A stretch of DNA of 64,000 bases from contig NZ_MDJS01000001.1 in assembly GCF_001705515.1 (NCBI RefSeq), positions 1,612,001-1,676,000 on the forward strand, written 5' to 3'. Positions 1-64,000 of this stretch are shown here, in pieces. Within the stretch, counting starts at the first letter, position 1; every line of letters begins with the position of its first letter. The position numbers were made by a program, and so were the translations under genes. Below the pieces are notes generated by a model. That model saw nothing but the letters and a program-made list of their open reading frames with translations. It made no database searches and was not told the origin of the DNA. This stretch comes from Mucilaginibacter sp. PPCGB 2223. GTDB taxonomy: Bacteria > Bacteroidota > Bacteroidia > Sphingobacteriales > Sphingobacteriaceae.

Positions 1-927
1 CACATAACCAAAAAAACCGCTCAATTCATAGGGCTCGGTGGGCACCATGATTGGTTCGGTGGTGCGTGCCAGTACTATGGAAGGATCATTGATATCCATT
101 AAAAAAGCGCCGAGGCAGTAACGGTGCTCGGCATTGGCACCGTGATAGATCTCCAGCCAGCCTTGTTCGGTACGGATCGGTGCGGCGCCTGCACCTACAC
201 GGGCGCTATCCCATAAACCAGAACGGGTTTTGATCAAACACTGGTGATTGCCCCATTGCCTGCCGTCTGAAGATTCGGCCAGCCAGATATAATTGCCGCC
301 GATCTCCTTGCTGCTCGGCCGGTGCAAACAATAGTATTTGCCACTTATCTTCTCCTCAAACAGCGCGCAATCTTTATTATGTGGCGGCAATATCATCCCA
401 CCCGGCTCAAAATGCTGCCAGTCTTTGGTGGTTTGTAAACCAACACCTACGCCGCTGTCCGAAACAGCGGTATAAGTCAGGTAATAAGTATCGTTAATTT
501 GTGTAACTCTGCAATCTTCAATGCCGAACCGTTCCAGGTAGCCCTGTCCAAATAAAGGTGCATAACCATCCTGCTCAGTAAAATGAATACCGTCATCACT
601 CGCCATCAGGCGTAAATGCGAGATGGTGGTCAGGTAATCCAATCCTTTATAATTGATCACGCGGGCATCCGTCGCGATCAGGTCAGGGTCATTTAAGGGC
701 ACTTCGATGATCTCTGTATTACCGGTTGCGTTCAGCACTGGAAAAAAGATCACGCCTTCTTTTTGCGCGGTACCTTCGGCCACGCGAACCAATAACCAGG
801 TTTTATCTTGAAAGCGAAAGACACCCGGGTTTAATAAACTGATGATCTGCAAACCTGCATTGCTGGGTTGCAGGTCTTTAGGGAGCAATAAGGGGTTTTC
901 AGAAAAACGTTGTGCAATATCTTTCAT
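1..927 (-). CDS. GH130 family glycosidase/phosphorylase (3' end beyond window)
   Basis: 309 codons are open from the ATG at 927 to the window edge, so the C-terminus is missing. The protein has no signal peptide and reads as a five-bladed beta-propeller of the GH130 type: the family's IEDPRV-like motif appears as GIEDCRV near residue 142, followed by FEPGG, CLHRPSS and GLWDSARVGAGAAPIRT, then WLEIYHGAN, all typical of this family. GH130 enzymes phosphorolyse or hydrolyse beta-mannosides (beta-1,2-mannosides, Man-GlcNAc, Man-Glc). Subfamily and substrate cannot be set without the missing end and the catalytic Asp context. Cytoplasmic location is inferred. The SDR gene at 1020 is divergent. Confidence 0.85.
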   Translation of the reverse strand, partial: MKDIAQRFSENPLLLPKDLQPSNAGLQIISLLNPGVFRFQDKTWLLVRVAEGTAQKEGVIFFPVLNATGNTEIIEVPLNDPDLIATDARVINYKGLDYLTTISHLRLMASDDGIHFTEQDGYAPLFGQGYLERFGIEDCRVTQINDTYYLTYTAVSDSGVGVGLQTTKDWQHFEPGGMILPPHNKDCALFEEKISGKYYCLHRPSSKEIGGNYIWLAESSDGRQWGNHQCLIKTRSGLWDSARVGAGAAPIRTEQGWLEIYHGANAEHRYCLGAFLMDINDPSIVLARTTEPIMVPTEPYELSGFFGYV

Positions 928-1019
928 AGGTTATTGCTCAACAGCGAAAGCGTCAGCCTGTTTTATTTGTTTCTAAACTATTGCCGGTAATAAAGGTTAT
1001 ATAATAAAGCAATATCATC

Positions 1020-1865
1020 ATGGCAAACACACCTCAAAAACAAAACCGGCAACCCGGCATCGAAGCGCAGATGGCCCCGGCTCCTGAGTATATAAAACCC
1101 AACTATACGGGTTCGGGCAAGCTCAAAAACAAGGTTGCCCTTATTACCGGAGGTGATAGCGGCATAGGCCGGGCTGTGAGTATCCATTTCGCACGCGAAG
1201 GGGCGGATATTGCCATTGTTTATTATGATGAAGAGGTGGATGCCAAAATGACCCGTTCCTTGGTTGAAGCCGAAGGACGCACCTGTCTTCTTTTGAAAGG
1301 CGATGTTAAAAGGAGCGCTTTCTGTAAAAAAGCCGTGCAGCAAACGGTACAGAAACTGGGTGGGCTTAATATCCTGGTCAATAACGCAGGGATGCAGGTG
1401 CCACAAAAAGACCCGAAAGCCATCGACGAAAAACAACTGGACGATACCTTCCGTACCAATATCTACGCCTATTTCCATTTCGCCAATGAGGCACTGGAAT
1501 TTATGAAGGCTGGGGATTGTATCATCAACACCACTTCGGTAACGGCTTACCGTTCGTCGCCCAACCTGGTGGATTATTCTTCAACCAAGGGTGCCATCAC
1601 TTCCTTTACCCGTTCCTTAGCGACCAATATTGTAAAAAAGAAGATCCGCGTTAACGCCGTCGCACCCGGCCCTGTATGGACACCGCTGATCGTTTCCACT
1701 TTTGATGCGGATAAAATTAAAGATTTTGGCTCCGAAACCGCAATGAAACGTGCCGGGCAGCCTTCGGAATTAGCGCCCGCCTATGTTTTTCTGGCTTCGG
1801 ACGATGCTTCGTTCATCACGGGCCAGGTCATCCACGTTAATGGCGGTGAGGTGGTAAACGGGTAG
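1020..1865 (+). CDS. SDR family oxidoreductase (YghA/GS39-like, N-terminally extended)
   Basis: 281-aa short-chain dehydrogenase/reductase. An extension of about 37 residues rich in Pro and Gln precedes the Rossmann fold, as in the E. coli YghA and Bacillus general stress protein 39 group. The cofactor motif TGGDSGIG lies at residues 43-50, NNAG at 121-124, and the catalytic Ser-Tyr-Lys at S173, Y186 and K190. The C-terminal FITGQVIHVNGGEVVNG is the usual SDR end. It should oxidise or reduce an alcohol/carbonyl with NAD(P)H; the substrate is unknown. It is monocistronic, divergent from the GH130 gene, and its upstream region lacks the paired FNR-like operators found in the stress island that follows. 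Confidence 0.88.
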   Translation: MANTPQKQNRQPGIEAQMAPAPEYIKPNYTGSGKLKNKVALITGGDSGIGRAVSIHFAREGADIAIVYYDEEVDAKMTRSLVEAEGRTCLLLKGDVKRSAFCKKAVQQTVQKLGGLNILVNNAGMQVPQKDPKAIDEKQLDDTFRTNIYAYFHFANEALEFMKAGDCIINTTSVTAYRSSPNLVDYSSTKGAITSFTRSLATNIVKKKIRVNAVAPGPVWTPLIVSTFDADKIKDFGSETAMKRAGQPSELAPAYVFLASDDASFITGQVIHVNGGEVVNG

Positions 1866-2092
1866 GGTTGATTATCGTGTAGCCAACCCCACGATGCCGG
1901 ATTGTCCTGATATCTGCCAGGAGTTCAATTACTTCCGGCACCTGGGCCTTATCAAGCTCCTGCTGGCAGCCGGTGGTGTAACTGAATGCTTTACCCGGCC
2001 TTTCAAAAGTAATAAAGCCAACGATACAACGATACAAGATAGCAGAACACAGTCATCATGGTTGTAGCTGCGGTAGTGGCTATCGGCGTGTT

Positions 2093-2266
2093 TTCACTAT
2101 ACCAACGGTATTTGACCGACGATACATTGTAATATTTGCGGATGTATTTTTCCAGATCGGCGAAAGCTTTTTCAGGGTCTTCGTGGCCTGTTTTATGATC
2201 AAGCCTGCCAACAATCAATAGTTGCTGACCATCTGCGGTATGCGAGCGTACAATCTGCATCATCAC
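2093..2266 (-). pseudogene. Remnant of a FAD-dependent oxidoreductase
   Basis: About 58 codons read GQQLLIVGRLDHKTGHEDPE, then a stretch ending YRWYSE. This closely resembles an internal segment of DadA-like FAD oxidoreductases with a C-terminal Rieske domain (LIVGGEDHKTGHE ... KWSSQ). Homology stops abruptly after YSE, where the family normally continues with the PxDGLPYIG segment, and there is no N-terminal dinucleotide-binding fold upstream. I read it as a dead internal fragment. The rest of 1866-2311 holds no convincing gene: a 66-codon minus-strand frame at 1837-2037 is not recognisable and overlaps the SDR stop. The scar sits exactly at the left boundary of the stress island. Confidence 0.6.
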
Positions 2267-2311
2267 CCAAAATGATACTTGTCAGCATTGTGTTCTGAGG
2301 CACATAGCAGG

Positions 2312-4012
2312 TCAGGCGGCCGCAGTATAATCTTCGAGGATAAGTTTAAAAATCGCCTGCCGTGAACAATCGGCTCCTTGCTCACGATTTTCAATTCGTT
2401 CGGTACGCTCGGCAAGGAGTTCATTTTTTACCGAATTTCGGAACCATTTAGAATAATCGTGCCTGTGTAAGTGATATAACCAGGTTTCATCGTCAACGCC
2501 TGCGGCCATTTGGATAAAGATCAGCAGATTATTAGCTTTCAGGTTGAGCTTGCACGATGGTCCTTTGAAATAAAAACTATTGTTACCCATGTCTCCGGCA
2601 GCATATTTGCGCTTATGCCGCATCATGAGCTGCCCGGGCATATCACTTCGCACCAGGCGGGGGCTGCCTTTTTGTTTTTGCCATACCAATACGTCCCCTT
2701 TTTGGAAAACCAAACCTTTGGGTATATCTGCTTCTTCACCAACTAGCATAGTAAACGAGTGCATCGTTTTATCCGGCAGTTCACCCATCGTCATGGCGAG
2801 GTTCATCCGTTTCAAAAAGTCTATATTAAGTAATGAGGGCCTGGTTGTAATGGCCATAAAATTGTTCAGGTCTTCGGGGAAATTGTAAAAAGTGGAACAG
2901 TTTTCTTTTGGAATGAGATGATGTGCCTCATCAAGAACGAGAAAATGCGGATGCCCGGTATGGGCGCGTAATATAAAAATCTCATTCATGAGCTTCGCAA
3001 AAAAAGCTGGCCTATCGTTAAAAGGTATCGCCAGTATACAAACAACTACATTCTCTTCTGCTTGATGAAGTAACCGCAGCACCTCTGTTATTACCGGTGG
3101 TTGTACGCTGTTGCCTACAGTAACCACATCCGGAAAATCCAGGTAATCTCCTTCCGGGTCGATCACACAGAACTGATATTGTTTAACAATAAGTTTTTCG
3201 AGTAAGGCAGCTGCTAATGTGCTTTTACCGAATCCGGATGTACCGGCAAGTAAGATACGGTTGTCGTATGGGCTGATAAGAAATGGCGAACCATCCATTT
3301 CTTCGCCTATCTTTAAATAATGACGTGTCATTTTGATATCTAAATTACAAAGATCATCATTGATCAACGCTGCTATCAATTGTTGTACACCTTCACCGTA
3401 TGACGGTTCGGTAATCCAGTCGGCGGCTTCCTTTACCTGGGAGAGAGCATTATTAACAGCCACAGCGCACTCGGCAAATTGCAGCATGGCATTATCGTTT
3501 TCGGCATCGCCAATAGCTATAGTATTATGTGCGCAGGTTGACATTTCCCGCAAAGCCTCATGCAACCCAGTAGCTTTATTGATGCCGGGAGGCAATATCA
3601 TCACGGCGCCCTTATTAAAAATCACCTGGTATTCCAATCCTTTTTCCTTGATGGTTTCGAGTACCGTTGCGTGATATGGCTCATGAGTAGCAACAATGAC
3701 GCGCCCGACCGAAACCGGTACATTCTTGCTTCGCAGGCTATCGATGAAATCTACAGGTGGCAGTTGGCCGAGTAATTTAATTTCAAGGGTAGCAGGGCGA
3801 TAGATCAGTGCACCATTCTCCGCAACAATCCGGTCAAACAGGCGATGTTCCGGAAAGACATTTTTCAATTCATCCAGTTCTCTACCTGTAACCAATACCA
3901 GCTTACGACCGGTTGCCTTTAGCCTGATCAGTGACCGGACCGATTCGGCAGAAACACGGTCGTTAACCGCTAATGTTCCATCATAATCCGTTGTGAATAC
4001 GTGGTAGCGCAT
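2312..4012 (-). CDS. HAD-IIB phosphatase fused to a HerA/DUF87-like P-loop ATPase
   Basis: 566 aa with two catalytic modules. Residues 1-220 are a Cof-type (HAD-IIB) hydrolase: nucleophile motif DYDGT (D9, D11), TGRE at 42-45, GDAENDNAM at 168-176. Residues about 225-470 are a P-loop ATPase: Walker A GTSGFGKS (257-264), EGDY after IDP near 285-290 and Walker B FLVLDE (357-362), with a downstream TTRPSLL segment like the HerA/VirB4/DUF87 NTPases. The C-terminal 100 residues (KWFRNSVKNELLAERTERIE) are an unassigned helical tail. A sugar-phosphate phosphatase activity is likely for the first half; the ATPase role is unknown. It lies 10 bp downstream of the DUF892 gene and is presumably transcribed from the promoter at 4564-4629. 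Confidence 0.85.
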   Translation of the reverse strand: MRYHVFTTDYDGTLAVNDRVSAESVRSLIRLKATGRKLVLVTGRELDELKNVFPEHRLFDRIVAENGALIYRPATLEIKLLGQLPPVDFIDSLRSKNVPVSVGRVIVATHEPYHATVLETIKEKGLEYQVIFNKGAVMILPPGINKATGLHEALREMSTCAHNTIAIGDAENDNAMLQFAECAVAVNNALSQVKEAADWITEPSYGEGVQQLIAALINDDLCNLDIKMTRHYLKIGEEMDGSPFLISPYDNRILLAGTSGFGKSTLAAALLEKLIVKQYQFCVIDPEGDYLDFPDVVTVGNSVQPPVITEVLRLLHQAEENVVVCILAIPFNDRPAFFAKLMNEIFILRAHTGHPHFLVLDEAHHLIPKENCSTFYNFPEDLNNFMAITTRPSLLNIDFLKRMNLAMTMGELPDKTMHSFTMLVGEEADIPKGLVFQKGDVLVWQKQKGSPRLVRSDMPGQLMMRHKRKYAAGDMGNNSFYFKGPSCKLNLKANNLLIFIQMAAGVDDETWLYHLHRHDYSKWFRNSVKNELLAERTERIENREQGADCSRQAIFKLILEDYTAAA

Positions 4013-4022
4013 AGTTCAGTTA

Positions 4023-4544
4023 TCATAATGGCAAAGCTACCGGCGACTTGGCTTTTTTGTTAATATGATCTTCGGCAAGGAAAGACAGTCTTTCATCCAT
4101 ACCTTTCTCGTTCGACTCTGCTTCGTGAAATACCTTGGCCGCCTCCTTTAAGTCGAGCAGATTAGCGAAAGTTGCCGCCGTTCCGTACATGCTGATCTTA
4201 AAATGGCAAATACTTTGTACAGATGCTAAAAGAGATGCATCCCGCACGTCCGACAGCGAACAGGCTGCCAATTTATCGTCAGTCTCATCAATGTAAGCTT
4301 TCATAACCCGGTTAGCGATACTGATCGCATTGATCTGCTCCGCGGCCGCATAGGCATTCAGTTTTTCAATATGGCTTTCTGTTTGCTGATTGTACTCCTG
4401 CAGAAGCATTTTGAGCGGTAAGGCACCGGCCTTTTTTGACCATACAACCAGGCTGTTGGCCAACTCAGCTTCAGCGCTGATTAACCTTCGGATGTCGTCA
4501 TCCAGCAACTGCCGGAGGATGGTAATTGTCGAATTTGTTTCCAT
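4023..4544 (-). CDS. DUF892 (YciE/YciF-like) ferritin-like protein
   Basis: 173 aa, the usual length for the family. The opening LRQLLDDDIRRLISAEAEL, the HIEKLNAY segment and a helical FKISMYGTAATFANLL stretch match DUF892 proteins, which fold as ferritin-like four-helix bundles and are induced by general stress in enterobacteria. Acidic and His residues spaced along the helices could bind a di-iron centre, but no reaction is established. First gene of a two-gene unit with the HAD-ATPase; ATG at 4544 lies 19 bases below the -7 box, so the leader is short. A broken paralogue follows upstream at 4640-5138. Confidence 0.85.
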   Translation of the reverse strand: METNSTITILRQLLDDDIRRLISAEAELANSLVVWSKKAGALPLKMLLQEYNQQTESHIEKLNAYAAAEQINAISIANRVMKAYIDETDDKLAACSLSDVRDASLLASVQSICHFKISMYGTAATFANLLDLKEAAKVFHEAESNEKGMDERLSFLAEDHINKKAKSPVALPL

Positions 4545-4563
4545 GGCTCTTTGTTTTGTAAAA

Positions 4564-4629
4564 CAAAACTACCTTGGGCACTTTGCAATGGCCTTGACTC
4601 CCGTCACAACTCCGCATGATCGTTGTCAC
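4564..4629 (-). promoter_or_regulatory. FNR-like tandem operator and promoter of the DUF892/HAD-ATPase unit
   Basis: Read on the minus strand: dyad GTGACAACGATCAT (4616-4629), then dyad GTGACGGGAGTCAA (4594-4607) with centres 22 bp apart, then 23 bases from the end of the GTCA core to the -7 box TAGTTTTG (4564-4571). Both dyads are perfect TGAC-N4-(A/G)TCA. The promoter-proximal centre falls near -41.5, the class II position of FNR/CRP activators. Confidence 0.78.
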
Positions 4630-4639
4630 TATGCGAAAA

Positions 4640-5138
4640 TTATCGATAACTCAGGTGTAGTTCTTCGTCTGCCAGGTGGTACAGGCGATTATTGATTTCG
4701 CGCTCGTTGCTTTCCAGAAAATAAAAAAATGAGGCTACTGTGTCCTTGTGCAAAACTTCGGCAAAGGTGGCGGCGGTGTTGTATTTACCTATTTTATAGT
4801 GGTTAATATCCATTAAGCAGGTTAAGATGCAGGTATCCTGATCGCCGGGGGTACAATTGAGAAGCTTTTCGTCAGTTTCTTCTATAAATGTACACACCAC
4901 TGCGTTAGCCAGGCTTAACGAACTGATCTTTTCATCCAACATGGTTTGGTGCATTTTTTCGATGTGTTGATGGATGATATTCAGGTATCTGAACATGATC
5001 ATCTTTAGCTGCGCCGAATGGGCATGGTCGACCCAAACAGTTAAACTGTTTTTTCAACAGCATTTCAGCACTTATAAATCTGCTGGCATCATAATTTAGC
5101 AGGTTAGTAAGAATTGCCTGGTTGGTATGATTTTCCAT
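4640..5138 (-). pseudogene. Second DUF892 ferritin-like gene, one-base frameshift
   Basis: The N-terminus (MENHTNQAILTNLLNYDAS, then RFISAEMLLK) reads from 5138; the rest of the protein (NSLTVWVDHAHSAQLKMIMF onward to 4640) is in another frame. Removing one A from the A6 run at 5049-5054 (T6 on the plus strand) rejoins SAEMLLK to NSLTVW, which aligns directly with SAEAELANSLVVW of the neighbouring paralogue at 4023-4544. The restored product would be about 165 aa. The tandem operators and -7 box upstream are intact and the remaining codons are open. That points to a recent slippage mutation or a sequencing error rather than old decay. Confidence 0.8.
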
Positions 5139-5152
5139 GCCATTTTTAATGG

Positions 5153-5218
5153 CAAAAATAGCCGCGAGGCTACGGCTCTTCTATGATACCTATCAACTGC
5201 TGGATTGATACTCATCAC
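5153..5218 (-). promoter_or_regulatory. FNR-like tandem operator and promoter of DUF892 copy 2
   Basis: Minus strand: dyad GTGATGAGTATCAA (5205-5218), dyad TTGATAGGTATCAT (5183-5196), 23 bases, then a perfect -7 box TATTTTTG (5153-5160). This is the cleanest example of the island motif; both dyads match the classical FNR core TGAT-N4-ATCA. The upstream dyad lies inside the last codons of the response-regulator gene. Confidence 0.82.
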
Positions 5219-5603
5219 CTTTTCTCAGTCTCGGCTTTGCTGTCAAACATTTATCAATGCACGACATCAGTTCATGCACATCAAATGGCTTGACGAGATA
5301 ATGAGCAGCTCCCAGCGACCATGCCTTGAATTGGTCTTTTTTTTCGGACAAAGCAGAAGAGAATATGAAAGGTATATCCGAAGTAAGCGCGTTTTGTTTC
5401 AGCTGCGATAAGACTTCGTATCCGTCCATATCACCCATTACGATATCGCATATAATCACGTCGGGCTTCCGTTCGCCGATCAGTTCGAGTGCCTGCCCGC
5501 CGTTACAGGCAACAATTACTTCAAATCCTGCAAGGGTTAAAAGCTCTGCCGAATTTTCTCTGATATCTTCATTATCTTCGATGATTAATATGAGCTTTTT
5601 CAT
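5193..5603 (-). CDS. Single-domain response regulator (receiver only)
   Basis: 136 aa, a complete CheY-like receiver with no output domain: acidic pocket ED at 9-10, phospho-acceptor D53 (IICDIVMGDMDG), S83-A84 at the switch position and K105 in LVKPF. It probably relays phosphate from a hybrid or orphan kinase; the CHASE3-type kinase at 6959 is the nearest candidate. It reads in the same direction as the USP gene at 5891, 287 bp downstream of that gene's stop, with no FNR-like dyad before it. That 287-bp gap shows no gene. Confidence 0.9.
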   Translation of the reverse strand: MKKLILIIEDNEDIRENSAELLTLAGFEVIVACNGGQALELIGERKPDVIICDIVMGDMDGYEVLSQLKQNALTSDIPFIFSSALSEKKDQFKAWSLGAAHYLVKPFDVHELMSCIDKCLTAKPRLRKGDEYQSSS

Positions 5604-5890
5604 ACATCATAAATTAAAATGAACAAATAGATAGTACCAGCAAATGAATGTGAACGGTGTGTTAGATGGTAGTCTTAAAAAAAAGTAGATGCAGCTTACG
5701 CTAATACAATAATAAGATATTATTTAATATGTTGCAAATCATTTTTGGGTTTGAGCACAACATATAAAACACTTGATCTTTACGGCAAAGTTACTTTAAC
5801 CTTCATGGATTTGGCAATTATCATTGCCGGCGGATTTTGCTGTTTGATTAAGGTTGGGGGCACGCTTGATCGATTTGGCTATGGCCATCG

Positions 5891-6721
5891 TCATTTGCTG
5901 TGTGCGATAAATAGCGGCATCTGTATTTCTTGCATCAATGTATCAGCCATGCTTGCCTTCAACAACCGCGAAAGCGACCCGCGTCCATAGGCACCTAATA
6001 CGGCCATACTACCCGGCGGCGCTTTTTTTAAATATTGGGAAATGACGATGTCCGGTGAACCGTTTATTGGTTTGTATTTTGCGGCCGGATGGTGACAGGT
6101 AATATATTCATTTAACAACTTATCATCAGTACGATCGACATCAGCGCCAACGTGAATTATTTCCTTTTCAACCTTAGATAGCCAGGGCATAAGGTAGTGG
6201 AACATCTTGATAGCGAATACCGATGATGGCTGGCCATCATACAGCATAATTACCCGGCTGATATCATGATATTCGCTGGGGAGTATCAACACCGGACATT
6301 GCGTTTTCGCCAGCAGATTGCGGATAAACGATGTGGGCGGTTCTTCATGATAGTGACTGAGGGTTTCGCTACTCCCTATCAGTAACAGATCGCTATAGAT
6401 ACTCTCTTTAACCAGGTCTTCAAGGGCAAAACTTTTGTCGAAATGGACGGTATAATTGATCCCCTGTTTTTTACTATTATCCTCGAAAACAGCAGCAGCT
6501 TGCGCTCTGGTTCGCTTATCTTCGTAAATCAGGCCCCGTAGTTTGGTAGCCGAAACGCCCTGGCTTCCTACCATATCGAAGGTTGTATAACTATGGTAAA
6601 GAAAGTCCTCAAGAAATATACCGGAGAGCAATGCCTTACTTTCCTGAGCAATTTTAAGGGCATATTGCATGGTCGCAGTCGAAAACTTCAAACCGTCGAA
6701 TGCTACACTGATCTTTTTCAT
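5891..6721 (-). CDS. Tandem-domain universal stress protein (UspA family)
   Basis: 276 aa with two Usp folds of about 140 residues. The N-terminal one begins KKISVAFDGLKFS and ends QCPVLILPSEY. The C-terminal one keeps the ATP-binding signature GAYGRGSLSRLLKAS (243-257), so only the second domain looks nucleotide-competent. Such proteins act in the cytoplasm in survival of starvation, hypoxia or redox stress. One of three intact USPs in the island, which share FLED-type and GAYGR-type segments (copies at 5891 and 14226) and so are likely paralogues. Transcribed from the tandem operator promoter at 6762-6827. Confidence 0.9.
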   Translation of the reverse strand: MKKISVAFDGLKFSTATMQYALKIAQESKALLSGIFLEDFLYHSYTTFDMVGSQGVSATKLRGLIYEDKRTRAQAAAVFEDNSKKQGINYTVHFDKSFALEDLVKESIYSDLLLIGSSETLSHYHEEPPTSFIRNLLAKTQCPVLILPSEYHDISRVIMLYDGQPSSVFAIKMFHYLMPWLSKVEKEIIHVGADVDRTDDKLLNEYITCHHPAAKYKPINGSPDIVISQYLKKAPPGSMAVLGAYGRGSLSRLLKASMADTLMQEIQMPLFIAHSK

Positions 6722-6761
6722 TGGTACTGAATTTAATTTTACCTGTTTACATTTTGTCGCT

Positions 6762-6827
6762 TAAAATTAAATGCCGGTACCAAACTAAAGAATGACGCCC
6801 GTCAATCCGTCCGGTGATTGGAATCAG
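6762..6827 (-). promoter_or_regulatory. FNR-like tandem operator and promoter of the USP gene at 5891
   Basis: Minus strand: dyad CTGATTCCAATCAC (6814-6827), dyad TTGACGGGCGTCAT (6792-6805), 23 bases, then -7 box TAATTTTA (6762-6769). Dyad centres are 22 bp apart. The box differs from TAnnTTTG only in its last base. Confidence 0.75.
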
Positions 6828-6896
6828 GTTCCGGAAGAGGTCGGGCTTCGCGTACGGCGGCCAAAAAACATGTGGAAATCTCACGGCACTCAATAG

Positions 6897-6940
6897 GTGT
6901 CCTAAGTCATTTTTTTTGCCCTACTAATTACTCAACTTTA
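6897..6940 (+). promoter_or_regulatory. FNR-like operator and promoter of the histidine kinase
   Basis: Plus strand: GTGTCCTAAGTCAT (6897-6910; one mismatch in the left half), 23 bases after GTCA, then CAACTTTA (6933-6940). ATG at 6959 follows 18 bases later. No second dyad is evident 22 bp upstream, so this is the weakest member of the set, but the spacing is exact. Confidence 0.5.
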
Positions 6941-6958
6941 GATATAATTCGAGTTGTC

Positions 6959-8365
6959 ATGAGATTAAAACATGAAAAACCGGATACCCGTTACCAGGGT
7001 AACGACAACGATATCACTTCATCACGATCAACGACCAGTGTTAAAGTGCTAAGAAAGTTTCCGCCGCTGTTATACCTGGGCAGTGGGCTTGCACTCGCGT
7101 TGGTCCTATCTGTCGCGATGGTCGCCCTATATTTTTCTGATAAACAGAAAGAGGAAGAAAAGTGGATTGAGCGCACTTATATCGTTTTAAACGCCGTCGC
7201 GTCTTTACAACAAGAGGTAACAGATCTTATCAGAGCCAGGGAAACTGCTGTTCAGTCCGAGAATTTCCCCGACCATCCGGCGGACAGGGCACAAACCGCC
7301 GATCTCCTTCGTAAGACCACAGCCCTCACAGATTTAGTTCAGGATAATAAACCGCAGAAAGCCAGGGCACAAATGATCTCTACGCATGTGAGTAACCTGC
7401 TAAATATCCAACAAACCGGAAGCGAGCCGTCTGCATTTACTCAGAGAAGGAGTATTGAACAACAAAAAACACTTGAAGCAATCAGGACGACCATCGATAC
7501 CGTTAAAAAAAGCGAACAGTCATTATTGAAGGAAAGAATCCGCGAGAACGGCAGATTACGTGAACGCACATCCATATCCGTTATTACCGGGGTCCTGCTT
7601 ATCCTGGCGATCGTATCTTTTCTGATCTATCTGGTTTTAACCGAGTTTGGCAAAGAAATGCGAGCGTATGAAAAAGAAAAAGACATCAGTACGCTCAAAA
7701 GTAATTTTGTCTCCCTGGCATCGCATGAATTCCGAACGCCGCTAAGTTCAGTTTTGCTATCGGTTAACCTGATTGAAAAATACAACGGCACACAGGACAG
7801 GGAAAATATCATCAAGCATTGTCAAAAAATAAAAAACTCCATTAATAATTTAAACGGGATTTTGGAAGACTTTCTATCACTAGAAAAGCTCAACACGGGG
7901 AAGGTCAAACCTGTTTACACCTCGTTTAACCTGCAGGAGCTTTGCTCAGATATTGTAGAAGATCTGCAGACGATAGTGAAGCCCGGACAGGCTTTGCGCT
8001 ACGAGGCCGAAGGAGGTTCTGAAGTCTCCGGCCTCGACGAGCACCTGATCAGGAATTCGATTATTAATCTTATTTCAAATGCTATTAAATATGCGGGTAA
8101 GGATGCACATATTTTGTTAAAAACTATGGTCGATTCTGGCCAGATCATTATTGCTGTCAATGATGATGGTGTGGGTATCGGCGAAAAAGATATGAAAAAC
8201 TTATTCAAGCCTTTTTTCCGGATCAAGCAAGATGGCAGTATCCCCGGCACCGGTTTGGGCCTGAATATCGTGCTGAGATATGTGCAATTAATGAACGGCA
8301 CGATGACTTTAACCAGCAAACCTGGCGAAGGAGCCTGCTTTACCATGAACTTCGTCCAGGGCTGA
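6959..8365 (+). CDS. Membrane sensor histidine kinase, CHASE3-like sensor
   Basis: 468 aa from the ATG at 6959. The frame is open further upstream to 6818, but that stretch contains the promoter at 6933-6940, so the shorter start is preferred. Two membrane segments (about 36-59 and 206-227) bracket a helical extracytoplasmic region of about 145 residues beginning WIERTYIVLNAVASLQQEV, like CHASE3 sensors. The kinase core follows: H-box SHEFRTP with His256, N-box NSIINLISNAIKYA, G1 DDGVGIG, G2 GTGLGLN. No receiver is fused. The ligand is unknown. Its promoter carries the island FNR-like site, so the sensor may belong to the regulon it could also tune. Confidence 0.88.
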   Translation: MRLKHEKPDTRYQGNDNDITSSRSTTSVKVLRKFPPLLYLGSGLALALVLSVAMVALYFSDKQKEEEKWIERTYIVLNAVASLQQEVTDLIRARETAVQSENFPDHPADRAQTADLLRKTTALTDLVQDNKPQKARAQMISTHVSNLLNIQQTGSEPSAFTQRRSIEQQKTLEAIRTTIDTVKKSEQSLLKERIRENGRLRERTSISVITGVLLILAIVSFLIYLVLTEFGKEMRAYEKEKDISTLKSNFVSLASHEFRTPLSSVLLSVNLIEKYNGTQDRENIIKHCQKIKNSINNLNGILEDFLSLEKLNTGKVKPVYTSFNLQELCSDIVEDLQTIVKPGQALRYEAEGGSEVSGLDEHLIRNSIINLISNAIKYAGKDAHILLKTMVDSGQIIIAVNDDGVGIGEKDMKNLFKPFFRIKQDGSIPGTGLGLNIVLRYVQLMNGTMTLTSKPGEGACFTMNFVQG

Positions 8366-8389
8366 TTGATGAAAAGCTACCGGCGATTG

Positions 8390-8455
8390 GTGCTGATTAT
8401 CATTCGTGATGTTGACCATGATCATTCTTTACGCACTCTTATTTATTCAACTTTG
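8390..8455 (+). promoter_or_regulatory. FNR-like tandem operator and promoter of the HdeD-like gene
   Basis: Plus strand: GTGCTGATTATCAT (8390-8403, one mismatch in the left half), TTGACCATGATCAT (8412-8425, perfect), 23 bases, then CAACTTTG (8448-8455), a TAnnTTTG variant. Centres are 22 bp apart. Confidence 0.75.
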
Positions 8456-8499
8456 ATCGAGCAATAATTAAATTTTAAACCGATTAAATAAAACAGATT

Positions 8500-9060
8500 A
8501 TGGCAACAATTATTTTAAAAAATATCCGTACAATAGTTAATCATTGGTGGCTAATCCTGATTGGCGGGATCGTGATGATCGGGCTCGGAATCTGGATTAT
8601 AGCAAGCCCGGTTCAGTCCTATATTTCACTTAGCCTGGCGTTCGCATTCTGTATGTTCGTCGCAGGCTTGTTCGAAGTTATTTTTTCAATCGCTAACAGC
8701 AAATCTCTGGAAGGTTGGGTTTGGATACTCATCAGCGGGCTGATCGACCTTTTTATAGGCGGATACCTGATGGGCTACCCGGTAATTACAATGGCTGTTT
8801 TACCTTTCATTGTTGGTTTTTGGATGCTCTTCAGGGGGTTTATGGCTATAGGCAGTGCTATCGAGATGCGCGCATATGGTATATGGGACTGGGGCTGGCT
8901 CCTTGTTGTCGGGATCATCATCATTTTGTTGGCACTGGCCATTTTAGCAAATCCGGCGTTTGGCATTGCCAATATCCTCATGTGGACAAGTATCGCTTTT
9001 ATCTTTTCGGGGATATTCAGGGTTCATCTATCATTCAAACTCAAAAAGCTAAAACCCTGA
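8500..9060 (+). CDS. HdeD family (DUF308) membrane protein
   Basis: 186 aa, almost entirely hydrophobic with six predicted membrane helices in three hairpins, each with the repeated pattern G(x)nG..I..NP/SP (IASPVQSYISLSLAFAFCMF; LMGYPVITMAVLPF; LANPAFGIANILMW). This is the DUF308/HdeD architecture, linked in E. coli to acid resistance; a molecular function is not known. Basic residues KLKKLKP close the C-terminus. The SDR gene follows after 42 bp in the same direction, probably as one operon. Confidence 0.85.
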   Translation: MATIILKNIRTIVNHWWLILIGGIVMIGLGIWIIASPVQSYISLSLAFAFCMFVAGLFEVIFSIANSKSLEGWVWILISGLIDLFIGGYLMGYPVITMAVLPFIVGFWMLFRGFMAIGSAIEMRAYGIWDWGWLLVVGIIIILLALAILANPAFGIANILMWTSIAFIFSGIFRVHLSFKLKKLKP

Positions 9061-9102
9061 TTGACAAATCAACTATATAAATGATGTTAATGAGAACCTA
9101 TC

Positions 9103-9861
9103 ATGCATACATTAAACAAAAAAGTAGCCCTGGTTACCGGAGCGGGATCAGGGATTGGTAAAGCGATAGCAGAACTTTTTGCCCATGAGGGAGCGAGCGT
9201 TGTTTTGGCTGACATTCACCAGGAAAATATAGAAGCGGTAGCAGCAGGCATTAAGGCCGGGGGAGGAAATGCTTACTGTTTAATTGTTGACATTGCCAAG
9301 GAAAGCGATGTTGACCTCTTGCTGGATTATGTTTTAAAAACATATCATAAATTGGATATACTGGTTAACAATGCGGGCATTATGGATAGTTTCACGCCAG
9401 CCGGCGATGTAAGTACAGCGCTGTGGAACCAGGTAATGGGGATTAATCTGAACGGCCCTTTTTATACCTGCCGCAAGGCTATCAATCTTTTTTTGCAACA
9501 GGGGGCGGGCAATATTATCAATATTTCTTCTATCGGCGGACTGTTTGGCGGCCGCGCAGGTGCAGCTTACACGGCATCAAAACATGCGCTTATAGGCCTT
9601 ACCAAAAGTATCGGGTACCAGTATGCACTAAAAAATATCCGGTGTAATGCCATCGCACCAGGCGGCGTTAACACGAATATTGTACAGGGCATGGAAAGTA
9701 ACGCGTTTGGTTTCGACCGTATGAACGCCGGAACAAATAACAATCCGCGAAGTGCCGAGCCATCTGAAATTGCGGAACTGGCCTTATTCCTGGCATCCGA
9801 AAAATCAAGTTTTATTAATGGCGCCGTTGTTACTGCCGATGGCGGCTGGACCGCTTATTAA
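9103..9861 (+). CDS. Classical SDR family oxidoreductase
   Basis: 252 aa. TGAGSGIG at 12-19, NNAG at 89-92, catalytic S143, Y156, K160, and the closing NGAVVTADGGWTAY all fit a classical NAD-type SDR (3-oxoacyl-ACP reductase/glucose dehydrogenase-like). Asp37 at the end of beta-2 (VVLADIH) favours NAD(H) over NADP(H). The substrate is unknown. Second gene after the HdeD homologue; convergent with the phospholipid genes 29 bp downstream. Confidence 0.88.
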   Translation: MHTLNKKVALVTGAGSGIGKAIAELFAHEGASVVLADIHQENIEAVAAGIKAGGGNAYCLIVDIAKESDVDLLLDYVLKTYHKLDILVNNAGIMDSFTPAGDVSTALWNQVMGINLNGPFYTCRKAINLFLQQGAGNIINISSIGGLFGGRAGAAYTASKHALIGLTKSIGYQYALKNIRCNAIAPGGVNTNIVQGMESNAFGFDRMNAGTNNNPRSAEPSEIAELALFLASEKSSFINGAVVTADGGWTAY

Positions 9862-9890
9862 TAGCTGTTAAACATAGTTGATCTTATTTT

Positions 9891-10463
9891 TTATTTTCTT
9901 TTAAAAACCCAGTACAAGCCCTTAACATTACTTTGGTGCCGCGGAAGTATAATAACAAGCAGAATCTCTTCCAATAAATCGAAAACGGTGAGCAAGGCAG
10001 CCAGTATAAACAGCCAGTTGGATGAAGGAGATATAAAATAAAAAAGAATTAAAAATACGCCCTGAAAAATCGCTGCGAGCTTGGCTGCATAGGTATGAAA
10101 ACTGCTCATACGGCCATACCTGACAAGCGCCAGTATAACCTGTGCCAGGTAGAGAGTAATCAGCAGCGTAACCAGTAAATACTCCTGGCTTAAAAACCCC
10201 GGCCTGTAACGGATAATACCGAATATCCCTGCTGCCACCGTTAAATCATCTCCTATCGAATCTATAGTTGCCCCAAGTTTGCTGGTTACATTATACTTGC
10301 GGGCGAGAAAACCATCGACCGCATCGGTTAAAAAGCTAAATGCCAGCATCCACTTAAATAATTCGAACCGGGCCGCAAAAATCAATATAAAAAGTATGGG
10401 CGCCGCAATTATCCGGTACATCGTAATCAGGTTGATTGCAAGACAGGCCGGTTTATGCTTCAT
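9891..10463 (-). CDS. CDP-alcohol phosphatidyltransferase family protein
   Basis: 190 aa integral membrane enzyme with the full catalytic signature D-x2-DG-x2-AR-x8-G-x3-D-x3-D at residues 47-72 (DAVDGFLARKYNVTSKLGAT, then IDSIGDD). It transfers a phosphatidyl or similar group from a CDP-alcohol to an alcohol acceptor; whether the acceptor is glycerol-3-phosphate, inositol or another alcohol cannot be told. It overlaps the 3' end of the CdsA gene by 11 bp, so CDP-diacylglycerol made by CdsA is the obvious donor. The family's membrane helices are seen around and after the motif. Confidence 0.88.
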   Translation of the reverse strand: MKHKPACLAINLITMYRIIAAPILFILIFAARFELFKWMLAFSFLTDAVDGFLARKYNVTSKLGATIDSIGDDLTVAAGIFGIIRYRPGFLSQEYLLVTLLITLYLAQVILALVRYGRMSSFHTYAAKLAAIFQGVFLILFYFISPSSNWLFILAALLTVFDLLEEILLVIILPRHQSNVKGLYWVFKRK

Positions 10464-11262
10464 AGAATAACAGTAAATAACCCAATATAAAAGGTACAGA
10501 GCCTAACAGGGAATCAAAGCGATCGAGCATCCCTCCGTGGCCCGGAAGCAGCGTACCCGAGTCTTTAACGCCCAGGCTCCTTTTCATCATCGATTTGATG
10601 AGATCTCCGTATGTCCCGGCTATCAGCACAATCATCGCCACAATCAGCCACATGCCGGCGCTCAGGCTTTTAAAATAGCACGAAATAAAATAGGCCATAT
10701 AGGTAACAGATAAAAATGCACCGATGCTCCCCTCCCAGGTTTTACCGGGTGATATCCGTTTAAATAAAGCGTGTTCACCAAAGCTACGGCCAATAAGGTA
10801 CGCAGAGGTGTCACTGGTCCAGATCAGGATAAAACAGCCCAGCACGATATCGGCATGATAAAACATTCTGCCGGTTGGCAGTAATGCTACGCCAACCAAC
10901 AAGCACAGCGGTACTGTAATACAAAAGATGCCCAAAAACGTAAGGGCCAGGTTATAAAACGGGTGGCTGGCCTTTCGGTATAGTTCAGCCACAAAAACAC
11001 CGAAAACTGCAGGTATGTTTATCAAAACAAATTTCAGGTTTTGCTGATAGAATGCCATTGCGGAAGCAATAAGTATCAAAACAGACAGGGCAATACCATT
11101 TACCTTTTGTGGCAAGAACGTTTTTGATTGTAACAGGCGATAAAATTCTGTCAGGCAGAGTATATTAATGGCCACCGCCAAAGCAACAAAACTATATATA
11201 TTCCAGACAACGGCGCACAAAATAACAAGTACCAATACCGCACCTGTAATTGTGCGCTTCAT
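10453..11262 (-). CDS. cdsA: Phosphatidate cytidylyltransferase (CDP-DAG synthase)
   Basis: About 269 aa from the ATG at 11262, which has CCAGGA just upstream; the frame is open to a GTG at 11322 but those residues are hydrophilic and non-conserved. Multiple membrane helices lead to the CdsA signature near the C-terminus: KSMMKRSLGVKDSGTLLPGH followed by GGMLDRFDS. It makes CDP-diacylglycerol from phosphatidic acid and CTP. A CdsA and CDP-alcohol transferase pair inside a stress island, rather than beside other lipid genes, suggests a second, condition-specific phospholipid route; that is inference. Confidence 0.9.
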   Translation of the reverse strand: MKRTITGAVLVLVILCAVVWNIYSFVALAVAINILCLTEFYRLLQSKTFLPQKVNGIALSVLILIASAMAFYQQNLKFVLINIPAVFGVFVAELYRKASHPFYNLALTFLGIFCITVPLCLLVGVALLPTGRMFYHADIVLGCFILIWTSDTSAYLIGRSFGEHALFKRISPGKTWEGSIGAFLSVTYMAYFISCYFKSLSAGMWLIVAMIVLIAGTYGDLIKSMMKRSLGVKDSGTLLPGHGGMLDRFDSLLGSVPFILGYLLLFYEA

Positions 11263-11458
11263 GAAATTTGTCCTGGCGTCTTTCATTTTACTTGGCATAT
11301 TTGTACTCTTACAATTCGTCACAATAATAAAGCAACCTGTTGGGTAAGCCTATGAGCTAAGGCACGAAAATTACTGATGATGATTATATCTTCACATGTT
11401 GAATCGCGAAAATGTGCTGACTTTGTACTCCGACATTTTCGGGTCTCTAATCATCTTT

Positions 11459-11524
11459 ATGCGTGCGATCAATTTTTTGTATGATGATAGTCAGCAGTTT
11501 TGGGGATTAATTGCGCGAATTTTA
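11459..11524 (+). promoter_or_regulatory. FNR-like operator(s) and promoter of the alcohol dehydrogenase gene
   Basis: Plus strand: ATGATGATAGTCAG (11481-11494, perfect TGAT-N4-GTCA), 23 bases, then GAATTTTA (11517-11524), a weak -7 box. A degenerate dyad ATGCGTGCGATCAA (right half only) lies 22 bp upstream at 11459-11472. This promoter places the dehydrogenase start at 11549 rather than further upstream. Confidence 0.6.
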
Positions 11525-11548
11525 TGGATAGCTAACAATGTACATAAG

Positions 11549-12556
11549 ATGAAGCATCCAGAATCAATGCAGGCGATGGTGTTGGAAGCCTACGGCACCA
11601 GCCTTGTTTTGAAACAACTGAACGTCCCGGCGCCCAATAACGATCAGGTACTAATTAAGGTAACTGCGTGTGGGATATGCCGGACAGATCTGCATATTAT
11701 CGACGGGGAACTGCCAGAGGCTAAGTTCCCGCTGATACCGGGACATGAGATCATTGGGCGGGTTGTAGCTTGCGGCAGCGATGCCGGCAGTTTTAAACCG
11801 GGCGATATCGTAGGGGTTCCCTGGTTGGGATATACCTGCGGCACCTGCAAATTTTGTTTGCAAGGACGTGAAAACTTATGCGATAACGCCGGATTTACCG
11901 GTTATACCATCAACGGCGGTTTCGCCGAATATACAGTTGCAGATGCCCGCTTTTGTTTCTTGCTTGGGACGGCTTACCAAGGTCCTGAAAACGCACCTCT
12001 GCTTTGTGCGGGCCTGATTGGGTATCGTTCGTACCGGATGATCCGCCAGAGTGCCAAAAATATCGGGATTTATGGCTTTGGGGCCGCCGCGCATATTATT
12101 ACCCAGATCGCCAAAGCTGAAGGTAAAAATATCTTTGCTTTTACCAAAAGAGATGACCAGGAGGCACAGGCATTTGCATTGCGTATGGGTGCCGCCTGGG
12201 CTGGCGAAAGTGGGGATACCCCGCCGGAAAGATTAGATGCTTCCATGATATTTGCCCCGGCGGGCGAGTTAGTAGTTAAAGCGTTAGGAAATACGGACAA
12301 AGGTGGCGAGGTGATTTGTGGCGGTATCCATATGACGGATATACCATCCTTTTCATACAGCATTTTATGGCAGGAAAGAAGCCTGCGTTCGGTAGCTAAT
12401 TTAACCCGGAAGGATGGCGCTGACTTTTTTAGCAGTCTGAAAAAATTACGCGTCGTCACTCAAACCCAATTTTTCAAACTGGCGGATGCCAACACGGCGA
12501 TAAACCTGTTAAGAACGGGTAAAATAAATGGCGCCGCAGTACTGTTGATGCCTTAA
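11549..12556 (+). CDS. Zinc-dependent alcohol dehydrogenase (AdhA/AdhP-like)
   Basis: 335 aa from ATG 11549; the frame is open back to 11396 but the extension contains the promoter. Medium-chain dehydrogenase with catalytic-zinc residues C41/C44, H66-E67 in GHE, and a cysteine in LLCAGLIGYRS, plus structural-zinc cysteines C97, C100, C103 and C111. The nucleotide fold IGIYGFGAAAH follows. It should interconvert alcohols and aldehydes with NAD(P)H, for example ethanol fermentation under oxygen limitation, which fits an FNR-type promoter. It is divergent from cdsA and convergent with the phosphorylase gene, whose stop lies 5 bp away. Confidence 0.88.
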   Translation: MKHPESMQAMVLEAYGTSLVLKQLNVPAPNNDQVLIKVTACGICRTDLHIIDGELPEAKFPLIPGHEIIGRVVACGSDAGSFKPGDIVGVPWLGYTCGTCKFCLQGRENLCDNAGFTGYTINGGFAEYTVADARFCFLLGTAYQGPENAPLLCAGLIGYRSYRMIRQSAKNIGIYGFGAAAHIITQIAKAEGKNIFAFTKRDDQEAQAFALRMGAAWAGESGDTPPERLDASMIFAPAGELVVKALGNTDKGGEVICGGIHMTDIPSFSYSILWQERSLRSVANLTRKDGADFFSSLKKLRVVTQTQFFKLADANTAINLLRTGKINGAAVLLMP

Positions 12557-12561
12557 TATTT

Positions 12562-14211
12562 TTACAGGTACAATTGTTCATAATACTCATGCGCAAGCCG
12601 CCCGGAGTCAAATCGGGGGACTATATCTGCAGCAGCCTTTTTGATGATGCGCAACCATTGCTCCTGGTCGTGGTAATACATCGGGATAACCACCTTGGTT
12701 AAGGTATCAAACAGATTGCGATATTCCATCTGATCAGCCTGTTCCTGCCCTGCCCCATCGGCTGCAGTTTGTATTAAAAAACAATTCTTCCTGTCAACGG
12801 CAAATTCCGGAACCCAGCCATCAGGAATAGACAAATTGATACTACCATTCATGGCAGCTGTCATTCCACTGGTTCCCGAAGCTTCGTGATATTTGCGCGG
12901 GGTATTTAACCAAATGTCAGACCCTCTTTTTAATAATGCCGACAGAGCCAGTTCGTGCCCCAATAACACTGCACAATTGGCCAGATCAGCGGTCTGTTTA
13001 ATGATGAAATTAAATTTGCCAATTTCGACAGCATCTTCAGGATAAGGTTTTCCTGCCCATATGATCTGAACCGGGCATTGTTTATCGGTTACTAAACCTA
13101 CGAATTCATTCCAATCAGCCATGATAAGTTCCGGCCGTTTATAACCCGAAAACCTCCGTGCCCATACGATAGTTAATACATTTTCATCGAAAATTTTCCC
13201 ACACTGGTCTGCAACGATCTTGAAAAGGCACCGCTTTAACTCTTTCTTCCTGGCTTTGATCAATTCATCGTTATCACTCAGGATTGCGCCGTCTAAAATA
13301 TCATCTTTCCAGTAGGCCTTGTTCTGAGCATTGGTTATTGACAGGATCGGACATATGCCAGGGGTATTTCCCCACATTTGATTGGCGGTTTCTGCATGGA
13401 GCTTAGAAACTCCATTAGCTCTCCGCGAAAATCTGAGGGCCGCAACAGTATAATTAAAGATTTCGCCATTCATGTCAAGCAGCATTCTTATCTCTGCTTC
13501 GGGCAATGAACAAAAGAACGACATATCGCTCAGGAAACTGATGCGATGTTCTTCATTTCCGCCGGCTTCGGGCGTGTGGGTAGTAAAAACCAAGCGCCTC
13601 CGCACTTCGGCTATATCTTTGTATTTTTCAAACAGATAGAAGCCGAGCGTCACGCTATGACCTTCGTTCATATGGTAAACATCCGGGGCAATGCCCAGGG
13701 CTTCGAGTACAAGTGCGCCACCGATTCCTAAAACGATAGTTTGTGCGATGCGGGTGGATTCGTTAGGATCATAAAGGCGGTGCGTTATCGTCCCGGAGAG
13801 ATAATCGTTTTCGGGTATATCGGTACTTAGTAATAAAATGGGGGCCGTACCGAATACTGAAGGTGATAATAAATATGCTTTAACATGTACCGGAGCCTGG
13901 TGTATCCGGACGGTGACTATAATTCCGGTATCTTCTAAAAAAGAATAGCTCTTTTTAATAAAGACGGGATTTAATAATCCGTCCGAACTTCTCACCTGAT
14001 CATAGTAACCATATTTCCACAAGATGCCTACACCAATCACATTTTGCTTTAACGCGAATGCACTGCGCATATGCGAACCCGCTAAATAACCTAAGCCACC
14101 GCAGTAGGTTTTAAGTGCCTGGTCAATACCGAATTCCATAGCGAAATAGGCAACGGCCTTATTGTATTTATGATCAGGTTCGTAACCAAAAATATCAGCT
14201 TTACTCATCAT
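12562..14211 (-). CDS. Alpha-glucan (GT35) phosphorylase homologue lacking the PLP lysine
   Basis: About 549 aa from the ATG at 14211; the frame extends to a TTG at 14229 that overlaps the preceding stop. Short-form glycogen/maltodextrin phosphorylase: AYFAMEFGI near the start, CGGLGYLAGSH, HMNEGHS, WARRFSGYKRPEL, IWAGKPYPED, and EASGTSGM-T-AAMNG. In this family the residue after SGM is the lysine that forms the Schiff base with pyridoxal phosphate; here it is Thr (codon ACA; residue 457 counted from the upstream TTG). A classical PLP-dependent phosphorolysis is therefore doubtful unless another lysine serves or the branch works differently. Third gene after BON and USP; it would mobilise glycogen during stress. 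Confidence 0.8.
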   Translation of the reverse strand: MMSKADIFGYEPDHKYNKAVAYFAMEFGIDQALKTYCGGLGYLAGSHMRSAFALKQNVIGVGILWKYGYYDQVRSSDGLLNPVFIKKSYSFLEDTGIIVTVRIHQAPVHVKAYLLSPSVFGTAPILLLSTDIPENDYLSGTITHRLYDPNESTRIAQTIVLGIGGALVLEALGIAPDVYHMNEGHSVTLGFYLFEKYKDIAEVRRRLVFTTHTPEAGGNEEHRISFLSDMSFFCSLPEAEIRMLLDMNGEIFNYTVAALRFSRRANGVSKLHAETANQMWGNTPGICPILSITNAQNKAYWKDDILDGAILSDNDELIKARKKELKRCLFKIVADQCGKIFDENVLTIVWARRFSGYKRPELIMADWNEFVGLVTDKQCPVQIIWAGKPYPEDAVEIGKFNFIIKQTADLANCAVLLGHELALSALLKRGSDIWLNTPRKYHEASGTSGMTAAMNGSINLSIPDGWVPEFAVDRKNCFLIQTAADGAGQEQADQMEYRNLFDTLTKVVIPMYYHDQEQWLRIIKKAAADIVPRFDSGRLAHEYYEQLYL

Positions 14212-14225
14212 AGCTCTCTGGCGGA

Positions 14226-15056
14226 TCAATGATGGGCAATAAATATTGGAAGCATGTTGCCCTCAATAAGCAATTCGGCTGTACTATGCTTTAACATGTT
14301 TGACAGCTTGCTACGACCATAAGCCCCCATAACCGCAAATGCATCTTTTTTCCGTAACAGGTAATCGAACAATTTATCCTCCGGCTTACCAGGCAGCTTT
14401 TCGGCAGCAACGCTGCCGTAGTGACATTTGAGATAGCTTTCCAACTTCTCTTCACCGTCAGCTTTAAAATTGGTTTGTTCGCCTGCCTGCAGAACGGTGA
14501 CCTTTTTATCCCTTAGCTCTGGAAAAAGATAAGTAAACTGTCTGGCCGCAAAAACAGACGGCGCATCGCCATCGGAAGCGAATATAATCTCGTTTACCTC
14601 GTCAAAATCATACGGGGATATAACAACCGGGCATTCGGACCGCGAGAGTGCTTCTTTGACGAAAATTGAAGGTTTTTCCAACGGAGATGACGAAAAACAG
14701 GTTGGCTCTAAAATCAACAGGTCCGCAAACCGTGATTCCGCAACGATTTGTTCGATAGGCTCACCGTAGCCATGACAAATATCATAAGCAACCATACGCG
14801 AATCACAGTGAGTTTTAAAAACAGCAATATTATCGTTTACAATTTTTTGTACGGAAGTAGTATCCATCGCCGTATCAATCGTCTCCACATAAACGCCACC
14901 ATAGGCGAATTTTAAGCCAGGTACATTTTTGGATCGAATATCTTCCAAGAACATACCGGCCAGAGGAGAGCCGGTTAGCTGTGCGAGGTAGCATGCAAAA
15001 TCAACACTCTTTTGATTTAATCTTTCGGCGTCAATGGCTAATAATATTTTTTTCAT
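14226..15056 (-). CDS. Tandem-domain universal stress protein (UspA family)
   Basis: About 276 aa from ATG 15056. Two Usp domains: the first starts KKILLAIDAERLN with AGMFLEDI, the second ends with the nucleotide signature GAYGRSKLSNMLKHSTAELL. It resembles the USP at 5891 in layout and key segments, so a duplication is likely. Middle gene of BON-USP-phosphorylase; the BON stop lies 113 bp upstream with a strong inverted repeat between, and the phosphorylase starts 14 bp downstream. Confidence 0.9.
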   Translation of the reverse strand: MKKILLAIDAERLNQKSVDFACYLAQLTGSPLAGMFLEDIRSKNVPGLKFAYGGVYVETIDTAMDTTSVQKIVNDNIAVFKTHCDSRMVAYDICHGYGEPIEQIVAESRFADLLILEPTCFSSSPLEKPSIFVKEALSRSECPVVISPYDFDEVNEIIFASDGDAPSVFAARQFTYLFPELRDKKVTVLQAGEQTNFKADGEEKLESYLKCHYGSVAAEKLPGKPEDKLFDYLLRKKDAFAVMGAYGRSKLSNMLKHSTAELLIEGNMLPIFIAHH

Positions 15057-15130
15057 GATCAATTATCTTTTTGTCCGCAATGTATTCTTGCACCGGCATA
15101 ACTGTGTTTGATATCCATGCCCTGCAGTGC

Positions 15131-15162
15131 CAGGCTGCCCGCCGGCCAAGGCGGGCAGCCTG
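15131..15162. repeat. Perfect 13-bp inverted repeat (stable hairpin)
   Basis: CAGGCTGCCCGCC (15131-15143), 6-base spacer, GGCGGGCAGCCTG (15150-15162). It is GC-rich in contrast to its surroundings and begins 7 bp past the BON stop. No T run follows on either side, so it is not a standard terminator; it may cap or stabilise the BON transcript, attenuate read-through, or be a REP-like element. Confidence 0.7.
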
Positions 15163-15169
15163 AAAGCAA

Positions 15170-15838
15170 TTAATATACCAGTTCCGGCTCTTCAATATCG
15201 AGCTGATTGAGCACGTGGTAAACACCAGGTGCCGCCCATGCCGCATTTTCAGCGTCTTCACTTTCAGCAAACGAACGAACCTTACCGGTAAGTGTTACTG
15301 TAGTGCCACTTACCGTCGGGTGTATTTTATTGGCGTCAATACTTGCACTGCGATGAAAGGCAGCCCTGATCTTTTGCTCCAATTCAATCGGCGAGACACG
15401 TGGTTTCATGGTGATCAGGTTGGTCACCGAACGCACACCTGTTAGGTTTTGTATGGCTGTTCTGGCGCTTACACGCTGGTATTCCCATTCCAGCTCGCCT
15501 TCCAAGGTCACTACCCCGTTCTCCACTTTGATTTTGATCTTGTCGTCAGGTACCGCGCTATGCCACTTAAGCGCATTTAAAACAGCTTGTGCAATCTCCG
15601 CATCTGTTTTACGATAAACTGGTGATACACCTACTTGAATATCTTCAGCAACTGCTTTCACCCCGGCTACATTTTTGGCGGCCTTTTCGGCGTCTATTTT
15701 TTTGGAATATGAATCGACGATCCCTGAAAGGGTAACAACACCGTTCTTTACGGCCACGCCAATTTCTGATGAACTTAAAAATGGTTGCCATTTCAGTTCA
15801 TCCATCACGTCTTTTTGAATTTGACTGTCTGTTTTCAT
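15170..15838 (-). CDS. Three-BON-domain protein (OsmY-like, cytoplasmic)
   Basis: 222 aa made of three BON domains of about 70 residues: 1-72 (VKNGVVTLSGIVDSYSKKIDAE), 78-150 (VENGVVTLEGELEWEYQRVSA), 152-218 (VSGTTVTLTGKVRSFAESEDA). BON domains bind membranes or ligands and occur in osmotic-shock proteins such as OsmY; unlike OsmY this one has no signal peptide. First gene of the BON-USP-phosphorylase unit under the tandem operators at 15876-15941. Confidence 0.9.
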   Translation of the reverse strand: MKTDSQIQKDVMDELKWQPFLSSSEIGVAVKNGVVTLSGIVDSYSKKIDAEKAAKNVAGVKAVAEDIQVGVSPVYRKTDAEIAQAVLNALKWHSAVPDDKIKIKVENGVVTLEGELEWEYQRVSARTAIQNLTGVRSVTNLITMKPRVSPIELEQKIRAAFHRSASIDANKIHPTVSGTTVTLTGKVRSFAESEDAENAAWAAPGVYHVLNQLDIEEPELVY

Positions 15839-15875
15839 AATTTTAATGATTAAGTAAAACCTGTAGAATTCTAAT

Positions 15876-15941
15876 CAAAGTACGACTGGACCTATGAAAT
15901 TTACTATGATATTGGTCAGGGTGCGATATGATTTTCATCAC
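15876..15941 (-). promoter_or_regulatory. FNR-like tandem operator and promoter of BON-USP-phosphorylase
   Basis: Minus strand: GTGATGAAAATCAT (15928-15941), CTGACCAATATCAT (15906-15919), 23 bases, then GTACTTTG (15876-15883) as -7 box. Both dyads are perfect in the TGA(C/T)-N4-ATCA core and their centres lie 22 bp apart. Confidence 0.75.
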
Positions 15942-16098
15942 CATTCCAGTACGGCGCAGCGATAACAGAAACCTGGCTTTCCGTGCGGAAGCTGATTTGC
16001 AGGGTTGGCAGAAACCGGTTGTAAAAGGAATAAAAACGAGATAATTCCGTACGAAAAGGAAGAAAGTCATCAGTTATTTTAAGCAGGAGTGGATAGCA

Positions 16099-16761
16099 AT
16101 GAGGATGCACCTGAAATCCTATTTAAAAAAACGGCAAGAGGAAGACCTGCGTCAATTTAGAGTACACGTCAAAAAACTAAAGGCTTTACTGATGTTGTTT
16201 TCGGACAGTTCCTCACGTCACCGGTCTTTAACCGGGAGTTTCGGCCCCATCCAAAAGATATTTAAAAAGCGGGAGTTTTACGCAACGCTCAGATCAAATC
16301 GGAGTTAGCCGGACGATCGCAGGCGGCCAAGGACGATCATCAGGCAAAAAAGTCAGAAGAAAATTTCGCAAAAACGGGCAGAAATATTAAAAAAAATAAA
16401 CATTGCCGGAGAAGCGCTCAAACCTAAAATAAAATCGATCGACGACACTGCAATAACGCTGTTTTATAGGGATGAGTTGCGGCTGATAGCGGGATCCTTA
16501 GATCCGCTTGTGTTTGATAAATTACACGACTGCCGCAAACGGATCAAGGTATTGTTGTATAATTACCCGCTCGTTAAGCCAATACCGGAAGTCGGGATAA
16601 ATGAAGGTTACCTAACGCAATTTCAGGACGTGATCGGAAACTGGCACGACGGTGAATTGTCTACTTCGTGTGATAACCTGAAAAAACCGAACCAGCTATT
16701 GCCGATTTCGCCCTTGATTTCTACCAAAAAGCTACAGAAACTATCTCTGAATCGTTATGAT
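16099..16761 (+). pseudogene. CHAD-domain protein gene with three homopolymer frameshifts
   Basis: A good Shine-Dalgarno (AGGAG) precedes ATG 16099. The reading passes through three frames: MRMHLKSYLKKRQEEDLRQF to QKIFKK, then AGVLRNAQIKSELAGRSQ, then SQKKISQKRAEILKKINIAG through LHDCRKRIKVLLYNYP and QFQDVIGNWHD, then TEPAIADFALDFYQKATETI and a stop at 16761. Each switch lies in an A run: 16264-16268 (one A short), 16346-16351 (one A extra), 16681-16686 (one A short). Corrected, the protein is about 221 aa with the conserved His/Arg/Lys-rich helices of CHAD domains, which bind polyphosphate. Convergent with pfkB, 23 bp apart. Confidence 0.75.
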
Positions 16762-16784
16762 CCATTAACGAAGTTTTATGACTT

Positions 16785-17738
16785 TTATGATACATGGTAT
16801 TCCCTAATGTTTTTTATTACAATTTTGCTGTACAAGTCATCAGCATCTTTTTTGGTGCATAATTCGGTACCAGGACGCAGAGTAGCGGCCGAACCGCAGG
16901 CAACGCCGTATCTGACGGCATCGGCCAGGGAGGTATTTTTCATCAAACCAAGTACTATGCCCGCCAGCATACTATCGCCAGCACCTACAGTGCTTTTGGT
17001 AGCCAGTGCTGGCGGCGTTAAACTCATTTCCAGGTCTTTTGTTACCAATATGGCCCCAAGCCCCCCCAGCGAAACCACTATAACCTCGCACTTGCCATAT
17101 GCAATCATTTCCGTGGCCGCATGACCTATTGATGCGGAGTTCAGTTTATCTTTCCCGGCCAGCAAAGCTAATTCTGTCAAATTGGGTTTTATTAGGTAGA
17201 CACCGGCTTTTATGGCGTCTTTCAACGCGTCGCCCGACGTATCAACAATGAGTTTGGCGTTTTTTGTTCGTGCTATAGATGATATAGTCTCAAAAACGTG
17301 GGGAGGTACGCCGGGGGGCAGGCTCCCGCTAACAACCATGAATGCAACATCGTGTATCCCGGCGATGGCGTTTAAGCACTGTTCCAACTCCTGTTTGCTA
17401 ACCGATGGTCCGGGCATATCAAAAAGATATTGCTTTTGATGGGTTTGATCGGCGATCACCAAATTTTCGCGGGTATGATTTTTTATAGGGATGGCGAGGG
17501 TTGAAACGGTCTCTTCTGTTAACAACCGTGTAATGTTTTCCCCGGCTTCACCACCGGCAGGATAAACTGCTATTGCTTCCCCTCCAAGCTTTTTAATAGC
17601 CCTGGCTACGTTAATACCGCCACCGCCGGGCTCACAAACCGGCCGGGTGCATTTTAATTTTTTATCGGGTATCAGTTCGGCTATCGATGTACTTTTATCG
17701 AGGGCAGGGTTAAAGGTTATGGTAACAATAGCTGACAT
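16785..17738 (-). CDS. pfkB: PfkB-type 6-phosphofructokinase (Pfk-2 family)
   Basis: 317 aa from ATG 17738 (a longer frame to 17780 adds 14 non-conserved residues). Ribokinase fold: substrate loop CEPGGGGINVARAIKKLGG near 35-53, NPALDKS, SGSLPPG at 137-143 and VGAGDSM with catalytic Asp255. The EPGGGGINVARAI segment matches E. coli PfkB better than 1-phosphofructokinase FruK, but a tagatose-6-phosphate or other hexose-phosphate substrate is possible. It feeds glycolysis. Same direction as hsp20 and the baeRF gene; 233 bp separate it from hsp20. Confidence 0.87.
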   Translation of the reverse strand: MSAIVTITFNPALDKSTSIAELIPDKKLKCTRPVCEPGGGGINVARAIKKLGGEAIAVYPAGGEAGENITRLLTEETVSTLAIPIKNHTRENLVIADQTHQKQYLFDMPGPSVSKQELEQCLNAIAGIHDVAFMVVSGSLPPGVPPHVFETISSIARTKNAKLIVDTSGDALKDAIKAGVYLIKPNLTELALLAGKDKLNSASIGHAATEMIAYGKCEVIVVSLGGLGAILVTKDLEMSLTPPALATKSTVGAGDSMLAGIVLGLMKNTSLADAVRYGVACGSAATLRPGTELCTKKDADDLYSKIVIKNIREYHVS

Positions 17739-17971
17739 ATAATTATAAATTAGCAGTTTTGGAACGGTTTGAAATAACAAGTGGCAATTGTCTTATTGAA
17801 GAGTTATGACACACGCGCTCAGCCCATCTTCGATGTTCGTCCGCGGATTCGTTGCGCATCGACAGGAAGAGCCGCCGATTTCGCAAATCAGCAAAAATTT
17901 CCTGGTCACCGCTATAAGGCTTAAATACCCGCATAAAAGCGGCAGGGTGTAGCTATTTTATTATACGCTGC
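17739..17971. other. Intergenic region between pfkB and hsp20
   Basis: It holds a 63-codon minus-strand frame (17743-17934, starting MRVFKPYSGDQEIFADL) of unknown status with no recognisable domain. No island-type dyad at the required spacing is found, so pfkB may depend on read-through from the baeRF promoter or on an unrecognised promoter. Confidence 0.3.
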
Positions 17972-18412
17972 TCACTTTACCGCAATATGTTTGGCAGGAG
18001 GGGTTTTACCCCGGTGATCGCGCGGCACGGTAATGTTCAGCACGCCGTCTTCGTATTTGGCAGCTATTTTTTCCTTATCGGCCCCTTCCGGAAGGTTAAA
18101 ACTGCGGCTGAAAGAGGAATAGTTATATTCCTTGCGGGTATACTTCTCTTCTTTCTTTTCCTTGCTTTCTTCTTTTTCGCTGCTGATTGTCAATACATCA
18201 CCATCCACATCGATATTAAAATCTTCTTTCTTTAAACCAGGCGCCGACAGCGATACCAGGTAATGGTCCTTGTGTTCGGCGATGTTAACCGCGGGGACTT
18301 TCAGTTCTTTTCTGAACAGGCGGCGGTCAAATAATTCGTTCCATGGCTTCAGGAGATCCTCGAACAATACCGGCATATCGTCGGTAAATCTGGTTAATGC
18401 TTGTGTTTTCAT
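17972..18412 (-). CDS. Hsp20/alpha-crystallin small heat shock protein
   Basis: 146 aa from ATG 18412. Alpha-crystallin domain from about residue 38 (VPAVNIAEHKDHYLVSLSAP) through DGDVLTISSEKE, and an EDGVLNITVPRD segment with the conserved GxLxIxxP pattern near the end. An acidic/lysine-rich loop (EEKEESKEKKEEK-like) lies in the middle. It is an ATP-independent holdase in the cytoplasm. It starts 52 bp after the baeRF stop and is likely co-transcribed with it; the pair recalls HspX beside USP and PfkB in mycobacteria. Confidence 0.92.
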   Translation of the reverse strand: MKTQALTRFTDDMPVLFEDLLKPWNELFDRRLFRKELKVPAVNIAEHKDHYLVSLSAPGLKKEDFNIDVDGDVLTISSEKEESKEKKEEKYTRKEYNYSSFSRSFNLPEGADKEKIAAKYEDGVLNITVPRDHRGKTPPAKHIAVK

Positions 18413-18464
18413 AATTAATTGATTTTTAATGAATAAATATTTAGTCAATTGTTAATTTTGCTGG

Positions 18465-19577
18465 CTATTGATAGTATTTAATCAGCGCTATATGATCAAA
18501 ATGTTCAAGCGCCCCGTCCTCGGTAAACTCCACATCCCCGCCACTTATTAAAACTTTTTCCATGGCGTCATCCACCGCATCACGGATATATGCAAAGTGA
18601 TCATAAGGCTCTGTAGCTGCTTCGATGATGCCAGGTTCAGGGCCATGCTGCGCTGCAAAACGATAATTCTTTTCCACGATCAGCAATTGACCTTTGCCGT
18701 CATGGGCATCCCGCCATACCTGTTGGATGCCGGTAGCAATACGGTGTTGCCCGGCCGCTTTGTCCAGGCGCTGCAGCAATTCCTGTTGCCGCGTCATCTT
18801 CAAGGCTCTTAAATGAGGCCGGACCAGTTCGGTCAGCTCCACAATCGTCGCGTTTTCATAATTACCGTCTACATAGGCCATTACCGACCTGGTATTTCTG
18901 CTCAGTTTTTTAAACTGGCCCAATATCCTTTCTGCCCCCAGCACCAGCACCGGCAAATGCCGTTCATTGATCAGGTTTCCCAGCTCTTCATCTATATGAT
19001 GCAGGAATTTGTCAATCACAATCTGCTTATGCTCCCCTATATCCGAAAAATTACTTATCCGTTCAGGCATATCGGTCATATAAGCATAAATAGACCCGGG
19101 GATATTGGACGGCAGCGGAGTCAGGGTGGTGTGATCTCCCAGAAATACCTTGCTTTCCAGCGCGCTAAGTACCAATAAAATAAATCTGACATCCTGTTTG
19201 GCATCGTAAAGCAGATCGCGCACCTTAAAGGATTCATCCACTACCAGCTTCTCCATTACAGGGTAGTCCAGGTAAAGGACTTTTTCGAACAGTGGTGACA
19301 CAAAGAGCGCCATCCCTTTCTTTTTTACAGGAATATCTACTCCGGCAATCAGCCTTTGAAGTTTCTGCGTAACCACCCGGCACTGCTCGTCAGGATAATA
19401 TCGGTGTAGTTCTCGCTCCGCTTTATCGGCAGTAATTTTAAGGGTATGGGCTATTTCTGTTTCTAAACCGATATGTGGTTCAAGCGGCAGAATGATAGAT
19501 AATGCAGGCCGATAATGAACGGCGTTTATCACTTCGTGGATCTCCGGATCAAGTATAGCATTCATCTTAGTTCGCAT
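18465..19577 (-). CDS. baeRF-type eRF1-like putative ribosome hibernation factor
   Basis: 370 aa, no signal peptide. It resembles the bacterial archaeo-eukaryotic release factor (baeRF) families related to eRF1/Pelota: an N-terminal alpha/beta part (RPALSIILPLEPHIG), a central segment RFILLVLSALESKVFLGDH, a VLVLGAERILGQFKK strand-helix, and the terminal GGDVEFTEDGALEHFDHIAL. Relatives annotated AOC03_06830 are named ribosome hibernation factors, and Rv2629 of the M. tuberculosis DosR regulon belongs to this superfamily. Binding to idle ribosomes is an inference from the family. First gene of baeRF-hsp20(-pfkB), driven by the tandem operators at 19679-19744. Confidence 0.78.
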   Translation of the reverse strand: MRTKMNAILDPEIHEVINAVHYRPALSIILPLEPHIGLETEIAHTLKITADKAERELHRYYPDEQCRVVTQKLQRLIAGVDIPVKKKGMALFVSPLFEKVLYLDYPVMEKLVVDESFKVRDLLYDAKQDVRFILLVLSALESKVFLGDHTTLTPLPSNIPGSIYAYMTDMPERISNFSDIGEHKQIVIDKFLHHIDEELGNLINERHLPVLVLGAERILGQFKKLSRNTRSVMAYVDGNYENATIVELTELVRPHLRALKMTRQQELLQRLDKAAGQHRIATGIQQVWRDAHDGKGQLLIVEKNYRFAAQHGPEPGIIEAATEPYDHFAYIRDAVDDAMEKVLISGGDVEFTEDGALEHFDHIALIKYYQ

Positions 19578-19678
19578 TTATAGAAAGTCATTATACGACA
19601 AGATAGTCACTGCTGCAGATTCCCTGTTTATTCATACGGCTGGGGTAGAAAGCGCCGTCCGTTCATCTTGCTGCGAGA

Positions 19679-19744
19679 CAAAATTACAGAGATGACAAAG
19701 CGGCAACAATGATGCTGGTCACTATTGTAACTAATCATAATCAC
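19679..19744 (-). promoter_or_regulatory. FNR-like tandem operator and promoter of baeRF-hsp20
   Basis: Minus strand: GTGATTATGATTAG (19731-19744, one mismatch), GTGACCAGCATCAT (19709-19722, perfect), 23 bases, then a perfect -7 box TAATTTTG (19679-19686). About 100 bases of leader follow before ATG 19577. Confidence 0.78.
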
Positions 19745-19837
19745 CAATCCAGGGCAATCCTGCTTCCCACTAAAAGTGGATATAGCAAAATCTAAAAAAA
19801 CAAAGTGGGCCCAACTTGTTGTTAGTATTGAGTTAAA

Positions 19838-19903
19838 ATGCTTAATATCAGTCGCTTTTATGCCCACCGTCATATATTGGCGCTCATCTGTTGATTAACT
19901 TTG
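19838..19903 (+). promoter_or_regulatory. FNR-like tandem operator and promoter of the USP gene at 20071
   Basis: Plus strand: ATGCTTAATATCAG (19838-19851), ATGCCCACCGTCAT (19860-19873), each with one mismatch in the left half, 23 bases, then a perfect -7 box TAACTTTG (19896-19903). About 167 bases of leader follow. With the baeRF promoter it fills the divergent region 19578-20070, which shows no gene. Confidence 0.6.
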
Positions 19904-20070
19904 AGTGATAGTTAAAAAAGATAATATAAAATCCACTTCCGAACACGGGCGGCGGCCGGAAACAGAAGTTCAGCTTTCGGTAAAAGACGAGTAAGCCCGC
20001 TACCTGGAACGGATGCGGAATCGACAAACGAAGCGCTGAAATTATGAAGCGAATTAAAAAAGAAACAAAA

Positions 20071-20916
20071 ATGAAAAAGCTGCTTGTCCTTACCGATTTC
20101 ACAGCCAATGCTTCGCACGCCGAAGCGGCTGCGTTGCGGATAGCTGCCAAAATAGGCGCTGGCATTTTGTTATACCATACGTTGCCCTATGTCCCGTTGA
20201 TCCCCAGTGACAGCGGGGGGCCGTATGTTACAGAAACGGCTAATATGCTTTTTGAAGATAGCAAAGAACGCCTGATGCAGGAGGCCGATAAACTGAAGGA
20301 AATCGGGGTAATGACTCCGGGTTGCGAGGTAAGAATTGAGGAGAGAAATGGCGACGGCAGTATTGGTGATGTAATAGCCGATTTAACTAATGATCCGGAC
20401 ATCTTATTGGTCATCATGGGTGGCAGGTCCGGCGGCGCACTTGATCATATCCTGTCCGGGAGCGACACTGCAGCAGTTATGCGAAAAGCCACAAAACCGG
20501 TTCTGATCATTCCTATGAACGCAGCTTTCATCATCCCGGGAAAAGTAGTTTTTGCGACCGATTTCGGAACAGCCGATATCAAGGCAGTGGGCTTTCTGCA
20601 CGATCTGTCGGTAAAGCTGGGCTTCGAACTTGATATTGTTCATATGATCCCTCACGGCGAAGTCAATACGAAGATCGAACCGGAAGTAAGCTTCCGGAAA
20701 TACCTGAATCAACATCGGTTAAATTTCAACCAGGTGTTTACAGATGATGTACACCGGGGTTTGCGGCATTATTGTCAGGAAAAAAATACGGATTTACTGG
20801 CTATGGCCCATGGCCATCATTCTTTCGTTTCGCGGCTTTTCGGTCATAGCGAATCAATAGCCATGATTTCAGACCAGCAATTTTCCGTATTGGTTTTCCC
20901 TCCCGGTTTTAAATAA
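20071..20916 (+). CDS. Tandem-domain universal stress protein (UspA family)
   Basis: About 281 aa from the ATG at 20071 (an in-frame ATG at 20044 adds nine basic residues). Domain 1 starts KKLLVLTDFTANASHAEAAA and carries GGRSGGALDHILSGSDTAAV before KPVLIIP. Domain 2 starts GKVVFATDFGTADI and carries AHGHHSFVSRLFGHSESIAM, a degenerate nucleotide loop. It is more like single-operon USPs of Bacteroidota than the two FLED-type USPs of this window. Divergent from the baeRF gene. Tiny membrane-protein genes follow. Confidence 0.9.
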   Translation: MKKLLVLTDFTANASHAEAAALRIAAKIGAGILLYHTLPYVPLIPSDSGGPYVTETANMLFEDSKERLMQEADKLKEIGVMTPGCEVRIEERNGDGSIGDVIADLTNDPDILLVIMGGRSGGALDHILSGSDTAAVMRKATKPVLIIPMNAAFIIPGKVVFATDFGTADIKAVGFLHDLSVKLGFELDIVHMIPHGEVNTKIEPEVSFRKYLNQHRLNFNQVFTDDVHRGLRHYCQEKNTDLLAMAHGHHSFVSRLFGHSESIAMISDQQFSVLVFPPGFK

Positions 20917-20948
20917 TATTGAGTTTTAACTTTAAAATATTGAAGCTG

Positions 20949-21077
20949 ATGAAAAAAAATGTTTGGAACCTCAAAAAAAGGGATGGTGAGCATGCCAGCC
21001 CCTATCCATTGTATTTGTTGGTGATATTGATTGCGTTAATCTTATGGATTGCTTTTCAATTTATCATCCGGAATTAG
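20949..21077 (+). CDS. 42-aa single-span membrane peptide
   Basis: ATG 20949 to TAG 21077. A basic N-terminus (MKKNVWNLKKRDGEHASPYP) precedes one hydrophobic helix (LYLLVILIALILWIAFQFII) and RN. It resembles the 43-aa peptide at 21336 in layout and in the YP-hydrophobic start of the helix, so the two look like paralogues flanking the SHOCT gene. It lies 32 bp after the USP stop in the same direction. Function unknown. Confidence 0.6.
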   Translation: MKKNVWNLKKRDGEHASPYPLYLLVILIALILWIAFQFIIRN

Positions 21078-21102
21078 TTTTTAACCAATTAAAATTAAGA
21101 TC

Positions 21103-21324
21103 ATGTTACATTTTTATCAAGGTTATCATTTTTGGGGAATGCACCTGATCTGGTGGTTCCTCTGGTGCATCGTGTTGATCTGGATATTTGCAATTCCTTA
21201 CGATCTTCCTGGCCAACGCAAAAGAAAAGACTCGCCCATGGACATTTTGAAAAGGCGCTTTGCCTCGGGTGAGATAACAAAAGAGGATTATCGCGAGAAG
21301 AAAAAAATACTGAAAGACGGATAA
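21103..21324 (+). CDS. Small SHOCT-domain membrane protein
   Basis: 73 aa. One membrane helix (MHLIWWFLWCIVLIWIFAIP, from about residue 13) followed by a short cytoplasmic tail with the SHOCT motif PMDILKRRFASGEITKEDYR. SHOCT is a short oligomerisation-type C-terminal domain found in many small bacterial membrane proteins. It sits 25 bp after the first tiny membrane gene and 11 bp before the second. Confidence 0.8.
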   Translation: MLHFYQGYHFWGMHLIWWFLWCIVLIWIFAIPYDLPGQRKRKDSPMDILKRRFASGEITKEDYREKKKILKDG

Positions 21325-21335
21325 GCCGAAAAACC

Positions 21336-21467
21336 ATGAAACACGTATTAAAAACAAGAAAAACGAATGAGAAAATAAATCCCTATCCGTTCCTGATCCT
21401 GGCTGTACTGATCCTGCTCATTATTTTTATCGTGTTCCATTTAATTTTCAAAAACCAGGTTTTTTAG
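21336..21467 (+). CDS. 43-aa single-span membrane peptide
   Basis: ATG 21336 to TAG 21467. Basic head (MKHVLKTRKTNEKINPYP), one helix (FLILAVLILLIIFIVFHLIF), short tail KNQVF. Likely paralogue of the peptide at 20949; together with the SHOCT protein they form a three-gene string of micro-membrane proteins behind the USP gene. Function unknown. Confidence 0.58.
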   Translation: MKHVLKTRKTNEKINPYPFLILAVLILLIIFIVFHLIFKNQVF

Positions 21468-21583
21468 CCGGCAACTTCCACCCCGGCTGCTGCTTCATAG
21501 AAACCACCTGCGCTACAATACTTGGTAACCTTGTAAACGCTTGTATCATGATGCCTATCCTTTCATATTTAACATTTTTATAA

Positions 21584-21733
21584 CTAATGATGCTTAAAAT
21601 ACTGTATCTCCCTTTCATGTTTCTTTGCCGCATCGAGAGAATCAAATGTCCCGAGGTTTTTCCGTTTATGAGTTTCAGGGTCAACCTTCCTGGAGTAAAT
21701 ACGGTACTGGCCTGATTTTAATTTCCTAATCAT
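21584..21733 (-). CDS. Conserved 49-aa basic protein
   Basis: ATG 21733 to TAG 21584. The sequence begins MIRKLKSGQYRIYSRKVDPE and ends KKHEREIQYFKHH, with a central RKNLGTFDSLDAA. This pattern (MIRKLKSG.YRLYSRK ... NLGTF ... A.KHEREVQYFK) is a recurrent small protein I recognise from diverse prokaryotes; its function is not known. It is isolated on the minus strand. Confidence 0.65.
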   Translation of the reverse strand: MIRKLKSGQYRIYSRKVDPETHKRKNLGTFDSLDAAKKHEREIQYFKHH

Positions 21734-21958
21734 AATATCGGTGTTAGTTATCCATCTTGTTTAAACAGAGTGCTTTTAAATTAACCAACTGCCCGTGGTA
21801 TTGTTCTGAATATGTTTGCACTTAATGGCTACTATGAGTTGATAAACACAGCAGAAAGTATACCTCCATTCATTATCACCAGGATTTAAAAGCTTCCCCG
21901 GATGAATATATCAGCCAACAAATTCTGATTATCGTTGTATTACTCTTAAAAGGACATT

Positions 21959-22414
21959 ATGAAAAATGGGAACTACATCAGGCTCATATTTATTCTGGGT
22001 ATATCTTTCCTGCTAATGTACCTGATCATGTTTCTGAACGTAGATCAGGCAGACCACATTTATATTAATATGACACGATTATATATGACCCTCATCATGA
22101 TATCTGCAATGGCTATTCTAATGGTTGTGATGATGCCGATGATGTATCAGAATAAAAAAGTGAATACAGGTATTATCACATGTAGTACTCTTGTAGCGGT
22201 ATTGGCCTTTGTCTGTGTTCACAAACAGGTAGGTATCGGCGATATCCAATATATGAAAGGAATGATCCCACATCATTCTATAGCCATTATGACTAGCCAA
22301 AATGCACATATCAAAGATGCGCGCGTAAGAAAATTGGCTGATGGAATTATTAAAACACAGCAGAAAGAGATCAGCGAAATGAAGGCACTAATCGACAGCT
22401 TACAATCAAAATAA
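21959..22414 (+). CDS. DUF305 domain membrane protein
   Basis: 151 aa. Three hydrophobic segments (about 8-27, 41-63, 70-88) then a DUF305 helical tail: YMKGMIPHHSIAIMTSQNAH followed by IKDARVRKLADGIIKTQQKE. The paired His of the MIPHH motif and the Met-rich membrane part suggest metal (copper/silver) handling, as proposed for DUF305 proteins, but this is inference. Stand-alone gene, convergent with the pectinesterase genes. Confidence 0.85.
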   Translation: MKNGNYIRLIFILGISFLLMYLIMFLNVDQADHIYINMTRLYMTLIMISAMAILMVVMMPMMYQNKKVNTGIITCSTLVAVLAFVCVHKQVGIGDIQYMKGMIPHHSIAIMTSQNAHIKDARVRKLADGIIKTQQKEISEMKALIDSLQSK

Positions 22415-22442
22415 TCGATAAATCCTTACTTATATTATTTTC

Positions 22443-23387
22443 TCAAGGCTCCCATCCACCCAACACGTTTTTCACAGTGATCTTCTCGGCTTCGGTAGCG
22501 GTGAGTTGTTTTTCCCAGCTTACACGGCCTGCACTTGATGAGCCCGGGCCATAGCTCTGATACTCCGAATAACGTGCGGTTTTATAACTTTCGGTTTTGT
22601 TCCAGTTGGAGAAACCTTCGGCTTTGATCTGCTGGCCCATATAACAGTGAATATAGGTCACCCAGCTATACGGGCGCCATGGCCTGCCCAGCGAAACCAT
22701 ATGCAGGGTACTATCGCCGGTAAGGCTGCAATCGTAAAACACAAAACCGTACGGATGATCCTGCGGAGTAGATGCTGCGGTAATATGCGAGTTCTTTTTG
22801 CTGTGGATATGGCAACTTTCAAACCAGGCCGTCGCAGCACCGAAGATAAAATCGGTGGTACCTTCAATGTAACAATCTTTATAATACTGCCGGCTGGTTT
22901 CGCTGTTAAGAAAAAGAATATCCTGGTTGCCGATAAAACGGCAATCGGTAAATATGGCTTTATCGCCACGGCACTCGACTGCTACTGCCTGCCCGGCAGT
23001 AAAACCAGCATCATTACGGAAAGTTATGTTACGAGCCCTAAAATTATCTGCGGCAATTAAAAAGCTGTAGGAGCTGCGGGTATTGATGCTATCTCCTTTT
23101 GGCGATACCATGCCGGGATGATCGTCATACGTTAAGATCGTGCCAAACCTCGACTCACCCACCAGTTCAACAAACTGCTTGCCGGCATCCAGGTGCAGCT
23201 TTTCGCGATACAACCCGTTTTTCACATAAATAACCAAAGGTTTGGTATTGCTGTTCGGTATGGCGTCCAAAGCCGCCTGTACGGTTTTATAACTACCGCT
23301 GCCATCCTGCGCTACGGTAATTGTTTTGGTTTGAGCGTTTACATATCCGTTTAGCGCGATAAGGCAAAAGGCGAGTAATTTCTTCAT
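22443..23387 (-). CDS. Pectinesterase (CE8), secreted
   Basis: 314 aa with an 18-residue signal peptide ending NAQ. Right-handed beta-helix of carbohydrate esterase family 8: active-site Q133 (AGQAVAV), D156 (FIGNQDILF), D179 (YIEGTTDFIFG), R235 and W237 (SLGRPWRPY). It removes methyl esters from homogalacturonan, exposing it to lyases. It lies 4 bp after the paralogous pectinesterase gene, with which it is clearly co-transcribed. Confidence 0.93.
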   Translation of the reverse strand: MKKLLAFCLIALNGYVNAQTKTITVAQDGSGSYKTVQAALDAIPNSNTKPLVIYVKNGLYREKLHLDAGKQFVELVGESRFGTILTYDDHPGMVSPKGDSINTRSSYSFLIAADNFRARNITFRNDAGFTAGQAVAVECRGDKAIFTDCRFIGNQDILFLNSETSRQYYKDCYIEGTTDFIFGAATAWFESCHIHSKKNSHITAASTPQDHPYGFVFYDCSLTGDSTLHMVSLGRPWRPYSWVTYIHCYMGQQIKAEGFSNWNKTESYKTARYSEYQSYGPGSSSAGRVSWEKQLTATEAEKITVKNVLGGWEP

Positions 23388-23391
23388 CTCT

Positions 23392-24339
23392 TTATGGCTT
23401 AGGTTCCCAGCCGTTCAGTATCTGGCCGGGTGTATATATTTTGGCTTGTTCGTCGGTAAGCTGATGCGACCAGGCGACGCGTTTATCCGGTGTATAACCA
23501 TCGCCTTTGTTTTTATATTCGGCATAATAAGCGGTTTTGTCACTTTCGGTACCATGCCAGTTACTCCAGCCTTCATAGCTTACCACTTTACCCAGATCGC
23601 AATATAGGTAAACCACTTTGGCATAGGGGCGCCATGGGCGGCCTAACGAAAAGCTGTGGTCGGGTGCATCGCCGGTAATATGGCAGTGCAGAAAAACATA
23701 GCCATATTTGGTAGTATCTAAAGTTGATGCTGCCGAAAGAAACATGCCACCTTTTTTACAAAAGATATCGCAGTTGACGAACAGCGCAGTTGCCGCACCA
23801 AAGATAAAATCGGTGGTACCTTCGATATAGCAGTTTTGGTAATACTCGCGGGTACCACGACCGTTGGTATAGATTGTATCCTGAAAACCTAAGAAGCGGC
23901 AGTCGAAGAACGCTGCCTTATCGCCGGCTACATAGATAGCCAAAGCCTGGCCTACCGGCCCGGCAGAGTTTTCGAAGGTGATGTTCTTCGCTGTAAACCC
24001 GTTAGCATAAACATAAAAACTTGCCGAGCGCGAAGTACCCAATGGCTTGCCTGCGGTATCTAATCTGCCTGCGTAATTATCAAAAGTAAGTACCGCACCT
24101 TTGGCATCTTCGCCAATCAGCGTAATATTGGGTTTATTTAAAGGTACTACAATGCGTTCCTTATAGGTGCCTTTCTTTACAAATATCTCGGTAATGCTTT
24201 TGCTTTGATCGGGCACGGCATTAACAGCTTCCTGTACGGTTTTAAAATCGCCGCTGCCATCCTGGGCTACAGTGATGCGTTTGGCAAAAGCGTGTGCAAT
24301 AACAACAGAAAATATCAGCGTAAATAAGATTTTTTGCAT
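23392..24339 (-). CDS. Pectinesterase (CE8), secreted, tandem paralogue
   Basis: 315 aa with a signal peptide (MQKILFTLIFSVVIAHAFA). CE8 residues Q131 (VGQALAI), D154 (FLGFQDTIY), D177 (YIEGTTDFIFG), R234 and W236 (SLGRPWRPY). It is similar along its length to the downstream copy, so a local duplication; differences in the loops (NGRGTRE versus NSETSRQ) may mean different methylation patterns are attacked. First of the two pectinesterase genes; 167 bp separate it from the GH2 gene upstream. Confidence 0.93.
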   Translation of the reverse strand: MQKILFTLIFSVVIAHAFAKRITVAQDGSGDFKTVQEAVNAVPDQSKSITEIFVKKGTYKERIVVPLNKPNITLIGEDAKGAVLTFDNYAGRLDTAGKPLGTSRSASFYVYANGFTAKNITFENSAGPVGQALAIYVAGDKAAFFDCRFLGFQDTIYTNGRGTREYYQNCYIEGTTDFIFGAATALFVNCDIFCKKGGMFLSAASTLDTTKYGYVFLHCHITGDAPDHSFSLGRPWRPYAKVVYLYCDLGKVVSYEGWSNWHGTESDKTAYYAEYKNKGDGYTPDKRVAWSHQLTDEQAKIYTPGQILNGWEPKP

Positions 24340-24506
24340 TTTACCTGTGGGTTAACATCGGATTTATTGGCGCCCTTTACAATTTGATCGGCACGCAATT
24401 GTTTCCTAGATTTGTGTTTGTTCATGAAGATGGGCCGATACAACAGTGGTAAAATTAACTGTATCCGTCACATTTATCCAAAAATTTTGGTAACAAAAAC
24501 AGTGGC

Positions 24507-27194
24507 TTAAAATATGCGCCTCAATTGTATACCGTTTAGAATAGCCTCGCCTTTGTTGGCTTTAAAGCCGATGCGTATCCCCTGTCCGTTTCTTACAGTT
24601 ACCCGCACTTTGGTAGCATAGGCTGCTAAGGGCTTCAAATCGGCCGCGTTATTCAGATCGTGTAAAACTTCATTGCCGTTAACGGATACGCTAAAACTAC
24701 GAACGGTAAAGGCAGCACCCTCGGCATTGGCGCCAAGGTTATAGGCCAGCCCCTCCTGTTTAGCCGGGGTTTCGAGTTCGGCAAAATGTAAGGTCAGCTC
24801 ATAATCGCCATCGGCTATATCAAAATTAAAACCTTCAAGGCCAACCCGCTGGGTTTGATAGATAGGGTCGTCATCGGTTCCGGTTATGTTTTTATCCGTG
24901 CCAAACGACTGCCGGCCGCCGCCTTTTAGCGCATAAACACGTCCACCTACATAGCCCCAGCTACCGGGTTTATATTCCTGTTCGGGCAGCCAAACTTCAT
25001 GATCACGCTCATCAACATACATGCGCCTGTCGCCTACGCTCACGTTTAACTCACTGAACGGCAACACGGTGCCTTTTAAGTTGTTATCGACCATCACAAA
25101 ATTGATCTCCGCTTCATCGCTCTGACTGTTGCTTGTCGCGATCGCTTCCAGTTTATTTATTCCGTTTACGAATGGCACATCAAAGCGGCAAACATGGTCT
25201 TCGGCCTTTTTGGTTGCGATGTTCTCTCCGTTAAGCACCAACTTAATTTCGGGTTGATTGGTGTATACCTCCACCGATTGTATGCATTGCAATTTATCGT
25301 TAGCGATGCCGCTCCTTAAAGTCCAGCTGCGCGAGCCTATCCTAACAAAAGGCTTTTTCAGCAAGTTAGCCTGGTAAAACAGGTAACTGTCCTTCGGCTG
25401 CCGGTCTACCGTCATGATGCCTTTACTATTGATGTGCGGCATGGCGTCCTCGCGTTGTTCAGAGTTAAAATCTGCCAGGTTCCATATCGCAGCTCCGGCT
25501 AAAAACGAGCGGGCCATAATGGCTTTCATATACACTTCGTGGTAAGTATTCACATACTCCATCGATTTATCAAACCTTTCGGGATTGTTACTGTGAATGC
25601 GCGGATCGGCATCTGCGCCATACTCTGATATGATGAAAGGTGTATTGGGCATGTCCTTGTGAAACTTATCCATAAAATCGGCAAAGCCGCCGAAATTGCC
25701 CGAGTACCATCCGTTGTATAAGTTCCAACCCACAATTTTAGGTATGGTTAACAAACCGGCCTTCGCATAAGCGTTATAGCTGCCGTGGCAAGGTATCATG
25801 GTGTACCGGCTCGAGTCCTCGCTTCGTGTCAGGGTTTCGATACCTTGCGCCAGCAACGCCAGGTTTTTGATATAGGTGGCCTGCCTTTCGGCTTCTTTGA
25901 ACGGCATCCGCAATAAAATCTCGTTCATATAGGCCCATACAATAATACTCGGGTGGTTATAATTCTGGCGGATCATCTCCGTCATCATATTTTTGCAATT
26001 AGTGCCGAACGTTTCGTTATCAGTTATCTCGTTTACGATCGGTATCTCTTCGGAAGCGAGGATACCTAAGCGATCGCAGGCTTCAACAATGGCCGGGTCC
26101 TGGGGGTAATGTGCTATCCGCACAAAGTTAGCGCCCATCGCTTTCAGCAATTCCATATCGTGTACATGGATGGCATCGGGCAGTGCATTGCCCAGGTCTT
26201 TAAAATCCTGGTGGCGGCTGGCGCCGATCAGCTTCAGCGGTTTGCCGTTCAGATAAAAACCGGTATTGACATCGAACCGGTACCAGCGGAAACCCAGCGG
26301 ATTACTTACTTCATCCAATATTTCTTTGGTTTTTGCATCGGTTAAAGTAGTTACCACACGGTACAGGTATGGCTCATCGGGCGCCCATAGATTGGGCCTG
26401 CTGATGTTTTTGAGGTTTTGAACGAAACTTATCTTTTGCCCGGGAAGGGCATTGCTACGGCTTTCGCCGGATGAGATCAGTTTACCGTCACGATCCAATA
26501 TCTGCGTAAGCACTTTCACATCGCGCTTTACGGCAGACTGATTATCGACACTCGCTTTTACATTCACCCAAGCTGATGCTGCCGACACCGATGGCGTGCT
26601 AATGAACACACCGTTCGAGGCATTGTTATCGGTATCAAAATGTATGGGATTAGTGACCACCAGGTACACATCGCGGTAAATACCGCCGTAAAAGGTAAAA
26701 TCGGCGCTCAGTGGCGGGATATTGGCATCGTGCGCGTTGGTTACCTTCACCTCAATTTCGTTAGGGGTATTATCATCGCTGTTAAACTTAAGCAGGTTGC
26801 CGACAGGAATATTGAACGCTGTATAGCCGCCGGTATGGCTGCCCGCCAGTTTTCCGTTCACATACACCCAAGTTTGCTGGTCGGCGCCTTCAAAGTAAAG
26901 CGATACCGATTTGTTTTTGTATGATGCAGGTACATAGATTGTTTTTTTATACCATCCAATCCCTCGGTAATACCCTTTTTCGTCATCGTTTACATCTTTA
27001 GTGTTCCAGGTGTGGGGTATCGAAACCGGTTCCCAGTTTACATTGCTTTCCTTTTCGGGATATCCTGCGATATCCCCACTATAAAAGTGCCAGCCGGTGT
27101 TAACGGATTGTTTGATCCGCCCCTGGGCTAAAATTTGATTAACGATAAATAGTGACAGAAAAGTAACGAGGCAAATGACTTTGGCAGACCGCAT
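24507..27194 (-). CDS. GH2 family glycoside hydrolase with C-terminal malectin-like domain
   Basis: 895 aa from ATG 27194 (the frame is open far upstream, but only this start gives a signal peptide, cut after ILAQ). Order: sugar-binding jelly roll (30-185), Ig-like (190-300), TIM barrel (300-610) with acid/base E425 (AYMNEILL) and nucleophile E524 (FIISEYGAD), an Ig-like domain, and a malectin/CBM57-type tail (VGGRVYALKGGG, then FDIADGDYELTLHFAELE). Beta-galactosidase or beta-glucuronidase activity on pectin side chains is likely; exact specificity is not determinable. The sialate/acetyl esterase lies 76 bp upstream in the same direction. Confidence 0.88.
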   Translation of the reverse strand: MRSAKVICLVTFLSLFIVNQILAQGRIKQSVNTGWHFYSGDIAGYPEKESNVNWEPVSIPHTWNTKDVNDDEKGYYRGIGWYKKTIYVPASYKNKSVSLYFEGADQQTWVYVNGKLAGSHTGGYTAFNIPVGNLLKFNSDDNTPNEIEVKVTNAHDANIPPLSADFTFYGGIYRDVYLVVTNPIHFDTDNNASNGVFISTPSVSAASAWVNVKASVDNQSAVKRDVKVLTQILDRDGKLISSGESRSNALPGQKISFVQNLKNISRPNLWAPDEPYLYRVVTTLTDAKTKEILDEVSNPLGFRWYRFDVNTGFYLNGKPLKLIGASRHQDFKDLGNALPDAIHVHDMELLKAMGANFVRIAHYPQDPAIVEACDRLGILASEEIPIVNEITDNETFGTNCKNMMTEMIRQNYNHPSIIVWAYMNEILLRMPFKEAERQATYIKNLALLAQGIETLTRSEDSSRYTMIPCHGSYNAYAKAGLLTIPKIVGWNLYNGWYSGNFGGFADFMDKFHKDMPNTPFIISEYGADADPRIHSNNPERFDKSMEYVNTYHEVYMKAIMARSFLAGAAIWNLADFNSEQREDAMPHINSKGIMTVDRQPKDSYLFYQANLLKKPFVRIGSRSWTLRSGIANDKLQCIQSVEVYTNQPEIKLVLNGENIATKKAEDHVCRFDVPFVNGINKLEAIATSNSQSDEAEINFVMVDNNLKGTVLPFSELNVSVGDRRMYVDERDHEVWLPEQEYKPGSWGYVGGRVYALKGGGRQSFGTDKNITGTDDDPIYQTQRVGLEGFNFDIADGDYELTLHFAELETPAKQEGLAYNLGANAEGAAFTVRSFSVSVNGNEVLHDLNNAADLKPLAAYATKVRVTVRNGQGIRIGFKANKGEAILNGIQLRRIF

Positions 27195-27270
27195 AATGAT
27201 GACTTGTTTGGTTAATTGGCTCCCAAATATAGTACTTAGTGTTAAATAAACACTATCACCATCAATGGCT

Positions 27271-28047
27271 TTACTTTGTTTTTTGCATCTTAAGCATTTG
27301 TGCCGCAAACCTTTTACCCAATTCCTCAGCCGAGGTTCCGACAAAATGCGTGGTATCACCTTTATGCACCAGGCCTTCGGATGTGGCCACCGCGGTAAAA
27401 GGTACCTGGGCGGGTAATTTAGCCAGTTCGGTATTGATGTTGGCATAAACCGGCCGGTAACGACCAAGTTCGCCAACAATAAATGGCAGGCTGGGGTTGC
27501 CAACCAAAGTGCGTACACGCGCTATCAGTTCGGTCAACCGGGCCAGGTAAAGTTTTGCCTTTTCTGGACTGCTGTCCGATTCGCCCTGGTGCCATATCAC
27601 ACCTTTAATGACACCATATTTCATCGCCTCGGTTATCCGAGCAACGGCATCGTCCCAGGGATGGGTGTCGGTAGCTTTATCATAAGCGCCAGGTAACCAA
27701 TGCTCAATAGGAGTGCCGCCAACGGCGCAGGGTATTAGTCCGATTTTGGCTTCAGGGTAGACCTTGGCCATTTGAAGGCCAAACGCCAGCCCGGGGCCAA
27801 CTCCTGCAATTTTAGGCTTATCAAAATGAAGCGGGTGTTTGGCCTCAACCCATTTCAGGTCTTTGGTCAGCATCAGAACCCGATCGTTACTTTCATTTTT
27901 CAGCTCATCGGTGATCGGCCCGCGGCCTGCCATATTCGATTGTCCGATCAGGATATACAAATGAAAGTCAAGGTCGGGCGTTTGTGCGCTAACGCTTATA
28001 ACAAGACTTAAAAATAACGCGATTACAGAAAGGACTTTATTGGTCAT
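27271..28047 (-). CDS. SASA-type carbohydrate acetylesterase (CE6-like), secreted
   Basis: 258 aa, signal peptide cut after SVSAQ. SGNH-like esterase of the SASA/DUF303 group: nucleophile in GQSNMAG, the block-III/V pair in IWHQGESD, and a HLSPEKAKLYLARL-type spacer region. These enzymes deacetylate xylan, rhamnogalacturonan or sialic acid; with two pectin methylesterases and a GH2 enzyme next to it, pectin deacetylation is favoured by context. First gene of the degradation cluster. Confidence 0.85.
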   Translation of the reverse strand: MTNKVLSVIALFLSLVISVSAQTPDLDFHLYILIGQSNMAGRGPITDELKNESNDRVLMLTKDLKWVEAKHPLHFDKPKIAGVGPGLAFGLQMAKVYPEAKIGLIPCAVGGTPIEHWLPGAYDKATDTHPWDDAVARITEAMKYGVIKGVIWHQGESDSSPEKAKLYLARLTELIARVRTLVGNPSLPFIVGELGRYRPVYANINTELAKLPAQVPFTAVATSEGLVHKGDTTHFVGTSAEELGKRFAAQMLKMQKTK

Positions 28048-28132
28048 GATTGAATTGGCTTGAGCAAATATTGCAAATTACACCGCACACTTACACAATG
28101 TAAGTTTTTTTTACTGATATGATCAAAAGTTT

Positions 28133-28140
28133 TATATTTG
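28133..28140 (+). promoter_or_regulatory. Probable -7 box of the tRNA-Ser gene
   Basis: TATATTTG matches the Bacteroidota TAnnTTTG consensus exactly and lies 31 bases before the mature tRNA start. A clear -33 TTG is not visible, only a T8 run around 28105-28112. Confidence 0.55.
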
Positions 28141-28171
28141 CACCCGCTTTCGGCTCATGGGCCGGAAAAAC

Positions 28172-28261
28172 GGAGAGATGTCAGAGTGATCGAATGTGCC
28201 TGATTCGAAATCAGGTGTACTGTAACAGGTACCGGGGGTTTGAATCCCTCTCTCTCCGCCA
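28172..28261 (+). tRNA. tRNA-Ser (anticodon CGA)
   Basis: A 90-base cloverleaf with encoded CCA. Acceptor GGAGAGA (28172-28178) pairs with TCTCTCC (28251-28257), discriminator G, CCA 28259-28261. The anticodon stem CCTGA/TCAGG encloses TTCGAAA, giving anticodon CGA, which reads UCG. A long variable arm (class II, as for Ser) sits between it and the T arm with loop TTTGAAT. Confidence 0.95.
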
Positions 28262-28266
28262 ATAGT

Positions 28267-28302
28267 AAAATGCTGTTCATCTTAATGGGCAGCATTTTTT
28301 TT
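28267..28302 (+). terminator. Rho-independent terminator of tRNA-Ser
   Basis: AAAATGCTG (28267-28275) pairs with CAGCATTTT (28290-28298), followed by further T to 28302. It starts five bases after the tRNA CCA. Confidence 0.85.
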
Positions 28303-28406
28303 GTCGCATTTTGCCCTTTAATTTGCCGTATACACCCCTCCATTTTCAATCAATTGTTGCTGAGATTTGTATGTCTTAATAAAACCAATTGCAGGAGGCA
28401 CATAAC

Positions 28407-29006
28407 ATGAGAAAAATAATTGTTTTGGAGTTCATCACGCTGGATGGTGTGATACAGGCGCCGGGCGGCCCGGAGGAGGACCCGTCGGATGATTTTAAAT
28501 ACGGCGGCTGGAGCGCACCTTTCGACGACGAAGTTGCAGGTAGGGTATTCCCAAAATTGCTGGCTCCTGCAGATCTTCTTCTGGGCAGAAAAACCTTCGA
28601 CATATTTGCTGCTTACTGGCCCCGGCATGCCGAATATTGGCCGGGCATTATGGATGTCACCAAATACTGCTTATCTAACACGTTGAAAAAGTCGGATTGG
28701 AAAAACTCGGTGATTCTTAACAATGTAGATGACATCAAAAAGCTCAAAAATTCGGAGGGCGGCGACATTAAAGTTTGGGGCAGCAGTGGGCTTGTTCAGC
28801 TATTGCTGAAATACGATTTGGTTGATGAACTCTGGCTCAACATCCACCCCATTGTCTTGGGCAAAGGGAAAAAGCTGTTTGATGCCGAAGCAATGCCGGC
28901 GGCATTTGAGCTGGCAGAAAGCCATGTTACATCGACCGGTGTTATTATGGCCAATTATAAGCGTAACGGAGAAGTGAAAACAGGCAGAATGGGGCCTCAG
29001 GAATAA
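28407..29006 (+). CDS. RibD C-terminal/DHFR-fold reductase family protein
   Basis: 199 aa; the start at 28407 is fixed by a strong GGAGG eight bases upstream. The DHFR-like reductase fold of the RibD-C family is shown by KIIVLEFITLDGVIQAPGG, LLGRKTFDIFAAYWP, KVWGSSGLVQLLLKYDLVDE and a P-loop-like HPIVLGKGKKLF. Such stand-alone YyaP/DUF-like proteins are predicted NADPH reductases of unknown substrate. Flanked by terminators on both sides, so monocistronic. Confidence 0.88.
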   Translation: MRKIIVLEFITLDGVIQAPGGPEEDPSDDFKYGGWSAPFDDEVAGRVFPKLLAPADLLLGRKTFDIFAAYWPRHAEYWPGIMDVTKYCLSNTLKKSDWKNSVILNNVDDIKKLKNSEGGDIKVWGSSGLVQLLLKYDLVDELWLNIHPIVLGKGKKLFDAEAMPAAFELAESHVTSTGVIMANYKRNGEVKTGRMGPQE

Positions 29007-29018
29007 TAGAACCCCACA

Positions 29019-29049
29019 AAAACGCCGACCCTCACAGTAACGGCGTTTT
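29019..29049. terminator. Bidirectional terminator between convergent genes
   Basis: AAAACGCCG (29019-29027) and CGGCGTTTT (29041-29049) form a perfect 9-bp stem with an A run on one side and a T run on the other, placed between the RibD-C gene and the DNase II gene stops. Confidence 0.85.
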
Positions 29050-29055
29050 ATTAAT

Positions 29056-30168
29056 TTACGATTTTGGCGCCTTGGGCGGAGCTTCGGCGTGAGGGTGATG
29101 CGTGCTTGCGATCAGTTCGTGAGCCTGGGTGCGGGTATGCCCCGGAGGCGCCAATAGCAGCCCGGCTTTTGATAAGCCTATCCAAAGTGTCTGGTTTTGG
29201 AAAGCGATGGTGCCGCCGCCACGTTTGCGTTGCGAGATCATCCTGTTGATGTCGCCTATACAAACCCATGGCTGGTGCAGCGTTATCCCCCATTTGGCAT
29301 GATCGTTGGTTTCGGGCCAGGCCCAATGAGCGCCCATATAGCCTAAATTGATATATTTGATATCGAATGTTTTGTGGATACCGTCCGAATCGGCGATCGG
29401 CGGTATCGGCCCACGGATCCATGTTTCATCGTCCATATCGTCCTGCAATATCGGGCCAACCAAATCGTTCCAAAAGTCTTTGTTCCACTCGCGGTTCTTG
29501 GCAATCACTTTGAAAGGCGTCCCACCGATCGACTTCAGGTCAATACTATCGCCCAGGGGAGCCGGTTTGGTAGCAGTACCCTGAGCAAGCTTGTAAAGCG
29601 CATCGGTATTTGGCAAATCGGCCGTGTTTGGGAAATACACCTGTGGTTCCTGATGGTCGTACATCTGCGCGGCAATCAGACGCGCTGTTGCGATATCGAG
29701 CGATATGCATAAATAGGTTTGCCCGTATTTTGGTGTAGGGTCGGTCGTTGCGTCGGGGTCGGCAAATTTCGGCCACGAATGCAGCAGCCAGAATGCAGTT
29801 CCCGACTGTGTATCGAACGCTAAGACGCCTTTGGTATGTCCCTTACTGCCATCATCGTGCCGGTTAGCTGTTGCAGGCAACTCATCGTTATACAATATCC
29901 AGCCTGTTGTTTTTGCCGGGTTCTTAAAGTTGGCAAATACAGAGTCGAGCGTAAGGTTCAGTGCGCCCTTACCACTGTTAAGCGTATAAGGCGATTTGAG
30001 GATATTCTTTTGCCGGGGATCGGCGTTTGAGTCGATAGTCGAGTCGTAGTAAACATATTCGTAGCCGGTGGCGGCATCGCATCCTACACCTGCATTTAAC
30101 TGTGGCACTTTATAAATAAACCACCAGTCAACGGGTTTGCCGCTTTCATCGAGTGCTGAAACATTCAT
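29056..30168 (-). CDS. Deoxyribonuclease II family protein
   Basis: 370 aa. It aligns by eye with animal DNase II: WWFIYKVP (15-22), GYEYVYYDS, TGWILYNDELP, then the first catalytic motif GHTKGVLAFD (His111), WLLHSWPKF (H130), YGQTYLCIS, and the second HxK motif HAKWGI (His290). Family members cut DNA without metal ions at acid pH, leaving 3'-phosphates. No signal peptide is seen at the annotated start, unlike eukaryotic secreted or lysosomal forms, so localisation is open. The C-terminus is His/Pro/Ala-rich. Bacterial members are sparse. Alone in its transcription unit. Confidence 0.85.
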   Translation of the reverse strand: MNVSALDESGKPVDWWFIYKVPQLNAGVGCDAATGYEYVYYDSTIDSNADPRQKNILKSPYTLNSGKGALNLTLDSVFANFKNPAKTTGWILYNDELPATANRHDDGSKGHTKGVLAFDTQSGTAFWLLHSWPKFADPDATTDPTPKYGQTYLCISLDIATARLIAAQMYDHQEPQVYFPNTADLPNTDALYKLAQGTATKPAPLGDSIDLKSIGGTPFKVIAKNREWNKDFWNDLVGPILQDDMDDETWIRGPIPPIADSDGIHKTFDIKYINLGYMGAHWAWPETNDHAKWGITLHQPWVCIGDINRMISQRKRGGGTIAFQNQTLWIGLSKAGLLLAPPGHTRTQAHELIASTHHPHAEAPPKAPKS

Positions 30169-30313
30169 GATCTAAGGGATTTGGTTTATGATAAAGATGC
30201 GGAGATATTTATCAAATAGCAATAGGTGTTTTTACCGTATTTTATCAACAAAGTTTCAAATAAGGTACAATACTAAGCTATAAAGCAAAAACATCTCACT
30301 TGCTCTAAACTTA

Positions 30314-30877
30314 TTACAAGTTATTATGATTTTCAAAACTCCCGGGCTCAGTAATAGTGAGATTTTTGGTTATAGCAGGCATCAGCACTTTCTGCAAGCT
30401 CCATTTTTGAAGAGATAAGGTACCCTGTTCGCGGATAAGTTTTTTTAACCCGCGGCCGGTATAGATGGCACACAACGGCTCTGCAAAAGCATCTTGCCGG
30501 TAGGCATAAAAATCATGGCCCGCATCGTCATTATACGTGTTAATCAGACGTTCGATCGTGGATTTCTGCATATTGATCATATCGCAGGCCAGCAATAACA
30601 AATCTTCATCAGGATACAATGTATGGACGCTCAACAAACCATTCAAAGGCCCGCCTATGTCCATCGAATCGACTATCAATTGATCTCCCGAAAAAAAATT
30701 AAGGTAGGTCAGTTGCTGTGTCTTGTTTATGGAAACCAGTACAGGTAAACCAAATACATTTAGTTTATCTGCCATGTATGCCGCCCAGCAACTGTCTCCA
30801 ATACGGATCAACCCTTTATCGGTTCCCATCCGCCGGCTTTCACCGCCGCATATAATTACACCACGTAGTTGTTTCAT
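30314..30877 (-). CDS. mobA: Molybdenum cofactor guanylyltransferase MobA-like
   Basis: 187 aa from ATG 30877 (an upstream frame to 30946 adds non-conserved residues). N-terminal nucleotide motif LRGVIICGGESRRMGTDKGL is the MobA/GlmU-type LxGGxSxRMGxDK signature; LLACDMINM supplies the metal-binding Asp, and EPLCAIY follows as in MobA. It attaches GMP to molybdopterin for bis-MGD enzymes such as nitrate or formate reductases. No other Mo-cofactor gene is present in the window. Divergent from the Cys-rich Crp/Fnr gene, which hints at shared anaerobic control. Confidence 0.8.
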   Translation of the reverse strand: MKQLRGVIICGGESRRMGTDKGLIRIGDSCWAAYMADKLNVFGLPVLVSINKTQQLTYLNFFSGDQLIVDSMDIGGPLNGLLSVHTLYPDEDLLLLACDMINMQKSTIERLINTYNDDAGHDFYAYRQDAFAEPLCAIYTGRGLKKLIREQGTLSLQKWSLQKVLMPAITKNLTITEPGSFENHNNL

Positions 30878-31037
30878 CCTATAGTTAATCCACATTTCGG
30901 GTGCAGGTTTACTTTCACCGCACAGATTAAGCAAATATACATTCAACGATTTTAAATACGCCAGATCAAGACAAAGCTGACAACCGGAATATCCAAATGA
31001 GATTCAGTAATTCTTTTATAATTTATCAAATAAAATG

Positions 31038-31068
31038 CATTGTTTTTTATTGATAATAAAAAACAATG
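31038..31068. promoter_or_regulatory. 31-bp perfect palindrome between mobA and the crp/fnr-type gene
   Basis: CATTGTTTTTTATT (31038-31051), spacer GAT, AATAAAAAACAATG (31055-31068). It lies in the 374-bp AT-rich divergent region 30878-31251, which holds no gene. It could be an operator for a dimeric regulator or a weak AT-rich terminator; its core does not match the TGA(C/T)-N4-(G/A)TCA dyads of the stress island. Confidence 0.55.
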
Positions 31069-31159
31069 ATTAAAAATTACTGCAACCATCAAAAAAAAAT
31101 GGAACATTTAAAATATCAAAGTAAAAAATCAGACATAATTCGCAATTATTTACACAATC

Positions 31160-31192
31160 TTGCAAAAAACATAAAAAAAAGAATTATTTTTG
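31160..31192 (+). promoter_or_regulatory. Predicted sigma-A-type promoter of the Crp/Fnr gene
   Basis: TTG (31160-31162), 22 bases, TATTTTTG (31185-31192) fits the Bacteroidota -33/-7 pattern. About 59 bases of AT-rich leader precede ATG 31252. No FNR-like dyad is at the -41.5 position, so the gene is not obviously self-activated. Confidence 0.55.
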
Positions 31193-31251
31193 TGAGTTTT
31201 TATTGATTTATATTGAAATAATTATAAAATTATTGATCCTATCGCCCACAT

Positions 31252-31950
31252 ATGAAAAAAAGCAAACACGATTGCGATCTCCAGAGCTGTTTTTTATGCC
31301 GGTCATGTGTCAAAGAGTGGCAGCCTGCTATCAGCGCCAACCGAAAGAACTTTGATGTGAAAAAGGGCGAAGTTATATTTAAGGAGGGCGACCCGGTAAC
31401 CGGTGTTTGCTTCGTATATTCCGGAAATGTTAAAGTTCATAAAAAATGGGGCAATGATAAAGAGCTTATTGTACGGTTTGCAAATAACGGTGCCATATTT
31501 GGCCACAGAGGTTTAAATACAAACACATACCCTATATCTGCAACAGCTTTAGAACCCACCAAAATTTGCTTCTTCGACCTTGATTTTTTCAATGCTACCT
31601 TAAAGGTAAATCACGATTTTGCCTATAACCTGCTCATGTTTTTCGCCAGCGATCTGCAGGAATCTGAAAAACGGATGCGTAACCTTGCCCACATGCCGGT
31701 TAAAGGCAGGCTGGCCCAATCGTTACTTACCCTGAAAGATCAGTTTGGCGTAACTGACAACAACAGGCTTAACATTGAACTTACGCGACAAGATCTCTCC
31801 TCATTTGCCGGCGCCACCTATGAAACTGTTTTCAGAACGATGAACGATCTCATCGCCGATGAATTGATCAAAGTAAACGGCAAAAACATTGTTATTGTTA
31901 ACGAAAAGGGGCTTCTCGAACTTACAAACGACAACCAGTCCGATCAGTAA
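31252..31950 (+). CDS. Crp/Fnr family regulator with N-terminal cysteine cluster
   Basis: 232 aa. An N-terminal Cys cluster C8-x4-C13-x2-C16-x2-C19 precedes a cyclic-nucleotide-binding-like beta-barrel (GEVIFKEGDPVTGVCFVYSG), a long dimer helix and a C-terminal winged helix (TRQDLSSFAGATYETVFRTM). Two more cysteines are C53 and C106. The recognition helix keeps Glu191 and Arg195, the residues that in FNR read the G-C pairs of TTGAT half-sites, while FNR's Ser is Phe here. The Cys cluster could hold an Fe-S centre or zinc. It is a strong candidate for the factor acting on the dyads at 4564-19903; the link is inference. Confidence 0.85.
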   Translation: MKKSKHDCDLQSCFLCRSCVKEWQPAISANRKNFDVKKGEVIFKEGDPVTGVCFVYSGNVKVHKKWGNDKELIVRFANNGAIFGHRGLNTNTYPISATALEPTKICFFDLDFFNATLKVNHDFAYNLLMFFASDLQESEKRMRNLAHMPVKGRLAQSLLTLKDQFGVTDNNRLNIELTRQDLSSFAGATYETVFRTMNDLIADELIKVNGKNIVIVNEKGLLELTNDNQSDQ

Positions 31951-31964
31951 TCTGCAAACCCGCA

Positions 31965-31990
31965 ACCCGCTGCACGGGTCGGTTTTATTT
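31965..31990 (+). terminator. Weak terminator after the Crp/Fnr gene
   Basis: ACCCG (31965-31969) and CGGGT (31975-31979) form a short hairpin followed by CGGTTTTATTT. The stem is only 5 bp, so efficiency is uncertain. Confidence 0.4.
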
Positions 31991-32124
31991 CTTATCTTCT
32001 GCCTTCAGTTCATTTGGCACTACTATCATTAATTCGTTACACAAACTGCAGGATAGTGTAATGCTATTTTTTTCTATATTGGTGCTTTTAATTAACTGAC
32101 CAATAAACAACTTATTCACACAAA

Positions 32125-34461
32125 ATGAATAAATCTCTCCTCGCATTAACTGCGTTAGGCATCTCGCTTACAACGTATGCACAACAAGGCGTGGTTGTTA
32201 CCGCCAAAGATTACGAACATGCTGAAAGCTTTCTGGGCAGTAACCCGGCCCTGATCCAGCACAATGGCATTGCTCCGAATTGGCTGCCAGATGACCATTT
32301 TTGGTATCGCACAGCTGATAAACAATTCATGTTGTTTAACCCGGCAAAAGGCACTTCTACCTCGGCGTTCGATCATCAAAAGCTCGCCGCGGCGCTTTCG
32401 TCAGCTACAGGTAAAACCTATCAGGCTACCGACCTGCCTTTTCAAACCATTAGTTTTTCGGCCGATTATAAAGGAGTTATCTTCCTGGTTGAGGGTAAAC
32501 AATATAAGTTCGACATCAAAACCAACCAGGTAAGTCCGGATAACTCGCCCATCACGGCGCCGGTAAATGGCGGAGGTTTCAGGGGGCGTCGTGCAGGCGG
32601 CCGTGGTGGAAACGAAATCTTATCCCCCGATGGCTCGAAAGCGGCATTTATCAAAGATTACAACCTTTGGGTGCGTGATGTTAAAACAAATACACAAACC
32701 CAGCTAACAACCGATGGGGTTAAATACAACGGTTATGCTACCGATAACGCGGGGTGGGCCGGGAGCGACAGGCCCATCCTGATATGGTCGCCCGATTCGA
32801 AAAAGATAGCCACTTTTCAACAGGACGAACGCAACTGTAGTGATATGTACCTGGTAAGCACTAAAGTAGGTGCACCGGTGCTTACCCAATGGAAAAATCC
32901 GTTACCTGGCGATAAGGAAGTAGCTATGTTAAGGCGGGTGATTATTGATGTCGATAATCCCAGGGTGATCAGTTTAAATGTTGCACCCGATCCCCACCGG
33001 TCGACCTTAAGCGATGATATTAAGGGCGGAGCAGGCTGGGCAGATGTTTACTGGAGCGATGATGCCAGCAAACTGGTTTTTGTTTCCACCAATCGCGATC
33101 ATAAACAGGAAAAAGTACGCATGGCCGATGCAGCTACCGGGGCCGTTCGTGAAATATTTGAAGAAACGGTTAAAACACAATTCGAATCGGGTTGGGAAAG
33201 CATCAACTGGCGTTATCTAAGCAAAACGAACGAAATACTCTGGTTTTCGGAGCGCGACAACTGGGGGCACCTTTATCTGTATGATGCTGCAACAGGGCAA
33301 CTAAAAAACCAGGTTACCAAGGGAGATTACGTGGTGACGAGCGTTGAAAAGATCGACGAAAAGAACCGTGTGATTTATTTTACTGTTGACGGCCTGCAGC
33401 CCGAAAACCCATACTTTGGCCAGCTTTGCAAAATAGGTTTTGATGGCAAAGGTTTTACGATATTAACACCGGGGGCCGGAAACCATATCGCCACCATATC
33501 GCCTGCCGGTAATTACATTACCGATACTTATTCAAAGCCCGATGTCCCGGCGGTAACTGTATTACGTAACCTGCAGGGTAAGCAGGTAATGGAACTGGAT
33601 AAAACTGACATTTCGAAATTGCTGGCCACTGGCTGGAAGCCTGTTACACCATTCTCGGTAAAAGCACACGATGGCAAGACCGATATCTATGGCATGATGT
33701 GGACGCCTACAAAACTGGATCCGTCAAAAAAATACCCGATCATCGATTACATCTACCCCGGCCCGCAGGGCGGTAGTATAGGCTCCAGCTCCACAGCCTG
33801 GTCGTTCTCTGTTGCCCGTGGCGATAACCAGGCGCTGGCCGAATTAGGGTTCATCGTTGTTGCCATCGAAGGCACAAGCAACCCCTTGCGCTCTAAAAGC
33901 TTCCACGATATGAGCTATGGCAATATGGCCGATAATACACTAGCCGACCAGGTTACCGGCATCAAACAACTGGCCGAGCGGTATTCGTATATCGATATCA
34001 ACCGGGTTGGTATCTGGGGGCATTCGGGCGGTGGTTTTGCCACTGCCGGAGCAATGTTCCGTTACCCGGACTTTTTTAAGGTTGGGATTTCGGAATCGGG
34101 CAACCACGACAACCGCAATTATGAAGATAACTGGGGCGAGCGTTATAATGGGTTAACGGCAAATTCGGATTACGATGCCCAGGCCAACGAGAACCTGGCT
34201 AAAAACCTCAAAGGCAAATTGATGCTTGCACACGGTTTAATGGACAATAACGTCCCTCCTCAAAATACCTTACTGGTGGTTGAAGCTTTAGAAAAAGCCG
34301 GCAAAAGTTTCGACCTCGTTATTTTCCCGAACAGTGCTCACGGTTACGGCTCATACTCATCATACATGATGCGCCGCCGCTGGGATTATTTTGTGAAGAA
34401 CCTGCTTGGCGCCGAGCCGCCTTATGACTATCAGATCAAACCCCGTGGATTTGGTCAATAA
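32125..34461 (+). CDS. S9 family peptidase (DPP-IV type), exported
   Basis: 778 aa with signal peptide (MNKSLLALTALGISLTTYAQ). N-terminal eight-bladed DPP-IV propeller (about 60-500, including LWVRDVKTNTQTQLTTDGVK and a Gly/Arg-rich insertion GGGFRGRRAGGRGG near 150), then an alpha/beta hydrolase domain with catalytic S634 (GHSGGGF, in place of the common GWSYGG), D707 (HGLMDNNVPP) and H739 (NSAHGY). It releases dipeptides, typically Xaa-Pro, from peptides in the periplasm. Monocistronic, ending in a strong bidirectional terminator. Confidence 0.92.
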   Translation: MNKSLLALTALGISLTTYAQQGVVVTAKDYEHAESFLGSNPALIQHNGIAPNWLPDDHFWYRTADKQFMLFNPAKGTSTSAFDHQKLAAALSSATGKTYQATDLPFQTISFSADYKGVIFLVEGKQYKFDIKTNQVSPDNSPITAPVNGGGFRGRRAGGRGGNEILSPDGSKAAFIKDYNLWVRDVKTNTQTQLTTDGVKYNGYATDNAGWAGSDRPILIWSPDSKKIATFQQDERNCSDMYLVSTKVGAPVLTQWKNPLPGDKEVAMLRRVIIDVDNPRVISLNVAPDPHRSTLSDDIKGGAGWADVYWSDDASKLVFVSTNRDHKQEKVRMADAATGAVREIFEETVKTQFESGWESINWRYLSKTNEILWFSERDNWGHLYLYDAATGQLKNQVTKGDYVVTSVEKIDEKNRVIYFTVDGLQPENPYFGQLCKIGFDGKGFTILTPGAGNHIATISPAGNYITDTYSKPDVPAVTVLRNLQGKQVMELDKTDISKLLATGWKPVTPFSVKAHDGKTDIYGMMWTPTKLDPSKKYPIIDYIYPGPQGGSIGSSSTAWSFSVARGDNQALAELGFIVVAIEGTSNPLRSKSFHDMSYGNMADNTLADQVTGIKQLAERYSYIDINRVGIWGHSGGGFATAGAMFRYPDFFKVGISESGNHDNRNYEDNWGERYNGLTANSDYDAQANENLAKNLKGKLMLAHGLMDNNVPPQNTLLVVEALEKAGKSFDLVIFPNSAHGYGSYSSYMMRRRWDYFVKNLLGAEPPYDYQIKPRGFGQ

Positions 34462-34465
34462 AAAA

Positions 34466-34498
34466 GAAGCCCCTGAAAATACAGGGGCTTCTTTTTTT
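34466..34498. terminator. Bidirectional terminator between the S9 peptidase and the EPS locus
   Basis: GAAGCCCCTG (34466-34475) and CAGGGGCTTC (34482-34491), loop AAAATA, with A6 before and T7 after. It closes both the plus-strand peptidase and the long minus-strand polysaccharide operon; its right edge touches the WecA-like stop codon. Confidence 0.92.
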
Positions 34499-36293
34499 AA
34501 TTATACCGTATCGATAAGCTAAATCGCCCGGTACCGATATTCTGCTCGGCGAGGATATCCTTTATGATCATTTCGTAATCCTCATCAATGGCGTTAGTCG
34601 AAATCAAGACAATATCAGGCTTAACTTTGCTGCATATATCCCGCAACTGGTCTTTACCGCCATATATTTTATAACCGTACAGATACATGTTATGCTTCGA
34701 TTCATCATCGTCAATCCAGCCCACGGGCCGCAGCTCGTGCTTATGGTTTTGCAGTATCTCTTTAATCAGCAAATACCCGCTGTCGCCGGCTCCGTAGATC
34801 ATCACCTTTTTTTCGATGTTGCGGTTACGGTTAATCACCTCACCAAGCCAGCGGTAAAACAGCCTCGAAAACACAATACCGGTAAACGTAAGCAGGTAAT
34901 CGAACATAAAAAAGTAAGGTGTATAAACATTCATCTTACCCTTTATAAATAATATACCCACTAAAATAAGGGTAGCGATGGTGATAAACATAAAATAACC
35001 AGCCACTTCCAACACTTCCATATAACGCCACAGGCGATAGTAAAGATTGCTGATATACAACAACGATATTTTAACACATATAAAAGTTGCCAGCACTACA
35101 TAATCATTAGCTAAGCTGATGTGGATGGCTTTTGTAGAGATCAGGAAGGAGCAATAGATGATTAATATATCGGTAAACAAACCAAATATTAATTTCTTGT
35201 GCATCATAAAAAAACGCAGCGAGAAATTATTATCATCCGTTTTCTGGCCACGCATTTTCAGGTACGACAGTTTCTCTTCCGATTCGTTATACACTTTTAC
35301 TTTAGACAACAGTACCGAGAAAGCGATCGAAAAAACCGCAAGCAGTATAACGCACAGAATCAGGTTATTAACCTGAAACTTGTACATCAACAGGCACAAA
35401 ACACCCCAGATAGCGCTGATCACATACAGTACGATCACTGCTTTTTTTTCGCTCAGCCCCAAAGCAACCAGCCTGTGCGAGGTATGGTCGCGCCCGCCCT
35501 GGTCTATCCTGCGGCCTGCCGCAATACGCTTAATGGTTACCAGGGTTGTATCCATAATAGGCAAAGCCATCAGCCCGATAGGTATTAACAACATTAATAC
35601 CGCCGACGAAGAGCCCAGTTTACCCTGTACAGCTATACTTAGAAAAGAGAGCGAAAAGCCCAAAAACAAGCTACCCGAATCGCCCATAAAAATGCGGGCG
35701 GGCTTAAAGTTGTAAAACAAAAAACCTGTGGTTGCACCGGCTATGGCAAAAGCCATTAATGCAAGGGTAAATTCGTTATTTAACAGCCCCAAGACGCCCG
35801 AAATAATTGCTATAATACCCGATATCCCACCAGCAAGGCCATCCATATTATCGAGCAGGTTAATAGCATTGGTAATGCCTATTACCCAGATAAAAGTTAA
35901 GGGTATGCCTGCCCAGCCCAATAAACCGCCACCAAAGGTATAGCCATGATAAATAAGCACAAACGAACAGGCTATTTGTGCCAGAAGTTTTACAATTGGT
36001 TTTACCTCCTTAATATCATCTATGAGGCCTATGCCAAACATCACCAGGGCGGCTATATATATCGTCCAGTTAACAAAGCCCGATATTGCATTAAAGCAGA
36101 AAACTGCTACTGTAAAAGATGCAAATATACCTATACCTCCCATCAGAGCCGTAGGACGGGTGTGCCACCTGTCGTTACGCGGATAAACAACCCACCCTTT
36201 GCGGCTTGCCAGCTTAATAACTAAAGGCATTATAGCCAAACTGGCAATTAAGGAAGCAACACCCGCCAGTACCGCTTTAAGTAAAAAAGACAT
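34497..36293 (-). CDS. WecA/MraY-type sugar-1-phosphate transferase fused to a membrane nucleotide-sugar dehydratase-like N-domain
   Basis: 598 aa. Residues 1-330 are a polytopic UDP-sugar:undecaprenyl-phosphate transferase with the family motifs DDIKEVKP, NLLDNMDGLAGG, FMGDSGSLFLG and GRDHTSHRL. Residues about 365-598 add a helical membrane part (KLIFGLFTDILIIYCSFL) and a Rossmann nucleotide-binding domain (YGAGDSGYLLIKEI, VGWIDDDESK, PDIVLISTN), like the N-terminal half of WbpM/PglF-type proteins without the catalytic epimerase domain. It likely starts the repeat unit on the lipid carrier. Last gene of the polysaccharide operon. Confidence 0.87.
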   Translation of the reverse strand: MSFLLKAVLAGVASLIASLAIMPLVIKLASRKGWVVYPRNDRWHTRPTALMGGIGIFASFTVAVFCFNAISGFVNWTIYIAALVMFGIGLIDDIKEVKPIVKLLAQIACSFVLIYHGYTFGGGLLGWAGIPLTFIWVIGITNAINLLDNMDGLAGGISGIIAIISGVLGLLNNEFTLALMAFAIAGATTGFLFYNFKPARIFMGDSGSLFLGFSLSFLSIAVQGKLGSSSAVLMLLIPIGLMALPIMDTTLVTIKRIAAGRRIDQGGRDHTSHRLVALGLSEKKAVIVLYVISAIWGVLCLLMYKFQVNNLILCVILLAVFSIAFSVLLSKVKVYNESEEKLSYLKMRGQKTDDNNFSLRFFMMHKKLIFGLFTDILIIYCSFLISTKAIHISLANDYVVLATFICVKISLLYISNLYYRLWRYMEVLEVAGYFMFITIATLILVGILFIKGKMNVYTPYFFMFDYLLTFTGIVFSRLFYRWLGEVINRNRNIEKKVMIYGAGDSGYLLIKEILQNHKHELRPVGWIDDDESKHNMYLYGYKIYGGKDQLRDICSKVKPDIVLISTNAIDEDYEMIIKDILAEQNIGTGRFSLSIRYN

Positions 36294-36302
36294 TCACTGT
36301 AT

Positions 36303-37238
36303 TTATTTAGAGAAGCTATATTTAAGCTCAAGTATTTTGTTGATGCCTTCATCAATGGTTAACAAATCGCGGTTTAAAACCTGCAGCATCCGTGAATTGT
36401 CGGGTTGTCGCCTGGTCATATCACCTTCTGATAATGGATCGAGATGCACAATGGACGAAGATGACTCGGTAAGTCTAATTACTTTTTGAGCAAGCTGTAG
36501 TACACTAATCTCTTTTGCGTTACCGATATTGATTACATCATTCAAATAAAGTCCGTCTTCAAATATACGGGTGGTGGCTTCAATATTATCATCAATATAG
36601 CAAAACGTCCGGCTTTGGGCACCGTTACCATAAATGGTAATATCCTGATTGTTCAGCGCGGCATTAATAAACTTTGATACCACAAAATCAGTGCTTTGCT
36701 TAGGGCCATATGTATTAAAAAATCTGAATATGGTAAAATCGATACCATATTCTTTATGGAAAGATCTGAAAAAAGCCTCGCCTACATTCTTTACAATAGC
36801 ATAGGGTAACCTGGAGTTAAGAGGGGTGGTGTGCTCGTTCTGCGGGAATTCGACCGGCTCGCCGTAAACTTCGGATGAAGACGAATAAAATATACGCTTT
36901 ACACCTGTGTTTTTTGAAAGATTCAGGATATTCTTAATCCCGTCGATGTCCTGCAAAACCGATATAGGGTTATTCAATGTGCGTTTTACACCAACCAAAG
37001 CAGCATAATGAAACACATAATCAAACTTGAACGCCAGCATCACAGCTGCCACATCGTTATAATTATTGATATCGCACTTAATAAATGTAAAGTTATCGTA
37101 TCCCTGCGGAAGATTTTTTACTGAGCCGGTGATCAGATTATCGGCCACTACTACCTGGTATCCCTTTTTTTGCACGAGGTGACAGGCAAGTGCACCACCA
37201 ACGTTTCCTGCGCCGCCCGTAATTAAAATCTTCGTCAT
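36303..37238 (-). CDS. NAD-dependent nucleotide-sugar epimerase/dehydratase
   Basis: 311 aa extended SDR. GGAGNVGG at 8-15 (Asn replacing the usual Phe-Ile), YSSSSEVYGEP with the catalytic Ser/Thr region, Y-x3-K in LPYAIVKN, and RFFNTYGPKQS. Closest in motifs to UDP-glucose 4-epimerase/UDP-glucuronate decarboxylase-like enzymes; the exact sugar is not determinable. 9 bp separate it from the WecA-like gene. Confidence 0.87.
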   Translation of the reverse strand: MTKILITGGAGNVGGALACHLVQKKGYQVVVADNLITGSVKNLPQGYDNFTFIKCDINNYNDVAAVMLAFKFDYVFHYAALVGVKRTLNNPISVLQDIDGIKNILNLSKNTGVKRIFYSSSSEVYGEPVEFPQNEHTTPLNSRLPYAIVKNVGEAFFRSFHKEYGIDFTIFRFFNTYGPKQSTDFVVSKFINAALNNQDITIYGNGAQSRTFCYIDDNIEATTRIFEDGLYLNDVINIGNAKEISVLQLAQKVIRLTESSSSIVHLDPLSEGDMTRRQPDNSRMLQVLNRDLLTIDEGINKILELKYSFSK

Positions 37239-37291
37239 AAATATAGTTTAATAGATTATGTAAGGGTAATTAACAAGGGTGAAATTAAATA

Positions 37292-38482
37292 TTATTCTAA
37301 TAAATGCCTATACAAATCTTGAGTTTCTGACAATAAGCGTTCGTAGGAATAATTTTTCAAGGCAAAATCTTTTCCGTTTTTCGACATTTCGACCCTAAGG
37401 TCTTTATTTACAATTAACTCCTTTAACTTTTCAGCATATTCTTTCGCATCCAGGCTACACAGGAAACCGTTTTCCCTGTTCTGAACTACATCTTTAACCC
37501 CGCCCACATCGGTACATATCACAGCCTTTTGCGACGCCATTCCTTCGATTATACTTACAGGGGTACCTTCATTTAGCGATGTCAGCGCTATAACATCCGA
37601 CCCGGCATTGATCACATCAATATCCTTACGCCACGATGTAAAGATGATATCAGCACTGTAATCTCGCTCACCAAATCGGCAAAAACTCAGGTTGGTTTGT
37701 TTAATTTCTTCGATAATAGGCTCCATCAATTCTCCATCACCAACTATAAATAGCTTAAATTTTAAACCGGGGTTATCCTGCTTAATTAAGCTTACCGCCT
37801 TTATCAATAGCGAATGATTCTTTATCGGCGCAAGCCTCCCGGTAATACTGATCACAACTTCATCGTCGGTAAGCTGATAAAAAGAGCGGAATACTTTACG
37901 CTTTTGTGCATCATCTTCGGTAAACCTGCTTAAATCGAACCCCAACCTTATAACGTGTACTTTATCGGCTTCAACTATGCGGTATTTATTTACCAGGTCG
38001 TTTTTTTGCGCTTCGCTGATAGCAACTATTGCTGTACTGATACCACATAAATAACGTTCGACGGCTAAAAAAATCTTCGTCTTGAGCGGCGAAAAATAGC
38101 CGTCGAAAACATTCCCATGATAAGTATGGAGGATAACCTTAGGCCGGTTACGGCTGTGATATGCAGCTAACCTGCCCAATACGCCGGCTTTTGCAGCGTG
38201 GGTGTGTACAATATCGGGCTGATATTTTTTTACAAACTGCTTTATAAATTTATATGCCCTAAAGTCTTTCACGGGGTGTATGCTGCGGTACATATCAGGA
38301 ACGAACCTGTACTGCACTCCAAGATCATCCAATATATATTCCGAGCTCCCCTCATCCGGCTCCTTGTGCCCTGCCAGTACCATTGTTTGATACGGCTGTT
38401 TCAAATATTTTGATAAATATGCCACATTGTAGGTTGGGCCGCCAACGTTTAAACGATTAAGTATCCGTAAAATTTTAGGCAT
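37292..38482 (-). CDS. Glycosyltransferase family 4 (GT-B)
   Basis: 396 aa. N-terminal acceptor half with GGPTYNVAYLSKYL and PDIVHTHAAKAGVLGRLAAY; C-terminal donor half with ISITGRLAPIKNH and the E-x7-E region SLNEGTPVSIIEGMAS. This resembles WcaL/PelF-like retaining transferases that use UDP- or GDP-sugars at the inner membrane. Ends 53 bp before the epimerase gene. Confidence 0.88.
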   Translation of the reverse strand: MPKILRILNRLNVGGPTYNVAYLSKYLKQPYQTMVLAGHKEPDEGSSEYILDDLGVQYRFVPDMYRSIHPVKDFRAYKFIKQFVKKYQPDIVHTHAAKAGVLGRLAAYHSRNRPKVILHTYHGNVFDGYFSPLKTKIFLAVERYLCGISTAIVAISEAQKNDLVNKYRIVEADKVHVIRLGFDLSRFTEDDAQKRKVFRSFYQLTDDEVVISITGRLAPIKNHSLLIKAVSLIKQDNPGLKFKLFIVGDGELMEPIIEEIKQTNLSFCRFGERDYSADIIFTSWRKDIDVINAGSDVIALTSLNEGTPVSIIEGMASQKAVICTDVGGVKDVVQNRENGFLCSLDAKEYAEKLKELIVNKDLRVEMSKNGKDFALKNYSYERLLSETQDLYRHLLE

Positions 38483-38613
38483 AACACATTATTTGAACAG
38501 CCTGCAAGGCGCCGGTATGCCTATTGATAACTTTAACTTTATACATGGCATAATTATAGTGAAATATATTTTGTTATTTTACATCTGTTGGTAAACCCCA
38601 AAAACATCCTGGT

Positions 38614-39972
38614 GTGATAGCGCAAATAACTACGATTGATTATCTTTTACTGCCATTCTACCTGGTACTTATTTATAAGTTGGCTTATCACTACCGGGAT
38701 AAGTTTTATCCCGATCACCATCCATTCAAACCGTACTTTATACCTGGTTTAACAGCAAAAATTGCAGGAGCTATTTTTATAGGGTTGATCTACAATTACT
38801 ATTACCAGGGTGGTGATACCTTTAATTTCTTTTTTCATGCTAAAATAATTAACTCAACACTGATCTCATCACCGGGTACCTGGTTCAGGCTTATAACCCA
38901 TACCGCCGATCAAAGTATTTATGCCGATTCGCAGGCATTATCTGACATGTTTTGGTACGATGATGTATCCGCCTACTCTACCTCGTGTTTGGGTGCGGTT
39001 ATCGGTATATTTTGCTTTACAAAATATCTGGAAATTAATGTCATTGTAGCTTCACTGTCATTTGTGGGGATGTGGCTGATGTTTTTAACATTTGCACAAC
39101 AATATAAAACAATAACCAAATATATAGCCATAGCTGTTTTATTTATGCCGGGACCTATTGTTTGGGGAGCCGGCCTTTTTAAGGATAGTTTCTGCATGTT
39201 TGCAATAGGCGCTTTAATTTACAGTATGTATCTCCTGTTCGAAAAAGGTACCTTAAAATTATCATTGGTTCTGCTGGCAGCATTCTCAATAACATTATTA
39301 TGGTTAATTAAGGCCTATATATTGATAGCCCTGTTTCCAATCTTAATTTTTAAAATCATATTGGTTCACAAAAAGAGAGTGGCGCTGCACCCTGAAAGAA
39401 AACTGATTTTTTACATTGCCCTTATTGGGATTTGTTTTATAGGTTACAAAGCAGCAAAAGCAGCAGCAAATTACCTGTCGGACTTTAGTACAGAAAACGT
39501 ATTGGAAAAAGTAAAAATACAAAAGGATTATCTATTGCGGGTTTCACTCGATTCGGAAGGTTCGGCATATGATCTTGGCGATTTTGAACCAACAATACGC
39601 GGGATATCAAAAATGATAATACCAGCCATTAATGTTACATTATTCAGGCCGTATATCAGGGAATCAAAAAGTGCTATCCAGCTTTTTAATGCGCTTGAAT
39701 CTACAGGGGTAATATTGCTGACCTTATACATGATTATAAAAAGGAATATTTTAAAAACAGTTAAAAAGATTTATAAGGACCCCAATTTGATCATGTGTTT
39801 ATTTTTTACACTGGTCTTTGCTTTTTTTGTTGGTGTTTCGAGTTACAATTTCGGTTCGTTATCAAGGTATAAAATACCATGTACACCGTTTTATATCCTC
39901 TTCTTAATAATCATCATATTTGACCGTACAACATCGGCAGATAATTTACCTGCCGGGAAGGTTGATAACTGA
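38614..39972 (+). CDS. Polytopic membrane protein, candidate Wzy-type polymerase
   Basis: 452 aa with about 10-11 hydrophobic helices, GTG start at 38614. A conserved-looking periplasmic loop near residue 65-125 (YYYQGGDTFNFFFHAK, then WYDDVSAYSTS) and the segment MPGPIVWGAGLFKDS (near 180) resemble Bacteroidota O-antigen/EPS polymerase-like proteins, which often carry a W.SGLLKD motif. It is the only plus-strand gene inside the exopolysaccharide locus, and the locus has no other Wzy candidate. No domain can be assigned with certainty. Confidence 0.55.
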   Translation: MIAQITTIDYLLLPFYLVLIYKLAYHYRDKFYPDHHPFKPYFIPGLTAKIAGAIFIGLIYNYYYQGGDTFNFFFHAKIINSTLISSPGTWFRLITHTADQSIYADSQALSDMFWYDDVSAYSTSCLGAVIGIFCFTKYLEINVIVASLSFVGMWLMFLTFAQQYKTITKYIAIAVLFMPGPIVWGAGLFKDSFCMFAIGALIYSMYLLFEKGTLKLSLVLLAAFSITLLWLIKAYILIALFPILIFKIILVHKKRVALHPERKLIFYIALIGICFIGYKAAKAAANYLSDFSTENVLEKVKIQKDYLLRVSLDSEGSAYDLGDFEPTIRGISKMIIPAINVTLFRPYIRESKSAIQLFNALESTGVILLTLYMIIKRNILKTVKKIYKDPNLIMCLFFTLVFAFFVGVSSYNFGSLSRYKIPCTPFYILFLIIIIFDRTTSADNLPAGKVDN

Positions 39973-39977
39973 AAGCT

Positions 39978-41054
39978 TTAAAGATTATCGAATATACCCA
40001 GGTAAACATGCGCGGTATTTTTTACCGAGAATTGCTTTTCAACTTTTAAACGAGCCCGTTGACCAATTGCCCGGCGCAACGCGGGATCCCGGCATAAAGC
40101 CATCAATCTGTCCAGCCATTCCTGCGCTGATAAAACCAGATAGCCGTCGACCCCATTTTCAATCACCCTATCGTTGCATCCTACATTAGTTGCCACTGTT
40201 GGTATACCTAATGACATATACTGCAGTGCTTTTAAACCGCTTTTGCCCAATACCCATTCTTCATTCTGCGGGAGCGGATAAACACCGATATCTATTTTTT
40301 GCAGGGTTTTAATTTCCTCTTCTTCCGTCCATGCTATAGCCTCCATATCAAGGCCCGGAATATAGAATGAGGTATCGCCCATTACTAAAAGTTTAAATGG
40401 AATTGTTTTTTGCAACTCGAGCAAAACATCCTTTAACAAATATAAATACTGCGAGGTACTGTGACTGCCACTCCAGCCAATAACCAACCGGTCATTATTA
40501 TTGTAGGAATTTACGGGGATATACGCATCGGTATTGATCGTCGACGAAATATCGGTAGTATGTTTATTGTACTTTTTAGCTATCTGATCAAGGTATGGGG
40601 TACAGGTTATGACATGGTCGGCGTTCCGCATCAGGTATATGGGCTTACCTTTCCCCTTTAAGAAAGCCAGGATCTTGTTTTCGTGCTTTATATCCTTCAA
40701 AAAAACAAGATCGTCAATATCATAGATTATTCTTTTTGATAATCTGCACAGCATCCATTCAAAAATTGGCAAACCCAATGGTGTTCCCCATAAATGAATA
40801 TAGACGATATCGTATTTATTTACTGTACCTAAAAGGAAGTATCGTTTAAAATAGCTTATAACGGTATAGATAATTTTGCTAAGATATCTTCCATTTTTAT
40901 AAACAATATTCCAAAATCTTAAGCTGATAAATGAATTATAGGTAACATGGTAACCGGCCTTATCAAATTCGGCATAATATTGCTCAAACTTTAACCGCTG
41001 ACTGGGGGCTACATTGTACGGGTATGGAACAATAAAAAGAATCTTCTTAGTCAT
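39978..41054 (-). CDS. Glycosyltransferase (GT-B, family 4-like)
   Basis: 358 aa from ATG 41054. N-terminus KKILFIVPYPYNVAPSQRLK, a Rossmann-like VYIHLWGTPLGLPIFEW, YDIDDLVF, a donor site starting LVIGWSGSHSTSQYL and the terminal GVYPLPQNEEWVLGKSGLKA region typical of GT4 enzymes acting on sugar nucleotides. Acceptor and donor unknown. Its stop is 5 bp from the convergent membrane protein at 38614-39972. Confidence 0.83.
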   Translation of the reverse strand: MTKKILFIVPYPYNVAPSQRLKFEQYYAEFDKAGYHVTYNSFISLRFWNIVYKNGRYLSKIIYTVISYFKRYFLLGTVNKYDIVYIHLWGTPLGLPIFEWMLCRLSKRIIYDIDDLVFLKDIKHENKILAFLKGKGKPIYLMRNADHVITCTPYLDQIAKKYNKHTTDISSTINTDAYIPVNSYNNNDRLVIGWSGSHSTSQYLYLLKDVLLELQKTIPFKLLVMGDTSFYIPGLDMEAIAWTEEEEIKTLQKIDIGVYPLPQNEEWVLGKSGLKALQYMSLGIPTVATNVGCNDRVIENGVDGYLVLSAQEWLDRLMALCRDPALRRAIGQRARLKVEKQFSVKNTAHVYLGIFDNL

Positions 41055-41080
41055 TATCAATAATAATCCAATTATGCTCC

Positions 41081-42055
41081 TTACAAGTTACTTTGTTTAG
41101 GTGTTAGTACAGAAATGAAATCGGATACGTCGATCGATAGATCGGAGTGGTCAATATCATGATGTTCAGCAGCTACTTTCAAAAAATGACATTCGTACGC
41201 CAATGACGCAGCGTCGGCTAAACGGTAATAACACAGATTCATTTTATCACCGTATGTTAATTCGCGATATAGTTCAACTACCCTTGTACCTGGTTGCATA
41301 AAAATCATATTGGTAAGTGCAGCACCATGTATCGATATCACTTCCGAAGCTTCGGCAAACATAGCAACCTGCTCGTTAAAACTAATTTTTTGCGTTTCAA
41401 CAATTTCATATCCATTATCAAGCAAAGCTCCGTATACTTCCTTTTCGTTCGTTACCATTCTTGAGCGTTCGTTTATCCGGCTTACGTAGATTTTTCTAAA
41501 TGGCTTTGAATATTTCTTTGCGACATACATTTCCCTCAATTTTTCAATATGTCTGTTACAAAAAAAACCCGAAACAGGATTGCTCAATATAACAGCATTA
41601 TTGATATAATACAGGTTTTTGGGTTTTAAATATACAATTGCCGAAAACTTAAACTTTGTGAGCGACTCTGACGTAAATGCAGGATACTCCTTTGGCAAAA
41701 GCAGGGTGTAGTCTTCATAGTTAATTTCAGATACCGCCAATTTTAATAATGCTTCGGCTAACCAATGATGATAGCCGCCCGACCAAAAATTATGAACAAT
41801 CAGATACTTATCTTTTTTTAGGCGTTCCTTGTGCGAAAAAAAAAAATATTTTAAAAGGTAGATACGGAAAAACCAAAAATTAAATTTCCCAAACAACAGT
41901 TCGCGGATGAGTGACAGATTTTTTGCCCCGACCCCTGACGATGTCAGAAAAAAACCCGAGTACTCCTTTCCCGTTATTATCTTGCTGGCATTCTCATTCC
42001 CCTCAGCAACAATGTTAAGCGATTGCAAATAACTCTTAAGCTCTTCGCTTTTCAT
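41081..42055 (-). CDS. Glycosyltransferase family 61 (DUF563)
   Basis: 324 aa. GT61/DUF563 marks: NFWSGGYHHWLAEALLKL near 90-107, KIYVSRINERSRMVTNEKEV, and SIHGAALTNMIFMQPGTRVV. In plants this family adds xylose or arabinose; bacterial members work in capsule/LPS loci. An A9 run inside the gene (near 41840) is in frame. Lies between the GT4 and epimerase genes with short gaps. Confidence 0.87.
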   Translation of the reverse strand: MKSEELKSYLQSLNIVAEGNENASKIITGKEYSGFFLTSSGVGAKNLSLIRELLFGKFNFWFFRIYLLKYFFFSHKERLKKDKYLIVHNFWSGGYHHWLAEALLKLAVSEINYEDYTLLLPKEYPAFTSESLTKFKFSAIVYLKPKNLYYINNAVILSNPVSGFFCNRHIEKLREMYVAKKYSKPFRKIYVSRINERSRMVTNEKEVYGALLDNGYEIVETQKISFNEQVAMFAEASEVISIHGAALTNMIFMQPGTRVVELYRELTYGDKMNLCYYRLADAASLAYECHFLKVAAEHHDIDHSDLSIDVSDFISVLTPKQSNL

Positions 42056-42065
42056 AATTTGTACG

Positions 42066-43022
42066 TTATTGATTATTTAATCTAAACCAATTATAAAAAT
42101 TCCTTATACCCTGCTCTATCGTAACTGACGGAGCATATCCTAACAATTGTTTTGCCTTTGTTATATCCGCGTATGTGATATCTACATCGCCGGGTTTTTT
42201 ATCAATCATATTAATGTTTACCGGTACCTCAGCTACTTCTTTTATAATTTTTATCAGCTCGTTTAACGAAACAGGGTACTCGTTGCCCAGATTTACAATT
42301 TCAAAAACATTGTCATTCGCCATCAGGTAATTGGCTGCAAGATTGATACCGTTAACAATATCGCTAACATAGGTATAATCTCTCGAAGTGGATCCATCGC
42401 CGTACAGCTGTATAGGTTTATTTGAGTTTATTAACTTAAAAAATTTGTGTATGGCCAGGTCGGGCCTTTGCCCGGGCCCGTACACCGTAAACAATCTTAA
42501 GCATATAATATCGATACCGGTTAAGTGGTGCATGGTTTTACAGAGTAACTCACCGGCTTTTTTTGTTGCAGCATAAGGCGAAATAGGCTCATCGGTTTTT
42601 GCACTTTCTAAAAACGGCACCTTATCCGTGTTTCCGTAAACCGACGATGATGAAGCAAATACAAGTTTTTTAATGCGTTTATTTTGCATAAAATTCAATA
42701 TCGCCTGTGTGCCTTGTATGTTGGTATCGATATAACCTGATGGATCATTGATAGAGGGCTGTATTCCGGCTTTTGCGGCCAGGTGAATAACACAATCAAT
42801 ATCATCAGGCATGCCTGTCGAATCTATATCCAATATTGAACTTTTGAAAAAAGAAAATGAAGTGTATTTAAAAGCGGTGTTAAGATTGGTCTCTTTTATG
42901 GCTTTTGGGTAAAAATCGTCAAAATTGTCTATCCCTATGACTTGTAAACCGGCGCCTAATAATTGGTTGATTAGGTTACTACCAATAAAACCAGCAGCGC
43001 CAGTGACTAAAATTTTCTTCAT
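42066..43022 (-). CDS. NAD-dependent epimerase (UDP-glucuronate/UDP-glucose 4-epimerase-like)
   Basis: 318 aa extended SDR: GAAGFIGS at 8-15, HLAAKAGIQPSI, ASSSSVYGNTDKVPF, Y-x3-K in ISPYAATKKAGE, and RLFTVYGPGQRPDLAIHKF, a stretch typical of UDP-glucuronate 4-epimerases. It would supply UDP-galacturonate or a related sugar for the polymer. Confidence 0.87.
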   Translation of the reverse strand: MKKILVTGAAGFIGSNLINQLLGAGLQVIGIDNFDDFYPKAIKETNLNTAFKYTSFSFFKSSILDIDSTGMPDDIDCVIHLAAKAGIQPSINDPSGYIDTNIQGTQAILNFMQNKRIKKLVFASSSSVYGNTDKVPFLESAKTDEPISPYAATKKAGELLCKTMHHLTGIDIICLRLFTVYGPGQRPDLAIHKFFKLINSNKPIQLYGDGSTSRDYTYVSDIVNGINLAANYLMANDNVFEIVNLGNEYPVSLNELIKIIKEVAEVPVNINMIDKKPGDVDITYADITKAKQLLGYAPSVTIEQGIRNFYNWFRLNNQ

Positions 43023-43055
43023 TTCTTATTTAATAAACCGTTATTTTCAAAAACA

Positions 43056-44300
43056 TCATACCGTTTCGCCCATTAATTCATGGTATATATTATCATAAAA
43101 CTTAACGCCTTTTTCAAGGCTGCAATACTCGTATGCTTCGCTGCGCATTATCTGGGGGGCCTTTGTGCTTTTTTCGATCTCTGCAAACAAACCAAAGCAA
43201 CTCCCCTGTGAAATATCACCAGTAATGAAAATTTCAAGGTCATTCTTTAGCTTATTCACGTCGCCAATATCGCCGTATACCAATGTCGGCAATCCACAAG
43301 CCAGGTATTCGCCCATCTTTGTTGGGCTGCGAGCTATGTTTGACCATCCCTTCGCATAAAAAACGTACCCCAGGCTGCCAATGTTAAGGTACCTGTAAAC
43401 TTCTCTAAAGGGCGATTGAATTATTGTTATCTCATCGGGTTTGATTTCCAACTCGTCGAGTGTTACAAGGCTATCCGCATTCAGGGAATCCTTTGCCAGC
43501 AAAAGCAAATGTGTATGTTTAAAATACAGTTTATAATAATAATAAACCTTTAATATCAAATCGGTTGTGTAACTCCCTCCCACGGCCCCGGCGTAAACAA
43601 ACACTTTGGCATCTGCATCAATTTTTAATTGTTTTTTCAGATCATTGCGCTGCTGTAAATCGGTAAGCTTAAAAAGCTCAAAATCAACGCATGTAGGTAC
43701 AACACCAATTTTTTTTTCATTGATCCCCTCTGCTTTAACTATATATCCTTTACCGGCATCAGTCAGGCTGACAATTTTGTCCGATTGCTGATAAAATTTC
43801 TGTTCCTGCGATTTAAAGAAAGAATAAACTATTTTAAACAGCGGTTTTTTCAGATCCCACATCCCTCCTTCAACGCGCTCTTCAATCCAGAAACCACGCA
43901 TATCGAAAATGAACTTTATCTTTCCTTTCGTAATTTTTTTCAGGTAAAGCCCTGCCATTGCAGCTATATAACTGCGGCAATGAACAACATCGTATTGATG
44001 CTCCTTTTCTAATGCCGCCGCCATTTTTTTCATTTTCCACAGATCGAAAAGAGTTGAGATCACCGGCGGTTTTTTAGTGTACATAGCCGGACACCAAAGT
44101 ATATTACATTCATCGGTTATCTTCTGAATAGCATGTTTTTTCTGTTCGAAGGCTTTTTTCTTTTCAAAACTTATAATTGTAAACTTAAATCCCTTTTTGC
44201 TTAGCTCTTTTAAATAAGATATAACCTGACTCTCTCCCAAAGAATCAGTCATCCCGTCATACGAAATATATAAAACGTGTTTCACCGCTTTTTCAGTCAT
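43056..44300 (-). CDS. Glycosyltransferase family 4
   Basis: 414 aa. N-terminal VLYISYDGMTDSLGESQVIS, KFIFDMRGFWIEERVEGG, donor-half VFVYAGAVGGSYTTDLI and SPTKMGEYLACGLPTLVYGD. The DMRGFW...G motif is typical of a Bacteroidota/proteobacterial GT4 subgroup in EPS loci. Sugar specificity unknown. 33 bp from the epimerase gene. Confidence 0.86.
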   Translation of the reverse strand: MTEKAVKHVLYISYDGMTDSLGESQVISYLKELSKKGFKFTIISFEKKKAFEQKKHAIQKITDECNILWCPAMYTKKPPVISTLFDLWKMKKMAAALEKEHQYDVVHCRSYIAAMAGLYLKKITKGKIKFIFDMRGFWIEERVEGGMWDLKKPLFKIVYSFFKSQEQKFYQQSDKIVSLTDAGKGYIVKAEGINEKKIGVVPTCVDFELFKLTDLQQRNDLKKQLKIDADAKVFVYAGAVGGSYTTDLILKVYYYYKLYFKHTHLLLLAKDSLNADSLVTLDELEIKPDEITIIQSPFREVYRYLNIGSLGYVFYAKGWSNIARSPTKMGEYLACGLPTLVYGDIGDVNKLKNDLEIFITGDISQGSCFGLFAEIEKSTKAPQIMRSEAYEYCSLEKGVKFYDNIYHELMGETV

Positions 44301-44336
44301 TATCGAAAACTTTCAAAGTCCGTCTTTTTAATCGTT

Positions 44337-46235
44337 TCAGAACCACATTTCATACCACATCTGGAACATTAATAAATACCATATCTGCAGGTGCTTTTCA
44401 GTCCTGCCATTATAAAACTGCGTCAATATTTTCCTAACTTCCGCTATATTAAACAACCCGTGCTTACGCAATTTTTGCTCACTTAAATAATCTTCAACCA
44501 CCTCTCTCAGATCATTGCGAAGCCATTTTTCAACCGGTATGCCAAATCCCATTTTCGGGCGGTCCATTATTTGCTGTGGCACATATCGATGCACTATTTG
44601 CTTTATGATATGTTTTTTATCGCCTTTATAGTACTTAAGCTCTGATGGTAATTGCGCGGCCCATTCAATAATGTGATGATCTAAAAAGGGTTCTCTTCCT
44701 TCCAGGCTTGCAGCCATTGTAGCCCGATCCACTTTTTGTAAAATATCGTCGACCAGATAAGTTTCATAATCAATAGCCATCATATAAGCCAGCGGGTCAC
44801 TTTCTGAATCAATCTCCATAACCCGGTGCTGGGTAGACAACGGTAGTATCGGTTGGCTAAATAATTGACCGATCTCGCTGGAGGTAAATGCCTGTGTAAG
44901 ATTATTCATCAACTCGGTTGTCGATGGATTATTCAACAAATTCCGGAGCTTATTGTAACGGCTATGAAAATTTTGCATTTTATTGAGCACGGGCAATTTT
45001 TCAGACGAAATAGTCTTCATTGCACTCACAGTTAATCTTCGTATTGGCCGGGGTATTGAGGCGATCTTTTTTCCGTACCGTGCTATATAGTCGTAACGGT
45101 TATAGCCTGCAAACACCTCATCACCGGCATCGGCCGATAATGCCACTGTTACTGTTTCTCTTGCCAAACGGCTTACCAGCATTGTTGGAATGGCACTGCT
45201 ATCGGCAAATGGTTCATCATAATAATGCTGTAGTACAGGTATTATCTCAAGAGCTTCTTTTGCAGTGCAATAATATTCGGTATGGTCGGTATTTAAATGC
45301 GTCGCTATCTGTTTAGCAAAAGGCGCTTCGTCCAACTTATTTTCAATGGTGCCAATGGTAAAGGTTTTCAACTTTTCGGTGCTCTCTTTTTGTAGCAGCG
45401 CGGTTACGCACGTACTATCATATCCCCCGCTTAAAAATATGCCTACGGGGACATCTGCTACCATGCGATATTTAAAAGCCTTTTGCAAAATAGGTTCGGT
45501 CGCTGTAATGGCATCCTCTAAACTTATATTTAACTTTGGCTTGTTATAGTAGTCATAAACATTCCAATATTGCTCAATGCATACTTTACGGGTTGATAAA
45601 TTTAGTTTTAGAAGATATCCGGGCGCAAGTTTAAAGGTATTATTGTAAATGGAGTGCGGCGCCGATACATAGCCGTATTGCAAAAAACTGGCAACAGAAT
45701 TTTTATTGATCTCCTTTTTAAACCCCGTATGGAGCACTATAGCTTTTAGCTCTGAAGCGAAAGCAAATAAACCGTCGCTATGATAGTAGTACAAAGGCTT
45801 CACACCTGCCCTATCTCGGATAACTATAATTTCATTGGTTTGCTCATCATACAAAACTATGGCAAACATCCCTATCCAGCGATGTATGCTTGCATTGCCC
45901 CACTCTTTCCACGAATGTAATATAACCTCCGTATCCGAGTGTGTTTTAAACTGATGGCCTAAAAGTATCAGTTCGTTTCTAAGTTCAGCGTAATTATAAA
46001 TTTCTCCGTTAAATACAACATGCAGTCCGTCATAGCTCATTGGCTGGTCGGCATTGGTGCTTAAATCAATAATTGATAAGCGGCGATGCCCAAGGCCTAT
46101 CTGAAAGCTGTCATGCTGCCTGAAAAACAGCCCTTCCCCATCCGGGCCTCTATGTTGCATAGTTCGTGTCATTGCCTGCAACAGATCAGCAGAACTATCG
46201 CAATTGAAGTCAACAAAACCGGTTATGCCACACAT
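44337..46235 (-). CDS. asnB: Asparagine synthase-like glutamine-dependent amidotransferase
   Basis: 632 aa. N-terminal Ntn amidase with Cys2 (MCGITGF), RHRGPDGEG-like loop (MQHRGPDGEGLF) and HRRLSIIDLS; C-terminal ATP-pyrophosphatase with LSGGYDST. Copies inside polysaccharide loci are thought to amidate uronic acids or other carboxyl groups of the polymer rather than make free asparagine; the UDP-uronate genes nearby suit that view. 13 bp after the GT2 gene stop. Confidence 0.9.
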   Translation of the reverse strand: MCGITGFVDFNCDSSADLLQAMTRTMQHRGPDGEGLFFRQHDSFQIGLGHRRLSIIDLSTNADQPMSYDGLHVVFNGEIYNYAELRNELILLGHQFKTHSDTEVILHSWKEWGNASIHRWIGMFAIVLYDEQTNEIIVIRDRAGVKPLYYYHSDGLFAFASELKAIVLHTGFKKEINKNSVASFLQYGYVSAPHSIYNNTFKLAPGYLLKLNLSTRKVCIEQYWNVYDYYNKPKLNISLEDAITATEPILQKAFKYRMVADVPVGIFLSGGYDSTCVTALLQKESTEKLKTFTIGTIENKLDEAPFAKQIATHLNTDHTEYYCTAKEALEIIPVLQHYYDEPFADSSAIPTMLVSRLARETVTVALSADAGDEVFAGYNRYDYIARYGKKIASIPRPIRRLTVSAMKTISSEKLPVLNKMQNFHSRYNKLRNLLNNPSTTELMNNLTQAFTSSEIGQLFSQPILPLSTQHRVMEIDSESDPLAYMMAIDYETYLVDDILQKVDRATMAASLEGREPFLDHHIIEWAAQLPSELKYYKGDKKHIIKQIVHRYVPQQIMDRPKMGFGIPVEKWLRNDLREVVEDYLSEQKLRKHGLFNIAEVRKILTQFYNGRTEKHLQIWYLLMFQMWYEMWF

Positions 46236-46248
46236 TACAATAGAAAAG

Positions 46249-47148
46249 TTACTTTTTTAACAGGTATTTTATAATGGCTAAAGTTCTTTTAGTGCCGATG
46301 ATGACAGGCGATAGTTTAAATGCTTTAACAGCAAAAGTGATAGCCCGACTTCGTTTTCTGCCTTCAATACTAAAATACAAGGCAGTAAGATAGTACATTT
46401 CAGCCATCGCCTTTTTATATACGGTTTGTTTTAAACAAGTATCTAATCGTATATTTTCGTCAAACGCCATGGTTCTTTTTAATGTATTCTCACCCGTGGC
46501 AATGTTCATACTTCTCAGGTCATGCTCAATAATGGCCGAGGTAATTGTTGGCAGCCCTAAAATATCGTACCGACAGGCTATCCTTAACCATAAAAGCCAA
46601 TCTTCGGTGCCCGACAATTTCCTGTCTTCCGAAAATCTCAGTTCGTCAAATTCAACCTTACGGATAAATACATTATTGCAGCTAAGAATATTATGCTTAA
46701 TTATCTTTTTGTTTAATAAACCCGTATTTGCTACAGTTGGACGTATTTTTTTCATCTTAACATCCGTCCAATCATAGCCCGAATGAAACGTCACAACGTC
46801 GGGGTTTTCACTAATAAACCTGCTTGCTGTTTCCAGGTGGTTTGAATAAGCTATATCGTCACTGTCAAAAAAATTAAGATACCTGCCTTTTGCCAATGAG
46901 GCTCCGTAATTCCGGGCAGCACCCCGTTCGGCATTTGGTTTCCAATAATAAGCTACACGCTCATCCTTAATATCTTCTATTATTGCTTTGGTGTTATCTG
47001 TTCCTCCATCATCAACAACTATGATCTCGTAATTTTTGAAGGTTTGATCAAGCAAACTTTTAATTGTTTCGCCTATTAGTTTTGCTCGGTTATATGTGGG
47101 AACAATAATTGAAAATTCGGGATGAGAACTGGTATCACTTAAAAACAT
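46249..47148 (-). CDS. Glycosyltransferase family 2
   Basis: 299 aa from ATG 47148. GT-A fold: FSIIVPTYNRAKLIGETIKS, IIVVDDGGTDNT, metal-binding DSD within LNFFDSDDIAY, and the acceptor-base region SGTEDWLLWLRIA. Inverting transferase at the cytoplasmic membrane, sugar unknown. It lies between the FkbM gene and asnB. Confidence 0.88.
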   Translation of the reverse strand: MFLSDTSSHPEFSIIVPTYNRAKLIGETIKSLLDQTFKNYEIIVVDDGGTDNTKAIIEDIKDERVAYYWKPNAERGAARNYGASLAKGRYLNFFDSDDIAYSNHLETASRFISENPDVVTFHSGYDWTDVKMKKIRPTVANTGLLNKKIIKHNILSCNNVFIRKVEFDELRFSEDRKLSGTEDWLLWLRIACRYDILGLPTITSAIIEHDLRSMNIATGENTLKRTMAFDENIRLDTCLKQTVYKKAMAEMYYLTALYFSIEGRKRSRAITFAVKAFKLSPVIIGTKRTLAIIKYLLKK

Positions 47149-47191
47149 TGGCAAAGTTTGATCCCTTAGTTACAATTTAATAGTTTAAAGA

Positions 47192-48076
47192 TTAGCTGTT
47201 TTTAGGCAAAACTGCTAATAAATTATATTGGAATATGTTGCTAATATAGTTATACGCATTTACAATGGGAACAAATTTATCATTTTTCTCAACGTACAAC
47301 TCATACCCCAATTTTGTAAAATAATCGATAATTGCATTTTGAGATGAGCCATGCTTCTGTAGCCACTCATCCGTTATCTCAATATGGATACCCGGCAGCC
47401 ATTTTTTTAAGCTGTTTTCGGCACCGGCTAATACTAATGATTCAAAACCTTCAACATCGATCTTGATAAATTTAACATCGGTTAAATTTTCTGTCCCGGC
47501 AAATTTATCCAATGATGTTACAGATATCTGCACCTCACCCAGCCCCTCAGCCGTGGTGATGGCGCCCCCTCCTGTATTATCAGCTGATATGATCATATTA
47601 AGTGTAGCATCCTTATCGCCTAAGCCGAGATTTACAGGATAAACATAGGCCTGCAAATTGGGGTTTAACTGTAAATTATCGGTTAATTGCTCAAAAACAA
47701 GCGGGTTAGGTTCAAAGGCATAGATTTTAAAGTTGCTGATCTGGCTTTTATGCGCATATTGGGCAAGCTTTAAAGCAAAAGCGCCGCAATTTGCACCAAC
47801 ATCAATAATTATACTATTGTTAGCCACATATTGGGTAGCCTTTCGCCACGATAGATCTTCAATATCGGCAAACACATACCATTGCATATAGTCACTGAGC
47901 AAAACATTAAAGAATACACCATCGCGCTTTACCAACCGGTGCGCAGCCTTTTTATACGCAGTATGCAGCGGGATGAATTTAATAAGCCATGGCAAATACT
48001 TTTTAGCTGCAACAAAAAAGCCCTCGATACCCAGATAGGCAACTAACCGGTGGATAATCTTTACATGCTTTTTCAT
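47192..48076 (-). CDS. FkbM family methyltransferase
   Basis: 294 aa. SAM-binding site IIDVGANCGAFALKLAQ (residue 90 region), YAFEPNPLVFEQL, and VKFIKIDVEGFESLVLAGAE typical of FkbM. It likely O-methylates a sugar of the polymer. Its ATG overlaps the preceding methyltransferase stop by 4 bp, so the two are translationally coupled. Confidence 0.88.
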   Translation of the reverse strand: MKKHVKIIHRLVAYLGIEGFFVAAKKYLPWLIKFIPLHTAYKKAAHRLVKRDGVFFNVLLSDYMQWYVFADIEDLSWRKATQYVANNSIIIDVGANCGAFALKLAQYAHKSQISNFKIYAFEPNPLVFEQLTDNLQLNPNLQAYVYPVNLGLGDKDATLNMIISADNTGGGAITTAEGLGEVQISVTSLDKFAGTENLTDVKFIKIDVEGFESLVLAGAENSLKKWLPGIHIEITDEWLQKHGSSQNAIIDYFTKLGYELYVEKNDKFVPIVNAYNYISNIFQYNLLAVLPKNS

Positions 48077-48978
48077 TTTACCACAATTGCTTGTTCGGCC
48101 ACTTTATGGCCGATAACCGGCTCTGATATCGACCTGCCTATGTAAAAAAACAAGTTGCCGTTATGTGGAATAAACCACCCTAAACCGATCGAGAACCACC
48201 CGATCAACAAAAACACGACGCTCTTTACTGATGTGCATTCGCGCAATGTTGCAGGAAATGGCCAGGTCTTTTCGCCGACTTTATATTTTATCTTTTCGAA
48301 GCCGGCCCGTGTTAAAACATCCAGTTGATTATTATAATCGGCATAAAAAATATGCCGCGGAAAATGAGCTGCCATTTGGCCTCTTTTTTTACGTCGCTTA
48401 AAAAACCATCGCCTCAGAGCGCCTGCAATAGTAAAGTTTTCTTCGAGCGGCCCTTCCAGGATCAACAACCCACCGGTACTTAAACGCTCTTTAAAATACG
48501 CTAACATCTCTGAGGGGTTCGTTAAATGCTCGAGCACATTACCTAAAAAAATAACATCATACAAATCAGTTTGCGATGTAAAATCGCCTATCGTTAAAAA
48601 TGAAGCACCAGGAATTGCCTGCGCAAGGCTTTGCACTAAATCTTCATTGTATTCTATGCCGGTTACCTGGTATCCTTTGGCTACTGCTTCTGCTACAAAT
48701 TTACCATTACCACAACCATAATCTAATATCCTGGCATACTTTCCGGCATTTTCAACCTTTTTAAACAACCAGTCGTAACACCCGGTTGCCGACGTAATTA
48801 GCTTACCCTGATAACTTGTAGGGTACATTTTGTCGAAATCATCTGCAACCGGCAGCGGACTGAGGTAGACCAAATTGCATGCTGCACATTTTAAATACCT
48901 GAATTGTTTATTATTAAACAAAGTATCCTCATAACAGGAATCTATGACTTTCTCAGAGTTACAAAATAAACAGCCCAT
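48073..48978 (-). CDS. Class I SAM methyltransferase with N-terminal zinc-ribbon-like motif
   Basis: 301 aa. N-terminal cysteines C3/C6 and C32/C35 (GCLFCNS, LKCAACNLVYLSP) form a likely Zn ribbon. The methyltransferase core follows: ARILDYGCGNGKFVAEAVAK, VTGIEYNEDLV, IFLGNVLEHLTNPSEML. A C-terminal hydrophobic segment near 245-270 may be membrane-associated. This architecture occurs next to FkbM genes in polysaccharide loci; target unknown. Confidence 0.85.
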   Translation of the reverse strand: MGCLFCNSEKVIDSCYEDTLFNNKQFRYLKCAACNLVYLSPLPVADDFDKMYPTSYQGKLITSATGCYDWLFKKVENAGKYARILDYGCGNGKFVAEAVAKGYQVTGIEYNEDLVQSLAQAIPGASFLTIGDFTSQTDLYDVIFLGNVLEHLTNPSEMLAYFKERLSTGGLLILEGPLEENFTIAGALRRWFFKRRKKRGQMAAHFPRHIFYADYNNQLDVLTRAGFEKIKYKVGEKTWPFPATLRECTSVKSVVFLLIGWFSIGLGWFIPHNGNLFFYIGRSISEPVIGHKVAEQAIVVK

Positions 48979-48998
48979 TATTGTTACGATTTAAATCT

Positions 48999-50108
48999 TC
49001 AGCTTTCATATAACTGTATAGTTTTATTTATAAACGAGGCAAGGTCAAATTGCTGCACCGATGTTTTTCCATTGATTATCAGTCTTTTCCTTAAATCCTC
49101 ATCCGTTAACAACCGGTAAGCAGCATTGTATATTTGTGCAGTGTTTTTATAACCGACAACCAGTGCGTTTTCTTCGTCTGTTATAAACTCATTGCCAATA
49201 CCCGATAATGTAAATACCGATGGCACCCCCGATGCCAATGCCTCAACATATGTTTGCCCGAATGCCTCAAGCTTGTCGTCAATCGGCACGTGTATATATA
49301 TATCCAACAGCTTGTAAAGCGCCTGTATATCGGCCTCAAACGATATTTCGGTATAGCTATCCCGGGGTAAATATTCGGTTAACAACTGCCTTACGGTCGT
49401 AGCGTATTCGCCCGCAGTATTTGCAAACACAAAATGCAGATCGGGAAACTTTTCTTTCAGCTTGGCTAACGCTGGTATGATATATTCATGGCCTTTAAAT
49501 TTAGTGTATCTTGCAATCACCCCCACTATTCGATGATCGTTGCGAAAACCATATTTGTTTCGCAATAAAGTTACCCTTTCGGCATCAACATTGTCAAAAG
49601 CAGCCAAATCAAACCCATGATGAATCAAAGTAACCTTTGCTTCATTAACACCTTCCATTTTAATTAACACCTGCCTTGTAACATCAGATATGGCAATAAT
49701 GTCGGTAGCCAAAAAGTTTACCATTTTATCTGCCAGCACTGCTTTTTTATGGAATACGTGGTTTAGCGTTGAGCTGTGACGGGTATAGATACGTTTTTTT
49801 ATCCGCGATAGATATGCAGCCATTTGCCCTAATATATCAGCCTGACGCAGATGGGTATGGACAATATCGGGCTTTATATGGTGTAATTGGAGATACAATT
49901 TATACAGCAAAACCAGAGCCTGAGCCTTGCCTTTATATTTCACACGGGTCACCGGCACATTTAGATCTTGTAAAAACAACTCCATATCGCTAACATCATC
50001 GTTAATCAATATAAAATGCAGCTCGATATTATTTTCCAATAATCCAGTTGTTAACCATTCAATGCCTAATGATTTATAAATGTTATACAGAATAAATACA
50101 ACACGCAT
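48999..50108 (-). CDS. Glycosyltransferase family 4
   Basis: 369 aa. KPDIVHTHLRQADILGQMAA, YTRHSSTLNHVFHKKAV, VGVIARYTKFKGHEYIIPAL, and EAFGQTYVEALASGVPSVFT with the GT4 E-x7-E pair. It transfers an unknown sugar to the lipid-linked repeat. 5 bp separate it from the flippase gene. Confidence 0.87.
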   Translation of the reverse strand: MRVVFILYNIYKSLGIEWLTTGLLENNIELHFILINDDVSDMELFLQDLNVPVTRVKYKGKAQALVLLYKLYLQLHHIKPDIVHTHLRQADILGQMAAYLSRIKKRIYTRHSSTLNHVFHKKAVLADKMVNFLATDIIAISDVTRQVLIKMEGVNEAKVTLIHHGFDLAAFDNVDAERVTLLRNKYGFRNDHRIVGVIARYTKFKGHEYIIPALAKLKEKFPDLHFVFANTAGEYATTVRQLLTEYLPRDSYTEISFEADIQALYKLLDIYIHVPIDDKLEAFGQTYVEALASGVPSVFTLSGIGNEFITDEENALVVGYKNTAQIYNAAYRLLTDEDLRKRLIINGKTSVQQFDLASFINKTIQLYES

Positions 50109-50113
50109 ATTTT

Positions 50114-51415
50114 TTAATGGTTACTTAAACTGGTTTTAATTTTGCCGGCAACTATAAACCTGTAAATGGCAATCATCAGTAAAAACAAGAATAAATTTGT
50201 TATTACCGTTGAAAGCGAAGCACCTAAAAATGAATATTTTTTTATCAGGTAATAATTAGCGCAAAAAGTAAAGGCAATTGAAACTGCTGAAACCACCAGA
50301 ATCATTTTAAACATTTTGAGGAAGAGAAATATGGTGAGAAAAAAATTACACAATGTCCACAAAAAACAGCCAATTAATGTAATATACGCATACTTCATTG
50401 TTACGTAAAAGTTTTTATTGATGAGATAGGTATATGCCACCCATATAAAAACACATATCGCTACAAAAAAAACAAGTTGCAACAACAAATATTGATAAAA
50501 TTTAGGAAGCACTACATCAAATGATTTGTGCTCGGCCAGGTCTTTATACATCGGCGGGATAAGCGTGAGTGAAACTGCGTTGCTTACTACGATAATTATT
50601 GAGGAGAAATTTGTAGCTACTGAAAATAAACCTGTCCGTGATATGTTCTCAAAATAACTGATAAAAAAATTAGTTGAGCCGGTGAGCATGAAAATACAAA
50701 CCTGCATAATTATTATAGGCACAAATGCCAGCAGTTCGGTTTTCCAATGTACAACATCAAGGCGGCCTTTAAAGTAACCTCTCTTATAAAAAAAATAAAT
50801 AAAAAAAATTGTTGGAAAAAAAGAGCTGATAATTATGCTGATTATTCTGGCCTGCCAACCAAAATGAAACCATACAATCAATACGGTGGCCAATAACAAT
50901 TCGATACCCAGCTCTGCGCCCGATGCATAAGCAAACTCTTTTTGCATTAAATTATTGCGCAGCATGTTAAGGCCAACATCACTTAAAAAATTAAAAAGCA
51001 AGGTTAATGGTATCATCCAAAAAAAAGCAGGTAAAAAACCAAACTTCTTCACAGTTATATCGAGCGTCAGATATAACAGGGCCATCAACACGGTAATGTT
51101 TATAACAGGCAGAATCAGAACAGACTTAAAGGTTGTACCGAATTCATCAGGCTTTTGCCTGAAAAAATTAGTGTTGATATTATAAATTATCCCCCAGGTA
51201 GTAAAACCGGTTAAAAGGGTTATGGAGTTATTATATATACTTAAATGCCCGAGATCGTCCTTAGTCAGGTAATGGGAAAAAAGTATGAAAGATGCAAAAT
51301 AGAAAACCTTCGATAAAAATGTAGTCGAAAAATAAATGCTGAATGCTCTAAAAGTTTTGCTTTTATGTAGATTGCGCAGGTATGATAATTTAAATACGGT
51401 GTTATTGATTAACAT
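50114..51415 (-). CDS. Oligosaccharide flippase (Wzx/MATE-type)
   Basis: 433 aa with about 12-14 membrane helices. N-terminal FRAFSIYFSTTFLSKVFYFA and LTKDDLGHLSIYNNSITLLT are typical polysaccharide-transporter (Wzx/PST) openings. It should flip the undecaprenyl-linked repeat unit across the inner membrane. Start overlaps the acyltransferase stop by 14 bp. Confidence 0.87.
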   Translation of the reverse strand: MLINNTVFKLSYLRNLHKSKTFRAFSIYFSTTFLSKVFYFASFILFSHYLTKDDLGHLSIYNNSITLLTGFTTWGIIYNINTNFFRQKPDEFGTTFKSVLILPVINITVLMALLYLTLDITVKKFGFLPAFFWMIPLTLLFNFLSDVGLNMLRNNLMQKEFAYASGAELGIELLLATVLIVWFHFGWQARIISIIISSFFPTIFFIYFFYKRGYFKGRLDVVHWKTELLAFVPIIIMQVCIFMLTGSTNFFISYFENISRTGLFSVATNFSSIIIVVSNAVSLTLIPPMYKDLAEHKSFDVVLPKFYQYLLLQLVFFVAICVFIWVAYTYLINKNFYVTMKYAYITLIGCFLWTLCNFFLTIFLFLKMFKMILVVSAVSIAFTFCANYYLIKKYSFLGASLSTVITNLFLFLLMIAIYRFIVAGKIKTSLSNH

Positions 51416-51974
51416 ACTTTAAAAATTTTGCTGGTATGCCAGCCCATATCTGGTATCCGGGAACATCTTTTGTAACCACTGCCGATGCAGCTATTACAGC
51501 ATATTTGCCAATAGTTACGTTTTTTAAAATTGTGGCTTTCGCTGCTATCCAAACATTTTCGTGTATTTCTATTTTGCCGGTATCGTATTGCGAGAATACA
51601 TCTGTCTTACTGCCGGTATCCACCATATGATTCTGATCCCTGATAACAACCATCTCGGCAATTGCACAACCTGGGTTAATAACGATACAATCTTTTGCAA
51701 CTATGACACAGTTTTGCCCGATAACAGAATCATATACCTCAAGTCTGGATCCTTTATCTGCAAATAAATGGGTCCCTGGTGCCAATGAAGTATTTCTAAG
51801 CTTCAGTGTACCGCCATCAACACAGATTATATGACAGTTTTTAGCAATTTTTGATTTGAAATCAATATCTGCCCCGGGATATTTTAAACGCAAGTATGTA
51901 ATCCTCAATATGTTGGTCAACTTTAAATACAGTTTACCTGAGGTTCGTATCAAAATTGCGAAAATACGTTTCAT
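51402..51974 (-). CDS. Left-handed beta-helix acyltransferase (hexapeptide)
   Basis: 190 aa from ATG 51974 (an in-frame TTG at 51998 lies inside the previous gene). Hexapeptide repeats run from IAKNCHIICVDGGTLKLRNT to VWIAAKATILKNVTIGKYAV and PAKFLKYV, with an inserted QNHMVDTGSKTD loop carrying the catalytic His. WcaF/VatD-type O-acetyltransferase; acetylation of a polymer sugar is likely. One base separates it from the epimerase stop. Confidence 0.86.
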   Translation of the reverse strand: MKRIFAILIRTSGKLYLKLTNILRITYLRLKYPGADIDFKSKIAKNCHIICVDGGTLKLRNTSLAPGTHLFADKGSRLEVYDSVIGQNCVIVAKDCIVINPGCAIAEMVVIRDQNHMVDTGSKTDVFSQYDTGKIEIHENVWIAAKATILKNVTIGKYAVIAASAVVTKDVPGYQIWAGIPAKFLKYVNQ

Positions 51975-51975
51975 C

Positions 51976-52956
51976 TTAATCAAATAACCCGAATACAAGT
52001 TTTAATTGCTCCTGTAAATCTACCAAAGGCTGATATCCTATCAGTTGCATTGCTTTTTTTATCTGGGCTTTGCTATCCCGCACGTCTCCTGCCCTCGCCT
52101 GCCTGTAAACAGGTAAAATATCTTTACCTGCTATACCGGTTATTAACAGCCAAAGCTCATTTAGTGATGTTTGTCCTCCGCAGGCGATGTTATATACCTC
52201 ATTAACTGCATCTTTATTTTCAACAAATAAAGCCTTAATATTTGCTTGTACGGCATTTTCAACGTAAGTAAAATCGCGGGTTTGCCGTCCGTCGCCATTA
52301 ATCGCTGCGCCCCTGCCTTCCTTTGCAGCTTTAATGAATAATGGAATAACTGCTGCATATTCGCCTGCAGGGCTCTGCTTCGGGCCGAATATGTTAAAAT
52401 ACCGTAACCCTATCGTTTCGATACCATAAGTACGTGCAAAAACATCGGCATATAACTCGTTAACATATTTGGTTACCGCATATGGAGATAAAGGTTTACC
52501 TATACGCGCTTCAACTTTGGGAAGCTCTTTACTATCTCCATAGGTTGATGAAGATGCAGCATAGATAAGCCGTTTAACAGTTCCCGTTTCTTTTATAGCA
52601 TAAAGCAAATTTAAAAAGCCAGTTATGTTTACGGCGTTAGTAGTTAGCGGGTCGGCAATAGACCTTGGCACCGACCCTAATGCGGCCTGGTGACTAACAT
52701 AATCAATACCGTCAACGGCTGTTTTGCAGGTTTCAAAATCGCGGATATCTCCTTCAATCAGTTCAAACGCCGGGTTGGTTTTAAACGCTTCGATATTCTG
52801 CATAAATCCGGTCGAGAAGTTATCAAGCACGCGTACCTTACCTGCGCCGTATTTTAAAAGATATTCGACCAGGTTTGCCCCGATAAACCCGGCGCCGCCA
52901 GTAACCAAGAAACTGTGCTGGCTCAAATTAACATTGTGGTAAGGAGTCTCGTACAT
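51976..52956 (-). CDS. UDP-N-acetylhexosamine(-uronate) 4-epimerase (WbpP/TviC-like)
   Basis: 326 aa from ATG 52956. VTGGAGFIGANLVEYLLKYG, ALGSVPRSIADPLTTN, ASSSTYGDS, catalytic Y-x3-K in LSPYAVTKYVNELYADVF, and LRYFNIFGPKQSPAGEYAAV, which is characteristic of WbpP/TviC 4-epimerases. With the adjacent dehydrogenase (54110) it would make UDP-GalNAcA from UDP-GlcNAc, as in Vi antigen synthesis. 10 bp after the acyltransferase-3 stop. Confidence 0.86.
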   Translation of the reverse strand: MYETPYHNVNLSQHSFLVTGGAGFIGANLVEYLLKYGAGKVRVLDNFSTGFMQNIEAFKTNPAFELIEGDIRDFETCKTAVDGIDYVSHQAALGSVPRSIADPLTTNAVNITGFLNLLYAIKETGTVKRLIYAASSSTYGDSKELPKVEARIGKPLSPYAVTKYVNELYADVFARTYGIETIGLRYFNIFGPKQSPAGEYAAVIPLFIKAAKEGRGAAINGDGRQTRDFTYVENAVQANIKALFVENKDAVNEVYNIACGGQTSLNELWLLITGIAGKDILPVYRQARAGDVRDSKAQIKKAMQLIGYQPLVDLQEQLKLVFGLFD

Positions 52957-52966
52957 ATTACTTATT

Positions 52967-54073
52967 TCAAATTGGGCTTTGGGCAGAACTTCGCACCACG
53001 GCAAATTTTTCCTTTAATTTCAAAAAATATTTTTCGAAATATGTAAAAGACAAATAAGAAATACCAATGGTGCCCACCAATACGCCTAAATAAGCCTGGC
53101 AATATTTATAAGGCTGTGATATCGGTAAGTCTGATAGGCACTTGGCTAACAAGAAAATTAGTACTGGATGTATGACATATATTCCATACGATATCTGACC
53201 AAGAAAATTAAATATAGGAGTATCCAAGTTTATAATCCTGTTTTTGACGTTGATTTGTCCTATAATTAAACATAAAGCCACAACAGATATGATCTCATCA
53301 TCTATGACTGTAGCAATATGAAACCTGTTAACAGCTGCTAAAAACATAATTCCCCAGCATATCAATTGAGAAACTTTATTATCCATGATCCGTAGCAGCA
53401 GTAGGTTATCTTGTTTATACAAAAGAGAACCCAAGGCTCCAATAATCAAGCATTGAAACCTTGCATAATGAAGTATTCTATCAGCAAGTGAGTTTTGGTA
53501 AGCAAAATGCACCAATAGTTTTACAACGAGCAAAACTATTATTAAAGCTATACAAATTTTAATTAACGAATTTATTTTTTTGTTTAGCCAAGGCCAGAAT
53601 ATATAAAATTGTTCTTCGATACCCAAAGACCAATAGTGATACAGCAAAGGCAAAGATAACCCTAAGGCGAACGGAAGATTTGCAGCATAAAAAATATACA
53701 GTAATAATGCCGTGAAATTTATGCCTAATCCCCAGTAATTTATAACAAGTATGCTTATAAACAGATACAAATAGTAAAGGGGCCAGATTCGCAATATTCT
53801 TCTAAGGTAGAATTTCTTAATATCAATTTCTTGTTTCTGTTTTTCGGCCTGTAGCAGGTAGGTAATTAAAAAACCGCTTAATGCAAAAAAAATACTTACA
53901 CCATAACTACCTAAGAATGCACCCAGTGGGTAGCCATTCTCTAATTTAACCAGATAAGATGAGTTCAAATTAAATGCTTTTGCATTTAACGAAACATGGA
54001 ATATCACCACAGCAATAGCAGATATGGCACGTAAACCGTTTAGCCCTGGAAAATAAATAGTTTCAGTTTTCAT
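52967..54073 (-). CDS. Acyltransferase 3 family membrane O-acyltransferase (OafA-like)
   Basis: 368 aa with about 10 helices. Acyltransferase-3 marks: YFPGLNGLRAISAIAVVIFH with the active-site His of VIFH, the R-x10-R pair in LRRILRIWPLYYLYL, and YHYWSLGIEEQFYIFWP. It would O-acetylate or acylate the exopolysaccharide from the cytoplasmic side. 36 bp follow the dehydrogenase gene. Confidence 0.88.
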   Translation of the reverse strand: MKTETIYFPGLNGLRAISAIAVVIFHVSLNAKAFNLNSSYLVKLENGYPLGAFLGSYGVSIFFALSGFLITYLLQAEKQKQEIDIKKFYLRRILRIWPLYYLYLFISILVINYWGLGINFTALLLYIFYAANLPFALGLSLPLLYHYWSLGIEEQFYIFWPWLNKKINSLIKICIALIIVLLVVKLLVHFAYQNSLADRILHYARFQCLIIGALGSLLYKQDNLLLLRIMDNKVSQLICWGIMFLAAVNRFHIATVIDDEIISVVALCLIIGQINVKNRIINLDTPIFNFLGQISYGIYVIHPVLIFLLAKCLSDLPISQPYKYCQAYLGVLVGTIGISYLSFTYFEKYFLKLKEKFAVVRSSAQSPI

Positions 54074-54109
54074 TATTATAAAGCCGTCGTTTGTTGACGG
54101 CTATCATCG

Positions 54110-55402
54110 TTATAAGCGGCCATCAACCATCTCAGTATCTAAAACACCCTTAACATCATAAAGCACTCCGGGTTGTTTCAACATAGATTTCAAATTAAGT
54201 TTAATGAGTTCGGCATGACTTACGGCCAGAATAATAGCATCGTAAGTTTTATCAGCGGGTAATTTGTCCACACAATCTATCCCATACTCCTGTTTTACTT
54301 GTGCGCAACTCGCCCATGGATCAAATACTGTTATGTTGGCTTTGTACGATTTAAGTTCCCTGATCACATCCACCACTTTGGTATTGCGAACATCCGGGCA
54401 GTTTTCCTTAAAGGTAATACCCAGCACCAAAATGTCCGAATGCCAAACGTTGATCTGTTTTTTGAGCATCAGTTTAACTACCTTATCGGCAATGTAAGTG
54501 CCCATGCTATCGTTGATGCGCCTGCCCGATAAAATAATTTCAGGATAATATCCTACAGATATAGCTTTTTGTGCCAGGTAATACGGGTCGACACCGATAC
54601 AATGTCCACCAACCAGGCCTGGTTTGAATGATAAAAAATTCCATTTGGTCGAAGCGGCTTCCAACACCTGGTTGGTATCGATGCCAAGCAATGTGAATAT
54701 TTTTGAAAGCTCGTTTACAAAGGCGATGTTGATATCGCGTTGTGCATTTTCAATAACCTTGGCTGCTTCGGCCACTTTTATCGAAGGGGCCAGGTGTGTA
54801 CCCGCCGGGATTATGGACGAGTACAGATCATCAATCAATTGCGCCGATTGTTTAGTTGAACCCGATGTTACTTTTTTTATATTAGGCAATGTCCGGGTTT
54901 TATCGCCCGGGTTTATCCTTTCGGGCGAATAACCACAGAAAAAATCGGCATTAAACACCAGGCCAGAGTTTTTCTCCAAAATGGGAATGCAGGCTTCTTC
55001 GGTACAACCCGGGTAAACTGTTGATTCGTAAATAACAATGTCGTCTTTTTTTAACGCCTGGGCAACTGTTTCGGTTGCTTTTAGCAAAGGGGTAAGATCG
55101 GGGTTGTTATACCGGTCGACCGGTGTTGGCACTGTAACAATAAATACATTGCAGTTGTGTAAAGAGCTTTTATCAGTGGTAAAAAATACACCTTGGGCCG
55201 AATCTTCCTTTCGTGCTACATTTCTTAACTCTTCCGCGTCTGTTTCGAGTGTATGGTCGTTGCCTGCCGATAACTCCTCGATTCTTTGGGTATTGATGTC
55301 AAAACCTGTAACCGGATATTTTTTACCGAACTCAACGGCCAGCGGTAAGCCTACGTAACCTAATCCAATTATCCCTATATGGGGTGTAAAATCTCCGGTC
55401 AT
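54110..55402 (-). CDS. UDP-N-acetylhexosamine 6-dehydrogenase (TviB/WbpO-like)
   Basis: 430 aa. NAD fold GIIGLGYVGLPLAVEFG (10-26), VPTPVDRYNNPDL, YESTVYPGCTEE, nucleophile C268 in GLVGGHCIGVDPYYLA, and NPGD/KRTLPN-type binding loop. The pattern fits UDP-GlcNAc/UDP-GalNAc dehydrogenases (TviB, WbpO) better than UDP-glucose dehydrogenase. It supplies an N-acetylhexosaminuronate together with the WbpP-like epimerase. 5 bp after the Wzz stop. Confidence 0.9.
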   Translation of the reverse strand: MTGDFTPHIGIIGLGYVGLPLAVEFGKKYPVTGFDINTQRIEELSAGNDHTLETDAEELRNVARKEDSAQGVFFTTDKSSLHNCNVFIVTVPTPVDRYNNPDLTPLLKATETVAQALKKDDIVIYESTVYPGCTEEACIPILEKNSGLVFNADFFCGYSPERINPGDKTRTLPNIKKVTSGSTKQSAQLIDDLYSSIIPAGTHLAPSIKVAEAAKVIENAQRDINIAFVNELSKIFTLLGIDTNQVLEAASTKWNFLSFKPGLVGGHCIGVDPYYLAQKAISVGYYPEIILSGRRINDSMGTYIADKVVKLMLKKQINVWHSDILVLGITFKENCPDVRNTKVVDVIRELKSYKANITVFDPWASCAQVKQEYGIDCVDKLPADKTYDAIILAVSHAELIKLNLKSMLKQPGVLYDVKGVLDTEMVDGRL

Positions 55403-55407
55403 TTTAA

Positions 55408-56448
55408 TTATTTAAGTAATGATAGAATGCTTTTATGAAAGCGTAACACAATAAGCAGGATTATAACCAATATAAATGCAATCCCGGCAGTAAAAACAGT
55501 GTATCTTAATTTATTGACTCCCGCCGCATAGAGCGGTAGTTCGGGTTCGTCGATAATACGGTATAGCGGTGTTTCCTTTTGCAGGTTCATTTTAGCCACT
55601 TCAAGGTTACGCATAACTTCGGTATATGCTCCTGCCAGTGCATTTGCTTTAGCTATGTTAAATTGCAGGCCCGAACGCTGTACCGTTACCGATGGATTGA
55701 GATTATAGGTTCTGTCGTTCATAGATGCTGTGGCACTGTAGTTTTTGCTCAAAACCGTGGCAAGGCTGTCGGCTTCCTGTTTGAGCAATCTTACGCTGGT
55801 AGCCGAAACCCTGGTTTTGGTATCAATAAAATATTGAGAAGTTTGATCAAGCATTTCCTTAGCCACAAAATAGGCAGTTTTGGCATCTGCTGAAGTTGCT
55901 GTGATATTGTAAAATATTAACTTTTTATCTTTTTTGAATACCAGGAACGAACTCGCCACTGAGCTGATAACAGATCTGTATAAACCGGTTTGCGCTTGTG
56001 TATAGGTATCGGGATTGGTACCAAACGGGCCAAGTTTTTTATAACGTGCATTAAATTGCTTTTGTGCAATATAATTTAGCAATGTTTGATGGGTTTGCCG
56101 GTCTATCTCTGACTGAAGGCCGGCCCCGATCAGTTTACGCGATTTGAACAATTCGATAATATTGTCACCCGAAAAAATGTTATCGGGCCCGGTGGTCAGG
56201 CCATCAACACCCAATTGCGCTGCCAAACCAGCTAATGCCCCACTTCGGCCGGTTTGATCGGTTGATAGCACAAACGTAAAAGTAGCACTGTAAGTAGGTA
56301 CTACTTTCGACATCTTATAATATCCATACCCCCCACCGGCAACTATGGCCAGGAGGATAAAGTACCATTTTTTAAAGAGGTAAAACCCCACCCGGAATAT
56401 CCGTACCCGCCAAAGCCTTATAACATTCTTATTGAATAATTCGGCCAT
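55408..56448 (-). CDS. Wzz/GumC-type chain-length protein without kinase domain
   Basis: 346 aa. Two membrane helices, about 29-46 and 315-335, bracket a periplasmic domain starting VPTYSATFTFVLSTDQ, with a coiled-coil-rich middle and a terminal YRIIDEPELPLYAAGVNKLR typical of Wzz proteins. No tyrosine-kinase (BY-kinase) domain is fused or found nearby in this window. It works with the Wza-like protein; a single base separates the genes. Confidence 0.88.
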   Translation of the reverse strand: MAELFNKNVIRLWRVRIFRVGFYLFKKWYFILLAIVAGGGYGYYKMSKVVPTYSATFTFVLSTDQTGRSGALAGLAAQLGVDGLTTGPDNIFSGDNIIELFKSRKLIGAGLQSEIDRQTHQTLLNYIAQKQFNARYKKLGPFGTNPDTYTQAQTGLYRSVISSVASSFLVFKKDKKLIFYNITATSADAKTAYFVAKEMLDQTSQYFIDTKTRVSATSVRLLKQEADSLATVLSKNYSATASMNDRTYNLNPSVTVQRSGLQFNIAKANALAGAYTEVMRNLEVAKMNLQKETPLYRIIDEPELPLYAAGVNKLRYTVFTAGIAFILVIILLIVLRFHKSILSLLK

Positions 56449-56449
56449 C

Positions 56450-58762
56450 TTACTTTTTTATGGTTGAAATGGTAACTACAACTAAAGATATCAGCGAAAT
56501 TAATGTACCCAGGGTGCTTACTGTAGAGCCTACGTCGACACCCTTTTTCTCCATTTTTTTAGGCACTACTATCTCCGATCCTTCTTCTACTTTTGGATAT
56601 GACCGGAATATACCGAAAACACCATTTTTTGTCCGTTTAATGTGCCCATTGGCATATAATACATAAATTTTTGAGCGGCGGGCATTATCGGTTGTCCCTC
56701 CGGCCTGTGATAAATAATACTGTATGCTTTTGCCTTCAACAAACCCGGTTTTAGTCGATATCAAAACTTCGCCGCTTAATTTTACCAGTGGGTCAAACTT
56801 CGAAACTTGTATTTCGTCATGGTCCTCCAGTATATAATCCTGTAATGAACCCGGATTGCTTAAAACTGTCTTAACTTCTATCGGGATTCTAAAATTAGTC
56901 CGGGTTATGTCTTCCAGAACCTTGACACTTGTATCTTTAATACTGCTTTGTATAAGTTTAGCGGCTTGTTTTTGCGAATCATTTACCTCGGGCGTACTTC
57001 TGATGAGAAATACGCCATTAGGATTAGCTAAAGCAGTTAAACCGCCGGCCCGTTTAATCAGGTCGCTTACCCTTTCTTTTTTCGACCCGATAGTATACGC
57101 GCCCGGATAATTTACTTCACCGCTAACGTTTACAGTCCTTTGCTCTGTATAGCCCGGATTTTTACGAACAGTAACTATATCAAAGGGTCTCAGAATAAAT
57201 TTATCGTTTTCGATGTTAAGCGCTTTTTCGATGTTAACATCATAAACAGTCGCTATCGAATCGGCATCGCGGTTTGTGCGTTCGTTAATAATGCGCCGGC
57301 CTATTTCGACATGATATGATGATGCTGCGTCGGTAAAACCGCCTGCCAGAAAAAACAGATCCCGCAATGAGAGGTTTTCCTGATATGGGAATGAGCCTGG
57401 TTTTCTTACCTCTCCGGTTATATTTACCGTATATATACTTTTAAATTCGTTGATTGTAGCGATGTTAATAACATCCCTTTTAATAAGCTGCATATCATCA
57501 GCACCTCCTTTCATCACACTGGCTACATTAAATGTAAAATTTTCCATTGTGCCGTCAGGATGTGTCCGGGTTAAAGTCGCTCTATCGGTAAAAACGTTCT
57601 CCCGTAAACCGCCTGCGTGCTTAATCAATGCACTGATGGTTAAACCGGGCGTCAGTTCGAATTCGCCGGGCCTGTATACTGCTCCTTTAATACTTACCGC
57701 ATTTTCAACGGTATTTAATATTTCTTCGACATCAAACTCATCACCATCTGTTGGTACATATGTGGATATTCCCTGCTTAAATACAGTCCTGATTTTTCTT
57801 TCTGTATCAGTGTTTTGCTTTACCTTGATACTTGCTTTATAAGCTTTATCGGTATAGCCTCCGGCAAAAAACAACAAATCGTCGAGGGTTTCGCCGTCCT
57901 TTAGTTCAAAAATCCCGGGCCTTTTTACAGCTCCGTTTACGGTTACCCGTTTTTTGTAAACCGGGAAATTGATCACGTCGTTTTCGCGCAGGGATACGTT
58001 GCCTCTTTGATCGCCACGTGTTAAAAACTGGTAAATATCAATATGCTGAATAACTTTGTTGTTCCTGATGAGTTCGATATTACGATAGGTATTAATGGCG
58101 CCGGGCCCACCGCACAAGTAGAGTGAATTAAACAGGCTTGATAAAGACGAAATTGTAAAATTACCCGATTTGGCAGCCCCTACGGCTGTGATATGAATAC
58201 TGCGTATCTTACTTAATGTTACAGAGAGCTTTGACGAACCCACTCTTAACGAGGGGTACGCTGTTTGCGACATTTTATCGCGGATACGTGCAATTGCATC
58301 TTCGATAGTAAGGCCATTTACGTTAACGGCGCCTACCTGTGGTATAAAAACAGAGCCTTCGGGCTGTACCGGGGTCTTAATATTCATTTCCTGATAGCCC
58401 GACACATTGATCGTTAATTCGTCATCCGGACCGAGTATATAATTTGGCGGAATGCCGATACGCAGGTTTGGCTCAAAGGATAAAGACTCATTTGTAAAAA
58501 AAGATGCGCCAAATACCTCCGAAGTAGGCAACTTAGCAACAGTTTGATAGTCGTTTTTTACGGGTGTCCTGTTTACTGGAGCAATAACCGTTGGTTCAAC
58601 ATCCACTTTATTAGGATTGGGTATCCCAGTGTTTCCGTTTCCTTTCCCAAGTTTTGAGGTATCGACCGGTAGCTGCCTGCCTATAGCCTGCGCAAACACT
58701 GCAGATTGATCAAGAAAAACGAAAAGAAGTAGAAATAGGAGAAATCGTTTGCTGATACACAT
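56450..58762 (-). CDS. Multi-SLBB polysaccharide export protein (Wza-like)
   Basis: 770 aa, signal peptide (MCISKRFLLFLLLFVFLDQS, cleaved near AQA). A polysaccharide export domain starts near residue 105 (YILGPDDELTINVSGYQEMN), followed by serial SLBB units recognised by the repeated VNGAVKRPGIFELK, IKGAVYRPGEFELT, ITGEVRKPGSFPYQ and VSGEVNYPGAYTIG (VxGxVxxPGxF/Y). It is longer than E. coli Wza and lacks a lipobox; a helix near the end (LISLVVVTISTI) anchors it. First gene of the minus-strand exopolysaccharide operon. Confidence 0.93.
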   Translation of the reverse strand: MCISKRFLLFLLLFVFLDQSAVFAQAIGRQLPVDTSKLGKGNGNTGIPNPNKVDVEPTVIAPVNRTPVKNDYQTVAKLPTSEVFGASFFTNESLSFEPNLRIGIPPNYILGPDDELTINVSGYQEMNIKTPVQPEGSVFIPQVGAVNVNGLTIEDAIARIRDKMSQTAYPSLRVGSSKLSVTLSKIRSIHITAVGAAKSGNFTISSLSSLFNSLYLCGGPGAINTYRNIELIRNNKVIQHIDIYQFLTRGDQRGNVSLRENDVINFPVYKKRVTVNGAVKRPGIFELKDGETLDDLLFFAGGYTDKAYKASIKVKQNTDTERKIRTVFKQGISTYVPTDGDEFDVEEILNTVENAVSIKGAVYRPGEFELTPGLTISALIKHAGGLRENVFTDRATLTRTHPDGTMENFTFNVASVMKGGADDMQLIKRDVINIATINEFKSIYTVNITGEVRKPGSFPYQENLSLRDLFFLAGGFTDAASSYHVEIGRRIINERTNRDADSIATVYDVNIEKALNIENDKFILRPFDIVTVRKNPGYTEQRTVNVSGEVNYPGAYTIGSKKERVSDLIKRAGGLTALANPNGVFLIRSTPEVNDSQKQAAKLIQSSIKDTSVKVLEDITRTNFRIPIEVKTVLSNPGSLQDYILEDHDEIQVSKFDPLVKLSGEVLISTKTGFVEGKSIQYYLSQAGGTTDNARRSKIYVLYANGHIKRTKNGVFGIFRSYPKVEEGSEIVVPKKMEKKGVDVGSTVSTLGTLISLISLVVVTISTIKK

Positions 58763-58862
58763 TTTATTATGGCCTGGCGGAAATCCTTGGTTGGGGTAAT
58801 AACAGTTTTTAAAAAGATTATGGGTTTTGATTGCAATAATACAAATTAATTAATAGTTACCA

Positions 58863-58879
58863 TACTGTAATGTACAGTA
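58863..58879. promoter_or_regulatory. 17-bp palindrome upstream of the Wza operon
   Basis: TACTGTAATGTACAGTA: 7-bp arms with a 3-base spacer, in the divergent region between the exopolysaccharide operon and the GT2 gene, 101 bp before ATG 58762. Possible operator for a dimeric repressor or activator. It is not the stress-island dyad. Confidence 0.5.
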
Positions 58880-58954
58880 ATATTTACATCAAAACATAAT
58901 CCATTGTTTATCATAAACCCCTTGATAAAACAAATTGTATATGCAGCGGGCAAC

Positions 58955-59965
58955 ATGTTATATTCGCATCTGTTAAAACCCGAACGTTACCCGTACAGTA
59001 TGGATGTAACCCAGCCTGCAATTTTATCGGTCATTATTCCAACCAAAAATCGTCCGTATCTATTAGTACGCGCGTTACAGTCTGTAGTTAAGCAAACCTA
59101 CAGGCATTTTGAGGTTTGTGTGGTAGATAACAACACTGATGAACAGAACAGCCTCCAGGTAAAACAAACCGTGGCGGAGTTTGAGCTACAGTACGCCGAC
59201 ATTAATTGGATCTATATCCACAGCAATAAAAAATTCGCTTCGGGGGCACGTAACGATGGCATGGCGGCAACCATAGGTAACCTGATCTTTTTTTTAGATG
59301 ACGACGACGAACTGCTGGCTGACAGCCTGAGCATACGCGTAGACGAAATGCTGGCCGACCCCGAACTGGCGTTATTGTATTGTGCAGGATACTCAAAGAT
59401 ATACCCCTACCCTTTTAAAATGTACAGGTATTACCATTACAACAAAAAGCTGCATACCGAAAAACTGATGATGATGTCGTGCTCATCGATAGCGATAAAC
59501 CGCAGCATATTTAAAGAGAACGACCTGTATTTTGATGAGGCGCAAAGCCGCATGGACGATTATGACCTGTGCAGGAGAGTTATTGAACTCGATCTGAAAG
59601 TAAAATCAATACCCGGCCCGCTGGTCATGATCAACCTGCATCCCGATACGCGGATATCATCGCACAAGCTGGTTGATTATACCTTTAAAGATGTTTTGAT
59701 CGAACGCTGGGGCGAATCGGCGGCGGATACTGTTTATCATTACGCCGAAGGCGTATATATATGGCGCTTGTGCTTTGGCACTGCCGATCAGCCTTACAAA
59801 GAAATAATTGCCGGCCTGCGCCGCGATTTTAACCGGGAGCCTACGCCATCCTTTAAATTTAAATACGCGCTGGCTTATTTTAGCCCCAAACTATTTCTGG
59901 CACTTTATCACATAGGCGTTGCCATATCCCAGACGCGTAAAAACAGGCTGGCCAGAAAATTATAG
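58955..59965 (+). CDS. Glycosyltransferase family 2
   Basis: About 336 aa from ATG 58955; the frame continues to a TTG at 58904. GT-A: LSVIIPTKNRPYLLVRALQS, VCVVDNNTDEQNS, metal-binding DDDDE in LIFFLDDDDELL, and RMDDYDLCRRVIELDLKV as the acceptor-base segment. It is separate from and divergent to the exopolysaccharide operon, but its type suits polysaccharide assembly. Convergent with the barrel receptor gene, 14 bp apart. Confidence 0.85.
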   Translation: MLYSHLLKPERYPYSMDVTQPAILSVIIPTKNRPYLLVRALQSVVKQTYRHFEVCVVDNNTDEQNSLQVKQTVAEFELQYADINWIYIHSNKKFASGARNDGMAATIGNLIFFLDDDDELLADSLSIRVDEMLADPELALLYCAGYSKIYPYPFKMYRYYHYNKKLHTEKLMMMSCSSIAINRSIFKENDLYFDEAQSRMDDYDLCRRVIELDLKVKSIPGPLVMINLHPDTRISSHKLVDYTFKDVLIERWGESAADTVYHYAEGVYIWRLCFGTADQPYKEIIAGLRRDFNREPTPSFKFKYALAYFSPKLFLALYHIGVAISQTRKNRLARKL

Positions 59966-59979
59966 GATAACTTTCCCCA

Positions 59980-62436
59980 TTAATTCCCTACTCTGCCTGC
60001 TTCGGTATTGGCAGCGCCCGTATCGCGTTTTTTACGGTTATCTTTATTTGATCCGAAGTTATAGCTAAAACCAAGCGTAACCGAGCGGTTAGCATTATCG
60101 TTATGATAGGTTATAGCCGCGCCCGGGACATTGGTGATCGTGCCTGCCGAAAAGTTTGCCTTGAATACATCCCGTGCACTTAGCTTTATCGCACCCTTAT
60201 TTTTTAACACCTTCTTTTGGATACCGGCATTGGTTTGTTCGCGGAAACGATGGGTAAATTGTGCATCGCGTGTTGGTGTAACATAAAAAGTGCCCAGCTC
60301 GGCGCTCCAGCCATTACCTAAATTAAACTGATTGGTCCAGTTAAAGTAATAATAGGTACTGCTGCTATTGAGGTTCAGGTTATCAATCTGCCCGTTATAC
60401 CAATTGTGCATCAGCTCGGTGTAAAAATTAAAGCTCCACCATTTTGCCGGATTAAGGGCAATGTTTGCGGTAATCCCCCAATGGTCGCGGCGGCCCAGGT
60501 TACCTGAGGTTGCCGCAAAAATACCGCCTGCTATGGTCTTATCCACTTCTACCTGGTAATCGACAATAGGATTGTACTCTGCCGTTAAGGTAAGCATGCT
60601 TTTGTATGAGTATGTCAACTCGTAGTACGTTGAGTATTGGGGCCTCAGGAAAGGATTACCGCTAAACTGGCTGTATTTATCCAATATAGTTACAAAGGGG
60701 TTCAGATCCTGGTAGTACGGGCGGTCGATACGCCTGCCGTAACTAAATTTCAAGGCGTTTTTTCCTGCTGTATCCAATTTGTATAAAATGTATGCTGTAG
60801 GGAATAAACTGGTGTACTGCTGAGTAAATAACGAGTCGGGACTTTGCGCATTCCCTAATTGATGCCCGTTTACATGGGTATTTTCGGCACGCAAACCCGC
60901 CTGTATTGATAGCCGCTTAAAATCCTGGTTAAAGCTGATATAGGCGGCATTAATGCTTTCTTTATATAAAAAGCGGTTGGTGTTGTTGTTATCTACAGTA
61001 CTGATGCTATTGATCACATTGAAATAATTGGCTGCATTATCTGTATTTACATAACTGGTTTTTAAGCCCGCCGATAGCTTAGCCTTATTTTTTAACGGAC
61101 GCTCATAATCGGTTTTGGCAGCATATATGTCAATATCAGCGGGTAAATTATCCAGTATATCCTGTGTCGTGGCCATGATGCCGCCCGCGTTGTAAGTATT
61201 GTTAAAAAACGACTGATCCCGTCTGTTACTATATCTCAGATAATCCAGGTCGAAGGTTAAAACCTGGCCCAAACTATCAAACTGATGGCTGTAATTAAGA
61301 TTAATACCGCCGTTATAGTTTTTGCTCTGGGTGTTGTTATTGGATGTAATGGTCGAATCAAGCTTTCCTTCCCTGTCTTTTAACACGCTGTTTACCGGGT
61401 TGTAATTATGCCCGGTGGACATTGCGCCCGTCAATACAAAGCCAAGTGTAGTTTTGGGCGACAGGTAATAGTCCATCCCCAGTTTAACATTCGGGTTGTA
61501 GTTGGTAGGGTTAAAAAAAGCTGTTTCGGTATATGACGAAGTCACATTGCCGAGCCCATCCAGATAAGTGCGGCCAACATCGAGCCTCCGGTAACCATTT
61601 TGCACACCGTACCCGGCATTGACAAAAAAGTTTACCTTGTTCACGTGATAGTTGAGGTTAACGCTTTCCAGTGTGCGCCAATATTTAGCCATACCCACAC
61701 TTGCTGCGATACCACCGTTAAATCCCTTGGCTTTTGATTTTTTAAGTTTGATATTGATCACACCTGCGTTACCCGAAGCATCATATTTAGCCGGCGGATT
61801 GGGCATCAGCTCTATCTGGTTCAGCTGTGATGCAGGCAGCGACTTAAGGTAGTTGGCCAGATCCTGACCAGATAAATAAGTCGGTTTATCGTCAATCAGC
61901 ACCATTACACCCGTGCGCCCCTTGAAAGTTATATTGCCGTTATCGTCAACGGTAACCCCGGGTGCTTTCTCTAAAGCTTCAAGAGCGTTTTCGCCCACAC
62001 TGGATATAGAAGAGCTTACGTTAACCACCGTACGATCAATCTTTTGCTCAACAAATGGTTTCTGACCAGCGATTTCGACCTCTTTAAGTTGCCTGCTCGT
62101 TGATACAAGTACAATAGCGGGCAAGCTGATTGTTTGCTGCTTATCGATAAGCAACGAGTCGCCTTTATAATTCTGATAGCCTACTGCGCTAATTAAAACG
62201 CGGTATTTACCATTTTGCAGCCCTTCAACCACAAAGGAGCCATCGGGATTGGTAAGTGCTGTTTTCACCATTGCCAGTGTTTTAAAATCGGCCACTGTTA
62301 TCGTAGCGGCATCTACCGGTTTTTTATCCTGATTGGAAACCTTACCCTCAATTTTGCCCGAGCCACCTTGGGCCCGGGCAAAATTAAAGGCAGAGCACAG
62401 CCCTGTGGCTATCAAAGCCATTATAAATGTTTTCAT
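59980..62436 (-). CDS. Outer-membrane beta-barrel receptor with carboxypeptidase-regulatory domain
   Basis: 818 aa with signal peptide (MKTFIMALIATGLCSAFNFA). Residues 29-110 are a CarboxypepD_reg-like Ig domain (GKIEGKVSNQDKKPVDAATI), 130-235 a TonB-dependent plug-like domain (LEALEKAPGVTVDDNGNITF, VMVLIDDKPTYLSG, MPNPPAKYDASGNAGVINI), and the rest a barrel of the OMP_b-brl_3 type ending VTLGFSYNFG. Substrate unknown; this family is not a SusC partner and no SusD is present. The DUF4097 genes lie 38 bp upstream. Confidence 0.88.
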   Translation of the reverse strand: MKTFIMALIATGLCSAFNFARAQGGSGKIEGKVSNQDKKPVDAATITVADFKTLAMVKTALTNPDGSFVVEGLQNGKYRVLISAVGYQNYKGDSLLIDKQQTISLPAIVLVSTSRQLKEVEIAGQKPFVEQKIDRTVVNVSSSISSVGENALEALEKAPGVTVDDNGNITFKGRTGVMVLIDDKPTYLSGQDLANYLKSLPASQLNQIELMPNPPAKYDASGNAGVINIKLKKSKAKGFNGGIAASVGMAKYWRTLESVNLNYHVNKVNFFVNAGYGVQNGYRRLDVGRTYLDGLGNVTSSYTETAFFNPTNYNPNVKLGMDYYLSPKTTLGFVLTGAMSTGHNYNPVNSVLKDREGKLDSTITSNNNTQSKNYNGGINLNYSHQFDSLGQVLTFDLDYLRYSNRRDQSFFNNTYNAGGIMATTQDILDNLPADIDIYAAKTDYERPLKNKAKLSAGLKTSYVNTDNAANYFNVINSISTVDNNNTNRFLYKESINAAYISFNQDFKRLSIQAGLRAENTHVNGHQLGNAQSPDSLFTQQYTSLFPTAYILYKLDTAGKNALKFSYGRRIDRPYYQDLNPFVTILDKYSQFSGNPFLRPQYSTYYELTYSYKSMLTLTAEYNPIVDYQVEVDKTIAGGIFAATSGNLGRRDHWGITANIALNPAKWWSFNFYTELMHNWYNGQIDNLNLNSSSTYYYFNWTNQFNLGNGWSAELGTFYVTPTRDAQFTHRFREQTNAGIQKKVLKNKGAIKLSARDVFKANFSAGTITNVPGAAITYHNDNANRSVTLGFSYNFGSNKDNRKKRDTGAANTEAGRVGN

Positions 62437-62474
62437 AAGGTAAGTTGCTATTCGGTTATATTCAGAGGTATCCG

Positions 62475-63296
62475 TTACTTAACCTTTCGGAGATAAATAC
62501 TGCCGTTCATGGTTTTCATCAGTATTTCGGGGCCACCACCTGCTATTTTGCCATAAACCCAATCGTCTATCTTCAGGTTATACATGCCATCTTTGGCGGT
62601 GCGGGTAATTTCGGGCTTGCGGGCATCGTTAACCACATCAAAATCGGTATAGATGTTGCCATGATCGGTTTTAAGCTTGATATTAGCCTTCAGGTTTGCC
62701 GGGAAAGTTATATCAACACTACCGTTCAAAGTGGTAAACGCCATGGCAGCTTTAGGGTCGATGCTTTTAAAAGCAACGTTTACGGGCCCATTGGTAGTGT
62801 TTGCTACCACCGACCCTGATATGCCGCTCATTTTAATACCGCCATTGGTGTTACTTAACTCCATATCTCCGCTCACATTGTTCACTGTTAAATTTCCTCC
62901 GTTAACTGTGCTCAGCTTTAAGGTAGCACCGTTTTGAGGCACTTTGATAAGCAGGTTAACACGGTGCGGGATATCGGCACCTACGGTAACCGTATTATTC
63001 TTTTCTTCGGCGTGGATATCGGCTGAAGCGCCCGGATCTAATCGTTTCATGCCGTTTACTTCACGGTCCTGGTGGCGGCGTTCTTCGCTCTTAACTTCAA
63101 TAATTACGTCCTTACCTTCGTAACCGGTTACCGTTATTGAGCCCTGCACCAGGTCGACGTTGAGTTTATAAGGTTTCCCCGGTTCGCTTAAAGCTACTGT
63201 TAATTGCTCGCTTTTATCTTGTGCCCGCAACTGTGTGCCAAGCAGCATTGCTGTAGCGAGTATCCCTGCAAATTTTATTGATCTTATCGTTTTCAT
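62475..63296 (-). CDS. DUF4097-type beta-helix protein, exported
   Basis: 273 aa from ATG 63296 with a signal peptide (AMLLGTQLRAQ). Repetitive beta-strand sequence with recurring N-G-x-(V/I) turns (VNGGNLTVNNVSGDMELSNT, NGGIKMSGISGSV, NGPVNVAF, LNGSVDITFP, MNGSIYLRKVK) is the DUF4097/DUF4098 adhesin-like pattern. Function unknown. Tandem with a paralogue whose stop is 4 bp upstream. Confidence 0.85.
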   Translation of the reverse strand: MKTIRSIKFAGILATAMLLGTQLRAQDKSEQLTVALSEPGKPYKLNVDLVQGSITVTGYEGKDVIIEVKSEERRHQDREVNGMKRLDPGASADIHAEEKNNTVTVGADIPHRVNLLIKVPQNGATLKLSTVNGGNLTVNNVSGDMELSNTNGGIKMSGISGSVVANTTNGPVNVAFKSIDPKAAMAFTTLNGSVDITFPANLKANIKLKTDHGNIYTDFDVVNDARKPEITRTAKDGMYNLKIDDWVYGKIAGGGPEILMKTMNGSIYLRKVK

Positions 63297-63300
63297 CTTC

Positions 63301-64000
63301 TTATTGTTGTTTTTTAATATAAATATTTCCGTTGAGTGTTTCAAATTTAAAAAGCTTACCACCCGCACCAATCTTTACTTCCGAATCTTTATTCAACCTG
63401 TAAGTGGTGCCGTTTTTACCTTTGCCTTCGGTTTTGGTAACCTTGCCCGGCAATACCTCCACATCATCAAAATCGGTATAGAATTGTCCGTTCATGCTTT
63501 TGAAGCCAATGTTGGCCGCCAAGGTGGCCGGGTAGGTAACTTTGATAGCCCCGTTGATGGTATAGTACGACGAATCATCGTTAGGCGCAACCAGGTAGTT
63601 AACCGTTACCGGGCCGTTAACCGTGTGCGCATAAGTGGCGCCTTTGGCGTTCTGTATCTCAATACCGCCGTTCACGTTATTGATATGCAGCGAGCCGTAA
63701 ACATCCTTAACCAGTATATTGCCGCTGTTTATTGTTGATATACGCAAACTTAAGGCATAGGGCACCTTGATCGTAAAGTTTAGTTTGTATTTGTATTCGA
63801 TACGCCTGTGGTTGTTTTCCCAATCGCCGTAATGGGTATGCGGACGCGAGTCGAAAGGTGCGGCAATATAAGCCATCACGGTATCTGCTTTCTCGTCAAA
63901 GGCCAATTTAAATTCCTTTTTTCCTTCCGCTAAAGTAGCTTCGTCATCGGCCGAGATGGTTTGATCGATCTCCATGATCACTTTATTGCCCGAGTAGCCT
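63301..64000 (-). CDS. DUF4097-type protein, paralogue (5' end beyond window)
   Basis: The frame is open to the window edge, so the N-terminus is missing; the visible start is GYSGNKVIMEIDQTI, matching TVTGYEGKDVIIEVK of the neighbour. The repeated INSGNILVKDVYGSLHINNV, NGGIEIQNAKGATYAHTVNG and LNGNIYIKKQQ are the same strand pattern. Tandem duplication with the 62475 gene; function unknown. Confidence 0.85.
   Translation of the reverse strand, partial: GYSGNKVIMEIDQTISADDEATLAEGKKEFKLAFDEKADTVMAYIAAPFDSRPHTHYGDWENNHRRIEYKYKLNFTIKVPYALSLRISTINSGNILVKDVYGSLHINNVNGGIEIQNAKGATYAHTVNGPVTVNYLVAPNDDSSYYTINGAIKVTYPATLAANIGFKSMNGQFYTDFDDVEVLPGKVTKTEGKGKNGTTYRLNKDSEVKIGAGGKLFKFETLNGNIYIKKQQ

What the first reader, a model, noticed from the sequence alone, without database searches (positions are those of the whole stretch)
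31252..31950. Cys-rich Crp/Fnr regulator as candidate controller of the island
C8-x4-C13-x2-C16-x2-C19 at the N-terminus resembles an FNR-like Fe-S or a zinc site but with different spacing from E. coli FNR (C20-x2-C23-x5-C29). The recognition helix keeps Glu191 and Arg195 (FNR E209 and R213), which read a TGA core, while FNR's Ser is Phe. That fits a dyad with relaxed outer bases as found in the island. It is divergent from mobA, another anaerobiosis-linked gene.
Basis: partly seen in the sequence, partly recalled or inferred. Interest (0 to 1): 0.7.

Follow-up and report, generated by a model that had tools for sequence, protein, structure and literature searches.

The report
Iron-sulfur-type regulator of nitrate assimilation
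The gene is a real FNR-like, cysteine-rich switch protein, but comparison with related bacteria ties it to nitrate and nitrite assimilation rather than to the stress-gene island in the window, which a different FNR-like protein in the same genome probably controls.

Summary
Across 51 close homologues C13 (51), C106 (50), C16 (50) and C8 (49) are kept, C19 only in 42. This fits an FNR-type [4Fe-4S] site with shifted spacing; no chemistry was done. The island role is not supported. In 45 congeneric genomes all 24 with nirB carry this regulator and 15 lack both; it lies beside nas/nir genes in 10 of 12 named loci. Here the nas cluster is about 160 kb away, with a conserved TGATN4ATCA site 56-57 bp before a -7-like box. 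The island (1-22 kb) does carry FNR-type operators: 13 TGAYN4RTCA (1.2 expected), four pairs exactly 22 bp apart. Such sites stand before a response-regulator-Crp fusion operon in 28 of 30 genomes, including ten lacking this regulator. Whole-genome 22-bp pairs occur in 6 of 12 genomes with the fusion only and 0 of 2 with this regulator only. Against this, one genome with neither has nine, and pairs before BON genes were seen only where this regulator exists. The fusion is the better candidate. A conserved nas leader RNA was found in passing.

The parts
31252..31950 (+). Crp/Fnr-family regulator (P0001), 232 aa
31273..31308 (+). N-terminal cysteine segment C8-x4-C13-x2-C16-x2-C19
   Evidence: sequence. 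In 51 close homologues: C8 49, C13 51, C16 50, C19 42
31567..31569 (+). Codon of C106, aligned with FNR C122
   Evidence: kept in 50 of 51 close homologues and 12 of 12 named relatives
31819..31836 (+). Recognition helix residues Y190-E191-T192-V193-F194-R195
   Evidence: aligned to FNR V208-R213
30947..31251 (.). AT-rich divergent intergenic region between mobA-like gene and crp; no clear operator of either type
   Evidence: no TGATN4ATCA with <=1 mismatch; best matrix scores 4.7 (nas) and 3.0 bits (fusion)
30314..30946 (-). mobA-like molybdenum cofactor guanylyltransferase
   Evidence: PF12804 7.9e-22; MobA equivalog models match below their cut-offs
4595..4628 (.). Island operator pair, TGAYN4RTCA x2, 22 bp apart, before DUF892 gene 4023-4544
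   Evidence: read by another regulator in the best explanation
5184..5217 (.). Island operator pair (the dyad named in the finding), before ORF 4640-5002
6793..6826 (.). Island operator pair between the Usp gene (-) and the histidine kinase (+)
15907..15940 (.). Island operator pair before BON-domain gene 15170-15838
   Evidence: the position recurs before BON genes of other genomes

Best explanation
P0001 is an FNR-like homodimeric regulator. It probably holds a [4Fe-4S] cluster through C8, C13, C16 and C106, a shifted version of FNR's C20, C23, C29 and C122, with C19 dispensable. With its cluster intact (low O2, no NO, enough iron; which signal matters is not known) it binds TATGATN4ATCATA-like sites. 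From a class I-like position it activates the nitrate/nitrite assimilation operons: porin, transporters, nitrate reductase, nirBD and siroheme genes. In this genome it acts in trans on a nas cluster about 160 kb away. The stress island in the window is instead read mainly by the response-regulator-Crp fusion P0002, through TGAYN4RTCA dyads often paired 22 bp apart. Shown by comparison: gene, cysteine conservation, linkage, co-occurrence, operators, promoter spacing. Inferred: the cluster, the signal, activation, and which protein binds which site.
For: Cysteines and FNR alignment. Co-occurrence in G000-G044: nirB+/crp+ 24, nirB+/crp- 0, nirB-/crp+ 6, nirB-/crp- 15 (Fisher p 1.6e-7, relatedness ignored). 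Outside the genus, G083 has a nas cluster without a close homologue, and no site with <=1 mismatch was found before its porin or nirB. The own nas cluster has the order of L048/L049 but without crp between porin and nirD. Operator in a 41-nt interval before the porin: 9 of 21 exact, 15 of 21 with <=1 mismatch, against 0.008 and 0.66 in shuffles. Its centre lies 56-57 nt before TANNTTTA in all 15. NirB, NirD and NarK exceed NCBIfam cut-offs. Island read by the fusion.
Against: In this genome the gene is not in the nas cluster, and its own promoter lacks the site. Six genomes have the regulator without nirB, and other copies sit beside chloride-channel or two-component genes. Six of 21 porin loci have no site at the expected place. 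Cysteine exceptions: L107 lacks C8 and C106, L043 lacks C16, L044 has C8 displaced, L200 lacks C8 and C16. Only three independent changes of the cysteine trait were available, so co-loss is not significant. The nas and island motifs share the core; by matrix, 6 of 11 scored island sites favour the fusion (>5 bits), 2 are neutral and 3 favour the nas matrix, while the own nas site itself scores +2.2 towards the fusion. 22-bp pairs are associated with P0001 (24 of 30 against 7 of 15, p 0.04) about as strongly as with the fusion (30 of 40 against 1 of 5, p 0.03). BON-promoter pairs: 11 of 15 in genomes with P0001, 0 of 9 without. G005 lacks both regulators yet has 9 pairs; it has an unfused Crp protein. 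G003's island stretch is not enriched (1 against 1.3).
Confidence: 0.65

Rival explanations
1. P0001 controls the window's stress island, alone or together with the RR-Crp fusion, since both read a TGA-N6-TCA core.
For: E191/R195 kept; shared core; three of 11 scored island sites, including 5184 and 15929, score closer to the nas matrix; BON-promoter pairs only in genomes with P0001 (11 of 15 against 0 of 9); whole-genome pairs commoner with P0001.
Against: Sites and pairs also in genomes without P0001. Genomes with P0001 but no fusion hold no pair (G021, G041). Of 14 congeneric genomes with the BON gene 4 lack P0001 and 1 lacks the fusion. Two genomes (G031, G017) carry a second fusion copy about 0.7 kb from the BON gene.
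Confidence: 0.18
2. P0001 is a Zn- or thiol-redox-sensing Crp protein: the four N-terminal cysteines form a zinc or disulfide site without Fe-S.
For: Four close cysteines in this protein; no spectrum exists.
Against: C106 at the FNR C122 position is kept in 50 of 51 while C19 is kept in only 42 of 51. Six homologues without the N-terminal cysteines also lack C106; 74 of 76 rows agree.
Confidence: 0.12
3. P0001 regulates nas/nir but senses NO or nitrite rather than O2, in the manner of DNR/NnrR/HcpR-type regulators.
For: Nitrate/nitrite context; FNR-type clusters react with NO (P. denitrificans FnrP, start of the abstract of PMC4771820 in the listing).
Against: No direct evidence either way; HcpR and DNR models were not tested.
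Confidence: 0.3

Closest known systems
E. coli FNR
   Same: Crp fold; C8, C106, E191 and R195 align with C23, C122, E209 and R213; operator core TGATN4ATCA
   Different: Cysteine spacing; F for S212; A instead of T as the commonest outer operator base; far below the NCBIfam FNR cut-off (67.8 of 228); linked to assimilation
P. gingivalis Crp/Fnr protein of PDB 2gau
   Same: Best sequence and fold match among solved structures
   Different: 26% identical; the phmmer alignment begins at residue 30, so the cysteine segment is not compared there
HcpR/DNR/NnrR nitrogen-oxide regulators (PMC1274295, passages read)
   Same: Crp/Fnr proteins regulating nitrogen-oxide genes
   Different: The motifs given there for HcpR2 (GTAACnnnnGTTAC) and delta-proteobacterial HcpR (wyTTGACnnnnGTCAArw) differ from TATGATN4ATCATA
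Cyanobacterial NtcA
   Same: Crp-family regulator of nitrogen assimilation (role recalled)
   Different: Score 52 against a cut-off of 245
B. cenocepacia low-oxygen-activated (lxa) locus (one passage of PMC4505428)
   Same: Possible analogue of the window island: a low-oxygen gene block in an obligate aerobe whose genus has several FNR proteins
   Different: No gene-by-gene comparison made here

Membership tests
Crp/Fnr superfamily | cNMP-like domain plus HTH_Crp_2 | tested here: met
   the 50 listed fold matches are Crp/Fnr-family structures
FNR proper | Central cysteine at C122 | tested here: met
   C106
FNR proper | N-terminal C-x2-C-x5-C ligand spacing | tested here: not met
   C-x4-C-x2-C-x2-C
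FNR proper | Recognition helix E-x2-S-R | tested here: not met
   ETVFR
FNR proper | Score above NCBIfam FNR model | tested here: not met
   67.8 against 228 bits
FNR proper | O2-labile [4Fe-4S] cluster | not testable with these tools
   needs protein chemistry
FNR proper | TTGATN4ATCAA operator | tested here: inconclusive
   nas operator keeps the core but mostly has A outside; binding not tested
Controller of the window island | Island-type operators found only with this regulator | tested here: not met
   but BON-promoter pairs only with it
Regulator of nas/nir genes | Present wherever nirB is present in the genus | tested here: met
   24 of 24 in the 45 congeneric genomes searched
CRP (cAMP-activated) | Score above NCBIfam CRP model | tested here: not met
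   85.8 against 266 bits
HcpR/DNR/NnrR | Family model or tree placement | not tested
   no reference sequences were aligned

The most novel reading that the evidence does not exclude
A lineage of Fe-S Crp/Fnr regulators in which the cluster ligands have slid along the chain (first FNR cysteine lost, a new one gained at position 16) and which has been recruited to couple Fe-S, O2 or NO status to assimilatory nitrate reduction. Control would be double: a class I operator plus a conserved leader RNA in the same operon.
Probability: 0.35. Interest if true: 0.66.

Novelty: new variant of a known kind. Interest (0 to 1): 0.52.

Why it matters
No paper on a Fnr-type nitrate-assimilation regulator in these bacteria turned up in the searches (open-licence PMC only; hits judged from listings). 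If right, it gives a regulator, operator, promoter layout and leader RNA for nitrate assimilation in Mucilaginibacter and Pedobacter, and a natural test of how far FNR cluster ligands can move. It also suggests that two FNR-type proteins in one genome divide near-identical operators, and corrects the assignment of the stress island.

Tried and rejected
Operator in the mobA/crp intergenic region: none found. Independent co-loss of N-terminal cysteines and C106: too few events to test. Separating the regulators by flanking-base matrices: mixed result. Separating them by presence of 22-bp pairs: both associate. Structural distances between cysteines: no coordinates were returned, only confidence (pLDDT 84.3; residues 1-10 about 50) and fold matches. 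Rfam on an 801-base stretch with the nas leader: only NsiR1 below its gathering score, on the opposite strand. A TTGC-N4-GCAA dyad was not followed.

Counting limits: row L063 for nirB had a slicing error (18,389 bases); it can affect only the 34-site table, not the porin counts or the matrices. In one search the shuffle step failed and was redone, which drops 6 of 51 upstream regions of 60 bases or less. In some searches one fusion locus (L149) was not oriented and counts as a miss. One search read two BON loci wrongly (no start at the expected place); one search replaces it, with G005's BON gene left out (53 bases upstream). Homologue counts use 76 non-redundant sequences of 112 hits; proteins over 290 aa were dropped. 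The nirB and fusion searches covered 45 of the 73 congeneric genomes. After the recount I lowered the best explanation from 0.68 to 0.65 and raised the island rival from 0.15 to 0.18, because of the BON-promoter pairs.

Full report
What is there. The ORF at 31252-31950 encodes a 232-residue Crp/Fnr protein. Its N-terminus reads C8-x4-C13-x2-C16-x2-C19, with further cysteines at 53 and 106. I took E. coli FNR from NC_000913.3 and aligned it with the family: C8 falls on FNR C23, C106 on C122, E191 on E209, F194 on S212 and R195 on R213. C13 falls on residue 28, next to C29. The divergent neighbour is mobA-like. The named observations are correct; C106 is the addition that matters most.

Which cysteines matter. 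In 51 homologues (47% identity or more) forming one supported branch of the tree, C13 is present in 51, C106 in 50, C16 in 50, C8 in 49 and C19 in 42; C53 is unique to the window protein. In 12 named relatives C13 and C106 are in 12, C8 and C16 in 11, C19 in 6. Several more distant homologues of the class carry a C-x2-C-x4-C arrangement near FNR's and also keep C106; six rows without the N-terminal cysteines lack C106, and 74 of 76 rows agree. The two that disagree are L107 and L096_1299. L107 has lost C8 and C106 together; L200 lacks C8 and C16 but keeps C106. The tree offers only three independent changes, so this is suggestive rather than a test. Reading: FNR-type four-cysteine site, ligands C8, C13, C16 and C106, one ligand shifted.

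Where the family lives. Of 45 fetched stretches with a close homologue (38 genomes), 20 have nirD and a NarK-type transporter within about 7 kb, most of them with nirB, uroporphyrinogen methyltransferase, a porin and a nitrate-reductase-like gene. Other copies sit beside a chloride channel or two-component genes. Of 12 named loci, 10 have nas/nir genes in view (L194 only a nitrite/sulfite-reductase-like one); L198 is a 4.6-kb contig and L199 has none. NirB, NirD and NarK of the own genome exceed NCBIfam cut-offs; the molybdenum enzyme matches nitrate reductase and formate dehydrogenase models below cut-off. In 45 congeneric genomes (G000-G044) nirB and the regulator (E<=1e-70) occur together in 24, neither in 15, the regulator alone in 6 and nirB alone in none (relatedness not corrected for). 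Outside the genus, G083 has a nas cluster without a close homologue, and its porin and nirB upstream regions have no site.

This genome. The nas cluster lies at C1:1466490-1481704, about 160 kb from crp, in the order of L048 and L049 but with crp missing between porin and nirD. The site AATATGATATAAATCATTTT remains, 226 nt before the alignment-corrected porin start.

The nas operator. In 21 porin loci an exact TGATN4ATCA lies between -235 and -195 in 9 and with at most one mismatch in 15; first-order Markov shuffles give 0.008 and 0.66. In all 15 loci with a site, its centre is 56-57 nt before a TANNTTTA box, close to the -7 element of this phylum (consensus recalled); this is a class I-like distance. 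Similar sites stand before many nirB genes. The mobA/crp intergenic region has none, so self-control and control of mobA are not supported.

The island. TGAYN4RTCA occurs 13 times in 1-22000 (1.2 expected, 0 of 200 shuffles reached it) and four pairs are exactly 22 bp apart, before two DUF892 ORFs (one below the Pfam cut-off), a Usp gene and a BON gene. Island stretches of other genomes show the same spacing and no pair at 20, 21, 23 or 24 bp. Over whole genomes, the 22-bp pair occurs in 54 of 80 congeneric genomes, while the same pattern read backwards occurs in none of the 80; this genome has seven, four of them in the window. This is a genuine regulon.

Who reads the island. The best candidate is P0002, a response regulator fused to a Crp protein with helix ETVSR, beside a PAS histidine kinase and hemN. 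The promoter region of its operon has three exact sites in this genome. At least one TGAYN4RTCA lies there in 28 of 30 genomes (1.1 in shuffles), including all 10 that lack P0001; at one fixed position it is 25 of 30 (0.12 in shuffles), 8 of those 10. Pairs occur in 6 of 12 genomes with the fusion but without P0001, and in 0 of 2 with P0001 but without the fusion. In G030, which lacks P0001, the fusion is the only match to P0002's Crp half at E<=1e-10, and the genome has seven pairs. In G031 and G017 a second fusion copy lies about 0.7 kb from the BON gene.

Against that. Pairs associate with P0001 (24 of 30 against 7 of 15) about as strongly as with the fusion (30 of 40 against 1 of 5). Before BON genes a site is found in 14 of 15 cases with P0001 and 6 of 9 without, but a pair in 11 of 15 and 0 of 9; the genes without P0001 are mostly more distant copies. 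G005 lacks both regulators and has nine pairs; it has an unfused Crp protein of 241 aa frame. G003's island stretch is not enriched. So P0001 is not needed for the operators, but a shared role is not excluded.

Limits. No binding, expression or cofactor was measured. The two motifs share the core; flank matrices do not separate island sites cleanly.

Literature. FNR's four cysteines, [4Fe-4S] cluster and TTGATN4ATCAA box are as stated in passages of PMC4505428. HcpR motifs are from passages of PMC1274295. Passages of PMC8510549 and the outline and abstract of PMC13370916 were seen. Searches for a Fnr-type nitrate-assimilation regulator in this group found none (listings only).

Noticed in passing
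L115 about 2505-2570, complement (G000:C1:1477536-1477549 core): Conserved leader of the nas operon: hairpin with loop GGUCGCA(U/G), some stem pairs changing with compensation, followed by conserved GCUUUAACAA; GGTCGCA found in 25 of 27 porin upstream regions, before two porin types. The exact 14-mer core is found at most once per genome, in 20 of 73 genomes: 19 congeneric ones, all with nirB, and G073. No Rfam match above gathering score.
   Followed up: partly
window 4595-4628, 5184-5217, 6793-6826, 15907-15940: Tandem FNR-type dyads exactly 22 bp apart as a regulon signature; present in 54 of 80 congeneric genomes, reversed control in none.
   Followed up: yes
G000:C1:1461215-1462267 (L114:6216-7268, -): Response-regulator-Crp fusion beside a PAS histidine kinase and hemN, with three exact TGATN4ATCA sites at the kinase promoter region.
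   Followed up: partly
window 29056-30168 (-): DNase II family protein (PF03265, 7.9e-73), a family better known from eukaryotes (recalled).
   Followed up: no
L057, L064, L065, L075, L079, L083 and others: Related branch of the regulator beside a chloride-channel gene, helix ending ET(L/F/W)FK instead of ETVFR.
   Followed up: no
L093:9275-10060 (-): Homologue with five N-terminal cysteines, C-x2-C-x4-C-x1-C-x2-C, a possible intermediate between FNR spacing and the shifted spacing.
   Followed up: no
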